Origin: Oscillospiraceae bacterium
GTDB lineage: Bacteria > Bacillota > Clostridia > Oscillospirales > SIG627
Length of the DNA: 64,000 bases
Reading direction: 5' to 3'
Assembly: GCA_015063985.1 (NCBI GenBank)
Contig: SVTC01000009.1
Location: 1-64,000 of the forward strand
Shown: positions 1 to 64,000 of the stretch, piece after piece
Layout of the letters: the number at the start of each line of letters is the position of its first letter
Position numbering within the stretch: the stretch's first letter is position 1
Notes under the pieces: generated by a model
What the model saw: only the letters and a program-made list of their open reading frames with translations
Databases searched by the model: none
Told to the model about the DNA's origin: nothing
Translations under genes and position numbers: made by a program

Positions 1-356
1 TGAAGATTTCATCGTTGCCGCGCAACGATTTCATTAAACCAACAGAAAAAGAGATAACATTTCGGCTACGAACCGATTTGTTATCTCTTTCTGTCGTTAT
101 AAGGGTTTGGGCTTAGCCCATATTTAAGTTTGACCAGTCAAATGCGATGCTTGCACTTTGCTCAAAGCATAAATTCTCCGCTAAAAACATCACCCATTAT
201 CGGGATGGTGTTTTTTCGGTATATAGCTCGCTTTTACACTACCAATGTCATAAGCTTTTTGCCTGCTTTATTTCAAAAAGAGCACTTTTGTCATTTTGTA
301 AATCAGACCATCGGGGTATTTGTTCTATCTTTACTTTGTCGACATTAAAAGTTTTT

Positions 357-382
357 TGCCTACTTTTTTTCAAAAAAGTAGG
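357..382 (-). terminator. Probable rho-independent terminator of the GH20-like gene
   Basis: CCTACTTTTTTTCAAAAAAGTAGG inverted repeat immediately downstream of the minus-strand ORF ending at 383. Confidence 0.6.
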
Positions 383-2716
383 TCATTGGATAACGGATAC
401 AGAGCAGACCTTTATGCGGGGCTCGGCGTCGGAGCTTTCAAGGAGAGTGATGCGGGAGAGAGTCTTTTCAGAATCTGTAAGGAATTCAACCGTGTAGAGT
501 GACATATCCTCACCGAAGGGAGATTTCCAATGCTTGGAGCCGCAGAAAAAGTCTGTGGTGTAGCCGTTGTGACGGTAGAGGGGATTTTTGCAAATTGAGT
601 GCTGACGGCGATTGTAGTAGCCGATGTTCAAGGAGTTGTAAACGGGATGAACGTCCACCGTGCCGTCACTGTATTCGAAGCGGTATTCGGCAATGAGCTG
701 AGGATCGCTCCAAGGCTTGCGTACCAGATAACGGGTACACATATGCTCAATGCAGATGCTTTTAACCTTTTTATCAACGTTTATGCAGGGCATAGGAAGG
801 TATTTGGGAGGAAGCTCCACCTCCTCGTGTAAAAGCTCGGTGGATACAGCGCCTTTTTCAAGGGACGGGAAGGAGAAATTCTCCAGCTTTTCTCTGAATC
901 GCGGCATTTTTGCAGAAATGATCTTGTCGTATACCAAGGTAAGATCGGGACTGTAGCCTCTGCTGAGAAGCATCTGGGCGGTGAGAGCCATATCGAAGAA
1001 CTTGCCTTCTTTGGCAAGGCCTACGGGATTGGTGCCGACCCAGCCGGAGATCTGACCGCCGACTATACCCTTTTGATTGATTCTCTTGCAGTATCTGGGG
1101 AAATGGCTTGAATAAAGGTTTCCGAAGGCAACCTTGAAGCCCTTGTCCAAGAGATTTGTTTCTATATCCTTGTCGGTATGGAAATACCAGATGAAATCCA
1201 GAAGAAGAATATCCTTGGGGATCATATCGATAGCTCTGGGGGTGCGATATTTTGTGACGGGCTGGAGCATATCGGCCCACATCATCATTTTCAAGCCTCT
1301 TGCTTTGAGATAATCGTAGATCCTTTGAACGTCCTGAGCAAAAAGCACTGCGGGATCCTTATCCTTGCAGATCTTGCAAACGCCGATCTCGTATACCTCG
1401 TCGTGTCCCATATGAACGTATTCCACGGGGCGGAATACAGCTATTATTTCATCAAGGAGATCGAAAAGCAACTCGTAGCTTTTGGGATTGGACGGACAGT
1501 AGCAGTGGCGGTAGAATTTTTCGGGGCGCATATCCTCCACTCTGGTGTCTATCTCGGAGCTAACGGTATTTTCCTCCACTTCGGCTATCTCCGGATGGGC
1601 GTAGGTCATAAATTGAACGTGGCCGAGACTTTGAACCTCCGGAACGGGCTCTATGGCGAAGGATCTGACGTAGTCCACGAAATCCGCAACGCTCTTCTGA
1701 CTCACGGTCTTGCCGTTGCCAACCGAGCCGTGGGGAAAGGGAGGGAGCTCCTTGCGCTTACCCTTTGCGTAGGCATCGGCTGTCATTTGGTTTATTTCCG
1801 GATGACTCTTGTATTCAAAGGCGCCCGCTAATTCAACAATAAGCATATTGTATCCCAATGGAGAAATGTAGTACTTTATAAAGCGCTTTGCAAACTCCAT
1901 TTCGCTTTCACCGGGAAGATAAATGTGAACGCCTCTGAAGGGGTTTGCGGGCGAATCGCTAAGCTCGGCGCAGCGCACACCTTCGTCGGAGAAAAGCTTA
2001 ACGAGAGCTTCTGCAGCCATAACAAAGCCTCTTTCGTCGGATGCCTTGAGCACTACTCCGTTGGGACGAACTGACACTGTATATGCGTTGTAGGAAAGGG
2101 AGGAGTCTGAAATAAACTCCACAAAGCCCTCTGACGAGGGAAAGGATACGACGCCGCTTTCCTCAAAAAGCTTTTCGCAAAATACCGCCGCAGCCTTTTG
2201 GGAAGGCTCGTTGCAGGTATGGGATGCCAGCCTTTCAAAGCTTACGGTGCCGTTGGCATAGGTAAGCCTTTGGGGAATTGGGAAAATACTGTCATCAAAA
2301 TCCACCGCGCCGAAAATGGATGCACATTTAACCTCAATGCCCGAAAAATCGGTCACTATTCTGACAATAAGCTTGTCAGTGATAACACCTGCCTCAAGCT
2401 CGAGGCAGGTACTGTTGCAAAAGGCCGAGCTTTCGGCCCTATGGCAGTGCAATACGGTGGAATCGCTGCCGTCGATAAGAGTAACGGACCTTATTCCCGA
2501 TCCCGCAAGCTCGAGCTTCAATACACTTACAAAGGCTTTCTCGGAAAGGTCGAAATGTATATCAGCGCCCATATCCCAAACGTTGTCCCACTTTATTTTC
2601 AAGGTTCTGTTGTCAAATAGATAGCCTGCCTTTTCCAAGGGAAGCTGTTTTTGTCCTTCGCATTGAGTAACACGCTGGGCAATATTCAAAAAATCCGTAA
2701 GACGTCCTAATCTCAT
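383..2716 (-). CDS. Glycoside hydrolase family 20-like protein (beta-N-acetylhexosaminidase-like)
   Basis: Translation contains a GH20-like catalytic region (VEYVHMGHDEVYEIG; MMMWADML). ATG at 2716 is preceded by TAAGGAGAAT, so it is preferred over the track start at 2788. Confidence 0.75.
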   Translation of the reverse strand: MRLGRLTDFLNIAQRVTQCEGQKQLPLEKAGYLFDNRTLKIKWDNVWDMGADIHFDLSEKAFVSVLKLELAGSGIRSVTLIDGSDSTVLHCHRAESSAFCNSTCLELEAGVITDKLIVRIVTDFSGIEVKCASIFGAVDFDDSIFPIPQRLTYANGTVSFERLASHTCNEPSQKAAAVFCEKLFEESGVVSFPSSEGFVEFISDSSLSYNAYTVSVRPNGVVLKASDERGFVMAAEALVKLFSDEGVRCAELSDSPANPFRGVHIYLPGESEMEFAKRFIKYYISPLGYNMLIVELAGAFEYKSHPEINQMTADAYAKGKRKELPPFPHGSVGNGKTVSQKSVADFVDYVRSFAIEPVPEVQSLGHVQFMTYAHPEIAEVEENTVSSEIDTRVEDMRPEKFYRHCYCPSNPKSYELLFDLLDEIIAVFRPVEYVHMGHDEVYEIGVCKICKDKDPAVLFAQDVQRIYDYLKARGLKMMMWADMLQPVTKYRTPRAIDMIPKDILLLDFIWYFHTDKDIETNLLDKGFKVAFGNLYSSHFPRYCKRINQKGIVGGQISGWVGTNPVGLAKEGKFFDMALTAQMLLSRGYSPDLTLVYDKIISAKMPRFREKLENFSFPSLEKGAVSTELLHEEVELPPKYLPMPCINVDKKVKSICIEHMCTRYLVRKPWSDPQLIAEYRFEYSDGTVDVHPVYNSLNIGYYNRRQHSICKNPLYRHNGYTTDFFCGSKHWKSPFGEDMSLYTVEFLTDSEKTLSRITLLESSDAEPRIKVCSVSVIQ

Positions 2717-2794
2717 TACAATTCTCCTTAGCAGTTTTTCACAGTATATCACATAAATAAAGAAAAGTAAAGGGGCATTGTCATACACTATGGG

Positions 2795-2823
2795 TTGACA
2801 AAGCCGCTTTTTGATAGTATTAT
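2795..2823 (+). promoter_or_regulatory. Sigma-A type promoter of the EEP-family gene
   Basis: TTGACA - 17 nt - TATTAT. Confidence 0.6.
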
Positions 2824-2850
2824 ATAGGTATTAATAGTAGGAGAAACGTT

Positions 2851-3597
2851 ATGAAGGTACTTAGCTTTAACATTCGTTGTGCAGACGATCCCAACGGCCA
2901 TTCCAAGCAGGAGCGCGCCCCCAGGATCAAAAGCATTATTGATCAATATGACCCCGATCTTATGGGATTTCAAGAGGTGACCGAGAAGTGGCTCGGATAC
3001 ATAGAGGCGGATTATCTTGAAAAATACGGTATGTATTCTCTTTTCAGATGCTCTGATCCCGACAGAGAAGCCGCCACCATCTTCTATAAGAAGGAGCTTT
3101 TTGAATTGAAGGATTGCTCCACCTTCTGGTATTCCGATACCCCCGACGTTCCCAGTAAGGGCTGGTGCAGCTGGGGTCATTACAGAGTGTGCAGCTGGGC
3201 ATTGCTTACCGAAAAGGCTTCGGGAAAGGACGTGCTTTATCTGAATACCCACTACGGCTTTTCTGATAAGTGCCAGCTTGATTCCACTGAGCTTGTTTTT
3301 AAGTTTTTGGAAGAAAAGAAGGCCGACAGAGTGATATTCACCGGCGACTTCAATATGACTCCCGATACTCCCGCATATAAGCTTATGACTGAAAGACTCA
3401 AGGATGCCAATGCTCTTACCACGAAGGATAAGGAGAGGACCTTCCACGGATATACCACCGATAAGGGCTGCGTGATAGATTACTGCTTTGTGGACGGAAA
3501 GCTTACAGTGGAATCATCTCAGGTAATAAGGACTACTTATGACGGAAAGTATCCCTCCGACCACTATCCCGTTCTTACCGAGATAAGCTTGAACTGA
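2851..3597 (+). CDS. Endonuclease/exonuclease/phosphatase (EEP) family protein
   Basis: Motifs VLSFNIRCADD, LMGFQEV, LNTHYG, FTGDFNMTPD, IDYCFVD, SDHYPV are typical of the family. Confidence 0.88.
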   Translation: MKVLSFNIRCADDPNGHSKQERAPRIKSIIDQYDPDLMGFQEVTEKWLGYIEADYLEKYGMYSLFRCSDPDREAATIFYKKELFELKDCSTFWYSDTPDVPSKGWCSWGHYRVCSWALLTEKASGKDVLYLNTHYGFSDKCQLDSTELVFKFLEEKKADRVIFTGDFNMTPDTPAYKLMTERLKDANALTTKDKERTFHGYTTDKGCVIDYCFVDGKLTVESSQVIRTTYDGKYPSDHYPVLTEISLN

Positions 3598-3600
3598 TAT

Positions 3601-4971
3601 TCAATTTTTCAAAAAATCCATATAGCTTTGATTCTTCGGCTCCTTGAAAAAGGAAGCATAGACCTTTGTTGTCGGTAGCTTCTTCTCGCAGTAGGGAGTC
3701 TGAGGTAAAAAGGGAAGGCTCATTATGCCATATCTTAAAGCATCGGGAGCGTGAGTCAGCTCGTGGGGAGTTGAGCACACGTCCTCCGCAACGCAAGGAT
3801 CAAAGCAAAGCCTCGGCAGGGTTCTAATAAGATTCGTGCAGGCGGGGAAGATCTTCAAAAAGGCTTCTCCGTCTTTCTTTGCGGCAAGAAATTCTCTGAG
3901 TCTGCGCCATCCGGCTATTCTTTCGTTGTCGGCGGGAACAAGCCCCGTAAGTCCCGAGCTTCTAAGAATATCAAAGCCCGTTTTGCCGCTGTCTTGCCTT
4001 CTGCCTCCAAGGTCGGGGCTGGCTGCTATGTATCTGAGCTTGTCATCTCCGTTTGCCTCGGTGATCCTGCTTGCAGCGTCAGAAAGGATAAGATCCGGCA
4101 TATAAAGCTCTCTGTATACCGCAAGAGTGCTGTGGTCGGGCGGGTATGCAAGCCAAAGGCAGGCGGTCATATCAAGACCGTAGTCAAGGCAGGCAAATCT
4201 TGTCCAGCTCTTGGGGATCTCGAAGGGCTCGCAAACGTGTATGCTTCTGTCAAACTCACCAAAATACTGCCCCTCAAAGGCATCCCAATCCCCGTAAAGC
4301 ATTGCCCTTTTTCTCAGCTCCGGCAGACTTTGCAGGTTTTTCAGGTACTCGGGGTTGTTTTCCATAAGGTAGAGGTTGTCAAAGACCGTCGAGGGAATGA
4401 AATCGTAATCCTCCTCGTCCTCCCCTTCGCGATAGTCTCTGTCGATAAAAAGCCTTTTTATCCAGGAGTGCCCCACTCCACCGGGATTGCAGGTAAAATA
4501 CATTCTCGGGACGAATCTTTCCTTCATCATTCCCGACAATCTGCAGCATTCGGTCATTGCGGTGTATTGGCTTTCGGTAAACTGTGTTGCCTCCTCCATA
4601 CCTATCACCTCGTAGCTTTGCCCTTGATACTGCAAGGTGTCGGCATCGTCGGAAAGGTAGCCCAGCTTGATCCTGCTTTGGTTGGGAAAAAGAAACTCCT
4701 TTGTGGATTCCTTGTAGGTGGCTATGCCGTTTAATATACGGCGAAGCGGATTTATGTGGTTTTCCCTAAGCTCGGGATAGGTCCTTCTTAATAAAAGTAT
4801 CTGTATACCCGAATATTTCAGTGCCAGAAGCACAAGCTTTGTTCTCATTGCAAAGCTTTTGCCACCGCCTCTTGCCCCTCCGTAGGCAATTCGCCTTTTT
4901 TGCGAAAGGAAAAAGCGCTCCTGCGGAGGATAGGGCTTTACCGAATCCAGGTAATGTAGTAGTTTTTTCAA
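3601..4971 (-). CDS. Phage terminase large subunit-like protein (TerL)
   Basis: Walker A-like YGGARGGGKS, downstream acidic region and RNase-H-like nuclease region (FACLDYGLD). The track ORF runs to 5004, but AAAGGAGGAATT-TTG at 4971 is the best start context. Confidence 0.85.
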   Translation of the reverse strand: MKKLLHYLDSVKPYPPQERFFLSQKRRIAYGGARGGGKSFAMRTKLVLLALKYSGIQILLLRRTYPELRENHINPLRRILNGIATYKESTKEFLFPNQSRIKLGYLSDDADTLQYQGQSYEVIGMEEATQFTESQYTAMTECCRLSGMMKERFVPRMYFTCNPGGVGHSWIKRLFIDRDYREGEDEEDYDFIPSTVFDNLYLMENNPEYLKNLQSLPELRKRAMLYGDWDAFEGQYFGEFDRSIHVCEPFEIPKSWTRFACLDYGLDMTACLWLAYPPDHSTLAVYRELYMPDLILSDAASRITEANGDDKLRYIAASPDLGGRRQDSGKTGFDILRSSGLTGLVPADNERIAGWRRLREFLAAKKDGEAFLKIFPACTNLIRTLPRLCFDPCVAEDVCSTPHELTHAPDALRYGIMSLPFLPQTPYCEKKLPTTKVYASFFKEPKNQSYMDFLKN

Positions 4972-4997
4972 AATTCCTCCTTTTGTTTTTCGGGATA

Positions 4998-5026
4998 TTG
5001 ACAAAGTCTTAAAACAGTGGTATAAT
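4998..5026 (+). promoter_or_regulatory. Sigma-A promoter of the TPP riboswitch/thiT transcript
   Basis: Perfect TTGACA - 17 nt - TATAAT. Confidence 0.8.
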
Positions 5027-5042
5027 CCAAGTGTAAAATATT

Positions 5043-5175
5043 GTAGGGGTGCCTGTCACGGCTGAGATCATACCCTTTAACCTGATACGGACAATACCGT
5101 CGGAGGGAACAAATCATAAGCGAAGCTTTATCTTCATTTTCCTCCGCTCTGCATTGACGCAGAGTTTTTTTATTT
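5043..5175 (+). ncRNA. TPP (thiamine pyrophosphate) riboswitch with terminator expression platform
   Basis: Conserved aptamer segments GGGGTGCC..GGCTGAGATCATACCCTTTAACCTGATACGGACAATACCGTCGGAGGGAACAAA, followed by CTCTGC-N-GCAGAG-TTTTTTT. CCTCCG could pair with CGGAGG as an anti-terminator. Confidence 0.92.
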
Positions 5176-5188
5176 ACAGGAGAAGACC

Positions 5189-5782
5189 ATGAAACAAAAC
5201 AAAACTCAAACCCTTGCCCAATGTGCAATTCTTGTCAGCCTGAGCTTCGTGCTGAGCTACGTCCGCCTGATAACCATGCCCATGGAGGGCTCTGTTACGC
5301 TTATGAGTATGCTTCCCGTTATGCTCATAGGAATAAGATTCGGCTTAAAATGGGGCATTGCAAGCTCTTTTTGCTATGCCGTGCTGCAGCTTATACAGTC
5401 AATAACGGTGGGCGGCCTGTTTTCTTGGGGCTTAAGCCCCTTGAGTCTTATTGCGTGCATTATTCTGGACTACCTTTTACCCTTCACTCTCTTGGGCATA
5501 ACCGGACTTGTGAAAAATAAAACTCTCTTCAAGATAATGGCCTCTATCATCGGAGCGGTTTTCTTGCGTTTTATATGCCATACCGTGTCAGGGGCTGTGA
5601 TCTTTTCCATAATAACAAAGACCGTGGATATTTTCTCCCATTCGGTCACCTTTACCGATTCCTGGCTTTATTCAATTTGTTATAACGGCTTTTACCTTGC
5701 ACCGGAGCTGATACTGACTCTTATCGGAGCATATCTGCTGATCAAGATACCGGCTGCGAAAAGGCTGCTTTTAGAGCTCTAA
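5189..5782 (+). CDS. thiT: ECF thiamine transporter S component ThiT
   Basis: Polytopic small membrane protein with ThiT-like sequence (LMSMLPVMLIGIRFGLKWG; FLRFICHTVSGAVIF), directly under a TPP riboswitch. Confidence 0.88.
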   Translation: MKQNKTQTLAQCAILVSLSFVLSYVRLITMPMEGSVTLMSMLPVMLIGIRFGLKWGIASSFCYAVLQLIQSITVGGLFSWGLSPLSLIACIILDYLLPFTLLGITGLVKNKTLFKIMASIIGAVFLRFICHTVSGAVIFSIITKTVDIFSHSVTFTDSWLYSICYNGFYLAPELILTLIGAYLLIKIPAAKRLLLEL

Positions 5783-6165
5783 TTTGCCCAATGCTCCTTA
5801 CCGCTTTCCTTAAGAGCTTCACTTGGATCCCACTCCTCTCCTTGAGTCCTGCCCCATCTTCTGAAGTTTACCTCTAAGAATAATTTTGCGCCTTGATAAT
5901 ATTCCTTGGAAAAAAGCTTTTCCTCGGCGTTCTCTTCTATCTTCATCAGGCTTTTTTCAATGAGCTCTCTTGTTTTTTTATCCTTAAAGGAGTAAAGCTC
6001 CTCCCTGGACGAAAGCCCCAAGGCCAAGGCGAGCCCGGTTACCGTAAGCGGCCTTATATATACCGAGGTATCCACGCCATCTTGCTCTTGGACTTTTGGA
6101 TCGCTGCGCTTGGAAAAATATTCGCTTATCTGTTTTTTTACCGTTTCGTAATCTCTTTTTTTCAC
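5779..6165 (-). CDS. Phage terminase small subunit-like DNA-packaging protein
   Basis: Translation resembles the terminase small subunit (gp3-like) family: VTGLALALGLSSREELYSFKD..IEKSLMKIEENAEEKLF..GAKLFLEVNFRRW. Confidence 0.75.
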   Translation of the reverse strand: MKKRDYETVKKQISEYFSKRSDPKVQEQDGVDTSVYIRPLTVTGLALALGLSSREELYSFKDKKTRELIEKSLMKIEENAEEKLFSKEYYQGAKLFLEVNFRRWGRTQGEEWDPSEALKESGKEHWAN

Positions 6166-6253
6166 TGCTTTGTCCCCTTATTTTGTTTTTCTTAGATTAA
6201 CACTCATTTGCACTGACATTCAAGGACTTTTATAAATATTTTTCTTAAAACTA

Positions 6254-6282
6254 TTGAAAATCTTCGACGTTTATTATATAAT
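6254..6282 (+). promoter_or_regulatory. Sigma-A type promoter upstream of the mgtC-like pair
   Basis: TTGAAA - 17 nt - TATAAT in the intergenic region, starting near 6254. Confidence 0.55.
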
Positions 6283-6428
6283 ATTTGGTATCACTATCAA
6301 ATTGTTTTTTCGATATCGGTTCCAAAGCTTACAGACAGTCAGATGCATCTTTTTTTGAATCAAAGCATATTGTGGATTGTTGAGCTTTGAGCACCTTCGA
6401 ATTTTGTTATGAACGGAGAAGAGCTTTA

Positions 6429-7157
6429 ATGACCGCTTTACTTGAATACCTGCGCGACTTTAATCTGGTCAGCGTGGCAGTCAGACTTTTCCTTGCCGCA
6501 TTACTGGGAGGAATGATAGGTCTTGAAAGAGGAAGGAAGCGCCGTCCCGCGGGCTTTCGTACGTATATGCTGGTTTGTATGGGCTCTGCCGCCTGTATGA
6601 TACTGAGCCAGTATCTGACAGAAATGATCGATACCCATTGGTCGGCTATAGTATCCACCTTTGATTTTTCCGTTTCCACCGATGCCAGCCGTTTCGGAGC
6701 ACAGTGTATCAACGGAATCGGTTTTCTCGGCGCAGGAACTATCGTCATTACCGGAACCAGCCAGGTCAAGGGCTTGACCACCGCAGCAGGACTGTGGGCA
6801 TCTGCCTGCTTGGGTCTTGCGGCAGGCGTCGGCTTTTACGAAGCCGTGGTGCCTGCGGCGATCCTCATTCTTTTGACCATTACCGTTTTCACACATATCG
6901 AATCGGGCCTGGTATCAATGTCAAAGAATATGGACGTGCTTGTGGAATTTGAGCATATCGATGATCTGGGCACGGTCATTCGCGCCCTTAAGGATGAGCA
7001 GGCGAAGATCTATGACGTTGAAGTCAACAAGCGCAGTGTATCCATGGGCAATCCCAGCGCCGTGTTTTCGGTAGTGCTGGATAAGCGCCGCCGTCACAGT
7101 GATATCGTCAGTATTCTTGCCGATATTGATTGTGTAAGCTCCGTAGAAGAAATATAA
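6429..7157 (+). CDS. MgtC/SapB family membrane protein (copy 1)
   Basis: GGMIGLERGRKRRPAGFRTYMLVCMGSA and GIGFLGAGTI..VKGLTTAAGLWASA motifs; ATG at 6429 has an RBS. Confidence 0.9.
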   Translation: MTALLEYLRDFNLVSVAVRLFLAALLGGMIGLERGRKRRPAGFRTYMLVCMGSAACMILSQYLTEMIDTHWSAIVSTFDFSVSTDASRFGAQCINGIGFLGAGTIVITGTSQVKGLTTAAGLWASACLGLAAGVGFYEAVVPAAILILLTITVFTHIESGLVSMSKNMDVLVEFEHIDDLGTVIRALKDEQAKIYDVEVNKRSVSMGNPSAVFSVVLDKRRRHSDIVSILADIDCVSSVEEI

Positions 7158-7170
7158 GGAGGGTGCAAAA

Positions 7171-7860
7171 ATGTTATGGTGTCTTAACTTTATCAGAGAG
7201 CTTGACATGCTTGGCATTATGTGCCGTCTTTTGGCTGCATTGATATGCGGAGGAATAGTGGGACTGGAAAGAGAGATAAAGCGCCGTCCCGCAGGCTTCA
7301 GAACTCATATTCTCATTTGCGTAGGTGCGTCTCTTACCACACTGACAAGTCAGTTTCTCCTTCTCGAGCTCGGCTATTTTACCGACCTTGCCCGTCTCGG
7401 CGCACAGGTTATCGCAGGCATCGGTTTCATCGGTGCGGGCTGTATTATAGTAACGAAAAACCGCCGTGTAAAGGGACTTACCACCGCGGCAGGTCTGTGG
7501 GTTGCCGCTATTGTCGGCCTCTGTTGCGGTGCCGGTCACGTCGAAGCCGCATTTTTGGTAACACTGCTTATCCTTTTTGCAGAGCTGGTTCTCTCAAAGC
7601 TTGAATATTGGATAGTCTCCACCTCAAGAGTTATAAATCTCTACGTTGAATACACAAAAAAAGATGACCTTGATCAGATCCTTGAAAAGCTCAAGGAGAA
7701 GAGGGTCACCGTTATGGATATTCAGATCACAAAAAATGCATCGGGCACCTTGAAAAAGCCCTGTGCCATATTCAGTCTTGAGCTGAAAAACACAAAGGCC
7801 TCTCACCTCATCACCTCCATATCAAGAATCGAAGGTGTTTTATCCGTGGAAGAGCTTTAA
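7171..7860 (+). CDS. MgtC/SapB family membrane protein (copy 2)
   Basis: GGIVGLEREIKRRPAGFRTHILICVGAS and GIGFIGAGCI..VKGLTTAAGLWVAA; tandem paralogue of the preceding gene. Confidence 0.9.
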   Translation: MLWCLNFIRELDMLGIMCRLLAALICGGIVGLEREIKRRPAGFRTHILICVGASLTTLTSQFLLLELGYFTDLARLGAQVIAGIGFIGAGCIIVTKNRRVKGLTTAAGLWVAAIVGLCCGAGHVEAAFLVTLLILFAELVLSKLEYWIVSTSRVINLYVEYTKKDDLDQILEKLKEKRVTVMDIQITKNASGTLKKPCAIFSLELKNTKASHLITSISRIEGVLSVEEL

Positions 7861-7868
7861 TGATCTTA

Positions 7869-7898
7869 CCGCCCGACGTCGGGCGGTATTTTTTTCAC
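7869..7898 (+). terminator. Rho-independent terminator
   Basis: CCGCCCGACGTCGGGCGG followed by a T-tract. Confidence 0.8.
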
Positions 7899-7949
7899 CC
7901 GAGATAATAAAAAGCATATACTGTCAACAAAACAAATAAGGACAGATAT

Positions 7950-8672
7950 ATGACTGCAACAGTATTGCTTGTCGGCGCAGGCTTTTTGTGGCTTATGACC
8001 TCATTGGGTGCGGCGGCAGTGTTTTTTCCCATTCCACAAAGATGTAAAGATCTTATTCCCGCTTTCAGTGCGGGCGTTATGCTTTCCGCAAGCTTCTGGT
8101 CACTGCTCTCCCCTTGCCGGGAAATGTGCCCGGATACCTTATCGACCTTGCTTTATCTTTGCGGAGGCTTTATAGTCGGCGTTATCCTTTTGGTCTTTCT
8201 CACAAGATACTGCGAAAAGCTCGAAAGAGACACTGATATGCTCAGCCTTTGCGTTACCCTCCACAATCTCCCCGAGGGATTGGCAGTGGGCGTCGCTCTG
8301 GGAGCGGCAATTAACCAAGGCACCGACCTCGGAGTTGCCTTTGGAGTATGCCTGGCTATCGGCATACAAAATCTTCCGGAGGGCACTGCCATTGCTCTGC
8401 CCTTAAGAGCAAAGGGACATAGTAAGCTCAAGTGCTTTTTCAAGGCCTCCTTGACCGGAGCGGTGGAGCCGGTATGCGTATTTATAGGAGCCGTAACAGT
8501 CAGTCTTGTAAAAAGCATATTGCCCTTTTCTCTTGCCTTTTCGGCAGGTGCTATGGTATTTGTGGTGTTCAATGAGCTTATGCCGGAAAGCTACGGCAAA
8601 ACGACCACCGAGAAGACCGTTATTTCCCTATCGGTCGGATTCTTTTTGATGATGCTCCTTGACACATTATAA
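7950..8672 (+). CDS. ZIP family divalent metal transporter
   Basis: LHNLPEGLAVGVALGAA and IQNLPEGTAIALPL signature helices. Confidence 0.9.
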   Translation: MTATVLLVGAGFLWLMTSLGAAAVFFPIPQRCKDLIPAFSAGVMLSASFWSLLSPCREMCPDTLSTLLYLCGGFIVGVILLVFLTRYCEKLERDTDMLSLCVTLHNLPEGLAVGVALGAAINQGTDLGVAFGVCLAIGIQNLPEGTAIALPLRAKGHSKLKCFFKASLTGAVEPVCVFIGAVTVSLVKSILPFSLAFSAGAMVFVVFNELMPESYGKTTTEKTVISLSVGFFLMMLLDTL

Positions 8673-8677
8673 AAAAT

Positions 8678-8706
8678 ACGGACAGAGAGCAAATCTCTGT
8701 CCGTTA
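8678..8706. terminator. Bidirectional terminator between convergent genes
   Basis: ACGGACAGAGAGCAAATCTCTGTCCGT hairpin. Confidence 0.7.
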
Positions 8707-8721
8707 CGTTTATTCTCGCGA

Positions 8722-9990
8722 TCAGACCTCGATGGGCTTTGCGTTGGCAAGCAGATACTGCTCTGCCTCAAGGCACCACAGAGAGTTGTTGCGCTTTGTG
8801 ATCTCGGCAAGCTTCTTAAAGAGAGGATCTGTCTCTCCCGCCTTCTCGAAGTCCGCAATAGCAGTAAGAGGAAGGGAGATGTTGGTGTAGATAAGCTTCT
8901 TGCCGCCGGGGATCTTGGGAAGATTAAGGGTGGTTTCTCTTGCAGCGTCAAGACCGCCGATATGGGTGATCATTGCACAGGGATCGATCCTTCCCTTTTC
9001 CATAAGCTGGATGGATTCGATCATATCCTGAGTGTTACCGCCGCTGGTTCCGACGACGTGTGTTGCAGCGTAGTGAACGTTGAAGAAGTTGAACATTGCA
9101 GAGAAGTTGGGATCTGTAGGACCTGCAAAGAAGTTCAGACAACCGTCCTTTGCAAGGATCTTGTCACCGGTCTCAACAACGGGACGGACGGGAGCGTATA
9201 CGAACACGTCATCGTAGCCCTTGCCGTCGGTAAGAGCCATAAGCTTGTCAATGCTGTCGGGATCCTTGGTATTCATATATACCAGCTTTACTCCGCCCTT
9301 TGCGGCATCCTCGGGAGTGAGGATGGAAGCTGCTCTTTCAAGTCTTGCATCGTCGATATCAGTAACAACCACCAAAGCGGGACGAATGTCGCCGTGCACT
9401 GCCAGATCGATAGCGCCCAGACCCATGGGACCGGCACCTGCAAGGATGGCAAGGTTACCGCCTGCGCGGATGCCCATCTGATGAACGTAACTACCTGCCT
9501 TGGTGTGGTAGTTAGCGTGGAAGGCGCCAACGATACAGCTCATAGGCTCGGAAAGAGAGCCATAGAAATATGCATCACCCTTGTAGGGAAGCAATGCGCC
9601 CATTTCCATAACCTCGTTGGGGATGATAACGTAGGTAGCACCGCCGCCACAGTACTTGTAGGAATAACCGGGAGCTGCAAGAGAGCCCTTGTAGTTGATA
9701 GCGGGCTGAATGGAGAACTTATCTCCGGGCTTGAAATCATTTGCCCACTTGGAGCCGATCTTTACAAGCTCGCCACAGAACTCGTGTCCGAGGATTATGG
9801 GGTTGCCCTCTCCCAGATCATCGGGAACTCTCTTGTGATCTGCGCCCATTTCAGCAGCCTTGAAGCTGGACATACAAAGGCTGTCGGATATAACGTGGGC
9901 AAGTATCTCATCGTCTTTTATCTCGGGAAGCTCAAAGCTCTCCAGGCGGAGATCTTCTTTTCCGTACATTCTCAATGCAGTGGTTTTCAT
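8722..9990 (-). CDS. Zinc-dependent medium-chain alcohol/polyol dehydrogenase family protein
   Basis: GHEFCGELVKIG and LAGAGPMGLGAIDLA..VVVTDIDDARLERA (MDR fold). Confidence 0.85.
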   Translation of the reverse strand: MKTTALRMYGKEDLRLESFELPEIKDDEILAHVISDSLCMSSFKAAEMGADHKRVPDDLGEGNPIILGHEFCGELVKIGSKWANDFKPGDKFSIQPAINYKGSLAAPGYSYKYCGGGATYVIIPNEVMEMGALLPYKGDAYFYGSLSEPMSCIVGAFHANYHTKAGSYVHQMGIRAGGNLAILAGAGPMGLGAIDLAVHGDIRPALVVVTDIDDARLERAASILTPEDAAKGGVKLVYMNTKDPDSIDKLMALTDGKGYDDVFVYAPVRPVVETGDKILAKDGCLNFFAGPTDPNFSAMFNFFNVHYAATHVVGTSGGNTQDMIESIQLMEKGRIDPCAMITHIGGLDAARETTLNLPKIPGGKKLIYTNISLPLTAIADFEKAGETDPLFKKLAEITKRNNSLWCLEAEQYLLANAKPIEV

Positions 9991-10190
9991 TTTCTGAATA
10001 CTCCTTAAAACAAATAATATTGGTACGTAGTTATCATACCATACAAATGATTATTTTTCAAGAGCTTTATGATTTTTTTCGCGATTTTTTCCGTTATATT
10101 CCACCCATTCTTCCCCGAATTGTGAACAACCGATGTTATTATCACTTTTTTCTTTTGCTTTCGCCATATTCCGAGATGCTTCGCTTTCTC

Positions 10191-10220
10191 TTGACAAAAA
10201 CCCAAAGATTGTTATATAAT
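10191..10220 (+). promoter_or_regulatory. Sigma-A promoter of the pfkB-family gene
   Basis: TTGACA - 18 nt - TATAAT. Confidence 0.65.
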
Positions 10221-10267
10221 GTTATTATATAAATGTCAAGAAAGTTTCTCAAGCGGAGGGATCTACA

Positions 10268-11194
10268 GTGGTAAAAAAACGTATGCTAATTCTCGGTAAT
10301 GCTTATATGGAGCTGACCCTTACTATGGATCAAATGCCAAAAGCGGGCGAGAGCACGGTATCAGACGGTAAATACGGCTTCAACGGCGGAGGATTAGCTA
10401 TAGTTACCGCCATTGCCGCATCAGCTCTCGGCATTGATGCCATCCCCTGTGCTACAGTGGGAAACGACGTATATGGAAACAAGCTAAAAGCCCTTTTGGA
10501 CAAAAACGAAATATCCCTCAGAGGTATGATCACCCACAAAACGAGCCCCACCGCCCTTAAGGTAAATCTGATGAGCGGTGCAAGCTCTCCGAGAAGCATT
10601 CTTTATCCCGCTCCCCCTCTGAGATCCGGTGATATTGAGGAAGCCTTTGTAAGCTATCCCGACGGACTTATGCTCTGCGCCGACGCCGATCATCTTACCA
10701 TGGAGAAAGCGAGCGCCTTTGCAAAAAGCGACGGAGTTGACGTGTTTTTGCAGGTCCCCAAGGCTGACCCCGAAAGCGCTCTTCACACCTTGGGAAGACT
10801 TAAGGCAGCGATATTGGGAGAGGAAGAGATATATTCTCACATTTCCTGCCGTCCCGACAGTCTCAAAGATTACGTTCAGTGCTCGATAAAGCTTTCCTCA
10901 AGGATAAATTCCGACTACTTTGTCTTCAATCTGGGCACAAGAGGTGTGTACGTCACCGACGGAAAATACAGCGAGCTCGTCGCTCCCTTCCCCGCTCAGC
11001 CCGTGGATACAAGAGCCTCCGGGGAATGCTTCTTTGCCGCTCTGTGCGCCTCGTATTCCCAAACCAAGGATATGAAGCAAGCCGCAGTCAGAGCTTGTGC
11101 GGCTCAGGCGTTGTGCGCTTCGAAGCCCGGTGGCATCACATCCCTTCCCGACTTGTATTCTCTGGAGGAATATCTGGAAAGAAACCAAAGATGA
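10268..11194 (+). CDS. PfkB/ribokinase family carbohydrate kinase
   Basis: GNAYMELTLTMDQMPKAGEST, GFNGGGLAIVTAIAASALG, NLGTRGVYV, PVDTRASGECFFAAL; GTG start. Confidence 0.85.
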   Translation: MVKKRMLILGNAYMELTLTMDQMPKAGESTVSDGKYGFNGGGLAIVTAIAASALGIDAIPCATVGNDVYGNKLKALLDKNEISLRGMITHKTSPTALKVNLMSGASSPRSILYPAPPLRSGDIEEAFVSYPDGLMLCADADHLTMEKASAFAKSDGVDVFLQVPKADPESALHTLGRLKAAILGEEEIYSHISCRPDSLKDYVQCSIKLSSRINSDYFVFNLGTRGVYVTDGKYSELVAPFPAQPVDTRASGECFFAALCASYSQTKDMKQAAVRACAAQALCASKPGGITSLPDLYSLEEYLERNQR

Positions 11195-11250
11195 TCCTTT
11201 CAAGCATCCGCTCTGTCGGGTGCTTTTTTATCAAAGCAAGGAGAAAAGCC

Positions 11251-11928
11251 ATGTTCAATATTTTGGTGGTTGAGGATAACCGCGATATGTCAGAGCTTTT
11301 TTGCGCCGTACTGGAGGATAACGGCTACAAGACCTTCAGTGCCAGCAACGGCAACGAGGCTCTGGAGATAATGGACAAACAGTTTATAGATCTTATAATC
11401 TGCGACCTTATGATGCCCGAAATGGACGGCTATGAGTTTACCGACACCCTGCGAAAATGCAACTGCGATATACCTATCCTTACCGTCACCGCGCGGGATC
11501 AATTCAAGGATATGAAAAGATCCTTCGAGCTTGGCAGTGACGATTATATGGTCAAGCCCGTCAATTTAAACGAGCTTCTTTTAAGAGTGAATTCTCTTTT
11601 AAGACGGGCAAAGATCAGTGCGGAAAAAAAGATCGTTGCGGGAAGCACCGTGCTGTATTACGACTCTTTAACTGTAATCTCAAACGGCAAAAGCACCGTT
11701 CTTCCGCAAAAAGAATTTTATCTCCTTTATAAGCTTCTCTCCTATCCCGATAAGATCTTCACAAGGCAGCAGCTTATGGATGAAATATGGGGAATGCTCA
11801 GTGAAACGGACGAACGCACGGTAAACACCCACATTAACCGCCTCAGAGAGCGCTTTAAGGATAATCCCGATTTTTCCATAGTGACCATAAGAGGTCTCGG
11901 ATACAAGGCGGTGAAGACCCGTGATTAA
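11251..11928 (+). CDS. OmpR/PhoB-type response regulator
   Basis: ILVVEDNRDMSELF, IICDLMMPEMDGYE receiver domain and a winged-helix C-terminus. ATG at 11251 chosen over the long track ORF. Confidence 0.92.
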   Translation: MFNILVVEDNRDMSELFCAVLEDNGYKTFSASNGNEALEIMDKQFIDLIICDLMMPEMDGYEFTDTLRKCNCDIPILTVTARDQFKDMKRSFELGSDDYMVKPVNLNELLLRVNSLLRRAKISAEKKIVAGSTVLYYDSLTVISNGKSTVLPQKEFYLLYKLLSYPDKIFTRQQLMDEIWGMLSETDERTVNTHINRLRERFKDNPDFSIVTIRGLGYKAVKTRD

Positions 11929-12967
11929 AAAAAGAAAGCAAAAAAGCCGTCTTTGGCTCTTCTTTACACTTGTCAGCACTGCCGTAATAGTTGCATCCTT
12001 CTCCATCGCCGGACTTGTGTGGCTTTTGCTTTACAATGCAGGCAGTATAAATATCCCCCCGGAAACCGTAAACCTCCCTCTTTGGTTCATTCTTGCCGCA
12101 GGCGCACTGACAGGCTTTGCCATGGCGGTTCTTATAGGCAAGCTTTTTATCCATCCCGTGCAGGAGCTTCGTCAGGCACTTTTTAAGATCTCCAAGGGCG
12201 ATTTCACGGTAAAGCTCAGCAAAAAAGCATCCTTGAAGGAAATAAGCCAGATGAACGAAAGCTTCAACTCCATGACAAAGGAGCTGGAGAATATCGAGAC
12301 CCTGCGAAACGATTTTGTGGCAAACGTGTCTCACGAGATAAAGACGCCTATCAGCGCCATATCCGGCTATGCCAGTCTGCTTTCTTCCCCATCAATAACA
12401 GAGGAAAAGAAAAAGGCGTACGTAGAGACTATCCAACAAAACGCCCAAAGATTGAGTACTCTTACCCAGGAGCTGCTTTTGCTGTCAAAGCTCGACAATC
12501 AATGTGAGCCCCTTTCCGACAGCCTCTTCAGGCTCGATGAAATGATAAGAAATCAGATCCTGCTCCTCGAGGGCAAGTGGTCAGCAAAGAATATAAGCTG
12601 GGATCCGGAGCTTCCCGCCGTGGAATTCTCCGGAAAAGAAAACCTTCTCTGCAGAATGTGGAGCAATATTCTGGATAACGCCATAAAGGCATCTTACAGC
12701 GGAGGAACGATTGAGGTAACTCTGGTAAAAAACGAGGACGGCATCAGCGTAAGCATCACGGACCACGGCAAGGGAATGACGGAAGAAACCTTAAAGCATA
12801 TATTTGATAAATTCTATCAGGGTGATACCTCCCGTAGGTCTGAGGGAAACGGTCTCGGATTATGTATCGTGAAAAAAATATGCGAGCTGCACCGCGGAGA
12901 GATCACCGTTTTTTCAAAACCTGAAGAGGGCACAACTTTCAAAGTGACCCTACCTTTCATCGAATAA
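11921..12967 (+). CDS. Membrane sensor histidine kinase (HAMP, HisKA, HATPase)
   Basis: NDFVANVSHEIKTPISAISGYA H-box, NILDNAIKAS N-box, GLGLCIVKKI G-box; overlaps the response regulator by 8 nt. Confidence 0.93.
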   Translation: MIKKRKQKSRLWLFFTLVSTAVIVASFSIAGLVWLLLYNAGSINIPPETVNLPLWFILAAGALTGFAMAVLIGKLFIHPVQELRQALFKISKGDFTVKLSKKASLKEISQMNESFNSMTKELENIETLRNDFVANVSHEIKTPISAISGYASLLSSPSITEEKKKAYVETIQQNAQRLSTLTQELLLLSKLDNQCEPLSDSLFRLDEMIRNQILLLEGKWSAKNISWDPELPAVEFSGKENLLCRMWSNILDNAIKASYSGGTIEVTLVKNEDGISVSITDHGKGMTEETLKHIFDKFYQGDTSRRSEGNGLGLCIVKKICELHRGEITVFSKPEEGTTFKVTLPFIE

Positions 12968-13002
12968 AAACGTATAACGCTGCACAAATGGCTGTTATTA
13001 TA

Positions 13003-13031
13003 TTGACATTTTACAAGAATAATAGTATAAT
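13003..13031 (+). promoter_or_regulatory. Sigma-A promoter of the secreted MBL-fold protein gene
   Basis: TTGACA - 17 nt - TATAAT. Confidence 0.75.
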
Positions 13032-13064
13032 ATACATAACTACAAAATAAAAAGGAGAGCACCA

Positions 13065-15887
13065 ATGAAAAAGATTTTTTCCGTACTCTTGGTTCTGACC
13101 ATGGTCCTCCCAATGCTGTGCTTCAGCGCCAGCGCGGAGACCGTTACGGCAGATATCACTTGGTACGACGAATCAAAAACCGAGTTTAAGATTTCCACAG
13201 CCGCACAGCTTCTCGGTCTTTCCCAGCTTGGCCAGTCAAAAAACTTTGCCGGCAAGACCGTAAAGCTTGATGCGGATATCACCCTCAACGAAGGTGATTC
13301 CTCTAAATGGGGAGAGACCGCTCCCGCCATCTCCTGGGCTCCCATCAAGGAGTTTGCAGGTACACTGGATGGCCAGGGCCACACCATCAGCGGTATTTAC
13401 AGTAAGGTCGGCGGAACAGGCGGCTTCATCATGAAGCTTGCTCCCGATGCAGTCCTTACCAACTTCAAGATGGAAAACAGCTACATCGAGGCATCCGGCG
13501 CAGTTGCTTCCATAGCATCCTCCGGCTCCGGAACCATCTCCTACGTTTACAGTAACGCCACAGTCGTTTGCGGAGATCATCACGCAGGCGGTATCTTCGG
13601 TGTTGCGACCACAGGCACCGTCAACGTAAGCTATTGCTGGTTTGACGGAAGCTTGACTTTGAAAATGCGTTACGGCGCAGGTATCGTAGGTAACGGCAAC
13701 GGCAATACCACCAACGTTTCCCACTGCCTTAACACAGGCTCCATCTATTCCTCCTGTGAGACCACACAGACCACTCACATCGGCGGTATTGTAGGAAGAA
13801 ACGACAAGACCACCAACATAGTTGACTGTCTTAACCTGGGATCTGTCAGCACCTACTGTACCGTAAACGGCATCACTGACGTAAACGGTGCACTTATGGG
13901 CGCCTGCTCCTTAAACACAGACCAGTCCGCATTGAACGTTAAGGATTGCTGGGCGTCCACCGAAAGCTATCCCGCACTCATCGGTGCAAACGCCGCACAG
14001 AAGAACTCCACCCAGGAGAATATGGGCCTGATTTCAGAAAAATTCCTTATAGGATACAGTGCATACTATAACACCACTCTGGATTTTGAAAGCACTTGGA
14101 CTGTTGTTGCAGACTCCACTCCCATACTTCAGTGCTTTGCTGACGAGATCCTTCCCGTATACGACGTTAACGCACCCGCCATCAGCGACTTCGAGATAAA
14201 GAGCGAGGGCTACTACGGTCCCAGATGGACCTTAACACTGGAGCTCAAGGAAGGCATTAAGCCCGAAAACGTTACTGTCGGCGCTCTCATCTGCCCCACT
14301 AAGGCAATCCCCGAGAACCACGACCTTAACCTTCTTGACACAAGCTTCACCTACAGAGACAAGGAATATGCAGTTGCCAACGTAGAGGGCAAGATACTCA
14401 GAGAAAGCGAAGAGGGCACTATCGTTGCTACCTTTGTTATCACCGATATCGGCATCGACCTTGCAAGAACAGACTTCACCGTTCGTCCCTACGCTATCTA
14501 TGATATGGACGGAGTTAGTCTTGAGGTATACGGCAACTCCGAGACCGCGACCTTCTACACTCACGCAGAGCTCCTTGCCCGCGATGAAAAGACCGATGCG
14601 GAAACCAAAAAGCAGCTTGAAACGGTTCTCGCACCCATAAACAAGGTTTTGGGCGACGATTACCCCCTCAGCCACGATTGGAGCACAATGGATCTCTTTG
14701 AAAAGATCCCCGCTATGATCGCTGACGGTACAAGCATCCTCAAGACCAGAGATCACGGTGCAGGCAACTACGTTGTTACCATCGATATGACTATGGACGA
14801 GGATTACAAGGCGTACCTCGCATTGCTTGAAAAGTACGGCTTCGAAAAGGTGTACGACAACGGCGAGACCGGTATCAACGATTCCGTTTACACAAGCACC
14901 TACAAGCTTGACGATCTCTACGTTACAGTTACACACATCTCCTACGATTTCCAGACCTTCATTTCCGCTTGCTTTGACGTTGAGCTTTCCGAGCATCTCG
15001 AGGATAAGTTCTCCGCTGACGTAATCGAAGGCAAGTCCACCAAGGTACATATGCTTCAGATCCACAACCCCGGCGGAAACAGCATCGTAATCGAGCTCAA
15101 GAACGGTCACTTCATCATTTCCGACGGCGGTACAGAGGGCGAATTTGAATATCTTATGAGATATCTCTTCTCTCTTGTTCCCGAAGGCGAAAAGCCCATT
15201 ATCGACGCTTGGATCGTTACTCACCTTCACAACGACCACTTCCACGTTATGAACGGCTTCAACAAGAATCCTCAGTACGCAGAAAAGCTCTACGTTGAAG
15301 GCTTCTACTTCCACGAGCCCTCTGATGAGGTTAAGGATATGGATGCCGGTGTATACGGTGAAATAGCAAACGAATATAAGGCTATCTCCCTTATGAAGAC
15401 CACCAAGGGTGAAACTCCCAAGATCTACCGTCCTCAGACCGGTCAGAGATACTACTTCTCCGATATCTACTTCGAGATCCTTATGGCACCCGAACAGGTA
15501 TGGCCCGAAGAGCACACCAACAGCTTCAACGATTCCAGCGTATTCTACTTCTTTAACATCGAAGGTCAGACCTTCCTTAACGGCGGTGACGGTTACAAGT
15601 CCAACATGGAGTTCCTTATGACCGCTTACGATGCGGAATATCTCCACTTCGATCTCTTCCAGGTTCTCCACCACGGACATAACACCTGGGATGAATTCAC
15701 CGACTACTGCAGCTTTGGAACTCTCCTCTTCTGCTCTCCTGCCATCGATAAGTTCTTTATAGGTATGGGCGGAGCAAACGGACACCTTATCGACGTAGCA
15801 GATGACTACTACGTTTCCAACTACAACTCCACAGTGTTCAAATTCCCCTATAAGCTCGGTTCCGCAAAGTACGTTCCTATGCCCTAA
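13065..15887 (+). CDS. Secreted multidomain protein: signal peptide, GLUG-like/beta-helix-like repeats, ComEC-like metallo-beta-lactamase-fold C-terminus
   Basis: Signal peptide MKKIFSVLLVLTMVLPMLCFSASA; repeated G-rich segments (AGGIFGVA, GAGIVGNGNG, IGGIVGRND); C-terminal WIVTHLHNDHFHVMNGF and VLHHGHNTWDEF. Confidence 0.75.
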   Translation: MKKIFSVLLVLTMVLPMLCFSASAETVTADITWYDESKTEFKISTAAQLLGLSQLGQSKNFAGKTVKLDADITLNEGDSSKWGETAPAISWAPIKEFAGTLDGQGHTISGIYSKVGGTGGFIMKLAPDAVLTNFKMENSYIEASGAVASIASSGSGTISYVYSNATVVCGDHHAGGIFGVATTGTVNVSYCWFDGSLTLKMRYGAGIVGNGNGNTTNVSHCLNTGSIYSSCETTQTTHIGGIVGRNDKTTNIVDCLNLGSVSTYCTVNGITDVNGALMGACSLNTDQSALNVKDCWASTESYPALIGANAAQKNSTQENMGLISEKFLIGYSAYYNTTLDFESTWTVVADSTPILQCFADEILPVYDVNAPAISDFEIKSEGYYGPRWTLTLELKEGIKPENVTVGALICPTKAIPENHDLNLLDTSFTYRDKEYAVANVEGKILRESEEGTIVATFVITDIGIDLARTDFTVRPYAIYDMDGVSLEVYGNSETATFYTHAELLARDEKTDAETKKQLETVLAPINKVLGDDYPLSHDWSTMDLFEKIPAMIADGTSILKTRDHGAGNYVVTIDMTMDEDYKAYLALLEKYGFEKVYDNGETGINDSVYTSTYKLDDLYVTVTHISYDFQTFISACFDVELSEHLEDKFSADVIEGKSTKVHMLQIHNPGGNSIVIELKNGHFIISDGGTEGEFEYLMRYLFSLVPEGEKPIIDAWIVTHLHNDHFHVMNGFNKNPQYAEKLYVEGFYFHEPSDEVKDMDAGVYGEIANEYKAISLMKTTKGETPKIYRPQTGQRYYFSDIYFEILMAPEQVWPEEHTNSFNDSSVFYFFNIEGQTFLNGGDGYKSNMEFLMTAYDAEYLHFDLFQVLHHGHNTWDEFTDYCSFGTLLFCSPAIDKFFIGMGGANGHLIDVADDYYVSNYNSTVFKFPYKLGSAKYVPMP

Positions 15888-15896
15888 GAGTTAGAT

Positions 15897-15932
15897 ATAT
15901 CCCCGACAGATCTCTGTCGGGGATATTTTTTG
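15897..15932 (+). terminator. Rho-independent terminator
   Basis: ATATCCCCGACAGATCTCTGTCGGGGATAT followed by TTTT. Confidence 0.85.
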
Positions 15933-15937
15933 CAAAA

Positions 15938-15970
15938 AAATCCCGTAGGGCAGTGCCATACGGGATTTTA
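15938..15970 (-). terminator. Terminator of the minus-strand Gfo/Idh/MocA gene
   Basis: AAATCCCGTA..TACGGGATTT inverted repeat with a T-tract on the minus strand. Confidence 0.75.
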
Positions 15971-15981
15971 GGCTATTATTA

Positions 15982-17226
15982 TCAGTCGTCCAGGGTTGCT
16001 TCCTGACCGGTAAGGCTCAGTGCGCTGGTGCGGATAGCCTTGGGTCTGGGGCATCTTGTGGTCATTTCATAGATCTTGCCGCTCTTGCAGGATTCCTGAA
16101 TACCGTGGATGACCTCAATGGCGTGGAGTCCGATATCGTAGTGGCATCTGGGACGTCTGCCGTTTTTGAGAGCATAACACATATCGGCAAGACCGATACC
16201 TCTGCTGGAGGAGGAATAACCGTGAAGGATTGGAAGCTGAACCTCCTGAGCAGGGCAAGCCTCTCCCAAGACCTGATTATCATCCTCACCAACGATCGGA
16301 GCTGCGTCATTACTCTTGGGTGTTGCACCGGGAACTATTTTCTCATGCTCAGGAGCTGCACCGCGGCGCTTTACGCTGATAGCACTGGAGAAGCTGTTGG
16401 GGTCGCCCAAATTAAGAACACCGTCTGTTCCCGTAACCACAAACTGATGTGTGGAAGAGGAATCTGATGTGATGTGGAAGGTGCCCAATACTCCGTTTTC
16501 AAACTCAAGTGCGGCAAGAAGCGTGGTGGGAGTATCAACAATGAACTCCTCCTTATACTTGGGGTGCTTGGGATTGGTGTACTGTCTCTTGGGATTAAGA
16601 TTTCCGCCAAAGCCGGTAACACGCTTGATAGAGCCGAACATATTTATCATCTGGTGGATGTAGTAACCGCCAAGATCAAAGGGGAAGCCTCCGCCGTAAT
16701 GCAAGGGGAAGAAGAAGTGCTTGGGAGCGGTATCAAAGAAGGGGCTCTCGGGCTCGTAATGAGAGGTGCACTGTGCGTGAATGGTAACGGGCTTTCCGAT
16801 TATACCGTCGTCAAGATACTTTCTTGCGGACTGTTCCCACGCGCCCAGGAAGGTGTCGGGAGCGGTGGTAAAGGAAACGTCATTTTCCTCTGCAAGTCTT
16901 GCAAGCTCCTTTGCCTCCTCAAAGGTGGGAGCCATCATCTTTTCACAGTAAACGTGCTTGCCGTGCTTCATAGCCTGGCTGGACACCTCAAAATGGCTTT
17001 CCGGATAAGTGAGGTTAACAACGACCTGGATCTCGGGATCGTTGTAGATCTCCTCATTGGTCATTTTCTTAACGCCGTACTTTTCAGCAATGTACTGAGC
17101 TCTGCTGTCTATAAGATCCGCACATCCAACTACCTCGATGACACTGAATTTGTGCATCATATTCTTCATATAAGTACCTCGGCAAATACCGCCGCAGCCT
17201 ATTACGCCAACCTTGATCTTTTCCAT
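15982..17226 (-). CDS. Gfo/Idh/MocA family NAD(P)-dependent oxidoreductase
   Basis: KVGVIGCGGICRGTYMKNM Rossmann motif and GKHVYCEKMMAPT; ATG at 17226 with a GGAGGA RBS. Confidence 0.9.
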   Translation of the reverse strand: MEKIKVGVIGCGGICRGTYMKNMMHKFSVIEVVGCADLIDSRAQYIAEKYGVKKMTNEEIYNDPEIQVVVNLTYPESHFEVSSQAMKHGKHVYCEKMMAPTFEEAKELARLAEENDVSFTTAPDTFLGAWEQSARKYLDDGIIGKPVTIHAQCTSHYEPESPFFDTAPKHFFFPLHYGGGFPFDLGGYYIHQMINMFGSIKRVTGFGGNLNPKRQYTNPKHPKYKEEFIVDTPTTLLAALEFENGVLGTFHITSDSSSTHQFVVTGTDGVLNLGDPNSFSSAISVKRRGAAPEHEKIVPGATPKSNDAAPIVGEDDNQVLGEACPAQEVQLPILHGYSSSSRGIGLADMCYALKNGRRPRCHYDIGLHAIEVIHGIQESCKSGKIYEMTTRCPRPKAIRTSALSLTGQEATLDD

Positions 17227-17336
17227 ATTGTCCTCCAAATTTATTCTATAGGTTTAAATTATTGTATCATAAGATATTTGAAATTGCAATACTCTTTTAA
17301 AATAAGTTAAAGCCTTTTTTCTCCCCCCAAAAAGTA

Positions 17337-17366
17337 CGCCTCCCGTAAAAACGGGAGGCGATTTCT
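17337..17366 (-). terminator. Probable terminator of the lipoprotein gene
   Basis: CGCCTCCCGTAAAAACGGGAGGCG hairpin with a T-rich tract downstream on the minus strand. Confidence 0.65.
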
Positions 17367-18211
17367 TATCCCTTATAATCCTCAATACCAAATTGTCTAA
17401 GCCATTCTACAGTGGGCTTTTCTAAAGGTTTTGTAATGCTAATATAGAAATATACACCTTCATTTGATCCATACAGATCTATATACTCGGGAACCTCTTC
17501 TGAGCTTGAATCACCATCATTTTCAATTGCTTTGTATTTCTCTTGCACCTGTATTACAGATTCTCCTTGTGTTATTGTGTACCAAACGGTTTTCCATTTA
17601 GTTTTTTCCCCCTTACAGTAATACTCAGTGCGATTATTGACCTTTTTTACTTCGGTTATATATTCGCTGTTATTTTCGACATATTCAGCTTCTGTATCTA
17701 CGGTATTACGTTCATAAAGCTCTCTATTATCAAAAACCCAATAAATGCAACTACTGTTATTACCCGGATCAGGAGCATATAAATAGTACTCATATAATTC
17801 GCCATTCCAATAAACATCTCTAAGTACGTATCCATCCGGGACTCTTGGCGCTTGAATATTTTCAAAATCACAGATTAGTATGCCGTTGGAATCATTTTCT
17901 AAAAGATTCTTTATTCTCGCTAAATCTTCATCACTCAGTTTCCCGTTTTTTACGGTATCAACAAATTCCTCCACGGTATCATAATCTCCGGCTGCTAAAA
18001 TCCAATCACCGTGATAATAAGTATTATCTTCTATCTCTTTTATTTTTGGCATTATCTCATCTTTGATTACAAGATAATCCTGACCGTCTATTTTTACTAA
18101 ATCATATCTTTCGTTATCACCTCCATAGGGCTCGGGACCGCATGAGATAAAACAAGTTATAATAAATATAAGGGATATAATCAGTGATAATGTTTTTTTC
18201 ATTTTTCTCAT
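17366..18211 (-). CDS. Putative lipoprotein of unknown function
   Basis: Lipobox-like leader MKKTLSLIISLIFIITCFISCG; no recognisable domain; GGAG RBS upstream. Confidence 0.7.
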   Translation of the reverse strand: MRKMKKTLSLIISLIFIITCFISCGPEPYGGDNERYDLVKIDGQDYLVIKDEIMPKIKEIEDNTYYHGDWILAAGDYDTVEEFVDTVKNGKLSDEDLARIKNLLENDSNGILICDFENIQAPRVPDGYVLRDVYWNGELYEYYLYAPDPGNNSSCIYWVFDNRELYERNTVDTEAEYVENNSEYITEVKKVNNRTEYYCKGEKTKWKTVWYTITQGESVIQVQEKYKAIENDGDSSSEEVPEYIDLYGSNEGVYFYISITKPLEKPTVEWLRQFGIEDYKG

Positions 18212-18439
18212 TAATTCTCCTTTCCGAAAAAACAGTAATTTTATGCTTTAAACCGAGGAAGGACCTCCCCCCTCGGTTATATTATATATTGTAGTTAAGG
18301 CTTATGTCAATAGCCATACCGAAGCGTACACTATTTTCTGCTATATGCACAATACGCTGTAGTTCAAAGAAGTTTAGCAGATGGCTTTTTTGTGCGGGAT
18401 GATGAAAAAAAGAGAGGCAAAAGAATAGCAAAAAAATAA

Positions 18440-18463
18440 GGTGCCGATGATCGGCACCTTAAG
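18440..18463 (-). terminator. Terminator downstream of rplL
   Basis: AAGGTGCCGATGATCGGCACCTT hairpin with a T-tract on the minus strand. Confidence 0.85.
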
Positions 18464-18479
18464 TACGTTAAATATTAAA

Positions 18480-18860
18480 TTATTTAACCTCTACGCTTGC
18501 ACCTGCTGCGGTGAGCTTAGCCTTGATATCGTCAGCCTCTGCCTTGGAAACGTTCTCCTTAACAGGCTTGGGAGCGCCCTCAACCATATCCTTAGCATCC
18601 TTAAGGCCGAGACCGGTGATCTCACGGATAGCCTTGATAACGTCGAGCTTCTTCTCGCCGAATCCTGCAAGGATAACGGTGAACTCAGTCTTCTCCTCAG
18701 CTGCTGCTGCGCCTGCTGCGGGAGCTGCTGCGCCTGCAACTGCAACGGGAGCTGCGGTTACACCAAATTCCTCTTCGAGAGCCTTAACGAGATCAGCCAT
18801 CTCAAGGATGGTCAGACCTTTGATTTCTTCAAGTAATGCATTGATCTTTTCGCTTGCCAT
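18480..18860 (-). CDS. rplL: 50S ribosomal protein L7/L12
   Basis: Ala-rich hinge and [44 protein letters not shown]. Confidence 0.98.
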
Positions 18861-18951
18861 TTTAGTAATTACCTTTCTGTTATTATAAATTTTGTCCGGT
18901 ATTATCCGGTAGAAAAATGTCTGTCGCTTTTATGCAACTATTGTTTGCTGA

Positions 18952-19491
18952 TCACTCAGCTGCAGCTTCTGCTGCGGGTGCTTCCTCTGCGGGAGCTTCG
19001 CCGCTCTTGTCGATGATAGCCTGAAGAGCATAAGCCAGCTTGTAGAGGGGAGACTGCATACCCATCATGATCTTGCAAACCAAAGTATCCTTACCGGGAA
19101 TGCTTGCAAGCTCGTTTACGCCTGCCTCGTCAAGAACGTTTCCGTCAACGAATCCACCCTTGATCTGGAAAGTCTCGATCTTGTCAGCGTACTCCTTGAT
19201 GATCTTTGCGGGAGCAACGGGATCGCTATCGCAGGTTGCGATTGCGTTCATACCTGTAAGATGAGCCTTGAGTTCACCGTAGCCTGCATTCTCGCATGCC
19301 ATACCTGTCATGGAGTTCTTGTAGACCTTGTACTCAACGCCTGCTTTACGAAGCTGTGCACGAAGTGCTGTGTCCTGCTCAACAGTGATTCCTGCGTAGC
19401 TGACAATAACACCTGCCTGTGCCTTCTTGATTTTCTCTGTCAGTTCTTCTGTCTGAAGCTTCTTCTGCTCCAGAATCTTTGCGCTCGGCAT
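18952..19491 (-). CDS. rplJ: 50S ribosomal protein L10
   Basis: L10-like sequence and position immediately before L7/L12. Confidence 0.95.
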   Translation of the reverse strand: MPSAKILEQKKLQTEELTEKIKKAQAGVIVSYAGITVEQDTALRAQLRKAGVEYKVYKNSMTGMACENAGYGELKAHLTGMNAIATCDSDPVAPAKIIKEYADKIETFQIKGGFVDGNVLDEAGVNELASIPGKDTLVCKIMMGMQSPLYKLAYALQAIIDKSGEAPAEEAPAAEAAAE

Positions 19492-19494
19492 TTA

Positions 19495-19690
19495 TTATTT
19501 CACCTCCGTCCGATGTTTTGGGTAAAACGAAAGCCCTTTTACCGACGTCGATAAAAGGGCAAAATAATACAAATGTATATTTTTGCTTTGCTTTCCTCGA
19601 CAGGCGGAATTTAAAAAGGCTCTTGCCTTTACCTGTTGTCTTAGGTAACAGAGAGATTATACCACAATATAACCTCTCTGTCAAGCGTTT
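19495..19690 (-). ncRNA. Ribosomal protein L10 leader (rplJL autoregulatory leader)
   Basis: Intergenic rplA-rplJ; minus strand carries TTTAAATTCCGCCTGTCGAGGAAAGC (L10-leader-like core), then a GCCCTTTTATCGACGTCGGTAAAAGGGC hairpin. Confidence 0.75.
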
Positions 19691-19707
19691 TTTAAAAGTT
19701 TTTTAAA

Positions 19708-20403
19708 TCAGTTGCCGTACTTAACGTAGTTGATCTTGACACCGGGGCCCATAGTGGATGCAGCCACGCAGCTCTTGATATACTGACCCTTCAGTGCAGC
19801 GGGTCTTGCCTTAACGATTGCAGCGATGAGAGTCTCAAAGTTCTCGGTGAGCTTCTCTGCGCCGAAGGAGGCCTTGCCGATGGGGCAGTGGATGATGTTG
19901 GTCTTGTCGAGACGGTACTCGATCTTACCTGCCTTTGCTTCCTGAACAGCCTTAGCAACGTCGGGAGTAACGGTTCCTGCCTTGGGGTTAGGCATCAAGC
20001 CCTTGGGACCGAGTACCTTACCGAGACGTCCGATAACACCCATCATATCGGGAGATGCGATAACGATATCAAAGTCGAACCAGTTCTCCTGCTGGATCTT
20101 CTGAACGAGATCCTCTGCGCCAACGTAGTCAGAGCCTGCTTCCTCAGCAGCCTTTGCCTTGTCGCCCTTAGCGAAAACCAGAGTTCTTACAGTCTTACCG
20201 GTTCCGTTGGGGAGAACTACTGCACCTCTTACCTGCTGGTCAGCGTGTCTGGAGTCAACACCCAGACGGATGTGGATCTCAACGGTCTCATCAAACTTTG
20301 CCTTTGCGGTATTGCAAACTGCTGCAAATGCCTCTGCAGCCTCATAAAGCTTTGCCTTGTCAAGTGTCTCAAGGCTTGCGTTATATTTCTTTCCTCTTTT
20401 CAT
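19708..20403 (-). CDS. rplA: 50S ribosomal protein L1
   Basis: [50 protein letters not shown]. Confidence 0.98.
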
Positions 20404-20417
20404 TTACAAGCACCTCC

Positions 20418-20843
20418 TTAATCTACTACTTCTACGCCCATGGAGCGTGCAGTGCCTGCGATCATACTCATTGCAGCTTCAACGGAAGCGGCATTGAGGT
20501 CGGGCATCTTCTGCTCGGCGATCTTCTTTACCTGCTCCTTGGTGATCTTTGCCACCTTGGTCTTGTTGGGAGCGGCAGAAGCAGTCTCGATTCCGCAAGC
20601 CTTCTTAATAAGAACTGCTGCGGGGGGAGTCTTGGTGATGAATGTAAAGGTACGGTCTGCGTAGATAGTGATAACGCAGGGGATGATAAGTCCTGCATCC
20701 TGCTTTGTGCGCTCGTTGAACTCCTTGGTGAAGTTAACGATGCTGACACCGTGCTGACCGAGAGCGGGACCTACAGGGGGTCCGGGCATTGCCTTGCCTG
20801 CGGGCAGCTGAAGCTTAACGTAAGCTACTATTTTCTTTGCCAT
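20418..20843 (-). CDS. rplK: 50S ribosomal protein L11
   Basis: [35 protein letters not shown]. Confidence 0.98.
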
Positions 20844-20928
20844 TGTAATTACCTCCTATGTGGTGAAAATTCGGGATCCTTGTCCCTCCCACATTCTTAA
20901 AAGCCCTTTAAAGACTTTTTTGACTTTT

Positions 20929-21474
20929 TCAGATATCCGCCTTCTTAAGCCAAGCGGAATCCAACTCGATTGTTGTCTGACGGCCGTGGAGAGTTGCCTT
21001 GATCTTAACACGCTTGTAATCAGCGGAGATCTCCTCAACGACGGCAGACGTGATGTGATCCTTCAGTGAGCCGTCAATAACCTTGACTGCGTCGCCCACG
21101 TCGTATCCCAGTGAAACGGTCTGCGTTTCAACTCCCAGTGCCTCAACCTCTTCATCGGTGAGTACAACCGGCTGGCTTCCCGGACCTACAAAGCCCGTGA
21201 CGCCTCTTGTGTTTCTGACAACGTGCCAGCTCTCGTCATTCATTACCATTTTTACCAGTACGTAGCTGGGGAACAGCTTTCTTTCGGTACCGGCTGACTC
21301 ATCATTGGGGTCGATGACGGTCTCCATAGGTATTCTTACCGAATGGATAAGATGACCGAGCTTTCTGTTTTCAACTATTTTTTCGAGATTGGTGGCAACC
21401 TTGTTCTCATATCCCGAATAGGTATGAACTACATACCAATGGGGTGTTTTTGTATCTTCTAACATTTCTAACAA
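20929..21474 (-). CDS. nusG: Transcription termination/antitermination protein NusG
   Basis: WYVVHTYSGYENKVATNLEK..VRNTRGVTGFVGPGSQPVVLTDEEV. Confidence 0.97.
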   Translation of the reverse strand: MLEMLEDTKTPHWYVVHTYSGYENKVATNLEKIVENRKLGHLIHSVRIPMETVIDPNDESAGTERKLFPSYVLVKMVMNDESWHVVRNTRGVTGFVGPGSQPVVLTDEEVEALGVETQTVSLGYDVGDAVKVIDGSLKDHITSAVVEEISADYKRVKIKATLHGRQTTIELDSAWLKKADI

Positions 21475-21494
21475 ACCCCCTTAATGCCGTGCGA

Positions 21495-21752
21495 TCACAG
21501 CAAGTTGCCCAAAAGAATGATAAGCTTTGTCAAAACGAAGTCGACAACACCGATAGCAACACCGGTGATAGCCATCATAGCCAATACGACACCGGACTTC
21601 TTCACGGTCTCGGGCCATGACAACCAAACAACCTTCTTAAGCTCGCTCTTGCAATCCACGATGAAATTGCCAAAGCGCTTAAACAAGCCATCCTTTTTCT
21701 TCTTGGGCTTATCTGCCTTCTGGACAGATTTTTCAAGCTTTTCGTCTGCCAT
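21495..21752 (-). CDS. secE: Preprotein translocase subunit SecE
   Basis: CKSELKKVVWLSWPETVKKSGVVLAMMAITGV; position upstream of nusG. Confidence 0.95.
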   Translation of the reverse strand: MADEKLEKSVQKADKPKKKKDGLFKRFGNFIVDCKSELKKVVWLSWPETVKKSGVVLAMMAITGVAIGVVDFVLTKLIILLGNLL

Positions 21753-21789
21753 AATATCTTTTTCCTTTCAATAATTTGAGAAAGTCCGA

Positions 21790-21939
21790 TTACTTTGTCT
21801 CTTTATGAGGGGTATGCTTACGGCAGAACCTGCAGTACTTGTTCATCTCAAGTCTGTCAGGGTCATTCTTCTTGTTCTTCACAGTATCATAGTTTCTCTG
21901 CTTGCACTCTGTGCAGGCAAGAGTGATCTTCACTCTCAT
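21790..21939 (-). CDS. rpmG: 50S ribosomal protein L33
   Basis: [52 protein letters not shown] at 21939 with a GGAGGTG RBS. Confidence 0.97.
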
Positions 21940-22028
21940 TTCGGCACCTCCTGTAAGATTTCTTTTAAATGTACCTTCCTCAAAAGGGCATGCGCAACGA
22001 CCCCTCGCGCACACCGAGAGGTAGAATA

Positions 22029-22057
22029 ATGATAACACAAAACTCTTTCTTTGTCAA
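22029..22057 (-). promoter_or_regulatory. Sigma-A promoter of the rpmG-rplL cluster
   Basis: Minus strand TTGACA - 17 nt - TATCAT. Confidence 0.7.
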
Positions 22058-22128
22058 GACTTTTTTTGTTTTTTAAGAGCTTTTACCAAAAAACTTTTAT
22101 TATATATAAATTAAGGAAGATTTCCCTT

Positions 22129-22989
22129 TCATTCTCCCTTTTTCGCAGCCATTTCGCCGTCTTTTTTTCTCTCGTTTCGGCGAAACTGAGCCGGAGTGCA
22201 ACCAAAACGGCTGCAAAAACCCTTATAAAAACAGTTGTTATTGCCAAATCCCACCTGCGCGGCTATCTTTTCAAGATTCATATCGGTGGTTATCAAAAGC
22301 TCCGAGGCAAGGTCCAACCGATACCCTCTGAGATACTCGTTAAAGCTCATTTTGTAAGTAGAGCGAAAAAGTCTGCCCAAATAGGCACTGTTGTAGCCGT
22401 AGATCCCCGCAAGCTCGGTCAAGGTTATCTTTGAGGAATAGTTTTTGTTAAGATATTCAATCACCCTCGGCAAAGCCGCGCCCGACATCTTTATCTTGCG
22501 GCTGTCGCCTCCCTTTCGGCTGAATCTGGCGCGAAACAGCAAGACCAATTTTAAATATTCCCTTGCCAGCTCTTCCCAAAACTCTCCCTTTGAGTTATAT
22601 TCCGAAAGCATTCCTTCAAAAAAGCCCTCAAGCTGAAGCTGAGTTTCTCTGTCAAAATATACCACCGCAGAGGCCTTTGCACTTTCCTCAATGAAAAGCT
22701 CAAGAGATCGGGCATATTCCTCCGTGAGAAAAACGTTATAATATTCCGAGTGGGACTTAGGAACTATAGAATGGCTTTTGAGCTTGTCCACCGCAAAAAA
22801 GCTTCCGGGACAAAAATCGTAATCCACACCGTCGATAGTGTGCACCCCCTCCCCCTTCACCACAAAAACAAGCTCGATAAAATCGTGGGTATGGGAATGG
22901 CAGGGAAGCTCTTTTTTATATTTTTTCACCAGAACGCCCTTTTGCTCAACAAAAAAGCTGTTTTGTCTGTATATGCGCATAAATTCCAC
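22129..22989 (-). CDS. AraC family transcriptional regulator (cupin plus HTH)
   Basis: N-terminal HSHTHDFIELVFVVKGEG cupin and C-terminal AraC HTH (SFNEYLRGYRLDLASELL..VGFGNNNCFYKGFCSRFGCTPAQFR). Confidence 0.92.
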   Translation of the reverse strand: MEFMRIYRQNSFFVEQKGVLVKKYKKELPCHSHTHDFIELVFVVKGEGVHTIDGVDYDFCPGSFFAVDKLKSHSIVPKSHSEYYNVFLTEEYARSLELFIEESAKASAVVYFDRETQLQLEGFFEGMLSEYNSKGEFWEELAREYLKLVLLFRARFSRKGGDSRKIKMSGAALPRVIEYLNKNYSSKITLTELAGIYGYNSAYLGRLFRSTYKMSFNEYLRGYRLDLASELLITTDMNLEKIAAQVGFGNNNCFYKGFCSRFGCTPAQFRRNERKKDGEMAAKKGE

Positions 22990-23000
22990 CGTAAAAATCC

Positions 23001-23170
23001 AATTTTGATACTTTTATTATAATTATTTTTATCAAAATGTCAATAAAAACAAAATATTCCCTTTATTTTTCCTATTTTAGTACAAAGTAAATTCTTTTTA
23101 CACCAAGGGCGGACTCACTTTCGCAACTCAAAAAAATCATATATTTTTTCTTAAAAGTATAATTTTGATA
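23001..23170. promoter_or_regulatory. Candidate operator repeats in the divergent araC / rhaM-like intergenic region
   Basis: AATTTTGATA at 23001-23010 and 23161-23170, inverted TATCAAAA at 23030-23037. Confidence 0.45.
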
Positions 23171-23244
23171 TAAATTTGTGCAAATGTGCTCTTGCTGTAT
23201 AAAGCTTTAATATGTTAAAATAGCCACAAAGGAAGGTGAGAAAA

Positions 23245-23559
23245 ATGAAGAAGATCGCAGTGCTTTTCAAGCTCAAGGATCCATCCTGCCGCGAGGGCTA
23301 TGAGTACGCCCACAAAAACCTCCCCCAAGAGATGAGAGAGATACTCACCCTGGCGGGAATTAAAAACTACACCATTTGGAATTACAAAACCCTGCTTTTC
23401 GGTTATTACGAATGCGAAGACCCCGAAAAGACAAACGAAATCCTTAAAGCCTCCCCCGTGTTCGCCGCCTGGAGAAAACAGATGGAGCAATACGTGTATA
23501 TGGAGCCCGTGACAAATCAAAAAGAATGGGATCTGGAGCTTCTGTTCGAGCATCAGTAA
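23245..23559 (+). CDS. L-rhamnose mutarotase (RhaM) family protein
   Basis: IAVLFKLKDPSCREGYEYAHKNLPQEMREILTLAGIKNYTIW..LFGYYECED; ATG at 23245 with GGAAGGTGAG upstream. Confidence 0.85.
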   Translation: MKKIAVLFKLKDPSCREGYEYAHKNLPQEMREILTLAGIKNYTIWNYKTLLFGYYECEDPEKTNEILKASPVFAAWRKQMEQYVYMEPVTNQKEWDLELLFEHQ

Positions 23560-23585
23560 ACCGATAAACAAAGGAGAAAAAAACA

Positions 23586-24758
23586 ATGTATTACAACCTT
23601 AAAGAAACCGAAGCAAGACTTGAAAAAACCAGAGAGATCCTCAGAGCAAAAAATCTCGATGCGGCTCTCATCTACTTCGACGAGCTGAACATTGCCAACG
23701 GCTGGTATCTGTCCGGCTGGTGCGGACAGTTTGAGAAGGGCGCCATTCTCGTTCCCGTTCAGGGTGAGCCCTGGCTTTTGGGCGGTCCCGAAAGCGAGCC
23801 CTTTGCAAAGCAGTCCTCCGCAATCACAAACACCAGAAGCTTCCCTGTTTTCATGGTACCCGACGAAGAGTATCCCAACGCAGAGATTATCGACTTTGCA
23901 ATGCTTAACAAGGAATTGAAAAACAGCAACACCAAGATCAAGCGTCTTGGTATGGTCGGCACCAACACCATTCCCCGCCAGGTATATCTTGACTTTGCAG
24001 AAGGCTTCGAGGGCGTTGAGATCGTTGACATTACCGATGCATATGAGATCCTCCGTTCCTACAAGAGCCGCTGGGAGATCGAAAACATTCTCAAGGCGGT
24101 AAGCTTCTGCGACGTTGCATACGACCGTATGAAGGAAGCTATCAAGCCCGGCGCCTTTGAATTCGAGGTCGCCGCCGCAGGTGAAGCATATTGCCGCGCC
24201 AACGGTGCAGACAGCTTTGCATACAGAACAATTGTCGGCTCGGGCGAAAGAGCTCAGGCAGTCGTTCCCACAGCCACCAACAGAAAGATGAATGCAGGCG
24301 AGCTTGTTATGATCGGTATAGCTCCCCGCTTCAACGGCTACGCAGGCACTATGGGCGACACCCTTCCCGTATCCGGCGAATTCACTCAGGATCAAAAGGA
24401 TTGTATGAACCACTTAAGAGAGGTAATGCGTCTTACAAAGAATATGCTCCGTCCCGGTGTTTCCGGCAAGGAGATCGACGTTCCCGGCAGACTTTACTAT
24501 CAGAAGCACGGCTTGTTCGACTACCTTGTATGCCCCTTTGCCCACACCATCGGCTTGATGGAAGCAGAAGCTCCCTTCTACGGCCCCAACAGTGAGGACG
24601 TTCTCGTTCCCGGTATGACCGTTATGGTTGACGTCAGCTTCTTCGGACATCCCAAATTCCACGGCGCAAGAATCGAAACAGGCTACGTTATCACCGAAAA
24701 CGGCTGTACTCCCATGAGCCCCAAGATGGATAAGTACTTCTCCGAGGATCTGAAATAA
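23586..24758 (+). CDS. M24 family metallopeptidase (Xaa-Pro aminopeptidase / creatinase-like)
   Basis: Creatinase-N-like N-terminus and pita-bread C-terminus (GSGERAQAVVPTATNRKMNAGELVMIGIAPRFNGYAGTMGDT; HTIGLMEAEAPFYG). Confidence 0.85.
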   Translation: MYYNLKETEARLEKTREILRAKNLDAALIYFDELNIANGWYLSGWCGQFEKGAILVPVQGEPWLLGGPESEPFAKQSSAITNTRSFPVFMVPDEEYPNAEIIDFAMLNKELKNSNTKIKRLGMVGTNTIPRQVYLDFAEGFEGVEIVDITDAYEILRSYKSRWEIENILKAVSFCDVAYDRMKEAIKPGAFEFEVAAAGEAYCRANGADSFAYRTIVGSGERAQAVVPTATNRKMNAGELVMIGIAPRFNGYAGTMGDTLPVSGEFTQDQKDCMNHLREVMRLTKNMLRPGVSGKEIDVPGRLYYQKHGLFDYLVCPFAHTIGLMEAEAPFYGPNSEDVLVPGMTVMVDVSFFGHPKFHGARIETGYVITENGCTPMSPKMDKYFSEDLK

Positions 24759-26143
24759 TGAAAATACTTGTCGGCTCTTTCCAATGTGAGTCCAACACCT
24801 TCTCTCCCCACAAGGCAAGCAAGGAGGATTTCCACATTCTCCGCGAAGAAGCGGCTATCGACGCAATGCACGGCTGCAAGATCTTGAAAAACGAAGGCTT
24901 TGAGCTCATACCCATGCTTTACGCCGTTTCTCTGCCCTCGGGAGAAGTGAAAAAGAAGGATTATTTTGAAATATTAAAGGAGTTTCTCACCATTGCCGCA
25001 GATCATCGCGATGCCGACGGAGTTTATCTTTATTTCCACGGCGCAATGCAGGTGGAAGACATCGGAAGCGGAGAGGAATTTTTCACAGAGAAGCTTCGCT
25101 TGGTGCTCGGTAAGGAGATCCCCATAAGCGTCGCCTGCGACTTCCACTCCGTGGTCACAGACAGATACCTCTCCCTTATCAATGCCATTTCGGGCTTTCG
25201 AACCGCACCTCACACAGACTACGATGCCACCGAGGACAGAGCGGCAAGAGCACTGATAAGGCTGATCCGAGAAAAACCCGTTTCCCTGCCTCATTATGTC
25301 AGAATACCGGTGCTTTGGGCAGATGCGGCGCAAACGGACTGTGAGCCCTATCCCACTGTTCTTGAAATGCTGAAAGAGGCAGATAAAGAAGCTTCCGTTG
25401 TAAGCGCATCGGTATTTAACGGCCAGCCGTGGATAGACTCTCCCTACGTCGGAGCATCGGTCGTCATCTACGGCGACAACAAAGCCGAAAGCCACGCAAA
25501 AAAGATCGGAGAGTATTTCCTCCAAAACATCCGCAAGCTCAGCTTCAAGGTGCCGTACTGCTTGCCAAAGGATCTTCCAAAGGCCATAAGCGAAAGCCTT
25601 GCCCCTGCCTTTATAAGCGACTCCGGTGATAACACCACCGCAGGTGCAGACGGAAAAAGCAGCTATCTTTTGGAGTTGTGCAAAGACATACGCGACAAAA
25701 AACTTCTCTTTGCCGCCATCTGCTGCGAGGAAGCTTTCGACGATCTGGCAAAGCACTCTGTGGGAGACTGCGTTCAATTAAGCCTTCCCGCCCGCGATAA
25801 ATTTTCAAAAGGCATTATGCTCAACGGAAAAGTGTCAAAAAAAGGCAGGATACTGGGATTTGTGAAAGAGGATTGCGGCGAAGGCATTCTCTTTGAAAGC
25901 GAAAATATCTCCATTATCCTTACCGCAGTTCGCTCAAGCTTTATCTCTCCCGATCATTTTTCGGCGATGGGTATAGACGTCAGTGATTACGACTGCATAT
26001 TCGTCAAGATGGGTTACCTATGGCCTGAGCTTGCGGGACATTACGGCAGTACCGTGTTCTGTCTCAGTCCGGGAAGCTCCACCAATGACTTTTCCACCTT
26101 AAACTATAAAAATCTCAAAACCGAATACTGCTTTATCAAATAA
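24758..26143 (+). CDS. M81 family metallopeptidase (MlrC-like)
   Basis: ILVGSFQCESNTFSPHKASKEDF; DADGVYLYFHGAMQVEDIGSGEE; DFHSVVTD; SGFRTAPHTDYDATEDRA. Confidence 0.88.
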   Translation: MKILVGSFQCESNTFSPHKASKEDFHILREEAAIDAMHGCKILKNEGFELIPMLYAVSLPSGEVKKKDYFEILKEFLTIAADHRDADGVYLYFHGAMQVEDIGSGEEFFTEKLRLVLGKEIPISVACDFHSVVTDRYLSLINAISGFRTAPHTDYDATEDRAARALIRLIREKPVSLPHYVRIPVLWADAAQTDCEPYPTVLEMLKEADKEASVVSASVFNGQPWIDSPYVGASVVIYGDNKAESHAKKIGEYFLQNIRKLSFKVPYCLPKDLPKAISESLAPAFISDSGDNTTAGADGKSSYLLELCKDIRDKKLLFAAICCEEAFDDLAKHSVGDCVQLSLPARDKFSKGIMLNGKVSKKGRILGFVKEDCGEGILFESENISIILTAVRSSFISPDHFSAMGIDVSDYDCIFVKMGYLWPELAGHYGSTVFCLSPGSSTNDFSTLNYKNLKTEYCFIK

Positions 26144-26160
26144 AAAAAGGAGAACCGAAA

Positions 26161-26520
26161 ATGAATTTAGGTAAGAAAACATGGGTTTTCTGCGACGGCG
26201 ATCTTCCCCCCGCAGGCAACAGCGAGCCCTTTGCTCACGAGGCTATGATGGTAGTCAACAATTCCGACAAGATTGCAAATTTAAAGATCACCCTTCTTTT
26301 TGAAGACAAAGAACCCAAGGAAAACATCGCTCTCACCGTCGAGCCCAAGAGAGTTCGTTGCATCCGTATGGATATGCCTCTCGGCGAAGAAGGCTTCAAG
26401 ATTCCTTTCGGACAGTTTGCCGTCATTCTTGAAAGCGACGTTGAGGTCGTTGCCGTTTACGGCAGACTTGACAGACGCCCCGATATGGCATACTATCCCG
26501 TTCAGGGCTACAGCGTTTGA
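26161..26520 (+). CDS. Anabaena sensory rhodopsin transducer (ASRT)-like family protein
   Basis: W..CDGDLPP..SEPFAHEAMMVVNNSD..ANLKITLLFEDKEP..LTVEPKRVRCIRM..F.VILESDVEVVAVYGRLDRR matches the ASRT pattern (HE, N-SD, D-P, VPARR, ESDVPIVVQHTRLDSR). Confidence 0.82.
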   Translation: MNLGKKTWVFCDGDLPPAGNSEPFAHEAMMVVNNSDKIANLKITLLFEDKEPKENIALTVEPKRVRCIRMDMPLGEEGFKIPFGQFAVILESDVEVVAVYGRLDRRPDMAYYPVQGYSV

Positions 26521-26539
26521 TTTTTGGAGTAAATAAAAA

Positions 26540-28606
26540 ATGACTACGTGGTATCAGAAAAAAGAAAACTTCTTCCGTATGCTCGTGGATCAGCACATCC
26601 CTAACAAAGACGGATATATGGAAAAGTTCGACCCCGCCGAATATGCAAAAAACATCAGCCTTTCCGGCGCCAAGGTCGCATACGTTTATTCCTCCAACTG
26701 CCTGGGACTATCATTTTTCCCTTCCAAATATCTGCCCAACCATCAGTGTGCAAAAAAGGACGTCTTCGGTCAGACAGTAAAGGAGCTGAGAAAGCTGGGG
26801 ATATCTCCCATCGGCTATTTCAACTCCTGGATGACCTTTGTGGCAGATATGCATCCGGAATGGAATGCGATAAACAGCAAAGGAATTTCCAAAAGAGACA
26901 AGACCCGCTTTGCATCACCCTGCAACAACAATCCCGAATTCAAGGAACTGATGAAGAACGTTGCAAGAGAGCTGGCGCAAAACTACGATCTTGACGGTCT
27001 GTGGCTGGATATGATCGGAATAAACACTCCTGTTTGCTACTGCGAAGCCTGCAAAAAGAAGTATTTCGACCATTGCCAAAAAGAGCTCCCCACCACCTCC
27101 GACGTGAACTCCCCCGAATTGATCAGCTACTTCAAATTCAAAAGAGACTGCGTTGAAGAATACGTAAGAGAAGTGAGAGATGCGGCACTGGAGATCAATC
27201 CCCGCCTCAGCTTTGCATATCAGTGTGCAGACGTTAAGAATCCTTACAGATACGGTCATAACGGCATAGCTTATCACAAGCTGGGCGACTACCTTTCGGG
27301 AGATTTCTATTTCGGAAGATCCGGCCCCAACACAGTTTGCAGACTCTTCTACCGCTTAAGCCCCAATCTTCCCTTTGAATATATGACCAGCCGTTGCTCG
27401 GGAGAGCTGGATTACCACACCATGACCAAAAACATCGGTGAGATAAGCGCCCAGGCTTTTTCGGCTATGATGCACAAGGGAAGCTTTGTTCTTATCGACG
27501 CCATCGACCCTTCGGGAGAGATGAACAAAGACTTCTACCGCGAGCTTGATGCCCTGAAAAAATCAATTGAGCCCTATATCCCACACATCGACTACAGCGA
27601 AAGGGCTCTGCGCAGTATAGCTGTGTATTTCAGCTTTGAATCGGCTCTTACCGAAAAGGAAAACGAAAACGTCTCTGTGGACGATATCCAATCCAGAGGT
27701 CATTTCAAGAGAGTAAGCCGTTTGGGAGAAGTGCTCAGCACTGCACACCTTGACTATGACGTTATCACCAAAACAGAGCTTGAAAGACTTTCCGATTACG
27801 ACGTTCTTATCCTTTCCGATCTGGAAATGTTAAGCCAAGATGAGATCTCGGCGTTCAGAGAATACACTAAAAACGGCGGCTCTCTCTACGTGAGCGGAAA
27901 AACCTCCTTAAAGGACGACGACGGAAACCTCAAAGATAACTTTATGCTCAGCGACGTTTTGGGCGTTGACTATTTGGGCAGATTTGATTACGGCCCCAAC
28001 TATATTGCTCCCGAGCTTGAAAACAAAGAGCTTTTCAGCCGCTACAGCAAAAAGTATCCCTATATGCTCAAAGACCCCTTTATCAAGGTCAAAGCAAAAG
28101 ATCCAAAGCTCACCTTGGCAAGCGTCACTCTTCCCATAAGCTCATCCTCCGACAGGATCAATTTCTCATCTGCGATCAGCGATCCGCCTATGATCCCCAC
28201 CGATCACCCTGCCTTGTATTTAAACAGCTTCGGAAAGGGCAAGGCGCTTTACTGCGCGGCAAGCCCCGAAACGGATCCATTGAAGGACACCTGTGATCTT
28301 TTCTGTGCGCTTGTAAAAATGCTTTTGAAAAAAGAGACAGTGAAAGTCGAAGCTCCGGAATATCTGGATCATACAGTCTATGAAAAGGACGGCGTTTATA
28401 AGATCCACCTTCTCAATTATCAAAGCATCTTCCCGCCCGTGAAACTTCACGACATCAAGATCACACTCGACCTTGAAGGCAAAAAGCCCATCAGCGCAGT
28501 TGATGCCTTTGGGGCTCCCGTTGAGTTCACCTTCAGCAAAGATTCAATGCTCGAAATAAAAACCGATCTTGAAATGTATAAGCTGATAATAGTAAAAACA
28601 AAATAA
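26540..28606 (+). CDS. Putative glycoside hydrolase (TIM barrel plus beta-galactosidase trimerisation-like domain)
   Basis: GISPIGYFNSWMTFVADMHPEW..DLDGLWLDMIGINTPVCYCEACKKKY resembles predicted glycosyl-hydrolase families with a CxxCxxxY motif; the second half resembles a trimerisation domain. Confidence 0.7.
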   Translation: MTTWYQKKENFFRMLVDQHIPNKDGYMEKFDPAEYAKNISLSGAKVAYVYSSNCLGLSFFPSKYLPNHQCAKKDVFGQTVKELRKLGISPIGYFNSWMTFVADMHPEWNAINSKGISKRDKTRFASPCNNNPEFKELMKNVARELAQNYDLDGLWLDMIGINTPVCYCEACKKKYFDHCQKELPTTSDVNSPELISYFKFKRDCVEEYVREVRDAALEINPRLSFAYQCADVKNPYRYGHNGIAYHKLGDYLSGDFYFGRSGPNTVCRLFYRLSPNLPFEYMTSRCSGELDYHTMTKNIGEISAQAFSAMMHKGSFVLIDAIDPSGEMNKDFYRELDALKKSIEPYIPHIDYSERALRSIAVYFSFESALTEKENENVSVDDIQSRGHFKRVSRLGEVLSTAHLDYDVITKTELERLSDYDVLILSDLEMLSQDEISAFREYTKNGGSLYVSGKTSLKDDDGNLKDNFMLSDVLGVDYLGRFDYGPNYIAPELENKELFSRYSKKYPYMLKDPFIKVKAKDPKLTLASVTLPISSSSDRINFSSAISDPPMIPTDHPALYLNSFGKGKALYCAASPETDPLKDTCDLFCALVKMLLKKETVKVEAPEYLDHTVYEKDGVYKIHLLNYQSIFPPVKLHDIKITLDLEGKKPISAVDAFGAPVEFTFSKDSMLEIKTDLEMYKLIIVKTK

Positions 28607-28705
28607 AAATATTCGACCTTAGTGCTCTCTGAAAAAGATTACTGCACTAAGGAGCGTACAATTAAGGACAGTTCTAAAATTTGTTCTTATCGCCCGTTGT
28701 ATTGT

Positions 28706-28722
28706 ACCACAGGCTGCAATTA
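28706..28722 (+). repeat. 17-bp direct repeat, left copy, flanking the GH29-like gene
   Basis: ACCACAGGCTGCAATTA, identical to 30103-30119. Confidence 0.85.
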
Positions 28723-28756
28723 AGGATATGAAATAATCATAGCCCTAAAAGAACGT

Positions 28757-28787
28757 TTTAACCCCACCGAGTTTTCGGTGGGGTTTT
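28757..28787 (+). terminator. Rho-independent terminator
   Basis: ACCCCACCGAGTTTTCGGTGGGGTTTT. Confidence 0.8.
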
Positions 28788-28847
28788 ACTTGATTTTTAT
28801 TTTTTTTATGGTATAATACGAATAACTTATAAAAGGAGGGTGTTTTT

Positions 28848-30071
28848 ATGATTGTTGAAAAAAGAATCAAGGAATTTGAAAAACTCGGCTTTGGTATGTT
28901 TGTACATTTTGGTCTTTACAGCGTTATGGGAAAAGGTGAATGGGCAAAACGCGTTTTAAATATACCTTGGTGCGAATATCTTAAAACACTTGATAGTTTT
29001 GATCCTAAAATAAATTGGGCAGAGGAATTGGTTTTAATAGCAAAAGAGGCTGGTTGCCGATACATAACACTAACCACTCGACATCACGATGGATTTTCTC
29101 TTTATGATACTTGCGGATTAAATACCTATGATGCACCTAATGTGTGTGGGCGAGATATTGTAAAAGAATTTGTGGACGCGTGCAACAAAAATGGGATTAT
29201 ACCATTTTTCTATCATACTCTTTTAGATTGGCACGAAGAAAGTTACAATAGCAACTTTAAAGAATACTTAAAATATCTTAGAAAAAGTATAGAAATCCTT
29301 TGCAAAAACTACGGAAAAATAGGCGGATTTTGGTTTGATGGAATGTGGGACAAACCGAATGAAGATTGGGAAGAGGACGCACTTTATTCACTTATTAGAG
29401 GTTTGCAGCCCGATACTATGATAATAAACAATACCGGTCTTAGTAACCGTGGTGAACTAGGTCATATTGAACTCGACAGTGTCACCTTTGAACGCGGCAG
29501 ACCTCAACCTATCAATCTTGAATGTTCACCCAAATATGTTGCAAGTGAGATGTGTGAAACTTTTGCAAGCCATTGGGGATATGCAGAAAACGACTTTAAT
29601 TTCAAGCCGTTGGAGCATCTTATTAACAGTTTTGCTATTTGCCGCAGATATAGATCTAATTTTCTATTCAATGTAGGACCCAAAGCAGACGGAAGCCTTC
29701 GCACGATAGATAAGGGCGCATTGGAAATTTTAGGACAATGGAGTAAGTTAAACGACGAGGCATTGCACATTCCGGAACCCACTGATATTGTAATCAAAGA
29801 TAAGCCATACAATTTTATTCTTCGAAACGACAACACGTATTACCTTTTTATATGTGATTTGAGTATTAACGGTAATGAAAATGTTACTATCAAAAAAGAA
29901 TTTAATTGCGACAACATTTTTCCGTTTAATAAAAAAATCAAATCTGTGTGTTGGCTTGACAGTGGAGAAGAGCTTAACTTTACCCAGAACGATAGCGAGA
30001 TAAATATTAACTCTAAACCTTTTGAATATGGGCAAGATTTCGTCGTAAGAATTGCTAAAATAGAAGTATAA
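28848..30071 (+). CDS. Alpha-L-fucosidase-like glycoside hydrolase (GH29)
   Basis: GMFVHFGLYSVMGKGEWAKR; AKEAGCRYITLTTRHHDGFSLYDT; GGFWFDGMW; RSNFLFNVGPKADGSL. Confidence 0.9.
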   Translation: MIVEKRIKEFEKLGFGMFVHFGLYSVMGKGEWAKRVLNIPWCEYLKTLDSFDPKINWAEELVLIAKEAGCRYITLTTRHHDGFSLYDTCGLNTYDAPNVCGRDIVKEFVDACNKNGIIPFFYHTLLDWHEESYNSNFKEYLKYLRKSIEILCKNYGKIGGFWFDGMWDKPNEDWEEDALYSLIRGLQPDTMIINNTGLSNRGELGHIELDSVTFERGRPQPINLECSPKYVASEMCETFASHWGYAENDFNFKPLEHLINSFAICRRYRSNFLFNVGPKADGSLRTIDKGALEILGQWSKLNDEALHIPEPTDIVIKDKPYNFILRNDNTYYLFICDLSINGNENVTIKKEFNCDNIFPFNKKIKSVCWLDSGEELNFTQNDSEININSKPFEYGQDFVVRIAKIEV

Positions 30072-30102
30072 TGGCAACTCTTGACCCTCTTTTACTGATA
30101 GC

Positions 30103-30119
30103 ACCACAGGCTGCAATTA
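30103..30119 (+). repeat. 17-bp direct repeat, right copy, flanking the GH29-like gene
   Basis: ACCACAGGCTGCAATTA, identical to 28706-28722. Confidence 0.85.
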
Positions 30120-30212
30120 GTTTTGAGTTAGATTAAGGGTTTTAGGTTCTCCTAACGAGTGGAAAATGTGCCGTACATTTTCCCTGCTTGTTACGGTATA
30201 AGACAAAATTAA

Positions 30213-30247
30213 AAAGGAAGCACGAAAATCTCGTGCTTCCTTTTTTA
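30213..30247. terminator. Terminator hairpin
   Basis: AAAAGGAAGCACGAAAATCTCGTGCTTCCTTTTTT. Confidence 0.85.
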
Positions 30248-30287
30248 CTGTCCTTTAGAATACGACCCTTAAGGTCATTTTTTCTTT

Positions 30288-30830
30288 TTATGCGCTGTGT
30301 TTTTTGGGAGGCTTTTTGGGGATCAGCCCCGGTCTGATATGCTTTTTCACGTTTTCCAAACCGCGAAGAATTTTATATTTATGGGACTCGCCCTTGGCCT
30401 TGTGCTTTGGCATCACCTGCAAAAGCTTCAGATAAAGCTCTCTTCTCGCCAGCTGAGCCTTGCGGTAGATATGTCTTTCACTGTAGAAGTTTATATCCGC
30501 TATCCTTTGTGCGTTAAAGCCGTAAAGATATCTGTAAATAACGTAGCTTCTCAAAGTCGGGGACGTGATAAGCTCTGCAGCTCTTTTTATGCGCAAAGTG
30601 TATTTTTCGTAGAGCCTGTTCTTTCTTCTCAATCGGCAACGCAGATCATCTGCGTTATAAACCAATCCCGACAGGCTCTCTTTCCCTTCGCCGGAGAAGC
30701 TTCCCTCCGCGCTCAGGCGACTCAATAAAAATGAATTCTTTTCGTTTTCCACCATTTCCAAGAGCTTCTCATCGTTTCTTATGGAGCTCTGCAATGCGGT
30801 GTACATAGAAAGATACTCCTTGAGCTTCAA
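30288..30830 (-). CDS. Phage-type late regulator / sigma-70 region 4-like protein (DUF1492/ArpU-like)
   Basis: LITSPTLRSYVIYRYLYGFNAQRIADINFYSERHIYRKAQLARRELY resembles phage-encoded HTH regulators often found upstream of terminase genes. Confidence 0.6.
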   Translation of the reverse strand: MKLKEYLSMYTALQSSIRNDEKLLEMVENEKNSFLLSRLSAEGSFSGEGKESLSGLVYNADDLRCRLRRKNRLYEKYTLRIKRAAELITSPTLRSYVIYRYLYGFNAQRIADINFYSERHIYRKAQLARRELYLKLLQVMPKHKAKGESHKYKILRGLENVKKHIRPGLIPKKPPKKHSA

Positions 30831-30847
30831 AGTCTGTCACCTTCCTT

Positions 30848-31051
30848 TCATATTCCATCTTCCCACCCGCCATCGATATACATTTCGCCGTAGCGGGATC
30901 GTCCTTGACCGAGATCCTCCAAAAGCTCCTCGGCCTGCTCTGCGATCCACACAAGATCCTCCTTTAAGGAGCTGCAACCGACGGGAAACAGCTGCAACGC
31001 CTCCTGAAGAAGACCTACTATGCGCGCTAAATTCTCCTTTTCAAAATCCAA
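30848..31051 (-). CDS. Small hypothetical protein upstream of the phage-like regulator
   Basis: 67-aa ORF in the same orientation and close to 30288-30830. Confidence 0.45.
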   Translation of the reverse strand: MDFEKENLARIVGLLQEALQLFPVGCSSLKEDLVWIAEQAEELLEDLGQGRSRYGEMYIDGGWEDGI

Positions 31052-31188
31052 ATTTTTTATTCTCGCTTTCCCGTCTTTCTTCCTTCAGCTTCTATAATAT
31101 CACGATTTTTGGAATTTGTCAATATATTTATTACTAAATTTCGTAATTATTTTATTTTTTTAAGGAGTCCCGAGGGACTCCTTAAAGC

Positions 31189-32499
31189 TCAGTTCATTAC
31201 CGCCTTGTAAATACCGCGCATTGCCTTTTCGAAATCCTCACTGTCGACACCGATGATAATATTAAGCTCACTGGAGCCCTGGTCTATCATCTTTACGTTA
31301 ACGCCGCTTTCAAAAACGGCACGGAATATCTTGTTTGCAGTACCCTTTGCCTTTACCATGCCGCGTCCCACCACTGCGATGAGGGCAAGACCGTACTGAA
31401 CGAACACGTTATCGGGAGAGGTCAGCTCATCGATATCCGCAAGGATCTTTTCCTTCTTTGCGTCAAAGGCCTTCTCGTCCACTATAACACTCATAGTATC
31501 GATTCCGCTGGGAAGATGCTCAAAGCTTACACCGTTCTTTTCAAACGCCCAGAGTATCCTTCTTCCGAAGCCCAGCTCCTGGTTCATCATACCCTTTTCA
31601 ATGATTATCTCAGCAAATCCCTTCTTTCCCGCAATACCGGTGATCGCGCCGGGAATGTGATCTGCCTTGGGGAAGGGGACTATCATCGTACCCTTCGCGG
31701 AGGGGTGGTTTGTATTTCTGATATTGATGGGAATACCTGCGCTTCTTACGGGGAAGATAGCATCCTCGTGAAGAACGGTTGCTCCCATATAACTAAGCTC
31801 TCTGAGCTCTCTGTAGGTGATAACGTCGATAGGCTTGGGATCGTCGATTATTCTGGGATCGGCCATCAAGAAGCCGTCAACGTCGGTCCAGTTTTCACAA
31901 AGAGTAGCGTTTACCGCTCTTGCAACTATGGAGCCGGTTATATCCGATCCGCCTCTGGAGAAGGTACGGATGGTATCGTTGGGCATTGCCCCGTAGAAGC
32001 CGGGGATGACTGCACCCTTGGAGTTTTTCAGTCTTTCTCCCATAACGGAATAGGTAGTCTCCTCGTCAAAGCTGCCGTCCGCCTTAAAGAATACGACCTC
32101 TGCGGCGTCAACAAATTCAAAGCCCAGATATTCACTTAAGAGCTTTCCGTTGAGGTATTCGCCCCTGCTGGCTGCAAAGTCTCTGCCCGCCTTGGCTATA
32201 AAGCAGTTTTTGATGTGTGCAAAATCCTGCTCGAGATCGACCTTGAGACCAAGCTCGCTGATTATGGAACGGTATCTGTTCTCAATAACGGAAAAATCAT
32301 AATCCTTGCCCTTGCTCAGCGCATCGTATGCACTATAGAGCATATCGGTGACCTTAGTATCATCCTTGAAGCGCTTTCCGGGAGCGGAAGGAACGATAAA
32401 TATTCTTCTGCTGTCGGCAGTGATGATCTCCTTTACCTTTTTAAATTGCTCGGCATCGGCAAGAGAGGAGCCGCCGAATTTACTTACGTATATTTCCAT
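31189..32499 (-). CDS. Aspartate kinase
   Basis: YVSKFGGSSLADAEQF; FSRGGSDITGSIVARAVNATLCENWTDVDGF; ACT-like C-terminus; ATG at 32499 preferred. Confidence 0.95.
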   Translation of the reverse strand: MEIYVSKFGGSSLADAEQFKKVKEIITADSRRIFIVPSAPGKRFKDDTKVTDMLYSAYDALSKGKDYDFSVIENRYRSIISELGLKVDLEQDFAHIKNCFIAKAGRDFAASRGEYLNGKLLSEYLGFEFVDAAEVVFFKADGSFDEETTYSVMGERLKNSKGAVIPGFYGAMPNDTIRTFSRGGSDITGSIVARAVNATLCENWTDVDGFLMADPRIIDDPKPIDVITYRELRELSYMGATVLHEDAIFPVRSAGIPINIRNTNHPSAKGTMIVPFPKADHIPGAITGIAGKKGFAEIIIEKGMMNQELGFGRRILWAFEKNGVSFEHLPSGIDTMSVIVDEKAFDAKKEKILADIDELTSPDNVFVQYGLALIAVVGRGMVKAKGTANKIFRAVFESGVNVKMIDQGSSELNIIIGVDSEDFEKAMRGIYKAVMN

Positions 32500-32533
32500 A
32501 ACAAAATTATTTCCTTTCAATTGATAGACTATT

Positions 32534-32562
32534 ATTATATCAACAAGTGGAAGTTTTGTCAA
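32534..32562 (-). promoter_or_regulatory. Sigma-A promoter of the aspartate kinase gene
   Basis: Minus strand TTGACA - 17 nt - TATAAT. Confidence 0.8.
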
Positions 32563-32641
32563 CACATTTTAAAACCATATACTGTCACTGTCCCATCTTT
32601 TTTAAAAAAAAGCCGACAAGCCGTGTTTTTTTCACTTTTTG

Positions 32642-32670
32642 TTGACATTGTACAAATATTATTATATAAT
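32642..32670 (+). promoter_or_regulatory. Sigma-A promoter of the alpha/beta-hydrolase gene
   Basis: TTGACA - 17 nt - TATAAT. Confidence 0.8.
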
Positions 32671-32693
32671 TCACCCAAAGGAGTTGATATATT

Positions 32694-33467
32694 TTGAAGC
32701 TTTATACAAATACCCCAAGACTTATCGATGAGGATCCCACCATCACCGCTTATATTCCCGAGCATAAAAGCTCGGACTGCGCAGTTATAATATTCCCCGG
32801 CGGAGCATACGTGGGAAGAGCTGCCCACGAGGGAAAGGGCTACTGCGAGTTTTTAAATGAAAACGGCATTACCGCCTTTGACGTGGCGTACCGTGTAAGC
32901 CCCAACCGCTTTCCCTCACCTCTTCTTGATGCGAGAAGAGCGGTTCGTCTTGTCAGAAGCATGGCAGATCAGTACGGAATAGCTAAAAACAAGATCGCCG
33001 TTATGGGCTCCTCCGCAGGCGGACATCTTGCGGCAACCGTCTCCACCTACACAGCCCCCCTGGAGGGAGAATATACCGACAGCATAGATAACGAGGATTT
33101 TTTGCCCAATGCCCAGATACTCTGCTATCCGGTTATTGCCAATCCTCTGGACTTTAGCTTTTCACACAAGGGAAGCTACAAAAACCTTTTGGGAAGCGAT
33201 GCCGACGATGAGCTTATTCGGAGCCTGGATCCGTTAAGAAACGTGACCGACAGTACTCCCCCCGCCTTTATCTGGCACACCTCTCAGGATACGGGAGTTC
33301 CCCCCGAAAACTCATTAAGATACGCCTCTGAGCTTATAAGCCATAAGATCAGCACAGAGCTTCATCTGTTCCCCGACGGCCCTCACGGTCTTGGACTTGC
33401 CCCCTCCATTCCTCACACCGCGCAATGGGGCGAGCTTTTGGTAAATTGGCTCAAGCACATTTTTTAA
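32694..33467 (+). CDS. Alpha/beta hydrolase (esterase/acetyl-xylan-esterase-like)
   Basis: CAVIIFPGGAYVGRAAHEGKGY; IAVMGSSAGGHLAATVST; TSQDTGVPPENS..FPDGPHGLG; TTG start downstream of AAAGGAG. Confidence 0.88.
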   Translation: MKLYTNTPRLIDEDPTITAYIPEHKSSDCAVIIFPGGAYVGRAAHEGKGYCEFLNENGITAFDVAYRVSPNRFPSPLLDARRAVRLVRSMADQYGIAKNKIAVMGSSAGGHLAATVSTYTAPLEGEYTDSIDNEDFLPNAQILCYPVIANPLDFSFSHKGSYKNLLGSDADDELIRSLDPLRNVTDSTPPAFIWHTSQDTGVPPENSLRYASELISHKISTELHLFPDGPHGLGLAPSIPHTAQWGELLVNWLKHIF

Positions 33468-33569
33468 TATCGTTTTTTTGATATATTTTAGTTGTTTTTT
33501 GCGGTTTTATTGACTTTGATTTAGTTTTGCGATATAATTCACGTAAACGTATAAAAAGAGGTGTTTAAT

Positions 33570-34643
33570 ATGGAAAAGGTATTAAGAATAGGTATAATCG
33601 GCGCAGGCGGAATTTCCACTCACTGCCATATGCCCGCATACCAAAAAATGAACAACGTTAAGATAGTTGCAATTTGTGACATAAAGCCCGAGAAAGCAAA
33701 GCTCTTTGCGGAAAGCTTCTCTATCCCCGCAATTTACGAGGATTACAAGGAAATGATCGCCAAGGAAGAGCTTGATGCGGTAGATATCTGTACCCCCAAC
33801 TATCTCCACTCCGTTATGGCTGTCGACGCCCTCAACAGCGGTCTTCACGTAATGTGCGAAAAGCCCGACGCAGTCAGTGTTGAGGAAGCCGTAAAGATGA
33901 AGGAAGCCTCCGAGAAAAACGGTAAGGTCCTTATGGTAATGAGAAACAACCGTTTTATGAACGTTTCCACCTTTGCAAAAAAATTCATTGACGCAGGCAA
34001 AATGGGCGAGATCTACGCCTCCCGTTGCGGATGGCAAAGACGCCGCGGCATCCCCGGAAAGGGCGGCTGGTTCACCACAAAGGCTCAGTCCGGAGGCGGT
34101 CCCCTTATCGATCTGGGCGTTCACATGATCGACCTGACCATGTGGCTTATGGGAAATCCCAAGCCCGTTTCCGTCAGCGGCTGCACCTACTCCAAATTTG
34201 CCAACAACGACGTGAGCGACTCCGTTAATTCCTCCTTCGGCGAAAAGAAGGCCGACGGCACCTTCGACGTCGAGGATCTGGCAATGGGCTTTATACGCTT
34301 TGAAAACGGAGCTTGTATGCAGATCGAATTCTCCTGGGCGTCCAACATCGCCAAGGAACGCCGTTTCTTCGAGCTCCGCGGCACAAAGGCAGGCGCTCGC
34401 TGGGACAGCCTGGATGACAAAAATCTATACATCTTCACCGAAGAGTTCGGCTCCACCGTTGACTACTGCCCTAAGACTGCAGGTAAAAATCCTCAGCATC
34501 ATGAGGCCAATCTGAGACATTTCGTTGACGTGGTATTAAACGGCGCAGAGCCCGTATTCCTCCCCGATCAGGGAATAGATATGATAAAGATCTTGAACGC
34601 AATCTATAAATCAGCAGAAACGGGCAAAGAGGTAATTCTTTAA
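33570..34643 (+). CDS. Gfo/Idh/MocA family oxidoreductase
   Basis: RIGIIGAGGISTHCHMPAYQKM; GLHVMCEKPDAVSVEEA. Confidence 0.93.
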   Translation: MEKVLRIGIIGAGGISTHCHMPAYQKMNNVKIVAICDIKPEKAKLFAESFSIPAIYEDYKEMIAKEELDAVDICTPNYLHSVMAVDALNSGLHVMCEKPDAVSVEEAVKMKEASEKNGKVLMVMRNNRFMNVSTFAKKFIDAGKMGEIYASRCGWQRRRGIPGKGGWFTTKAQSGGGPLIDLGVHMIDLTMWLMGNPKPVSVSGCTYSKFANNDVSDSVNSSFGEKKADGTFDVEDLAMGFIRFENGACMQIEFSWASNIAKERRFFELRGTKAGARWDSLDDKNLYIFTEEFGSTVDYCPKTAGKNPQHHEANLRHFVDVVLNGAEPVFLPDQGIDMIKILNAIYKSAETGKEVIL

Positions 34644-34651
34644 ATTAAAAG

Positions 34652-34689
34652 CAAGGCACTTGAGCGAAATGCTCAAGTGCCGTTTTTTA
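34652..34689. terminator. Bidirectional terminator between convergent genes
   Basis: GGCACTTGAGCGAAATGCTCAAGTGCCGTTTTTT. Confidence 0.85.
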
Positions 34690-36603
34690 TTGTTTCAGCT
34701 CAAAGCCCGCAAATTCAAAGGGATACAATACACTGTCCAGTACTATCTCCTTACCTTCGCGGTGTCCTGTACAATTAACAAAGCTTACCTTGCCGTAGTC
34801 CCCTTCCACTTTGATCCTCAGCTTGTGGATCTTATCCTCAAAAATATTCCAAAGACCCACCGCAACAGAGCTTTCGTTTTTCTTTACCAGAGGATATAGC
34901 ATAGGCGCCTTGCTGACCACACATACCTCAAAGGGCTTTCTGCCCAAAAACTCAAGATTATCCATCAGCTGCTCCTTTCTCCAATAGGAGTTGAACCAGT
35001 GACGCTCATTGCGTGCCCGGTCGGCACTGAAGGGATAGACCAAAAAACGCGCTCCCTTTTGGTTTTCGTATCGGTAAACACCCTCGTAAAATTTATCGCC
35101 CTGCTTATAATGGGAAACGGTAACGGCACTCTTTGCTCTGGGCAGATCCAGCAACCTTACGTTTCCAAGCATTGACGTACTCTTCACTTTGTCGGCGTCG
35201 TATTCTCTGACAGCGCCCCAGATTCCGGAAGCGCCAAAGGATGAAATCTCTTCGGTTTTTGTAAGACCGACGTCAATTCCCCGCCGTGTCAGAATGATAG
35301 CGGCATCCGCATCCAGAACACAACCGCTCATCAGCTCCTCCTCGGTAATAAAACGGGCATTCTCACCGAAGACCAGCTTTACTCCGTCTCCGGAAAAGGC
35401 AGTGGGCATAGACGTAACGGCGGTAAAATTCAAGGACGGATAGTAAAGAGAACGCTCGGAATTGAAAATTCGCCCGGGATCATTGGGATCAAGATAGGCA
35501 TTTTGTGTAACGTTTTGACAGTTATAAGCCACAAGACCCACAGTCTCATCCTTGCCGCAAAACAGCTCCTCGATCCTTTCGTTGAGCTCGCGGGCATTTT
35601 CATGGGCTTCGACGTAGCCCGTTTCATAATCAGAAGCATCGTCGAATTTCCAATAATACTTCAAAATGCCGTCGTTTACACCGTCGGCGCGAAGAACGCT
35701 CTCAAAGACCTCCACGTAGGCGGCGGGAGTCATAAATCGGGGCCTTGGGAAGTTATCCCCCTCGGCTATGGTCTCGATACCCGCATTACGGCACCATTCT
35801 ATCTCCATTCGCTCCATATTCAATATTTCTCCCAAATGGCGGCGATTGGGCTTCGTTGCCCAATAAGGAGCACCCAACGTGCGAAGGAAGGGCTTTGTGT
35901 CACCTGCCATTATCTTTGCAAGGGAGATCGTATCCATATCAAGATCAAAGCCGCAGGGAGAACAGCAAAAGCCCAGGCGAACGCTTTCATCAAGCTCATC
36001 CACAGCCTTACGAAGCTCTCTTCCGAAGTGCTCCATAGAGCCCTTTTGCACCTTTAACCAAGCATCGCGGTAGCGGTTGGCGCCCCCGCTGAAGACCTTT
36101 TCCTTAAGCTCCTCCCGAGAGATCTCCTCTCCCAATTCCTCCCGAAGAAGCTTCATATGCAGATCGCAGCAGCAGCCTACGCCCGTACCGCGGTAGCTGA
36201 GACGAAAATCATCATCCAGGAGTATAAGCCTTGCACCGCAACGCACAAGATTTCTCATCCAATTCTTGAAGTCCTCCAAAAACGCTTCATCCAGAGGACA
36301 AAACACAGAGCCGTTGGAGTTGCCTACGGCATCAACGCATTGAATATTGGTGTATTTCCCTCCTCCTCTGGCGGTATCATGACCAAAGGTCTGCCCTACC
36401 CAAACAAGAGGATCATAACCGTGCTCTGTAAAAAACTCAATTGAATTCTTTAAGGCATCGAGGGTCTCAGGGGAGGAAAAGCTATGGTTTATCTCGCGTT
36501 CGACCGTTATAGCTACACGGCTTGCCCCCGTACGCCTCAAGCGCGCAAGAATCTCGCCGTCAAGCGGTGTTTTACAGAAGAGCGGTACCGTTATTTTAAA
36601 CAT
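34687..36603 (-). CDS. Uncharacterised TIM-barrel-like protein, putative glycoside hydrolase
   Basis: GARLILLDDDFRLSYRG; CRNAGIETIAEGDNFPRPRFMTPAAYVEVFESVLRADGVNDGILKYYWKFDD; no family recognised with confidence; ATG at 36603 preferred. Confidence 0.55.
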   Translation of the reverse strand: MFKITVPLFCKTPLDGEILARLRRTGASRVAITVEREINHSFSSPETLDALKNSIEFFTEHGYDPLVWVGQTFGHDTARGGGKYTNIQCVDAVGNSNGSVFCPLDEAFLEDFKNWMRNLVRCGARLILLDDDFRLSYRGTGVGCCCDLHMKLLREELGEEISREELKEKVFSGGANRYRDAWLKVQKGSMEHFGRELRKAVDELDESVRLGFCCSPCGFDLDMDTISLAKIMAGDTKPFLRTLGAPYWATKPNRRHLGEILNMERMEIEWCRNAGIETIAEGDNFPRPRFMTPAAYVEVFESVLRADGVNDGILKYYWKFDDASDYETGYVEAHENARELNERIEELFCGKDETVGLVAYNCQNVTQNAYLDPNDPGRIFNSERSLYYPSLNFTAVTSMPTAFSGDGVKLVFGENARFITEEELMSGCVLDADAAIILTRRGIDVGLTKTEEISSFGASGIWGAVREYDADKVKSTSMLGNVRLLDLPRAKSAVTVSHYKQGDKFYEGVYRYENQKGARFLVYPFSADRARNERHWFNSYWRKEQLMDNLEFLGRKPFEVCVVSKAPMLYPLVKKNESSVAVGLWNIFEDKIHKLRIKVEGDYGKVSFVNCTGHREGKEIVLDSVLYPFEFAGFELKQ

Positions 36604-36653
36604 TTTTATATTTCCCTCTCTCAACGACAATTTTTCAGTAAAGGTGACAGGAC

Positions 36654-37796
36654 TTAAAGCATTGAGGCAACAACGTCTCTTTCAAAGTTCTTTGCGGTAA
36701 TGCAGCCTCCGCCTCCGTCGTGCCTGGAGTTTTTCATATATACCGCAGTTATCTTATTTACGGGATCCACCCAAAAGTGTGTACCGTATGCGCCGCTCCA
36801 TCCAAAGCATCCCACGGGAAGTATTTTGTCCTCAGTGTCTATGACCCTCACCGACAGTCCCCAGCGGTTGGAGCTGTTTTTAAGTTGAGGGTAGGGAGGT
36901 GTTGCCATAGTCTCCACCGCCTTCTCTGAAAGAATCCGATTTCCGTCCAATACGCCGCCGTTTAACAGCATCGAGGCAAAGCGGTCATAGTCCTTCACAC
37001 TGCTGACAAGACCCGCGCCACCCAAGGGATGAGATGAGGGAAAATCCTCGAAAACACAACCGGGAAGGGTCGGACTCAAAACACTTTCTCCATCCTTAAG
37101 ATCGTGCATCTGTACTATTCTGTCCCATTGGCTCTCGGTGGGCTCAAAGGTAGTATCCTTCATACCCAAGGGTAAAAATATCTCGTTTCTCAAAAATTCG
37201 GAATATCCCCTTCCGGTGATGCGCTCGATCATCACTCCGAGAACGTCAAATGCCACGGTTCCGCTATAGCTGTTCATCACTCCGGGCTCCATTTCCACCA
37301 CCAGCGAGGAATAAAAATCCACCGCCTTGTGAAGATCGGCTCTGTGCTCATCGGTGTATGCTTTCATTTGCGCCTTAAATAGCTCGCCGTAGTCTATAAG
37401 AGTCGTATGAGTGAGAATATTCTTCACGGTGGGCGCATTATCAAGCTTGCCGAGTACACGGATGTTTCCGTTTTCGTCAAGCTTTCCCTTTCTCAGACGG
37501 GAAAACTCGGGGATATATTTTTCTATTTCGTCATCGACCTTCAAAAGCCCTCTGTCAACCAAGATCATAGCCGCGACACCGGTCACGGGCTTTGTCATCG
37601 AGGCGATCCTGAAAAGATCGTTGTCACCTAAAGGGATCTTCTTTTCAACGTCGCGATATCCCCAGCTTCTGTCAGCCAAAACCTCACCCTCCTGCCTTAC
37701 CATCACAGTTGCACCGAGAATGTGGTTTGTATCAACGTCGTTTTGGATTCTTTTTTCCAAATTCTCATTCAAGATAGAAAGGTTAATTTTCTTCAT
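36654..37796 (-). CDS. Class C beta-lactamase-related serine hydrolase
   Basis: FRIASMTKPVTGVAAMILVDRG (SxxK) and YSGTVAFDVLG (YxG-like). Confidence 0.9.
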   Translation of the reverse strand: MKKINLSILNENLEKRIQNDVDTNHILGATVMVRQEGEVLADRSWGYRDVEKKIPLGDNDLFRIASMTKPVTGVAAMILVDRGLLKVDDEIEKYIPEFSRLRKGKLDENGNIRVLGKLDNAPTVKNILTHTTLIDYGELFKAQMKAYTDEHRADLHKAVDFYSSLVVEMEPGVMNSYSGTVAFDVLGVMIERITGRGYSEFLRNEIFLPLGMKDTTFEPTESQWDRIVQMHDLKDGESVLSPTLPGCVFEDFPSSHPLGGAGLVSSVKDYDRFASMLLNGGVLDGNRILSEKAVETMATPPYPQLKNSSNRWGLSVRVIDTEDKILPVGCFGWSGAYGTHFWVDPVNKITAVYMKNSRHDGGGGCITAKNFERDVVASML

Positions 37797-37950
37797 TTCT
37801 TTTCCCTCTTTTTGTTAAAATGCGCAATACTCTTCGCAACGGGCATTTTAACACAGTTTTATCAAAAAATCAAGGCTTGACGCTGTAATAATCCGCTCCC
37901 AAAGCCGATAATCCCAAAATCTCGGTTTAAACGCTTTTCCTCTGAAAGCT

Positions 37951-38619
37951 TTAATCTATCTGCCAATCTATAGGCGAAAGTCCCCTTGAAACCAAGATCT
38001 CGTTAGCCCTTGAAAAATGCTTACATCCGAAAAATCCGCGGTAGGCGGAAAGGGGGCTTGGGTGCACTGTGCTCAGCTTTATGTGATTGGGATTATTTAT
38101 TATTTGCGCCTTGGTTTTAGCGGGAGAGCCCCACAAAAGGAAAACCACGGGGCTTTCTTTTTTGTTTAACTCACTTATAACGCGGTCGGTAAAAATCTCC
38201 CATCCCATACCCTTGTGGGAATTGGCTTTTCCTCTTTCAACGGTCAAAACGGTGTTCAGCATCAGCACTCCCTGCTTTGCCCACTTAACAAGCTCGCCGT
38301 GAGAAGGAATTTTAAAGCCGATATCGTCACTAAGCTCTTTATATATATTAACCAGTGAGGGCGGAGGCGGATTTCCCTTTAACACGGAAAAGCAAAGCCC
38401 GTGGGCTTGATTGGGCTCGTGATAAGGGTCTTGACCCAAAATCACAACCTTAACGTCTTTAAAGGAACAAAATTTCAAAGCGTTAAAAATATCATACATA
38501 TTGGGATATATGGTCTTAGTGCTGTATTCCTTTTTCAAAAATTCCCGAAGCGCCTTGTAATAAGGCTTTTCAAACTCATCCTTTAAGATGAGGTCCCAGT
38601 CATTTCCAAAGCTTATCAT
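37951..38619 (-). CDS. ung: Uracil-DNA glycosylase
   Basis: [57 protein letters not shown] at 38619 with GGAGG RBS. Confidence 0.97.
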
Positions 38620-38724
38620 AAGCTCCTCCCTGAAAATCGTGATCCAACCACCGTTGGAAAATTTAAAACGAAATATCCTCGGAATACATTTTAAAAGCTT
38701 ACCGAGGATATGTAAGATCAACGG

Positions 38725-39621
38725 TCATTCATTGTTTCTGTTGTTTTGGCTTTTGCTGAAATACTGTTTGGGGCATACGCCTTTTATACGTTTGAAGGTC
38801 TTTGAAAAGGATTGCGGAGATGCAAAGCCAAGACGCTGAGAAACGGATGTGATCGTTTGCTTTTTTGACTCGATCAGCTTAATGCTTTCCTCTATTTTCT
38901 TTTGACATAGATATTGCTGAAGAGTAATCCCCATTCTGTTTTTAAAAACGTGAGAAAGATAACAAGAGCTGTATCCTAAGGTTTTGGATAGCTCGCTTAT
39001 ATTTTTTATATTCTCCGCGTTGTTATCAATATAAAGCAAAACACTGTATAAAGATAATCCAACGTGGTTTACTTGTGAATCGACTAAATATCTGGTGTTA
39101 TTTATCGAGGTATAGGTTCTGTAAACAACAGTGAGCAATTGAACAAGATAGCTTTCAATCATCGAGCGAAAACACGATTCATTGCTATAATATTCTCCAA
39201 GGCATTTTTGAAAAACAGTCATTATTTCAGATGAACCTTTGATAACGTTGTGAGGCGAGTCGTTGTAGAAGGCTCTGAGAACGGCTATATCATCGCCCGA
39301 TGCGGATTCGGCAATATCAAATCCAATAAAAAGATATCTTAAATTTGTGATGGCGGACATCTTATGCATTGACCCCTTTGGGGTGAGAAAAAGATCGCCT
39401 GCTTTTACGTTATATTTATTTCCGTTTACTTCATGTGAACCCGTTCCCGATATGACGTAAGTGATCTCAAAGCACCACTGCACGTGCGGAGCAACGATAT
39501 AACCCGGTTCATAGCAAACCTCGCCCATTTGATGGACACAAACGCCTCCGTATTTCAGAGGCTCATCAGGATAAATCACTTCAAATTCAAACGTCTTACC
39601 GACCTTTACCGGAGATTCCAT
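38725..39621 (-). CDS. AraC family transcriptional regulator
   Basis: Cupin-like N-terminus and AraC HTH (GYSSCYLSHVFKNRMGITLQQYL; LGFASPQSFSKTFKRIKGVCPKQY). Confidence 0.93.
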   Translation of the reverse strand: MESPVKVGKTFEFEVIYPDEPLKYGGVCVHQMGEVCYEPGYIVAPHVQWCFEITYVISGTGSHEVNGNKYNVKAGDLFLTPKGSMHKMSAITNLRYLFIGFDIAESASGDDIAVLRAFYNDSPHNVIKGSSEIMTVFQKCLGEYYSNESCFRSMIESYLVQLLTVVYRTYTSINNTRYLVDSQVNHVGLSLYSVLLYIDNNAENIKNISELSKTLGYSSCYLSHVFKNRMGITLQQYLCQKKIEESIKLIESKKQTITSVSQRLGFASPQSFSKTFKRIKGVCPKQYFSKSQNNRNNE

Positions 39622-39836
39622 AGCATACCCACTCTTTTATGTTCTTTGTACTGTAATATAATACCACATACAGCTCACAAACACAATATTATAGCAAAAA
39701 TTTATACATAATTTGGACAGATAGCAAATTTGGACAAGTGCAAAGAAAAATATAGCCATTGAAAAAAATCAATTGACATATTATAATGAAGCTGGACGGT
39801 TTTTAACAAAAACGTAAAATACAGGAAGGGATAATA

Positions 39837-40976
39837 ATGAAAAAATCATTACTATCGGTCATATTACTTTTATTATTTGTCCTGGCAGGTTGCCAATCAA
39901 ATGCAAGTAATAACACCAACGAGTCAAGCGCGGGAAATGATAACCCGAACACCACTCTTTCTTTTAAGACAATGGCAGATATGATATCCTATGTACCGGA
40001 AAACGACGGAGCTATCGTTAATTTGCTTGGATTTTTCAGCATGGGCGACGGAGCAGGGGGAACGTTTTATTGGGATGCGAACTCCGGCGAGGAGCACAAT
40101 ATCGGCACTGTAGTCAAACCCGAATCTGCAGAAAAAGGAAGATATATAAGGCTTTGCGATTCCAATCTTCGTAACGTTGCGTGGTTTGGTGCCAACGGTA
40201 CGGATGACGTGGACGACACCAATGCCATCCAATCGGCACTTACCGATCTTAAAAACGGCGGAACACTGGTTTTGGAACCGGGAAATTATCTGCTCTCGTC
40301 ATCGCTAAAGATAGATAAAGACGGAATAAAATTAAGCGGCAGAGGAAACGTGAATCTTGTGGCTTGCGATGCAATGGACGGAATCACGATTATCGACCAA
40401 GCCAACAGCGTTACGCTGACAGACCTTAATTTCATTGGCGGCAATAAAGCAAATCACGGTATTCTTATCCAAGGGGAATGTAAGGGCATTTCAATGAAGA
40501 GTGTTTTCGTTTCGGAATTTGTCAGCTGCGGTTTGAAGCTCTCGGGCAAGATCACCGGCGGCATTTACGAAGAAGTAAACGTAACTTCAAATGCAGCTTC
40601 ATCATCGGGGCTTTCCATAAGCGGCGGTGCAAATGATATAGTGTTCACCGCGTGCAGATTTGATATGGGAGCTTTCGAGAACTGTGTGGCAGGCGAGTTT
40701 AATTATACCCACGATATAACCTTCCAAAACTGTACGTTTACAGCAATATCGTCTGCGTCAACAGGCACTTTGTTTGTCGGCGGCGAAAAAGAAGCCTATC
40801 CAAAATCACTGGGCTTTTACGGATGTGACGTTATTAACGTCGTCGTAAACGAAGAACACGGCACTATCGGAAAAAACCATTTCTTCGGATTTATGACGCA
40901 TAACGGACAAGTCGTTCCAAACAATGATAAGATCTTTGGTTCAACTGATGACGGCAGATTTTTTGGCTTGAGTTAA
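39837..40976 (+). CDS. Lipoprotein with tail-spike/pectate-lyase-like beta-helix domain (copy 1)
   Basis: Lipobox LLFVLAGCQ; MGDGAGGTFYWD..KGRYIRLCDSNLRNVAWFGANGTDDVDDTNAIQSAL. Confidence 0.8.
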   Translation: MKKSLLSVILLLLFVLAGCQSNASNNTNESSAGNDNPNTTLSFKTMADMISYVPENDGAIVNLLGFFSMGDGAGGTFYWDANSGEEHNIGTVVKPESAEKGRYIRLCDSNLRNVAWFGANGTDDVDDTNAIQSALTDLKNGGTLVLEPGNYLLSSSLKIDKDGIKLSGRGNVNLVACDAMDGITIIDQANSVTLTDLNFIGGNKANHGILIQGECKGISMKSVFVSEFVSCGLKLSGKITGGIYEEVNVTSNAASSSGLSISGGANDIVFTACRFDMGAFENCVAGEFNYTHDITFQNCTFTAISSASTGTLFVGGEKEAYPKSLGFYGCDVINVVVNEEHGTIGKNHFFGFMTHNGQVVPNNDKIFGSTDDGRFFGLS

Positions 40977-40988
40977 CGAGGATAAACA

Positions 40989-42602
40989 ATGAAAAAGCTA
41001 TTTTTAATATTATTTGTCTTTACGGTATCATGTATTATGATAACGGGTTGCAGTAAAACGACGACTAACACAACCCATATGGTTGATCTCATAGCGGATT
41101 TAAAGGAAGTAGAAAACGTTACCGATGGCGACGTGATTATCGTCAAGGGCTATAACAGCGTTGGCGACGCCGGTGCGGGTGAGTTCGTATATTACAGTAA
41201 TTACGACTCCGAGGAAGACGGCGGTGTCGTATTCAACGCAAAAGACGGCGGTAAATATGTTCGTATCTGCTCGCCGACTCAACGCCACGTTGCCTGGTAC
41301 GGAGCAACGGCAAACGATAAAAACGATGACTCTTCCGCAATCAGAGCCGCGATCAGCAGCCTTAAAAACGGAGGAACCGTTAATTTTTCAGGCGGAGATT
41401 ATTACATCGCCGAGCCTTTAGTCTTAGACAGCTCGGCAAACAACATAAAGCTGATCGGTAAGGGCGGCTGGTATTCAACAAAGATCAACGCCTTATCGGA
41501 AATGGACACAATGATCCACGTTAAGGGTGTCGACGGAATTACCATTGACAGCATTCACATAAACGGCGGTTTATTGGCAAAAAACACTCTTATCCTTGAA
41601 TCGATAACAAATTCAGTCATTAAAAACTCCAGAGCGTTCCAGTTTACAAAGTACGGAATCAAGCTTACAGCCGGTGAATCGGGACCGTCTAAAAATAACA
41701 CCTTTGATCAGCTTAATGCAATAACAACACACAATAAAAACCCGATATACTGTTTTTATATAGGCGGTGATTACAGCACGGGAAACATTGTCGAAAATTG
41801 CACTTTCTCGACGTGTCGTTTTGACTATCACCAGAGCCCCAATTCAGTTGCTTTAACCGTTGAATACGCACAGATGCTTAGTTTCTACAGGTGTCACTTT
41901 GTGGGATACAATGAGCGTTCCGACGGACTTCGGTTGAATGCACGCAATAACAACGGCTATCCCGGACAGCTGAACGTTTACGATTGCTCGATTACCGACA
42001 TTGTTGTTGATGAGAGCAACAGTTCCAAAATCGGCAACGTAATGCTATTCGGCCACGGAACCTATGACAACGAAGTAATTCCCGTTAACGAAAATATCCA
42101 TACCATAACCGATGAAGGATCGATATTCGGTTATCAATTGGGCGACGGAACCAAATTACCGATCAAAACCGCCCCTTTCCAGACAAACACAAACGGTGAA
42201 TACGCTGCTCACAATCTCAAGACCGAAATAAAGAATATGGGTATACGTTTCAACAACGGAGGTTTATTCACCGGCGGCTCCATCAGACTTGCAACGTACA
42301 GCGGATCTCCCGGATGTGAGCTAAAGCTCTCTGTGTATAAATGGAACACAGACTTCAAAACAACAATAAGCGGCGAGGAATTAAGAAGCTGCATTTTCAA
42401 GGAGTTCGAGGATAATTCCATGGTAGACTTCAAATTTGAAGAACCCCTCGGCGAAGGAGAATATCTGGTTTTACTCCACGATGGCAAATCCGACGGTTAC
42501 GGTGTTGGTGTTTGGACACAAAATCCGGGACAGGGTATAAAAACATTTACAGACGGCAAAGATGCCAACTTCGGCATTTGCGGTATTTTCAATATTGAGT
42601 AA
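40989..42602 (+). CDS. Lipoprotein with tail-spike/pectate-lyase-like beta-helix domain (copy 2, C-terminal extension)
   Basis: Lipobox VSCIMITGCS; VGDAGAGEFVYYS..GGKYVRICSPTQRHVAWYGATANDKNDDSSAIRAAI. Confidence 0.8.
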   Translation: MKKLFLILFVFTVSCIMITGCSKTTTNTTHMVDLIADLKEVENVTDGDVIIVKGYNSVGDAGAGEFVYYSNYDSEEDGGVVFNAKDGGKYVRICSPTQRHVAWYGATANDKNDDSSAIRAAISSLKNGGTVNFSGGDYYIAEPLVLDSSANNIKLIGKGGWYSTKINALSEMDTMIHVKGVDGITIDSIHINGGLLAKNTLILESITNSVIKNSRAFQFTKYGIKLTAGESGPSKNNTFDQLNAITTHNKNPIYCFYIGGDYSTGNIVENCTFSTCRFDYHQSPNSVALTVEYAQMLSFYRCHFVGYNERSDGLRLNARNNNGYPGQLNVYDCSITDIVVDESNSSKIGNVMLFGHGTYDNEVIPVNENIHTITDEGSIFGYQLGDGTKLPIKTAPFQTNTNGEYAAHNLKTEIKNMGIRFNNGGLFTGGSIRLATYSGSPGCELKLSVYKWNTDFKTTISGEELRSCIFKEFEDNSMVDFKFEEPLGEGEYLVLLHDGKSDGYGVGVWTQNPGQGIKTFTDGKDANFGICGIFNIE

Positions 42603-42612
42603 GGAGAATCAA

Positions 42613-43827
42613 ATGATGCAAAACAAAAAAATCAAAACCTCTGCACTGTTTACAGCAGTTCTCCTTATTGTGATGACGGTATTTGCAATATTTAATATCG
42701 GTGCGAAAGACAACCAAATGAATAGCGTTAAGTCATATATCGTAGAAAACATTGACCAAATGAGATCGTTGGTTATAAACGATACCGATGCCTCAATTGT
42801 TGTTAAAGGCTACTACACGGCAGGTGATGGCGGCGGAGGTACGTTCTTTTGGGACAAAAATTCCGCTTCGGAGGAAAACGGCGGAACGATATTCAAAAAC
42901 ACCAACGATGAAATCGGAAGATACATCCGCCTATGCGACAATGAAAATCTTAACCTTAAGTGGTTTGGTGCAAAAGGCGACGGAGAACACGACGATACGC
43001 TTGCCTTCCAAAACGCTCTCAAAGCCTTGCCCGATCCGGGCGGTTCCGTCAGCGTTCCCAACGGCACCTATAACGTCAGCGAAACGATCATCATCGGCAA
43101 CGGCAATATGGGTTCTCAAGCTTCAACAAAAAAAGGAATACATATTCTCGGTGACGGAAATGCAAACATTCGAGCAGTTGAAAAAATGAACAACGTCATC
43201 GAAGTAAAAGGTATGATGTATGATCTGCTGTTGAGTGACCTTACAATAGATTGCAACAAGAACACACAAACAGGCGTAAGGATGACCGCTTTCATCGGAT
43301 GCGCAATAAGAAATTCAAATATAGTTAACTTCACAAAAAAAGGACTGGTTATAATGGGCGGAGGCGACCCCTGCGGCAACTACAACACCTACAATCAGTT
43401 TGAAAATCTTAACGTGCGCTCCGATATCGATGGCGCTGTGGGCGTATATTTCGACGGCGACTTTAAAGCCATCAATGATACCTGGCTTACGACTATGACA
43501 AATTGCAGCTTTGTTGCAACAGGCTATAATTCAATAGGTGCACATTGTAAATTCGTCGATTCGATTTCGCTTTATCAATGTACCTTTACGGGAACCAAAC
43601 ACGGCGTGCTTTTTGATGCCATCGGCAATAGCGGTTATCCCAGCGGAATAGGATTTTACGATTGCTCCGTTTCAAGTGTCGGAGTTCTTGAAAGTGCATC
43701 CGAAACAGTACGCAAACAGTGGTTCTTGGGATTCAAAACAGATAACGGAGAGGTAATACCCAACGATTACCGTTTCTTCGGAATCACAGACCAAGGAAAA
43801 CCCTTCTATATGGAGATCGTTTATTAA
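42613..43827 (+). CDS. Membrane-anchored tail-spike/pectate-lyase-like beta-helix protein (copy 3)
   Basis: GDGGGGTFFWDKN..GRYIRLCDNENLNLKWFGAKGDGEHDDTLAFQNAL; N-terminal hydrophobic anchor. Confidence 0.8.
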   Translation: MMQNKKIKTSALFTAVLLIVMTVFAIFNIGAKDNQMNSVKSYIVENIDQMRSLVINDTDASIVVKGYYTAGDGGGGTFFWDKNSASEENGGTIFKNTNDEIGRYIRLCDNENLNLKWFGAKGDGEHDDTLAFQNALKALPDPGGSVSVPNGTYNVSETIIIGNGNMGSQASTKKGIHILGDGNANIRAVEKMNNVIEVKGMMYDLLLSDLTIDCNKNTQTGVRMTAFIGCAIRNSNIVNFTKKGLVIMGGGDPCGNYNTYNQFENLNVRSDIDGAVGVYFDGDFKAINDTWLTTMTNCSFVATGYNSIGAHCKFVDSISLYQCTFTGTKHGVLFDAIGNSGYPSGIGFYDCSVSSVGVLESASETVRKQWFLGFKTDNGEVIPNDYRFFGITDQGKPFYMEIVY

Positions 43828-43839
43828 AATCCACCACCT

Positions 43840-43870
43840 ATAAAAGCGAAGACTTTTGTCTTCGCTTTTC
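43840..43870. terminator. Terminator downstream of the tail-spike-like array
   Basis: AAAAGCGAAGACTTTTGTCTTCGCTTTT hairpin. Confidence 0.75.
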
Positions 43871-43971
43871 GTTATTTTAAATATAAAGCTTGGGCGTTTA
43901 ACACTTGCCGTATAAGATGCCCCGCGCTTTGTTTGGCGGTGATATGCCAAGCCAGCGGCTTGGATAAAAAA

Positions 43972-43997
43972 TAACGAAGCCGAAGCTTCGTTATTTT
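43972..43997 (-). terminator. Terminator downstream of tRNA-Arg
   Basis: AATAACGAAGCCGAAGCTTCGTTATT hairpin. Confidence 0.75.
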
Positions 43998-43998
43998 T

Positions 43999-44075
43999 TG
44001 GCGCGCCGGACACGATTCGAACGCGCGACACCCAGAATCGGAATCTGGTGCTCTATCCTGCTGAGCTACCGGCGC
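43999..44075 (-). tRNA. tRNA-Arg(CCG)
   Basis: Minus strand GCGCCGGTAGCTCAGCAGGATAGAGCACCAGATTCCGATTCTGGGTGTCGCGCGTTCGAATCGTGTCCGGCGCGCCA; loop TTCCGAT gives anticodon CCG; CCA is encoded. Confidence 0.96.
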
Positions 44076-44109
44076 ATATGAAAGCCGAGAAAAACTCGGC
44101 TTTTTCATT

Positions 44110-46863
44110 TTATTCGGACATACCCGGAACCGTTACCGCAATTACCCACAGTATCTGATATACCAAGGCAAACACGGTGGTAATGGAGGTCATTCTTCCC
44201 ATAAAACCAAGGAAGATGCTTACAAACACACCCACCAGAACACTGAGGAACTTGACCAGAAGATTTATACTTATAAGCCTCTTGGCTTTATCGCAGTAGA
44301 TAAAGGTCATAAGCATATTGAGTATTCCCGTGGTGCAGACAAGTCCGCTATCGCCGTTTTCGCTTGCGGCGACCTCCTTTGAAGCTCCCGCGGTCTTCAT
44401 AACTCCCACGGGATAATTCTTGTTTCTCAGAATGCACTTTATAAGATCGTTATCAAGGTTGGGATCGCAGGTCTTTATACATACGCAGGTTCCCGTTTTG
44501 TAAAGCCCTCTCATCACTCTCTCGAACTTTCCGTTCACGGCATATCTGATATATATCTTTGCGGCGATACGGTCGCCTATTGCCATATACATTATCCTGC
44601 CGACGGAATTCTCAAAGGGCTCGTCGATATCGTCGTTCACGTAGCCGAAATCATAGGAAAGCATATAGTCCTTGTTGCCTACGAATACCTCCTTACCCTC
44701 CAGCTTAGCGCAGATTCCGTCACCTGTATTTTCCAGAATATCAAAGTTATCGGAAAGATCGAACATTCCGGAAAGAGAATCGCTGAACACTCTGCAAAGA
44801 GGACCGCCCACCTTGCCGAATATCTTCGCACAGTAGAAGATGACCTTATCCAAACGGAAATCGGAATAAGTACGGATGCTTGTAACTCTTACCTTTTCCG
44901 CAGGGAAAAGCTCGGTATCGTTAAAGGAGATAACGCTTGCGGCACTGTAGTCCTCAACCGCGGTAGCTCCGATTATGGCACTGTCTCTTTTGGCGCATTT
45001 TTTAGTGAATTTTCCCAAGGGCATAGCCACCGCAAAAAGTCCGCAGGCGGGCAGACCGAAGATCATTACCGTCACAAAGGATCTTGCCGCCTGAGAAAAG
45101 CCGCCGGAAAAGCTGTAAAAGGCAAAGATCAATGCCGCCGCCAACACCAGCCATACCGCCGCATTATATGCTCCGCAGAGCTTCGCGGGCGCCTTGGTAC
45201 GGGAAAAATAATTATTGACAAATTTTGTTTTTTCTACAGTAAAAATATCCGGATTCTCGGGAATATGCTCCTTAAGAAGCTCGTATTCGCTACTGTCGGT
45301 ACCAAGCTTTCTGACAATGAACTTTTCTTTGTTACTGGATACCACCTTAAAGCATCGGTAGGAGCGGCGCTCATCCATAAAGTGATAAACACTGTTCAAA
45401 AAGCCCCACAGACATCCCACTGCCGAGAAAAGCATTATATTTTCACTGTTAACGTCGGTAAAGAACAGGCTTATCTGATATATCAGAACAGAGAACATTG
45501 CAACCGCCGTAACGGAATCCGGGTCCGCCTTTCCTTTGAAAAGCTTTTTCAAGCCGGAAACTATATTACCCCACACAAGGGCACAGCTTACCACAAGGAT
45601 CTGAATATCCACAAGCAAAAGTATTATGCCGTATTCACCCGGCTGAAGGAATACCGGATGGGGCAGGAAGCTATCGTAGCAGGATGCGGAAAGATAGAAG
45701 CTTATAAGAGTAAGCAAGAAGCCCCACAGAGCATTTACCAGCATCGAGGCACTCTTGTTTTTGATACCCTCGGTCATTTCCTCAGCCAGAGCCTTCTCGG
45801 TAAATTCCTCCTGCTTTTCGGAAGGCTTTACCGCCTTTACGTCGGCAACAAGCTCATCGTTAAACAGATCGTTCTCACTGATCTCCTCATCTGCAGGAAG
45901 AACTCCCTCGTTTTCAAGGATCTTCTTTACAGCCTCGTTATCTATCTCGGAAATATCAAATTCCTTGGTCTTGTCCAAGGACTCTGCGATCTCCTCGGGA
46001 GCCTCGGTCCTTTCTCCGAAGATCTCCTCCAGTGAGGGAAGCTCTCTCGTTGCCCCCATATCCTCGGATACGGCACCGCTGTCCTGAGGCACACTGTCCT
46101 CCACTGCAGGCTCCTCCTCAAGATCCACTTCTTCGATGACGGGCTCTTTTTCCTCGATTACAGGCTCCCTCACAGCCTCAGGCTCTAAACCGTCGGATGC
46201 GCTCTCTTCGGATGCTTCGATCTGTTCCTCGGAAGCGCTCTCTTCGGGCTCAAGCTCCTCGCCATCTGCGATAAGAGACTCTAAAAATGCGGCGTCAAGC
46301 ACAGGAGCATCGTGAGACTGCTCGTCGGAAACCGCTTTTTCCGCCAAAGCCTCCTTTTCCTTTGACATTCTCGCCAAGGAAAGCTTCAGCTCCTCCTCGT
46401 TATACACTCTGTCAACGCTGATATCCTCGTCAAAGACTCCAAGACTGTCGGCATAGGGGTCATCCTGAACGTTGCCGGAAGCCTTGAGCTTCTTTTCCAT
46501 CTTCAGACGCTTTTTCTCTTCCTTCGCTCTTTCTTTTTCAAGCCTCTTTTTTTCTTTTTTCAGCTTTTTATCGTCACTGAAGGCCTCAAGAAGCATTCTG
46601 TCGGTGTCGTTTATACTGAAATCGTCTGCGGTCTCGCGGGTATTGTAGACTGCATCCACAATACTGCCGACCTTTTCCTTGGAACGCCTTCCTTGCTTGC
46701 CCGTTCCCACGTAATTATCAAGAGAACGGTTCTTGTTGCGGCTTATTGAAACGGTATCCTGAGACTGCTCGATAGCTTCGGCAGACTCGGCAGAAAGCTT
46801 GTTTACCTGCTCCTTGGGCTTTTCGGCTTTGGGACCGTTTCGCTTTATCTTGTAAACTGCCAT
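44110..46863 (-). CDS. P1B-type ATPase-like membrane protein, predicted catalytically inactive, with long charged N-terminal extension
   Basis: FKGKADPDSVTAVAMFSVLIYQ, VMIFGLPACGLFAVAMPLGKFTKKCAKRDSAIIGATAVEDYSAASVISFNDTELFP align by eye to heavy-metal P-type ATPases with the CPC and DKTGT positions replaced. Confidence 0.7.
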   Translation of the reverse strand: MAVYKIKRNGPKAEKPKEQVNKLSAESAEAIEQSQDTVSISRNKNRSLDNYVGTGKQGRRSKEKVGSIVDAVYNTRETADDFSINDTDRMLLEAFSDDKKLKKEKKRLEKERAKEEKKRLKMEKKLKASGNVQDDPYADSLGVFDEDISVDRVYNEEELKLSLARMSKEKEALAEKAVSDEQSHDAPVLDAAFLESLIADGEELEPEESASEEQIEASEESASDGLEPEAVREPVIEEKEPVIEEVDLEEEPAVEDSVPQDSGAVSEDMGATRELPSLEEIFGERTEAPEEIAESLDKTKEFDISEIDNEAVKKILENEGVLPADEEISENDLFNDELVADVKAVKPSEKQEEFTEKALAEEMTEGIKNKSASMLVNALWGFLLTLISFYLSASCYDSFLPHPVFLQPGEYGIILLLVDIQILVVSCALVWGNIVSGLKKLFKGKADPDSVTAVAMFSVLIYQISLFFTDVNSENIMLFSAVGCLWGFLNSVYHFMDERRSYRCFKVVSSNKEKFIVRKLGTDSSEYELLKEHIPENPDIFTVEKTKFVNNYFSRTKAPAKLCGAYNAAVWLVLAAALIFAFYSFSGGFSQAARSFVTVMIFGLPACGLFAVAMPLGKFTKKCAKRDSAIIGATAVEDYSAASVISFNDTELFPAEKVRVTSIRTYSDFRLDKVIFYCAKIFGKVGGPLCRVFSDSLSGMFDLSDNFDILENTGDGICAKLEGKEVFVGNKDYMLSYDFGYVNDDIDEPFENSVGRIMYMAIGDRIAAKIYIRYAVNGKFERVMRGLYKTGTCVCIKTCDPNLDNDLIKCILRNKNYPVGVMKTAGASKEVAASENGDSGLVCTTGILNMLMTFIYCDKAKRLISINLLVKFLSVLVGVFVSIFLGFMGRMTSITTVFALVYQILWVIAVTVPGMSE

Positions 46864-46882
46864 TAAACCTTTTCTCCTTCCT

Positions 46883-47668
46883 TCAGTTAAGTTCGCTTCT
46901 GTTTAAAAGGATGCGGTACAGTATTACCGCTCCGGCACAGGAAACGTTAAGTGAATTTACCCTGCCCTTCATAGGCAAGGACACTATATGATCGCTTTTT
47001 TCCTTTAAAAGCCTGGATACGCCCGATTCCTCCGAGCCCATTATCACCGCCAGAGGAATGTCGAAATCGCATTTCTCGTAGCTTTCTCCCCCTGCCTCGC
47101 AGGCGAAGATCCAAAGCCCCTTTTCCTTGAGCTCCTCCACGCAGGATGCAAGGTTCGATACCTTGCAAAGAGCCATATGCTCGATCGCTCCCGCCGATGC
47201 CTTGATAGCGGCAGAGGTTATAGGCGCACTGCGCCTCTTGGGAAGTATTACTCCGTGTACTCCCGCACCCTCGCAGCATCTGATGAGCGCTCCCAGATTA
47301 CCGGGATCGGCAATTCCGTCGCAGATCACGATAAAGGGCTTTTCTCCCCTTTGTGCGGCGATCTCAAGAATGGAATCTATATCGGTGTATTCAATATCGG
47401 CACTTATCGCACAGACTCCCTGGTGGTTTCCTCCGCCGCTCATAGCGTCAAGCTTTTGTCTTGCCGCCTCAAGCACGGGAATCTTTTTCTCAAGACACAT
47501 CGCCTCAATGAGCTTTACGCTTCCCTCTCTGGGCCCTCTTAAAACAAAAACCTTTTCAACGGTCTTGTCCGATCTGAGAAGCTCGATGACGGGATTCCGC
47601 CCAAAAACGCAGTTTTCATCCGCACTGCGCTGAGGCTGTCCTTTTGTTCTTTCTGCCATACTCGTCAC
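46883..47668 (-). CDS. rlmB: TrmH/SpoU family rRNA methyltransferase (RlmB-like)
   Basis: VFGRNPVIELL; VICDGIADPGNLGALIRCCEGAGVHGVILPKRR; VIMGSEESGVSRLL; LNVSCAGAVILY. Confidence 0.92.
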   Translation of the reverse strand: MTSMAERTKGQPQRSADENCVFGRNPVIELLRSDKTVEKVFVLRGPREGSVKLIEAMCLEKKIPVLEAARQKLDAMSGGGNHQGVCAISADIEYTDIDSILEIAAQRGEKPFIVICDGIADPGNLGALIRCCEGAGVHGVILPKRRSAPITSAAIKASAGAIEHMALCKVSNLASCVEELKEKGLWIFACEAGGESYEKCDFDIPLAVIMGSEESGVSRLLKEKSDHIVSLPMKGRVNSLNVSCAGAVILYRILLNRSELN

Positions 47669-47888
47669 TCTTTACCCACTATAATCATTTTATTAAATCA
47701 TTATATCACATTTTTTAAGCTTTGTATATATATTTTTAATAATATTTTGATATTTTTTCTTCGCTCAGACTTCTGTCTACAATATATTAAATAAATTATT
47801 TGAAGATTTTTTTCAAAAAACTCTTGCCAAAAACAAAGTTTGTGTTATACTATAATATATTCTCGGAAAGGTATGGTCATTTTTCAAT

Positions 47889-48653
47889 ATGCCTTTTGAA
47901 GTAATCACAAGCCGCCAGAACGCCCGTATAGTTTTGGCAGCATCACTGAAAAACAAAAAACACAGAGACCAAACGGGTCTTTTTTGCGCCGAGGGCAGAA
48001 TGTTGCTCTCGGAAGCTATTTTATCGGGCATATACCCCAAAACGGTTTTTGCCACTGAGGAAAGCCTTCCCTTTATTCCCGAGATCTGCCATAAAGACAC
48101 CTGTATCGTTACCGATGAGGTCTTTAAAAAGATATCCAACGACGACTGCCCCGAGGGGGTAATGAGCATCTTCGAAAAATTCACCCTCCACGCTGACGAG
48201 CCCTCCACGGCGATAGTCCTGGAAAACCTCCAGGATCCGGGAAACGTAGGCACGGTGATACGGACAGCCGCCGCTTTGGGATGCGAGCTTTGCGTGTGCG
48301 CATCCTGTGCTGACGTCTTTAACCCCAAGACCCAAAGATCCGCTATGGGAGCCTTATTCCGTATGCCCGTGGAGATCTGCTCCGACAGTGAAAAGGCAAT
48401 ACTCTCGCTGAAGGAAAGAGGCTTCAGGGTAGTGGGCGCCGCTCTTGATAAGAAAAGTCTTCCCGTTTCGGAGACTGACCTCAGCGGAAAATGCGCGGTG
48501 GTGATCGGAAACGAGGGACACGGACTGACCGAAAAAGCAAAAGAGCTCTGTGATAATCTGAGCATCATTCCCATGAAGGGTATGGAATCACTTAACGCTT
48601 CGGTTGCCGCTTCACTTTATATTTGGGAAATGCTGAAAACACGGGAGAAGTAA
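47889..48653 (+). CDS. TrmH family RNA 2'-O-methyltransferase
   Basis: VLENLQDPGNVGTVIRTAAALG; VVIGNEGHGLTEKA; PMKGMESLNASVAASLY. Confidence 0.93.
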   Translation: MPFEVITSRQNARIVLAASLKNKKHRDQTGLFCAEGRMLLSEAILSGIYPKTVFATEESLPFIPEICHKDTCIVTDEVFKKISNDDCPEGVMSIFEKFTLHADEPSTAIVLENLQDPGNVGTVIRTAAALGCELCVCASCADVFNPKTQRSAMGALFRMPVEICSDSEKAILSLKERGFRVVGAALDKKSLPVSETDLSGKCAVVIGNEGHGLTEKAKELCDNLSIIPMKGMESLNASVAASLYIWEMLKTREK

Positions 48654-48654
48654 G

Positions 48655-49908
48655 ATGGACAACAATTCCAACGATCTTGTATATTGGGTATGGCTTTCAA
48701 ACGCCACTCAGGGAAGCCCAATGCTTGCAAACACACTGCTGAAGTTCTTCGGCGGCGTTAAAGAAATACACGGTGCCGATGAGGAAGCTCTCAAGTCTGT
48801 AAGAATGAAGGAGAACCGCCTGGAGCTTCTCCTGGACAAGGACTTGTCAAGGGCGGAGCAGATAATAGACTACTGCGCCAAAAACTCCATCGGGATTGCC
48901 ACTATGAACGATTACTTTTATCCCCAAAAGCTTCGCTCGCTGGTGGATCGCCCCGTTTTGCTTTATTATCTCGGCAACTTTATAGATTTTGACAGTATGC
49001 CCTGCGTTGCCGTGGTGGGCACCAGAAAGCCATCCGACTATGCCGTTGTCTGCGCAAAGAGGATCTCTCTGGATCTTGCAAGAGCCGGAATAGTCACGGT
49101 AAGCGGTCTGGCGTCCGGAGTAGACTCCTGCGCTCACAAGGCATCGGTATTTAACGACAGCCTCACGGTGGGCGTGCTCGGCAGCGGTATCGACGTGATA
49201 TATCCAAAGGAAAACGCCGAGCTGTACCACCAGGTTGCTCAAGGAGGTCTGATACTTACCGAGTATCCGCCCTCAACTCCTCCGTTGGGAAGAAATTTTC
49301 CGCAAAGAAACCGCATAATTGCCGCACTTGCGAATATTACAGTTGTAGTAGAGGGCTCGGAAAGATCCGGCGCGCTGATAACCGCCGAGCATACGCTTCG
49401 CCAGAAGAAACCCCTTTACAGTGTTCCCGGCTCCATATTCAACCCCGGCTGTGCGGGCTCTAATTTCCTTTTGACCGTAGGTGCTCAGCCCCTTCTCGGC
49501 TCTTACAACGTCATTCAGGATATGGAAAAGCTCTTTCCCGATAAGGTAAGATACGTTCCCCAAAAGGACGATTACGAGAAAAAGCCCACGAAAGAAGAAA
49601 AACGGCTCTTCAGCGGAAAGAATCTGGTCAAGGTGTCCCAGGCAAAGATACCTCCCGTTTTCGACGACAGTCCGAAAAAAGAAAAGAACAAAGCAGATAA
49701 CTTCACTCCCCCTCCCAGCATTACCGAGCTGAGCGAGCAGGAATTGAAGATCTATACTAAATTGGGGCAGGAGCCTCTTAACCCCAACGAGCTCGCAGAG
49801 GACGATCTCCCCATTAAAACGGTGCTGAAGATACTGACCGCACTTGAGATCAAGGGCTACGTTACAAGACATCCCGGCGCGAAATTTTCAACCTTCAGAG
49901 AAGAATAA
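48655..49908 (+). CDS. dprA: DNA-processing protein DprA/Smf
   Basis: VAVVGTRKPSDYAV; TVSGLASGVDSCAHKASV; GVLGSGIDVIYPKEN; FPQRNRIIAALA. Confidence 0.95.
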   Translation: MDNNSNDLVYWVWLSNATQGSPMLANTLLKFFGGVKEIHGADEEALKSVRMKENRLELLLDKDLSRAEQIIDYCAKNSIGIATMNDYFYPQKLRSLVDRPVLLYYLGNFIDFDSMPCVAVVGTRKPSDYAVVCAKRISLDLARAGIVTVSGLASGVDSCAHKASVFNDSLTVGVLGSGIDVIYPKENAELYHQVAQGGLILTEYPPSTPPLGRNFPQRNRIIAALANITVVVEGSERSGALITAEHTLRQKKPLYSVPGSIFNPGCAGSNFLLTVGAQPLLGSYNVIQDMEKLFPDKVRYVPQKDDYEKKPTKEEKRLFSGKNLVKVSQAKIPPVFDDSPKKEKNKADNFTPPPSITELSEQELKIYTKLGQEPLNPNELAEDDLPIKTVLKILTALEIKGYVTRHPGAKFSTFREE

Positions 49909-49934
49909 ACCCAAAGCAAGGAAAGGAACCTTAT

Positions 49935-52184
49935 ATGTCAAATCTGGTTATCGTTGAGTCCCCCTCAAAGGCAGGGACCATCAAAGGCTATTTAGGCTCA
50001 AATTACAAGGTCGTCGCCAGCAAGGGCCACATCCGCGATCTGCCCAAAAGCACCCTGGGTATCGACCTGGATAACGGCTTCGAGGCAAAGTATATCAACA
50101 TCCGCGGCAAGGGCGATCTTATTAAAGAACTGAAAAAAGAGGTAAAAAACGCAAAAAAAGTATACCTCGCAACCGACCCCGACCGCGAAGGAGAGGCGAT
50201 CAGCTGGCATCTGGTGAAGGCTCTCGGTCTTGATGAGCAAAGCGTCAACAGGATCACCTTCAACGAGATCTCAAAGCCCGCACTCAAGCAAGCCATCGCC
50301 CACCCCACAAAGATAGATATGAACCTTGTGGATTCTCAGCAGGCAAGAAGACTGCTGGACAGGATCGTAGGCTACAAGATCAGCCCCCTTCTGTGGAAAA
50401 AGATCCGCGGCGGACTTTCCGCGGGAAGAGTGCAAAGCGTTGCCACAAGGCTGGTAGTGGACAGAGAAAAGGAGATCGAGGCATTTGTCAGCGAGGAATA
50501 CTGGACTATAGACGCCCTCCTCTCCACCGAGGATAAAAAATCCCTCTGTGCAAGATTTTACGGCACAACGGACAAAAAGCTTCCCTTGAAGGATGAAAGC
50601 TCTGCCAAGGATATCCTTGCACAGCTGAAAAACGGCATCTACACCGTAAGCTCCGTGAAAAAGAGCGTAAGACAAAAGCGTCCCGCTCCCCCCTTCACCA
50701 CCGCACAGCTCCAGCAGGATGCATACAGAAAGCTCAACTTCCAGTCTCAGCGCACCATGCGTGTGGCACAGAGCCTTTACGAGGGTGTCACTTTAGGCAA
50801 AAAGGGCGATCACGGTCTTATAACCTATATGAGAACCGACTCACTGAGAGTCTCCGAGCAGGCACAGGATGCGGCAAGGAGCTTTATCAGCGAAAAATAC
50901 GGCAATCAGTTTGTTCCCGATAAGCCTTGGGTATACAAGACCAAGGGCTCCAGCCAGGATGCCCACGAGGCGATCCGTCCCACTGACGTGACCCGCACTC
51001 CCGATTCCGTCAAGGACAACCTCAGCTCGGATCAATACCGACTTTACAAGCTTATATGGAACCGATTTGTGGCAAGCCAGATGGCTTCAACCGTAATCGA
51101 TACTCAAAACGTTGAGATAAATTGCAACGAGTACGTTTTTAAGTGCTCCGGAGAAACGGTGCGCTTTGCAGGTCATCTTGCGGTATACGAGCAAGCAAAG
51201 GAGGAGGAATCCCCCGACAGAGAGGACAGCCTCAACGCCAAGCTCCCCGTTCTGACCGAGGGCGAGAGGCTTGTGCTCAACGAGCTTGCAGAGCATCAGA
51301 ACTTTACTCAGCCCCCCGCAAGATACACCGAAGCCACTCTTATTAAGACCTTGGATGAAAAGGGTATAGGAAGGCCCAGCACCTTCTCTCCCACCGTTAC
51401 CACCATACTTCAGCGCGGATACATCGAAAGAAAAGAAAAGCAGCTGCGCCCCACCCCCCTGGGAACGGTGACCAACGATCTTATGGAGCAGAGCTTTGCG
51501 CCAATTATTGACTATCAGTTCACCGCACAGCTTGAAGAAAAGCTGGACGAGGTCGCCAACGGAAAAATGGACTATATTTCCATTCTTGACAGCTTTTATT
51601 CCGAGCTTAAAAAGCTTTTGGAAAGCGCGGAAAGCGTTGCGGAAAAGGAAAAGCTTAAGGTTCCCGACGTTGAGACCGATATAATCTGCTCCAAGTGCGG
51701 AAGAAAGATGGTTATCAAATCGGGCAGATTCGGAAAATTCGCCGCCTGCCCCGGATATCCCGAATGCAAGAACACGACTCCTCTTGACAGAAACGGTGAA
51801 GCCCTTGAGAAGAAGGAAGCCGAAACCGTTCCCGGTATGAGCTGCGACCTCTGTGGCAAGCCGGTAGTCAAGAAAAGCGGAAGATACGGCGATTTCTACG
51901 CCTGCAGTGACTATCCCAATTGCAAATTCACAAAACCTATCACCCGTGATACGGGCATTTCTTGCCCCAAGTGCTCGGGAAAGATCATAATTAAAAAAGG
52001 CAAGAAAAAGGAATTCTACAGTTGCGAAAATTATCCCAAATGCGATTTTTCGGTTTGGGATATGCCCACCGAGGAAAAGTGTCCTCTGTGCGGAAAGATC
52101 CTCCTCAAAAGAAAAAGCGGAAAAATGTATTGCAGTGACAAGGATTGCGGCTATAAGGATTCCGGATCCGGAGAGAACAAATGA
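49935..52184 (+). CDS. topA: DNA topoisomerase I
   Basis: LVIVESPSKAGTIKGYLG; TDPDREGEAISWH; ITYMRTDSLRVS; C-terminal tetracysteine zinc motifs. Confidence 0.98.
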   Translation: MSNLVIVESPSKAGTIKGYLGSNYKVVASKGHIRDLPKSTLGIDLDNGFEAKYINIRGKGDLIKELKKEVKNAKKVYLATDPDREGEAISWHLVKALGLDEQSVNRITFNEISKPALKQAIAHPTKIDMNLVDSQQARRLLDRIVGYKISPLLWKKIRGGLSAGRVQSVATRLVVDREKEIEAFVSEEYWTIDALLSTEDKKSLCARFYGTTDKKLPLKDESSAKDILAQLKNGIYTVSSVKKSVRQKRPAPPFTTAQLQQDAYRKLNFQSQRTMRVAQSLYEGVTLGKKGDHGLITYMRTDSLRVSEQAQDAARSFISEKYGNQFVPDKPWVYKTKGSSQDAHEAIRPTDVTRTPDSVKDNLSSDQYRLYKLIWNRFVASQMASTVIDTQNVEINCNEYVFKCSGETVRFAGHLAVYEQAKEEESPDREDSLNAKLPVLTEGERLVLNELAEHQNFTQPPARYTEATLIKTLDEKGIGRPSTFSPTVTTILQRGYIERKEKQLRPTPLGTVTNDLMEQSFAPIIDYQFTAQLEEKLDEVANGKMDYISILDSFYSELKKLLESAESVAEKEKLKVPDVETDIICSKCGRKMVIKSGRFGKFAACPGYPECKNTTPLDRNGEALEKKEAETVPGMSCDLCGKPVVKKSGRYGDFYACSDYPNCKFTKPITRDTGISCPKCSGKIIIKKGKKKEFYSCENYPKCDFSVWDMPTEEKCPLCGKILLKRKSGKMYCSDKDCGYKDSGSGENK

Positions 52185-53185
52185 AGCTTATTATCGACGC
52201 TATGGGCGGAGACAACGCCCCTCTTGAAATAGTAAAGGGCGCCTGGAAGGGTTGTCGCGAGCACGGAATCTTTCCCGTATTTGTCGGAGACACCGACAAG
52301 GTTAAGCCGATCCTTGACCAATTGGGCGCAAAAGAAGAAGAATATGCACTCAGGGACTGCAAAAAAAGCATAGCAATGGAGGACGACCCCATGAGCATTC
52401 TCAGAGAAAACAGAGATTGCTCAATGGCTGAGGGCCTCAAGCTTTTAAAGAGCGACGGAGATGCCTTTCTCAGTGCGGGAAACACCGGCGCATTGGTAAC
52501 CGGCGCATCAAGCAGAGTTATTTTCGGTAAAACAAGGGGCGTAAAGCGCGCCGCCATTGCATCTGTGCTTCCTCTTACAAATCCCGTGCTTCTTATGGAT
52601 TCGGGCGCAAATATCGAGGTTAGTCCCGAGGAGCTTTTGCAGTTTGCGGTTATGGGCAGTGCGTATATGGAGCATCTTATGAAGGTTCCTTCTCCCCGTG
52701 TCGGTCTTATAAACAACGGAAGCGAGTCCACCAAGGGCACCGCTCTTTACAGAGAGAGCCACGAGCTCTTTTCCCGGACCGATTCCATTAACTTTATCGG
52801 CAACGTTGAAGGAAGAGACGTGCCTCTGGGCGCCTGCGACGTTTGCGTTTGCGACGGCTTTGTGGGTAATATCATCCTCAAGCTTTGCGAGGGCTTCGGT
52901 AAGTTTATGTCCGCAAGCCTTAAGGAAATGTTCTACCACGACACACTTTCAAAGCTCGGCGGACTTCTCGCAAAAAAGGGAATAAAGGATCTTAAGGACC
53001 GTCTTGACCACAAAAAATACGGCGGCGCTCCCATCCTCGGAATTCCCAAGCCCGTAATAAAGGCCCACGGAAGCTCCACCGCCGAAGCAGTGGTAAGCGC
53101 AGTAAGGCAGGCTCTGTATTTCCACGAAAACGGCATCTGCAAAAAAATAGAAGAGCTTTGCTCAAACAAGAGCAGGGAGGAATAA
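52181..53185 (+). CDS. plsX: Phosphate acyltransferase PlsX
   Basis: IDAMGGDNAPLEIVKGA; NGSESTKGTALYRESHEL; VCDGFVGNIILK. Confidence 0.97.
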   Translation: MKLIIDAMGGDNAPLEIVKGAWKGCREHGIFPVFVGDTDKVKPILDQLGAKEEEYALRDCKKSIAMEDDPMSILRENRDCSMAEGLKLLKSDGDAFLSAGNTGALVTGASSRVIFGKTRGVKRAAIASVLPLTNPVLLMDSGANIEVSPEELLQFAVMGSAYMEHLMKVPSPRVGLINNGSESTKGTALYRESHELFSRTDSINFIGNVEGRDVPLGACDVCVCDGFVGNIILKLCEGFGKFMSASLKEMFYHDTLSKLGGLLAKKGIKDLKDRLDHKKYGGAPILGIPKPVIKAHGSSTAEAVVSAVRQALYFHENGICKKIEELCSNKSREE

Positions 53186-53186
53186 A

Positions 53187-53930
53187 ATGCCCAAGATCCC
53201 CATCGCAAAAAAAGAGGATTATCCCGAGCTCTTTAAGCAAAACTGCAAGGAGCTTGAGGGGATAATAGATCACAGCTTCAATGATCCTATCTACCTCTAC
53301 AAGGCATTGACCCATTCATCCTACTCCAACGAAAAAAAGAACCGCTGTATATACGAGTGCAACGAAAGACTGGAATTTCTCGGCGACAGCGTTCTCGCCA
53401 TCGCGGTCAGCGAAAAGCTCTTTTCTCATTTCAGTGACAGACCGGAGGGTGAGCTGACCAGATACAGAGCCAATCTGGTATGCGAGGATGCTCTTTACGA
53501 GTATGCAAAAAAAATAGGGCTTGACTGCTTTATGCTTTTGGGCAACGGAGAACAAAACTGCGACGAGCGCCACAAGAAAAGCCGTCTTGCGGACTGCTAC
53601 GAGGCCTTGATAGCCGCCATCCATCTTGACGGCGGCGCAAAAAAGGCAAAAGAATTTGTTCTCAAAAGCATAGAGGAGCGAATGGAAAGAGCGCCCGAAT
53701 CCACTGCACCCACGGACTACAAGAGTCTGCTCCAGCAGCTGGTCCAGAACAATAAGGGTGAAAAGCTGGAATACGTGCTGATAAGCCAGAGAGGCCCCGA
53801 TCACGACAAGGTATTCGTTACCCGGGCAGTTCTCAGCTCCAACCCCGTGGGAACGGGTGAGGGAAGATCCAAAAGAGAATCCGAGCAAATGGCGGCAAAG
53901 GAAGCCTTGCGCCTTTTCGGAAAGCTATGA
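53187..53930 (+). CDS. rnc: Ribonuclease III
   Basis: NERLEFLGDSVLAIAVSEKLF; LADCYEALIAAIHLDGG; dsRBD (KSLLQQLVQ..GRSKRESEQMAAKEAL). Confidence 0.97.
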   Translation: MPKIPIAKKEDYPELFKQNCKELEGIIDHSFNDPIYLYKALTHSSYSNEKKNRCIYECNERLEFLGDSVLAIAVSEKLFSHFSDRPEGELTRYRANLVCEDALYEYAKKIGLDCFMLLGNGEQNCDERHKKSRLADCYEALIAAIHLDGGAKKAKEFVLKSIEERMERAPESTAPTDYKSLLQQLVQNNKGEKLEYVLISQRGPDHDKVFVTRAVLSSNPVGTGEGRSKRESEQMAAKEALRLFGKL

Positions 53931-54934
53931 AAAGCCACCGTACCGTCGCCGTATTTATCCCCCACAGAGGATGCAAGAACAACTGTGTATTCTGTGACCA
54001 GAAGACCATCACGGGAGTTAGAGAATTCGACCCCGAGCAGGTCAAAGCTCAGTTAGCCAAGGTCTTTTCGGATCCCTACGCCAAGGGCGCACAGATAGCC
54101 TTTTTCGGCGGAAGCTTTACTGCCATCGACAGAAAGCTGATGTGCGATCTTCTCAGCCTTGCAACGGATTATTACCTAAAGGGACTCAGCAGCGGCATAC
54201 GCCTCTCCACTCGTCCCGATGCGGTGAACAGCGAAATAATATCCATACTGAAAAGCCACCCCGTAAAGGCGGTGGAGCTTGGAATACAATCCACCGACGA
54301 CGGTGTTTTAAGAGCTTGCCAAAGAGGCTGCGACACCAAGGCAAGCTTTGAGGGAGCACGCCTTGTAAAGGAGGGCGGCTTCGAATTTACCGCACAGATG
54401 ATGATAGGGCTTCCGTCCAGCACTCTCGAAAAGGAAATGAACACCGCCAACGACGTTATAAAAATGGGAGCAGACTGTGCGAGAGTATATCCCACCGTTG
54501 TTTTTGACGGTACTGTTTTGGGAAAAATGGCGCAAAACGGCGAATACTCCCCCCTTGAAGAGGAGGATGCGGTCAACAGAGGCGCAGAGGTATGCGGCAA
54601 GCTGATTTCCTCAAACGTCAGGCTTTTGAGAGTCGGGCTTTGCGAAAGCGACGAGCTCCATTCACCGAAGGTCTTGGGAGGAGCTAATTTCTCAAGCTAC
54701 GGAGAGATGGTCTATTCAAGGATCTACCTCACAAAGCTGTTAAAAAGGCTTGAGGAAACAGACGTGAAGAACAAAGCTCTCACCGTCCTCGCCGCACCAA
54801 ACGAGCTTTCAAGGGTCTGCGGCTACAAAAGGATCAACAAGAACGTTATCAGCCAAAGATTCTCACCAAGCTCCGTCTCATTTCGGGGCGACCGATACGT
54901 ACTCCCCTTTGATATAAAGCTTCAGATAACTTAG
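53927..54934 (+). CDS. Radical SAM protein (Elp3-like)
   Basis: VFIPHRGCKNNCVFCDQKTITG (CxxxCxxC); FGGSFTAID; GIQSTDDGVLRACQRG. Confidence 0.9.
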   Translation: MKSHRTVAVFIPHRGCKNNCVFCDQKTITGVREFDPEQVKAQLAKVFSDPYAKGAQIAFFGGSFTAIDRKLMCDLLSLATDYYLKGLSSGIRLSTRPDAVNSEIISILKSHPVKAVELGIQSTDDGVLRACQRGCDTKASFEGARLVKEGGFEFTAQMMIGLPSSTLEKEMNTANDVIKMGADCARVYPTVVFDGTVLGKMAQNGEYSPLEEEDAVNRGAEVCGKLISSNVRLLRVGLCESDELHSPKVLGGANFSSYGEMVYSRIYLTKLLKRLEETDVKNKALTVLAAPNELSRVCGYKRINKNVISQRFSPSSVSFRGDRYVLPFDIKLQIT

Positions 54935-54946
54935 GAAAGGTATTTT

Positions 54947-57900
54947 ATGTATTTAAAAACACTTGAACTACAGGGCTTCAAGTCCTTCCCTGACAAGACG
55001 GTCATCAGCTTCGAGCCGGGAATAACCGCCATAGTCGGCGCTAACGGAAGCGGCAAAAGCAATATTTCCGACGCTGTCAGATGGGTTCTGGGAGAAATGT
55101 CCCCCAAATCCCTAAGATCGGGAAAAATGGAGGACGTGATCTTCAACGGAACCGCCAAAAGAAAGCCCTCAAGCTTTGCGGAGGTGGTTTTGACCATTGA
55201 TAACTCCGACGGGCTTATGAAAATAGACTACGATGAGGTAAGCGTTTGCCGCCGACTTTACCGCTCCGGCGAAAGCGAGTACCGCATAAACAAGGAAAAG
55301 GTGCGTCTTAAGGACGTGGTCGATCTGTTTTTGAATACCGGTATCGGCAGAGAAGGCTACTCCATAATCAGCCAGGGAAAGATAAGTGAGATCATTTCCG
55401 TTAAAGGCAGTGACAGAAGAGACATCTTTGAAGAAGCGGCGGGTATAAGCCGTTTCAGATACCGCAAAAGCGAGGCAAACTCAAAGCTTTTGCAGGTAAA
55501 CGAAAACTCACAGCGCGTAGGAGACATCCTCGCCGAGGTGGAAGCACGCCTGCCATCCCTTGAAAAGCAAAGCGAAAAGGCCACAAAATATCTTGAGCTT
55601 GCAGGGGAGAAAAAGAGTCTTGAGATCGCATTTTGGGCAGAAAAGCTCAAATCCATAGAAAAGACCCGCCTTGAGACCTCGGCTCTTTACGAGGAGGAAA
55701 GCAAAAAGCTGGAAAAGGTCAACGATTCTCTTGCCGCCATCGAGGCAGAGCTTGATAAAAGCTACGTAGAAAGCCAGCAGGAGGCATTGACCTCCTCAGC
55801 TCTTACCGATGCCATCGCCGAGCTCAACTCCCAAAAGGCGGAGCTGTCAAAGCTTCTGTCAGTGGCGGAAAACGATATAAACCACTACAGAGAAAGCATC
55901 GCCACTCTTGAAAGGGAAGGCTCCGAAACACTTTCATGCGAAAGCGAGATGGAGATCATCAGCCTTTGTAAGGCGGCTTTGGAGGAAAAGAAGACGCTCT
56001 GCCAAAAGGCACTGGACGAGCTGGATGCATCGCAAAAAAGCCTGGACGAGCTGCAAAGCGTGATAAACGACCTTATGCTTGAGCAGGATCTTGCCATAGC
56101 AAAAAAGGAAGAGCTGGAGGAGCAGATCCAGGAAAAGGAGCTGCGCCAAATGGAAAAAAAGAGCTTTTCCAAGGCAAGAAACGACCGTATAGGTCAGCTC
56201 AGCTCTCAGCTTAGTGAAAAATCCAACGAGCTTCTATCCAAAAAGCAGATCCTTGATCAGCTCAAGAAGGAGCTGAAGCTTGCCGAAGACGAGCTTGAGG
56301 AAAGGTACCTTTTAAGAGATGAATTAAAGGACGAAGGAGATGCTCTGGAAAGGGAGCTTGACGAGGCGGACAAGGAAAAAAGAAACGCCGATCTGAAGCT
56401 TTTGGAAGTAAACCAGAGAAAAGATACTCTTCTCAGAATGGAAAAGCTCCTCGAGGGCTTCTCCGGAAGCGTAAAGGAGGTTATGAACGCTCACGAAAGA
56501 AAAGAGCTTTCCGGCATTCACGGCCCCGTATCGAGGCTTATCAGCACTCCCGAGGAATATATCACCGCCATCGAGACCGCCCTGGGAGCAGGTATACAAA
56601 ACGTAGTAGTGTCCGATGAAAAAGCGGCAAAGGAGGCCATTGCCTTTTTGAAGCGTACCCGCTCGGGCAGAGCCACCTTCCTCCCCTTGAGCACTCTGCG
56701 TCCCAACGTAATAAATATGTCCGATATATCCCATCCCGGTTTTATCGGTAATGCGGCAGAGCTTGTAAAATGCGACGTCGCCTACCTTCCCGCCGTGAAA
56801 TTCCTTTTGGGAAGAACCGCCGTGTGCGATAATATCGACAGCGCCGCAAGCCTGGCAGCAAAAAAGAACTACAGTCTGAGAATAGTCACCCTTGACGGTC
56901 AGATAATAAACGCGGGCGGCTCATTCACGGGAGGTCAGCAGCTCAACAAAACGGGTATCCTCTCCAGAACGGGAGATATCGCCCGTCTCGAGCAGCAGTC
57001 GGCAAGCTTAAAGGAGCTTGCGGACAAGGCAGGCAGCGAGCTCAAAGCCCTCAAAGAGAAAAGCGAAAGGCTTTACGCAAAAAAGAAAAAATGCGCAGAG
57101 GAGCTCGATCTGGCAAAGCAGAAGGTCTACAAGCTTGAAAATTCCCTTGAGGCACAAAAGGATCTTTTAAGCTCAATGGATCAGACCCTTTCGGCACTGG
57201 ACAGCGAAAAGGAGCTTCTGGCAAAGCAGGGCGAGGACGAAAAGGAGCTTATTTTGCGCCTCGAGCAGGAAAACCTTGCCTTGAACCGCCTTTTCGAGGA
57301 AAACGACACCGTTCTTTCCTCCTTAGCCGTTAAGATAAGAGCTCGTAATTCCGAAAAGGAAGGCATCATAAGCCAAAACACCCTTCTTGCCTCTCGCCTT
57401 GCAACCGCTGAGGGCGAGGTAAGGCTTTCCGAGGATCAGCTTCGTGCCGCAGAGCAAAAGCTTGAGGAAAAGAAAGAAAGAAGCCTGCGACTTGAAAGCG
57501 ATAAGGAGCTTCTAAAGGAAAAGATCGCCGTAAGAAGTGAAAACATTTCCGAATACGTAGAAAAGAGCAACGGCTTAGAGCAGGAAATAGCCGATGCCAG
57601 ATCTAGGCTTGACTCCTGCAGAGAAAAAATAGCCCTTATAGAAAAGCTGAGCTTCGAAAAGCGCAACCGCCAAAAGGAGCTGAACCTTGAAAAGGACAGA
57701 TACAACGATATCTGCACGGGCTATATGATAAAGCTGGACGGCTTTGAAAAGGAAAAGGAAGGCTTTTTGCAAAAGCTCAAGGAGGAGTACGATCTTGAAA
57801 GCAACAGCGAGGAGTTCTTATCCGTTCCCGAGGGCGAGGCAAGCCGTCTTGGCGGAGAGGTCAGACTGATATTCTTGAGAAAAGAGATCAAAAAGCTCGG

Positions 57901-58513
57901 CAACGTCAACACCGATTCCGTTGAAGAATACCGCCAGACCAAGGAACGCTACGACTTTTTGAAAAAGCAATACGACGATATCGTTACCAGCAAGGATGAG
58001 CTGGAAAAGCTCATACTTTCCCTGGAAAAGACCATGCGTGAAATGTTTATCTCATCCTTCGAGCAGATCCGTCAGGGCTTTAAGGAGACCTTTACCACCC
58101 TCTTCGGAGGCGGAACTGCGGATATAGTTCTTACCGACAAGGACGATATACTCAACTGCGGAATAGAGATAAACGTCCAGCCTCCCGGAAAGCTTGTTAA
58201 AAATCTTTCTCTGCTTTCCGGCGGAGAGCAGGCATTCGTCGCCATAGCGCTGTATTTTGCAATTCTGAAGGTAAACCCCACGCCTTTTTGTATTTTCGAC
58301 GAGATCGAAAGCGCTCTCGACGAGGCAAATATTTATAGATACGCGGATTATCTTAAGAAAAACTGCGATAAAACACAGTTTGTGGTCATAACCCACAGAA
58401 GAGGAACCATGGAATTTGCCGACGTTTTATACGGCATAACCATGCAGGAAAAGGGTGTCAGCGACTTTATTCGTCTCGATGCCGCAGGCCTTGATATGTT
58501 CAAGACCGAATAA
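54947..58513 (+). CDS. smc: Chromosome segregation protein SMC
   Basis: LELQGFKSFPDKTVISFEPGITAIVGANGSGKSNISDAVRWVLGE; LSLLSGGEQAFVAIALYFAI; FCIFDEIESALDEAN. Confidence 0.98.
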   Translation: MYLKTLELQGFKSFPDKTVISFEPGITAIVGANGSGKSNISDAVRWVLGEMSPKSLRSGKMEDVIFNGTAKRKPSSFAEVVLTIDNSDGLMKIDYDEVSVCRRLYRSGESEYRINKEKVRLKDVVDLFLNTGIGREGYSIISQGKISEIISVKGSDRRDIFEEAAGISRFRYRKSEANSKLLQVNENSQRVGDILAEVEARLPSLEKQSEKATKYLELAGEKKSLEIAFWAEKLKSIEKTRLETSALYEEESKKLEKVNDSLAAIEAELDKSYVESQQEALTSSALTDAIAELNSQKAELSKLLSVAENDINHYRESIATLEREGSETLSCESEMEIISLCKAALEEKKTLCQKALDELDASQKSLDELQSVINDLMLEQDLAIAKKEELEEQIQEKELRQMEKKSFSKARNDRIGQLSSQLSEKSNELLSKKQILDQLKKELKLAEDELEERYLLRDELKDEGDALERELDEADKEKRNADLKLLEVNQRKDTLLRMEKLLEGFSGSVKEVMNAHERKELSGIHGPVSRLISTPEEYITAIETALGAGIQNVVVSDEKAAKEAIAFLKRTRSGRATFLPLSTLRPNVINMSDISHPGFIGNAAELVKCDVAYLPAVKFLLGRTAVCDNIDSAASLAAKKNYSLRIVTLDGQIINAGGSFTGGQQLNKTGILSRTGDIARLEQQSASLKELADKAGSELKALKEKSERLYAKKKKCAEELDLAKQKVYKLENSLEAQKDLLSSMDQTLSALDSEKELLAKQGEDEKELILRLEQENLALNRLFEENDTVLSSLAVKIRARNSEKEGIISQNTLLASRLATAEGEVRLSEDQLRAAEQKLEEKKERSLRLESDKELLKEKIAVRSENISEYVEKSNGLEQEIADARSRLDSCREKIALIEKLSFEKRNRQKELNLEKDRYNDICTGYMIKLDGFEKEKEGFLQKLKEEYDLESNSEEFLSVPEGEASRLGGEVRLIFLRKEIKKLGNVNTDSVEEYRQTKERYDFLKKQYDDIVTSKDELEKLILSLEKTMREMFISSFEQIRQGFKETFTTLFGGGTADIVLTDKDDILNCGIEINVQPPGKLVKNLSLLSGGEQAFVAIALYFAILKVNPTPFCIFDEIESALDEANIYRYADYLKKNCDKTQFVVITHRRGTMEFADVLYGITMQEKGVSDFIRLDAAGLDMFKTE

Positions 58514-58529
58514 TAAACGAGGTAAAACA

Positions 58530-59441
58530 ATGTCATTTTTTGAAAAACTGAAAAACGGTCTGAAAAAGACCAAAAACTTCTTTACCGTTCAGACCGACAA
58601 TCTTTTCAGAAGCTTCTCCGGAGAATTGGACGACGACTTTTACGAGGAGCTTGAAGAGACCCTTATCCTCTCCGACGTGGGCGCAAGAGCCAGCGAGGAG
58701 ATAATCGACTCTTTGAAGGAAAAGATAAAAACCGACAGAATAATGACTGCCGAAGCAGCAAAGCAGGCTCTTAAGGATATTCTTTACGAGATGATCAGCT
58801 TTGAAAATACCGAGCTGGATCTTTCGACCACTCCCGCCACCGTGCTTGTGATCGGCGTAAACGGCGTGGGCAAGACCACCTCCATCGCAAAGATAGCAAA
58901 CTGCCTGAAGAATCAAGGAAAAAAGGTAATGCTTGCCGCCGGAGACACCTTCCGCGCCGCTGCAATAGATCAGATCAAGGTCTGGGCAGACAGATTGGGC
59001 GTGGAGCTTATTAAGCACTCCGACGGAAGCGACCCCGCCGCAGTGGTATTCGATGCGGTCAACGCCGCAAAAAAAAGAGGCGCCGACGTTCTCATCTGTG
59101 ACACCGCCGGAAGACTCCACAACAAAAAGAATCTTATGGACGAGCTGGCAAAGATAAACCGCGTTATCGACAGAGAAATGCCCGGCAATGCAAGAGAGAC
59201 TCTTCTCGTGCTGGACGCAACCACCGGCCAGAACGCAGTAAATCAAGCAAAGGAATTCTTAAACGCCGCAAAGATCACGGGTCTGGTACTCACAAAGCTT
59301 GACGGCACCGCCAAGGGCGGAATAGTGTTCAGCTTAAAGCAGGAGCTTGGCATACCCGTTAAGTTTATAGGTGTAGGGGAGCAGGCAGACGATCTGCAGC
59401 CCTTCGATCCCAAGGAATTTATTGATGCACTTTTTGAATAA
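58530..59441 (+). CDS. ftsY: Signal recognition particle receptor FtsY
   Basis: VIGVNGVGKTTSIAKIA; AAGDTFRAAAIDQI; DTAGRLHNKKNLMDELAKI; ATG at 58530. Confidence 0.97.
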   Translation: MSFFEKLKNGLKKTKNFFTVQTDNLFRSFSGELDDDFYEELEETLILSDVGARASEEIIDSLKEKIKTDRIMTAEAAKQALKDILYEMISFENTELDLSTTPATVLVIGVNGVGKTTSIAKIANCLKNQGKKVMLAAGDTFRAAAIDQIKVWADRLGVELIKHSDGSDPAAVVFDAVNAAKKRGADVLICDTAGRLHNKKNLMDELAKINRVIDREMPGNARETLLVLDATTGQNAVNQAKEFLNAAKITGLVLTKLDGTAKGGIVFSLKQELGIPVKFIGVGEQADDLQPFDPKEFIDALFE

Positions 59442-59450
59442 GGAGAGCCT

Positions 59451-60059
59451 ATGAAGATAGTATTTGCATCGGGAAATGCCCACAAGCTGAGAGAGGTAAC
59501 AGAGCTTCTTGAAGCCTCTATGTCTGTCCCCTTTGAGCTTTTATCCCTAAAGGATATCGGCTTTGAGGGCGACATCGTAGAGGACGGAAGCACCTTTGAG
59601 GAAAACTCAATGATAAAGGCAAAGACGGTTTACGATTTTTGCCACCTTCCCGTTATTGCCGACGATTCAGGCATCTGTGTTGATGCCCTCGGCGGTGCCC
59701 CCGGCATCCATTCGGCAAGATACGCTCAGGTCTTCGCCGACAAAAACAGTCCCGACGACACCAATACCGAGCTTCTTTTAAAGAATATGGCGGGAAAGAC
59801 TGACAGAAAAGCGCAGTTCGTATGCGCCGTCAGCTTTGTCAGCGAGACTCTCAGCTTCACCGTAAGAGGTGAATGCCACGGCGAGGTAATAAACGAAAAA
59901 AGAGGCGACGGCGGCTTCGGCTACGATCCAATTTTCTATATGAAGGAATTCCAAAAGACACTGAGCGAGGTCACCGAGGAGGAAAAGAACTCCGTAAGCC
60001 ACAGAGGCAAGGCGATCCGCGCCGCCGCGGAAAAGATCTCGAGGGCATTTGAAAAATGA
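59451..60059 (+). CDS. rdgB: XTP/dITP diphosphatase (RdgB/HAM1)
   Basis: VFASGNAHKLREVTELL; DDSGICVDALGGAPGIHSARYA; DGGFGYDPIFY; SHRGKAIRAA. Confidence 0.96.
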   Translation: MKIVFASGNAHKLREVTELLEASMSVPFELLSLKDIGFEGDIVEDGSTFEENSMIKAKTVYDFCHLPVIADDSGICVDALGGAPGIHSARYAQVFADKNSPDDTNTELLLKNMAGKTDRKAQFVCAVSFVSETLSFTVRGECHGEVINEKRGDGGFGYDPIFYMKEFQKTLSEVTEEEKNSVSHRGKAIRAAAEKISRAFEK

Positions 60060-60661
60060 ATCTCGGAATCTTCGGCGGAAGCTTCAATCCTCCCCACAGG
60101 GGGCATCTTGTGGCGGCAAAGGCTTTTTTTGAAGAAGCAAAGCTTGACCGTCTTTTAATTACCGTTGCAGGAAAGCCTCCCCACAAGGAGCTTGACGAAA
60201 AATGCAGTGATGCCCATCGCCTGGAAATGACCAGATTAAACTTTCTCTCAATGGGAGAAAGAGTCACCGTCAGCGACATAGAGCTTATGCGCCGAGGAAA
60301 AAGCTATACCTACGACACACTTTGTCAGCTCAAAAAGCTCTACCCCGATGATAAGCTGTTCTTATATTGCGGAAGCGATATGCTCTTAAGCTTCAAAAGG
60401 TGGTACAGATACACCGATATTCTGAAAATGTGCACCCTTTGCGTAATGAAGCGTCTGGACTGCGTCCCCCTCTGGGAAAGCTCGCTGAAGGAGCTTGAGG
60501 ATGAGGCGCCCAACGGAATAATCCCCATTACCGCTCCTCACTATGAGGAAAGCTCCACTGCAGTAAGAAAAGAGCTGAGCAGAGGAAGCATCCCCGCGGG
60601 GCTGGTGGACGAGGTGGCAGACTACATCAGGCAAAGGGGGCTGTATCTTGCAGGATCTTGA
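60056..60661 (+). CDS. nadD: Nicotinate-nucleotide adenylyltransferase
   Basis: LGIFGGSFNPPHRGHLVAAKAF; SSTAVRKELSRG..VADYIRQRGLY. Confidence 0.96.
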   Translation: MNLGIFGGSFNPPHRGHLVAAKAFFEEAKLDRLLITVAGKPPHKELDEKCSDAHRLEMTRLNFLSMGERVTVSDIELMRRGKSYTYDTLCQLKKLYPDDKLFLYCGSDMLLSFKRWYRYTDILKMCTLCVMKRLDCVPLWESSLKELEDEAPNGIIPITAPHYEESSTAVRKELSRGSIPAGLVDEVADYIRQRGLYLAGS

Positions 60662-61271
60662 TTTTCTGGAAAAAGAGGTAGTAGCAAGAGTATCGAAAAA
60701 AAGAGCCCGTCACGTAATGGGAGTCAAGGAAGAGCTCACTTACCTTTGCCAAGCCTTTGAGCTCAGCCAAAAGGATACCAACGGAATGCTTGCGGCGGCT
60801 CTTCTTCACGATATAACCAAGGAAGACGATATGGCCCTTCAGCTTGAAACCGTCAGGGCTCATGGGCTTGTACCCTCAGAGGACGACGTCAAAAGCGTGT
60901 ACACCTTTCACGCTCTTTCGGGATACGTGCTTTGCAGAGACCAATACAAGCTTGACAGCGATTTTGCTCTTGCCGTGCTCCATCACTCCACGGGAGGAGA
61001 GGATCTGAGCCTATTTGATAAGCTTTTGTACGTTGCCGACTATATTGAAGAAGGCAGAGGCTATCCCGACTGTATGAAAATGAGGAATTTTGTACATCAG
61101 GGCATAGACAATGCGGATAATTTTAAGGAAAGACTTGAAATACTGGATCAAGCGGTGTATAATATTGCAGATAACACCGTAAAATTCCTCGTCGAGCGAG
61201 ATATGTACCTTCACCCCAATACTCCGCTGATGAGAGATTACTATAAGCCCCATGGGAAAGGAAGGCTTTAA
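60648..61271 (+). CDS. yqeK: HD domain protein YqeK (predicted Ap4A hydrolase)
   Basis: RARHVMGVKEELTYLCQAF; LLHDITKEDDM; AVLHHSTGGEDLSLFDKLLYVADYIEEGR. Confidence 0.93.
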   Translation: MQDLDFLEKEVVARVSKKRARHVMGVKEELTYLCQAFELSQKDTNGMLAAALLHDITKEDDMALQLETVRAHGLVPSEDDVKSVYTFHALSGYVLCRDQYKLDSDFALAVLHHSTGGEDLSLFDKLLYVADYIEEGRGYPDCMKMRNFVHQGIDNADNFKERLEILDQAVYNIADNTVKFLVERDMYLHPNTPLMRDYYKPHGKGRL

Positions 61272-61645
61272 TGACCAAGGAACAGATTTTTGAAAAAGTC
61301 AAGCTGATCGCCAACACCCTCGACAAAAAGAAGGCAAAGGACGTTAAGATCCTTTACGTTCACGATCAGACCGTTATAGCAGACTATTTTGTCATCGCCC
61401 ACGGAACAAGCACCACTCAGGTCAAGGCACTTGCCGACGAGGTGGACTACGTTCTCGGGGAAAACAACACCCCCTGCTCCTCCATAGAAGGAAGAGACGG
61501 CGGAAGCTGGATAGTGCTGGATTGCGACGACGTGCTGGTTCACGTTTTCCATTCCGAGCAAAGAAACTATTATAACCTTGAAAAACTTTGGGCGGATGCC
61601 GAGCTTATTCCCTTTGAGCCCGACACAGTCCCTGCAGGAGAATAA
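61271..61645 (+). CDS. rsfS: Ribosome silencing factor RsfS
   Basis: [57 protein letters not shown]. Confidence 0.96.
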
Positions 61646-61647
61646 AA

Positions 61648-64000
61648 ATGATCTACGATTTTAAGACAAACGACAAAAAATGGCAGGACATTTGGGATGA
61701 AAAGGAAGCCTTTAAGGCATACAACAACTCCGACAAGCCCAAATACTACACCCTCATCGAATTCCCCTACCCCTCCGGTCAGGGACTTCATATCGGACAT
61801 CCCCGTCCCTACACCGCTCTTGATATAGTTTCCAGAAAGAAGCGTATGCAGGGCTACAACGTACTCTTCCCCATGGGCTGGGATGCCTTCGGTCTGCCCA
61901 CCGAAAACTATGCGATCAAAAATAAGATCCATCCCCGTATAGTAACCGAGAAGAATATTGCCCGCTTCAAGTCTCAGCTCAAAAGTCTGGGCTTGAGCTT
62001 TGACTGGTCGAGAGAGATCAACACCACCGATCCTTCCTATTATAAGTGGACTCAGTGGATATTCCTCCAGCTCTTCAAGAAGGGCCTTGCTTACAAAAAG
62101 GAAATGAACGTTAACTTCTGCCCCTCCTGCAAGGTGGTTCTCGCCAACGAGGAGGCTGCAGGCGGCGTTTGCGAGCGTTGCGGAACAGAGGTAGTCAGAA
62201 AAACAAAGAGCCAGTGGATGCTCAAGATCACCGAATATGCTCAGCGGCTTATAGACGATCTCGAGGGACTTGACTTTATCGAGAGAGTCAAGACTCAGGA
62301 GATCAACTGGATCGGCAGAAGCGAGGGCGCTCACGTCGACTTCAGATCCACCGAGGGCGATATAATAAAGGTATACACCACCCGTCCCGACACCCTCTTC
62401 GGCGCTACCTATATGGTAATCGCACCCGAGCACGAGCTGGTGGAAAAGTGGGCAGGCAAGCTCAAGAATCTTGATGCTGTACGAGAGTATCAGGCTCAGG
62501 CAGCTAAGAAGAGCGATTTTGAAAGAACAGAGCTTGTAAAGGACAAGACCGGCGTTAAGCTGGAAGGTGTTTGCGCCATCAACCCCGTAAACAACAAAGA
62601 GATTCCCATCTTCATTTCCGATTACGTTCTTGCCACCTACGGCACAGGTGCCATTATGGCAGTTCCCGCTCACGATACCCGTGACTGGGACTTTGCAAAG
62701 GTATTTAACCTCCCCATCATCGAGGTCGTCGGCGGAGGAAACGTTCAGGACGAGCCCTTTACCGACGTAGAGACAGGCATTCTGGTCAACTCGGACTTCC
62801 TCAACGGTCTGGAGGTAAAGGATGCAAAGGAAAAGATCATTTCCTGGCTGACCGAAAAGGGCATCGGAGAAAGAAAGGTAAACTTCAAGCTCCGCGACTG
62901 GGTATTCAGCCGTCAGAGATATTGGGGCGAGCCCGTTCCTCTGGTTTACTGTGAAAAGTGCGGATGGGTGGCAGTTCCCGAGGATCAGCTCCCCGTTACT
63001 CTTCCCGACGTAGAGGCATACGAGCCCACCGACAACGGCGAGAGCCCCCTCTCCAAGATCACAGATTGGGTAAACACCACCTGCCCCCATTGCCACGGCC
63101 CCGCACAGCGCGAGACCGACACTATGCCTCAGTGGGCGGGAAGCAGCTGGTATTTCTTAAGATATTGCGACCCTAACAACGACACCTGCCTTGCTTCCAA
63201 GGAGGCTTTGGATTACTGGATGCCCGTTGATTGGTACAACGGCGGTATGGAGCACGTTACTCTCCACCTCCTCTACAGCCGTTTTTGGGCCAAGTTTCTC
63301 TACGATATAGACATATTAAAGTGCAAGGAGCCCTATCTCAAGCGCACCGCACACGGTATGATCCTGGGCGAAAACGGCGAGAAGATGTCCAAGTCCAAGG
63401 GCAACGTTGTAAACCCCGATGAAATAGTGGATCAATTTGGCGCCGACACCCTCAGACTCTATGAAATGTTCATCGGCGACTTTGAGAAGAGCGCTCCCTG
63501 GAGCCCCTCCAGTATCAAGGGCTGCAAGAGATTCACCGAAAGATTTATGTCCCTCTACGACATTGCCTCCGGTAAGGGTGAGACTCCCGCTCTGACCAAG
63601 GGACTCCACAAGTGCATCAAGAAGGTTACAAGCGACATCGACAATATGAAGTTCAACACCGCTATTGCGGCTATAATGACCTTCGTAAACGAGGTGTACG
63701 ATAATAAGTCCCTTACACTGGACGAGCTTGCCATACTCACCAAGCTTCTTTGTCCTTTCGCTCCCCATATGTGCGAGGAGCTCTGGCAGATGCTGGGCAA
63801 CACCGACCTCTGCTCCCTGGCAAGCTGGCCCGAGTACGACGAGTCCAAGTGCATAGACGATACTATCGAGATCGTTGTTCAGATCTGCGGAAAGATCCGC
63901 GCTAAGCTTAACGTAAGCGCAGACGCCACAAAGGAAGAGGTCCTTGCCCTTGCAAAGGCAGATCCTGCAATCGCCCCCCAGATCGAAGGCAAGAGACTGG
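61648..64000 (+). CDS. leuS: Leucyl-tRNA synthetase (3' truncated by window edge)
   Basis: Translated from ATG at 61648: [49 protein letters not shown]; absent from the track because it is open at the window end. Confidence 0.97.

Follow-up and report, generated by a model that had tools for sequence, protein, structure and literature searches.

A family of P1B-type ATPase relatives, encoded behind rlmB in an order of gut bacteria, that appears to have lost the machinery for metal pumping

Pseudoenzymes among the kinases and proteases are well known. Among P-type ATPases, FUPA family 24 of Chan et al. 2010 reportedly comprises prokaryotic fusions that contain a function-less type I (heavy-metal-type) ATPase half. 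In those fusions the dead half is joined to a live type II ATPase, whereas the family described here stands alone and carries a disordered-looking tail. In the literature on bacterial pseudo-P-type ATPases, the only relevant precedent that we found is the degenerate P4 domain of apicomplexan cyclases (PMC6592433). Plasmodium PfGCbeta contains such a degenerate P4-ATPase domain, and a regulatory role has been discussed for the P4-ATPase domain of the Toxoplasma homologue (PMC6592433). PfGCbeta is eukaryotic, of the P4 type and fused to guanylate cyclase domains; the present family, in contrast, is bacterial, of the P1B type and stand-alone, with a reduced actuator (A) domain and a deleted Mg loop. 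We found no earlier description of a stand-alone, order-wide pseudo-P1B-ATPase, and no Pfam or NCBIfam model fits the family above its cut-off.

The P1B pumps themselves (CopA/ZntA; TIGR01525; PDB 3rfu) resemble the family in domain order, in the eight predicted helices, in a profile that runs through the M3/M4, P and N regions, and in the structural Pro/Gly residues and TGD Asp that the family keeps. The differences are: the absence of DKTGT, TGE, GDGxND, CPC and HP from the family; an actuator domain cut to half; metal-binding domains replaced by a long acidic tail; and a location after rlmB.

P1B ancestry and the membrane core

The window, which is the whole stretch of 64,000 nucleotides that was analysed, contains the gene in the following setting:

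44110..46863, minus strand: the pseudo-P1B-ATPase gene, an open frame with an ATG start encoding 917 aa, recognized by TIGR01525 and profile matches
46883..47668, minus strand: rlmB (23S rRNA G2251 2'-O-methyltransferase), 19 bp upstream of the pseudo-pump gene and on the same strand
43999..44075, minus strand: tRNA-Arg (CCG), just downstream of the pseudo-pump gene

Searched alone against NCBIfam, the window protein matches TIGR01525 (ATPase-IB_hvy) at E=6.4e-6 over aa 570-800, and 46 of 65 family members match this model individually. A profile of the 65 orthologues retrieves Legionella CopA (LpCopA, PDB 3rfu) at E=6.5e-32, HMA4 at 7e-21 and Archaeoglobus CopA at 1e-17. When the family profile is aligned by hhalign with nine canonical pumps taken from the same family of bacteria, 501 columns align with a probability of 99.9 and E=4.5e-31. 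An AlphaFold2 model of the membrane core, computed from the window protein and two related-locus sequences, is poor (pLDDT 35.6), and so is a separate model of the P/N region (41.1). With the P/N model at pLDDT 41, the Foldseek comparison with the PDB serves as support only: its top 38 matches are all P-type ATPases, the best at E=4e-5.

A chance likeness of an unrelated polytopic membrane protein would fit the observation that no Pfam family passes significance for the window protein. It does not fit a set of top Foldseek matches that is P-type only, and the LpCopA match (E=6.5e-32) and the hhalign probability (99.9%) rule it out with near certainty. The profile, HMM and fold searches all show P-type ATPase ancestry, as the original prediction held for the C-terminal part, and the alignments indicate that the window protein descends from P1B (heavy-metal) P-type ATPases.

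The core is predicted to span the membrane eight times in a P1B-like layout: four helices, a short cytoplasmic insert, two helices, a large cytoplasmic insert, and two final helices. The predicted peaks of family-average hydropathy lie near aa 387, 422, 460 and 484; across a double-width segment at 569-611; and near aa 878 and 907. The earlier placement of GKADPDSVTAVAMF at the M1/M2 'NMDVLVALG' segment agrees with the profile alignments.

Certain membrane Pro and Gly residues are conserved in the family (P605 in 67/73, P615 in 66/73, and G437). One possibility would be that the old transport helices now form a passive channel or an ATP-independent carrier, for which the conserved eight-helix core and these fixed Pro and Gly residues could be cited. 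However, in the family alignment the membrane helices lack any Cys, His, Met or acidic residue conserved to at least 60%, and the CPC ligands have been replaced by nothing equivalent. We regard this possibility as improbable.

Lost and retained motifs

The motifs were tallied in a merged alignment of the nine pumps and 65 family members. The corresponding sites in the window protein are:

45184..45366, minus strand: region that replaces the A domain, with no TGE (aa 500-560; from profile alignments)
45043..45054, minus strand: LPAC at the transmembrane CPC metal site (aa 604-607), of which the family retains just the Pro
44908..44922, minus strand: NDTEL in place of DKTGT (aa 648-652); the family motif is [x/D]D-x-[DE]-x-[FY]-P
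44524..44874, minus strand: nucleotide-domain-like region (aa 664-780), with the His of SEHPL replaced (GGPL) and GxG and VGN partly kept
44458..44472, minus strand: TCDPN, an altered TGD motif (aa 798-802)

The original prediction had placed NDTEL at the DKTGT site and LPAC at the CPC site; both peptides are present and their placement matches the profile alignments. DKTGT is found at the aligned site in 0/73 orthologues, and the sole DKTGS regular-expression match in the family falls in the tail of one member (L054), away from the phosphorylation site. Position by position, the D is kept in 20/65, the K has become D in 52, the G has become D/E in 58, and the last T has become V/I/L in 59. 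At the CPC site the Pro is kept in 59/65, with one Cys replaced by L/T/V/A and the other by L/V/A/F.

The cytoplasmic domains have been reduced as well. The actuator domain occupies ~60 aa in the family as compared to ~125 aa in LpCopA, and its TGE is gapped in 63/65 members. The GDGxND Mg/hinge loop, described earlier as seemingly absent, is deleted outright in 65/65 rather than just divergent. In the HP motif, 48/65 members have a Gly where the His would be, and 48 retain the Pro. Of the two GxG glycines, the last is kept in 62/65 and the first in only 14/65, while the G of VGN is present in 71/73. The TGD Asp is kept in 64/65, and the TGD Gly is replaced in nearly all members. Across this per-motif tally, structural residues are kept and the catalytic, metal and nucleotide residues are gone.

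Because the phosphorylated-Asp motif, TGE, the GDGxND Mg loop, the CPC ligands and the N-domain His have been lost, the window protein almost certainly does not pump. This is in keeping with the non-pumping character first proposed for it, with all catalytic, metal and nucleotide motifs lost on alignment. The losses extend beyond that proposal: TGE and the nucleotide-site His are lost too, and the motif loss is order-wide, not peculiar to the window genome. Such genes should not count as metal pumps in annotation.

New positions have become fixed near the DKTGT site: D at 648 or 649 (71/73), an acid at 651 (66/73), F/Y at 653 (71/73) and P654. A further motif, T-x-D800-P-N802, has its D in 71/72 members and its N in 67/72. 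With an Asp at the first or second DKTGT position in 71/73, some chemistry at the old DKTGT site is conceivable. HAD hydrolases use a DxD motif. In an active but non-canonical enzyme, the acidic loop (D 648/649, D/E 651) and T-x-D-P-N would together restore a HAD-type phosphatase or phosphotransferase; the D at the motif I site, the acid at 651 and D800 are conserved in a manner that suits this reading. However, motif IV, the Mg-binding GDGxND loop, is the one deleted in all 65 family members, the motif III Lys is lost, the motif I DxD is only partial, and the Asp is displaced by one residue from one subfamily to another. The family thus departs from HAD phosphatases at motifs I, III and IV, and we consider such an enzyme very improbable.

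Gene neighbourhood, distribution and selection

The window rlmB matches TIGR00186 at 213 bits (cut-off 160). Across 61 loci, rlmB occupies position -1 of the family gene on the same strand in 50, and its cluster touches 53; several of the loci that deviate do so at a contig end or through an apparent antisense frame from greedy ORF choice. The gap between rlmB and the family gene ranges from -4 to 182 bp, with a median of ~20 bp. The arrangement looks like a two-gene transcription unit, and the place of the family gene behind rlmB may be purely positional. Back to back with rlmB in the window lies a second SpoU/TrmH-type RNA methyltransferase (47889-48653), which scores under the RlmB cut-off and is followed by dprA. 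Elsewhere in the window (40989-43827), two adjacent genes encode secreted, probably beta-helix (pectin-lyase-like) proteins, the second with a weak rhamnogalacturonidase match.

Counted by score, with the full length of the weaker family matches not confirmed one by one, the 65-orthologue profile finds the family in 275/295 order genomes at E<=6e-60, and in 220 of the 226 good ones, among the matches listed. The remaining 20/295 have no score better than 4e-36, again among the matches listed. Of the six good genomes without the gene, one (G047) has a contig that breaks off right after rlmB, just as a family tail begins, so that this absence is a contig cut and not gene loss. The other five also lack a true RlmB match, which makes an assembly gap or joint loss as likely as gene loss.

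In samples of the class and phylum, full-length matches (300-684 bits, columns 2-578) occur only in order genomes. No full-length match came from the remaining ~520 class and phylum genomes; their hits reach at most 129 bits over columns ~216-493 and represent ordinary pumps. In the tree, the family forms one clade (SH-aLRT 100) on a long branch. These comparisons indicate that the family is order-wide and of single origin.

A named member, 955 aa long and scoring 429 bits against the 65-orthologue profile, is found in Subdoligranulum variabile TSDC17.2-1.1 (OY725837.1, open frame 1214-4081), where the gene again directly follows rlmB. Because S. variabile, classified by NCBI in Oscillospiraceae, is among the hosts, the order is probably GTDB Oscillospirales. 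OY725837.1 is a 116 kb record labelled 'plasmid: 3' that bears rlmB and the pseudo-pump gene; the label may be wrong and the record a chromosomal fragment.

Whole-protein Nei-Gojobori dN/dS for ten close pairs ranges from 0.036 to 0.128, and for most pairs the core has a lower value than the tail. Purifying selection is therefore strong and the protein has been retained, as had been supposed. A decaying pseudogene of a metal pump, confined to this genome, would account for the degenerate motifs themselves and has nothing else to recommend it. That 0/73 orthologues keep DKTGT at the aligned site, a check that the original prediction had put forward, argues that the loss is fixed and that this is not a decaying allele. 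The gene is order-wide and its new motifs are fixed; with the losses shared by 73 orthologues and dN/dS at 0.036-0.128, decay is ruled out, with hardly any residual doubt. The loss of catalytic residues throughout the clade under purifying selection, as judged from the alignments, marks the family as pseudoenzymes. The gene apparently belongs to the core genes of a large gut order, under strong constraint, and a knockout would thus be expected to have a phenotype.

Proposed role and a second pseudo-pump family

Strong selection on a protein that has no pumping parts suggests another job at the membrane. With moderate confidence, we favour a non-pumping, membrane-anchored scaffold or sensor. 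The family retains a P1B-like membrane core of eight predicted helices together with a degenerate cytoplasmic P/N module. In the proposed protein, the conserved loops D-x-[DE]-x-F-P and T-x-D-P-N of this module would offer a surface to which a small ligand or another protein binds, and the long tail, acidic and disordered, would draw a soluble partner towards the membrane. An amphipathic [FY]S[LVI][DE][DE]ILxE motif is present in the tails of many members. A role as an anti-phage defence protein was considered separately and rejected, since PADLOC gave no match to any defence model.

The tail and its closest motif-like segment in the window protein are:

45817..46863, minus strand: acidic, low-complexity, cytoplasmic N-terminal tail (aa 1-349)
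46012..46035, minus strand: SLEEIFGE (aa 277-284), the one segment in the window that closely matches [ST][LVI][DE][DE]I[LFM]x[ED]

The Glu-rich N-terminus that was first described in place of metal-binding domains is borne out: its 349 aa include 18% Glu and 9% Asp, with a net charge of -45, no Cys, no Pfam domain and a disordered-looking composition. Pfam domains are likewise absent from the N-terminal tails of seven members searched. Many tails carry [FY]S[LVI][DE][DE]ILxE[FYVA] close to the N-terminus, for example FSLDDILAEF. The motif lies inside the first 80 aa in 29/71 tails, a count that partly reflects shared ancestry rather than independent events throughout, vs 1.0 in shuffles (max 4 of 300). 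In its strict form, the motif occurs across 745,000 aa of open frames in family members only, a truncated frame (L142) included. Neither the window protein nor most members from the same bacterial family (f1) have the motif within their first 80 aa. Whether SLEEIFGE is equivalent to the motif is uncertain, because the motif lies near the N-terminus in other members.

The nucleotide-domain-like region bears on a narrower reading, in which the protein is a membrane nucleotide/metabolite sensor: the N-domain-like part would bind an adenine nucleotide or other ligand, and the signal would reach a partner via the P-like module without phosphorylation. Consistent with this, no other cytoplasmic part is as well kept as the N-like region (GxG Gly 62/65, VGN Gly 71/73), which is also the source of the Foldseek matches, with a TMt of 0.65 to the HMA6 N-domain. 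However, the classical ATP site is damaged: in 48/65 members a Gly has taken the place of the adenine-contacting His, and only 14/65 retain the first Gly of GxG. We consider a sensor of this type rather unlikely.

The preferred scaffold-or-sensor reading may extend to a second family. The same genome encodes a P2-type ATPase homologue (L008; G000:C40:16185-19757, minus strand) that has no DKTGT, TGE or GDGxND. Its orthologues occur in 7/7 sampled genomes of the window's bacterial family, at 624-1230 bits vs at most 382 for others, and four f19 genomes contain relatives with the same losses. Copies found so far (L008, L120-L124, L153-L158) are from families f1 and f19 only. Like the P1B-derived family, these are P-type ATPases of the same bacteria that have lost DKTGT, TGE and GDGxND; they differ in their Ca/cation-type P2 origin and in forming a separate clade. 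In the tree, six of the copies group as one clade inside P2 (SH-aLRT 100), apart from the P1B-derived family.

A tentative proposal, which we hold to be somewhat doubtful, is that the order turned P-type ATPases into non-pumping membrane hubs at least twice. The first origin would lie in the order ancestor and start from a heavy-metal pump, giving a near-universal gene behind rlmB that often bears a partner-recruiting tail motif; the second would have taken place in some families, from a cation pump. If true, both families would constitute a new class of scaffolds or sensors derived from P-type ATPases and tied to a core process of these gut bacteria. Where pumps have DKTGTLT, the f19 copies (L153, L154, L155, L158) have AFPP[KR]; this loop resembles the P1B-derived [DE]-x-[FY]-P at the same site, a possible case of convergence.
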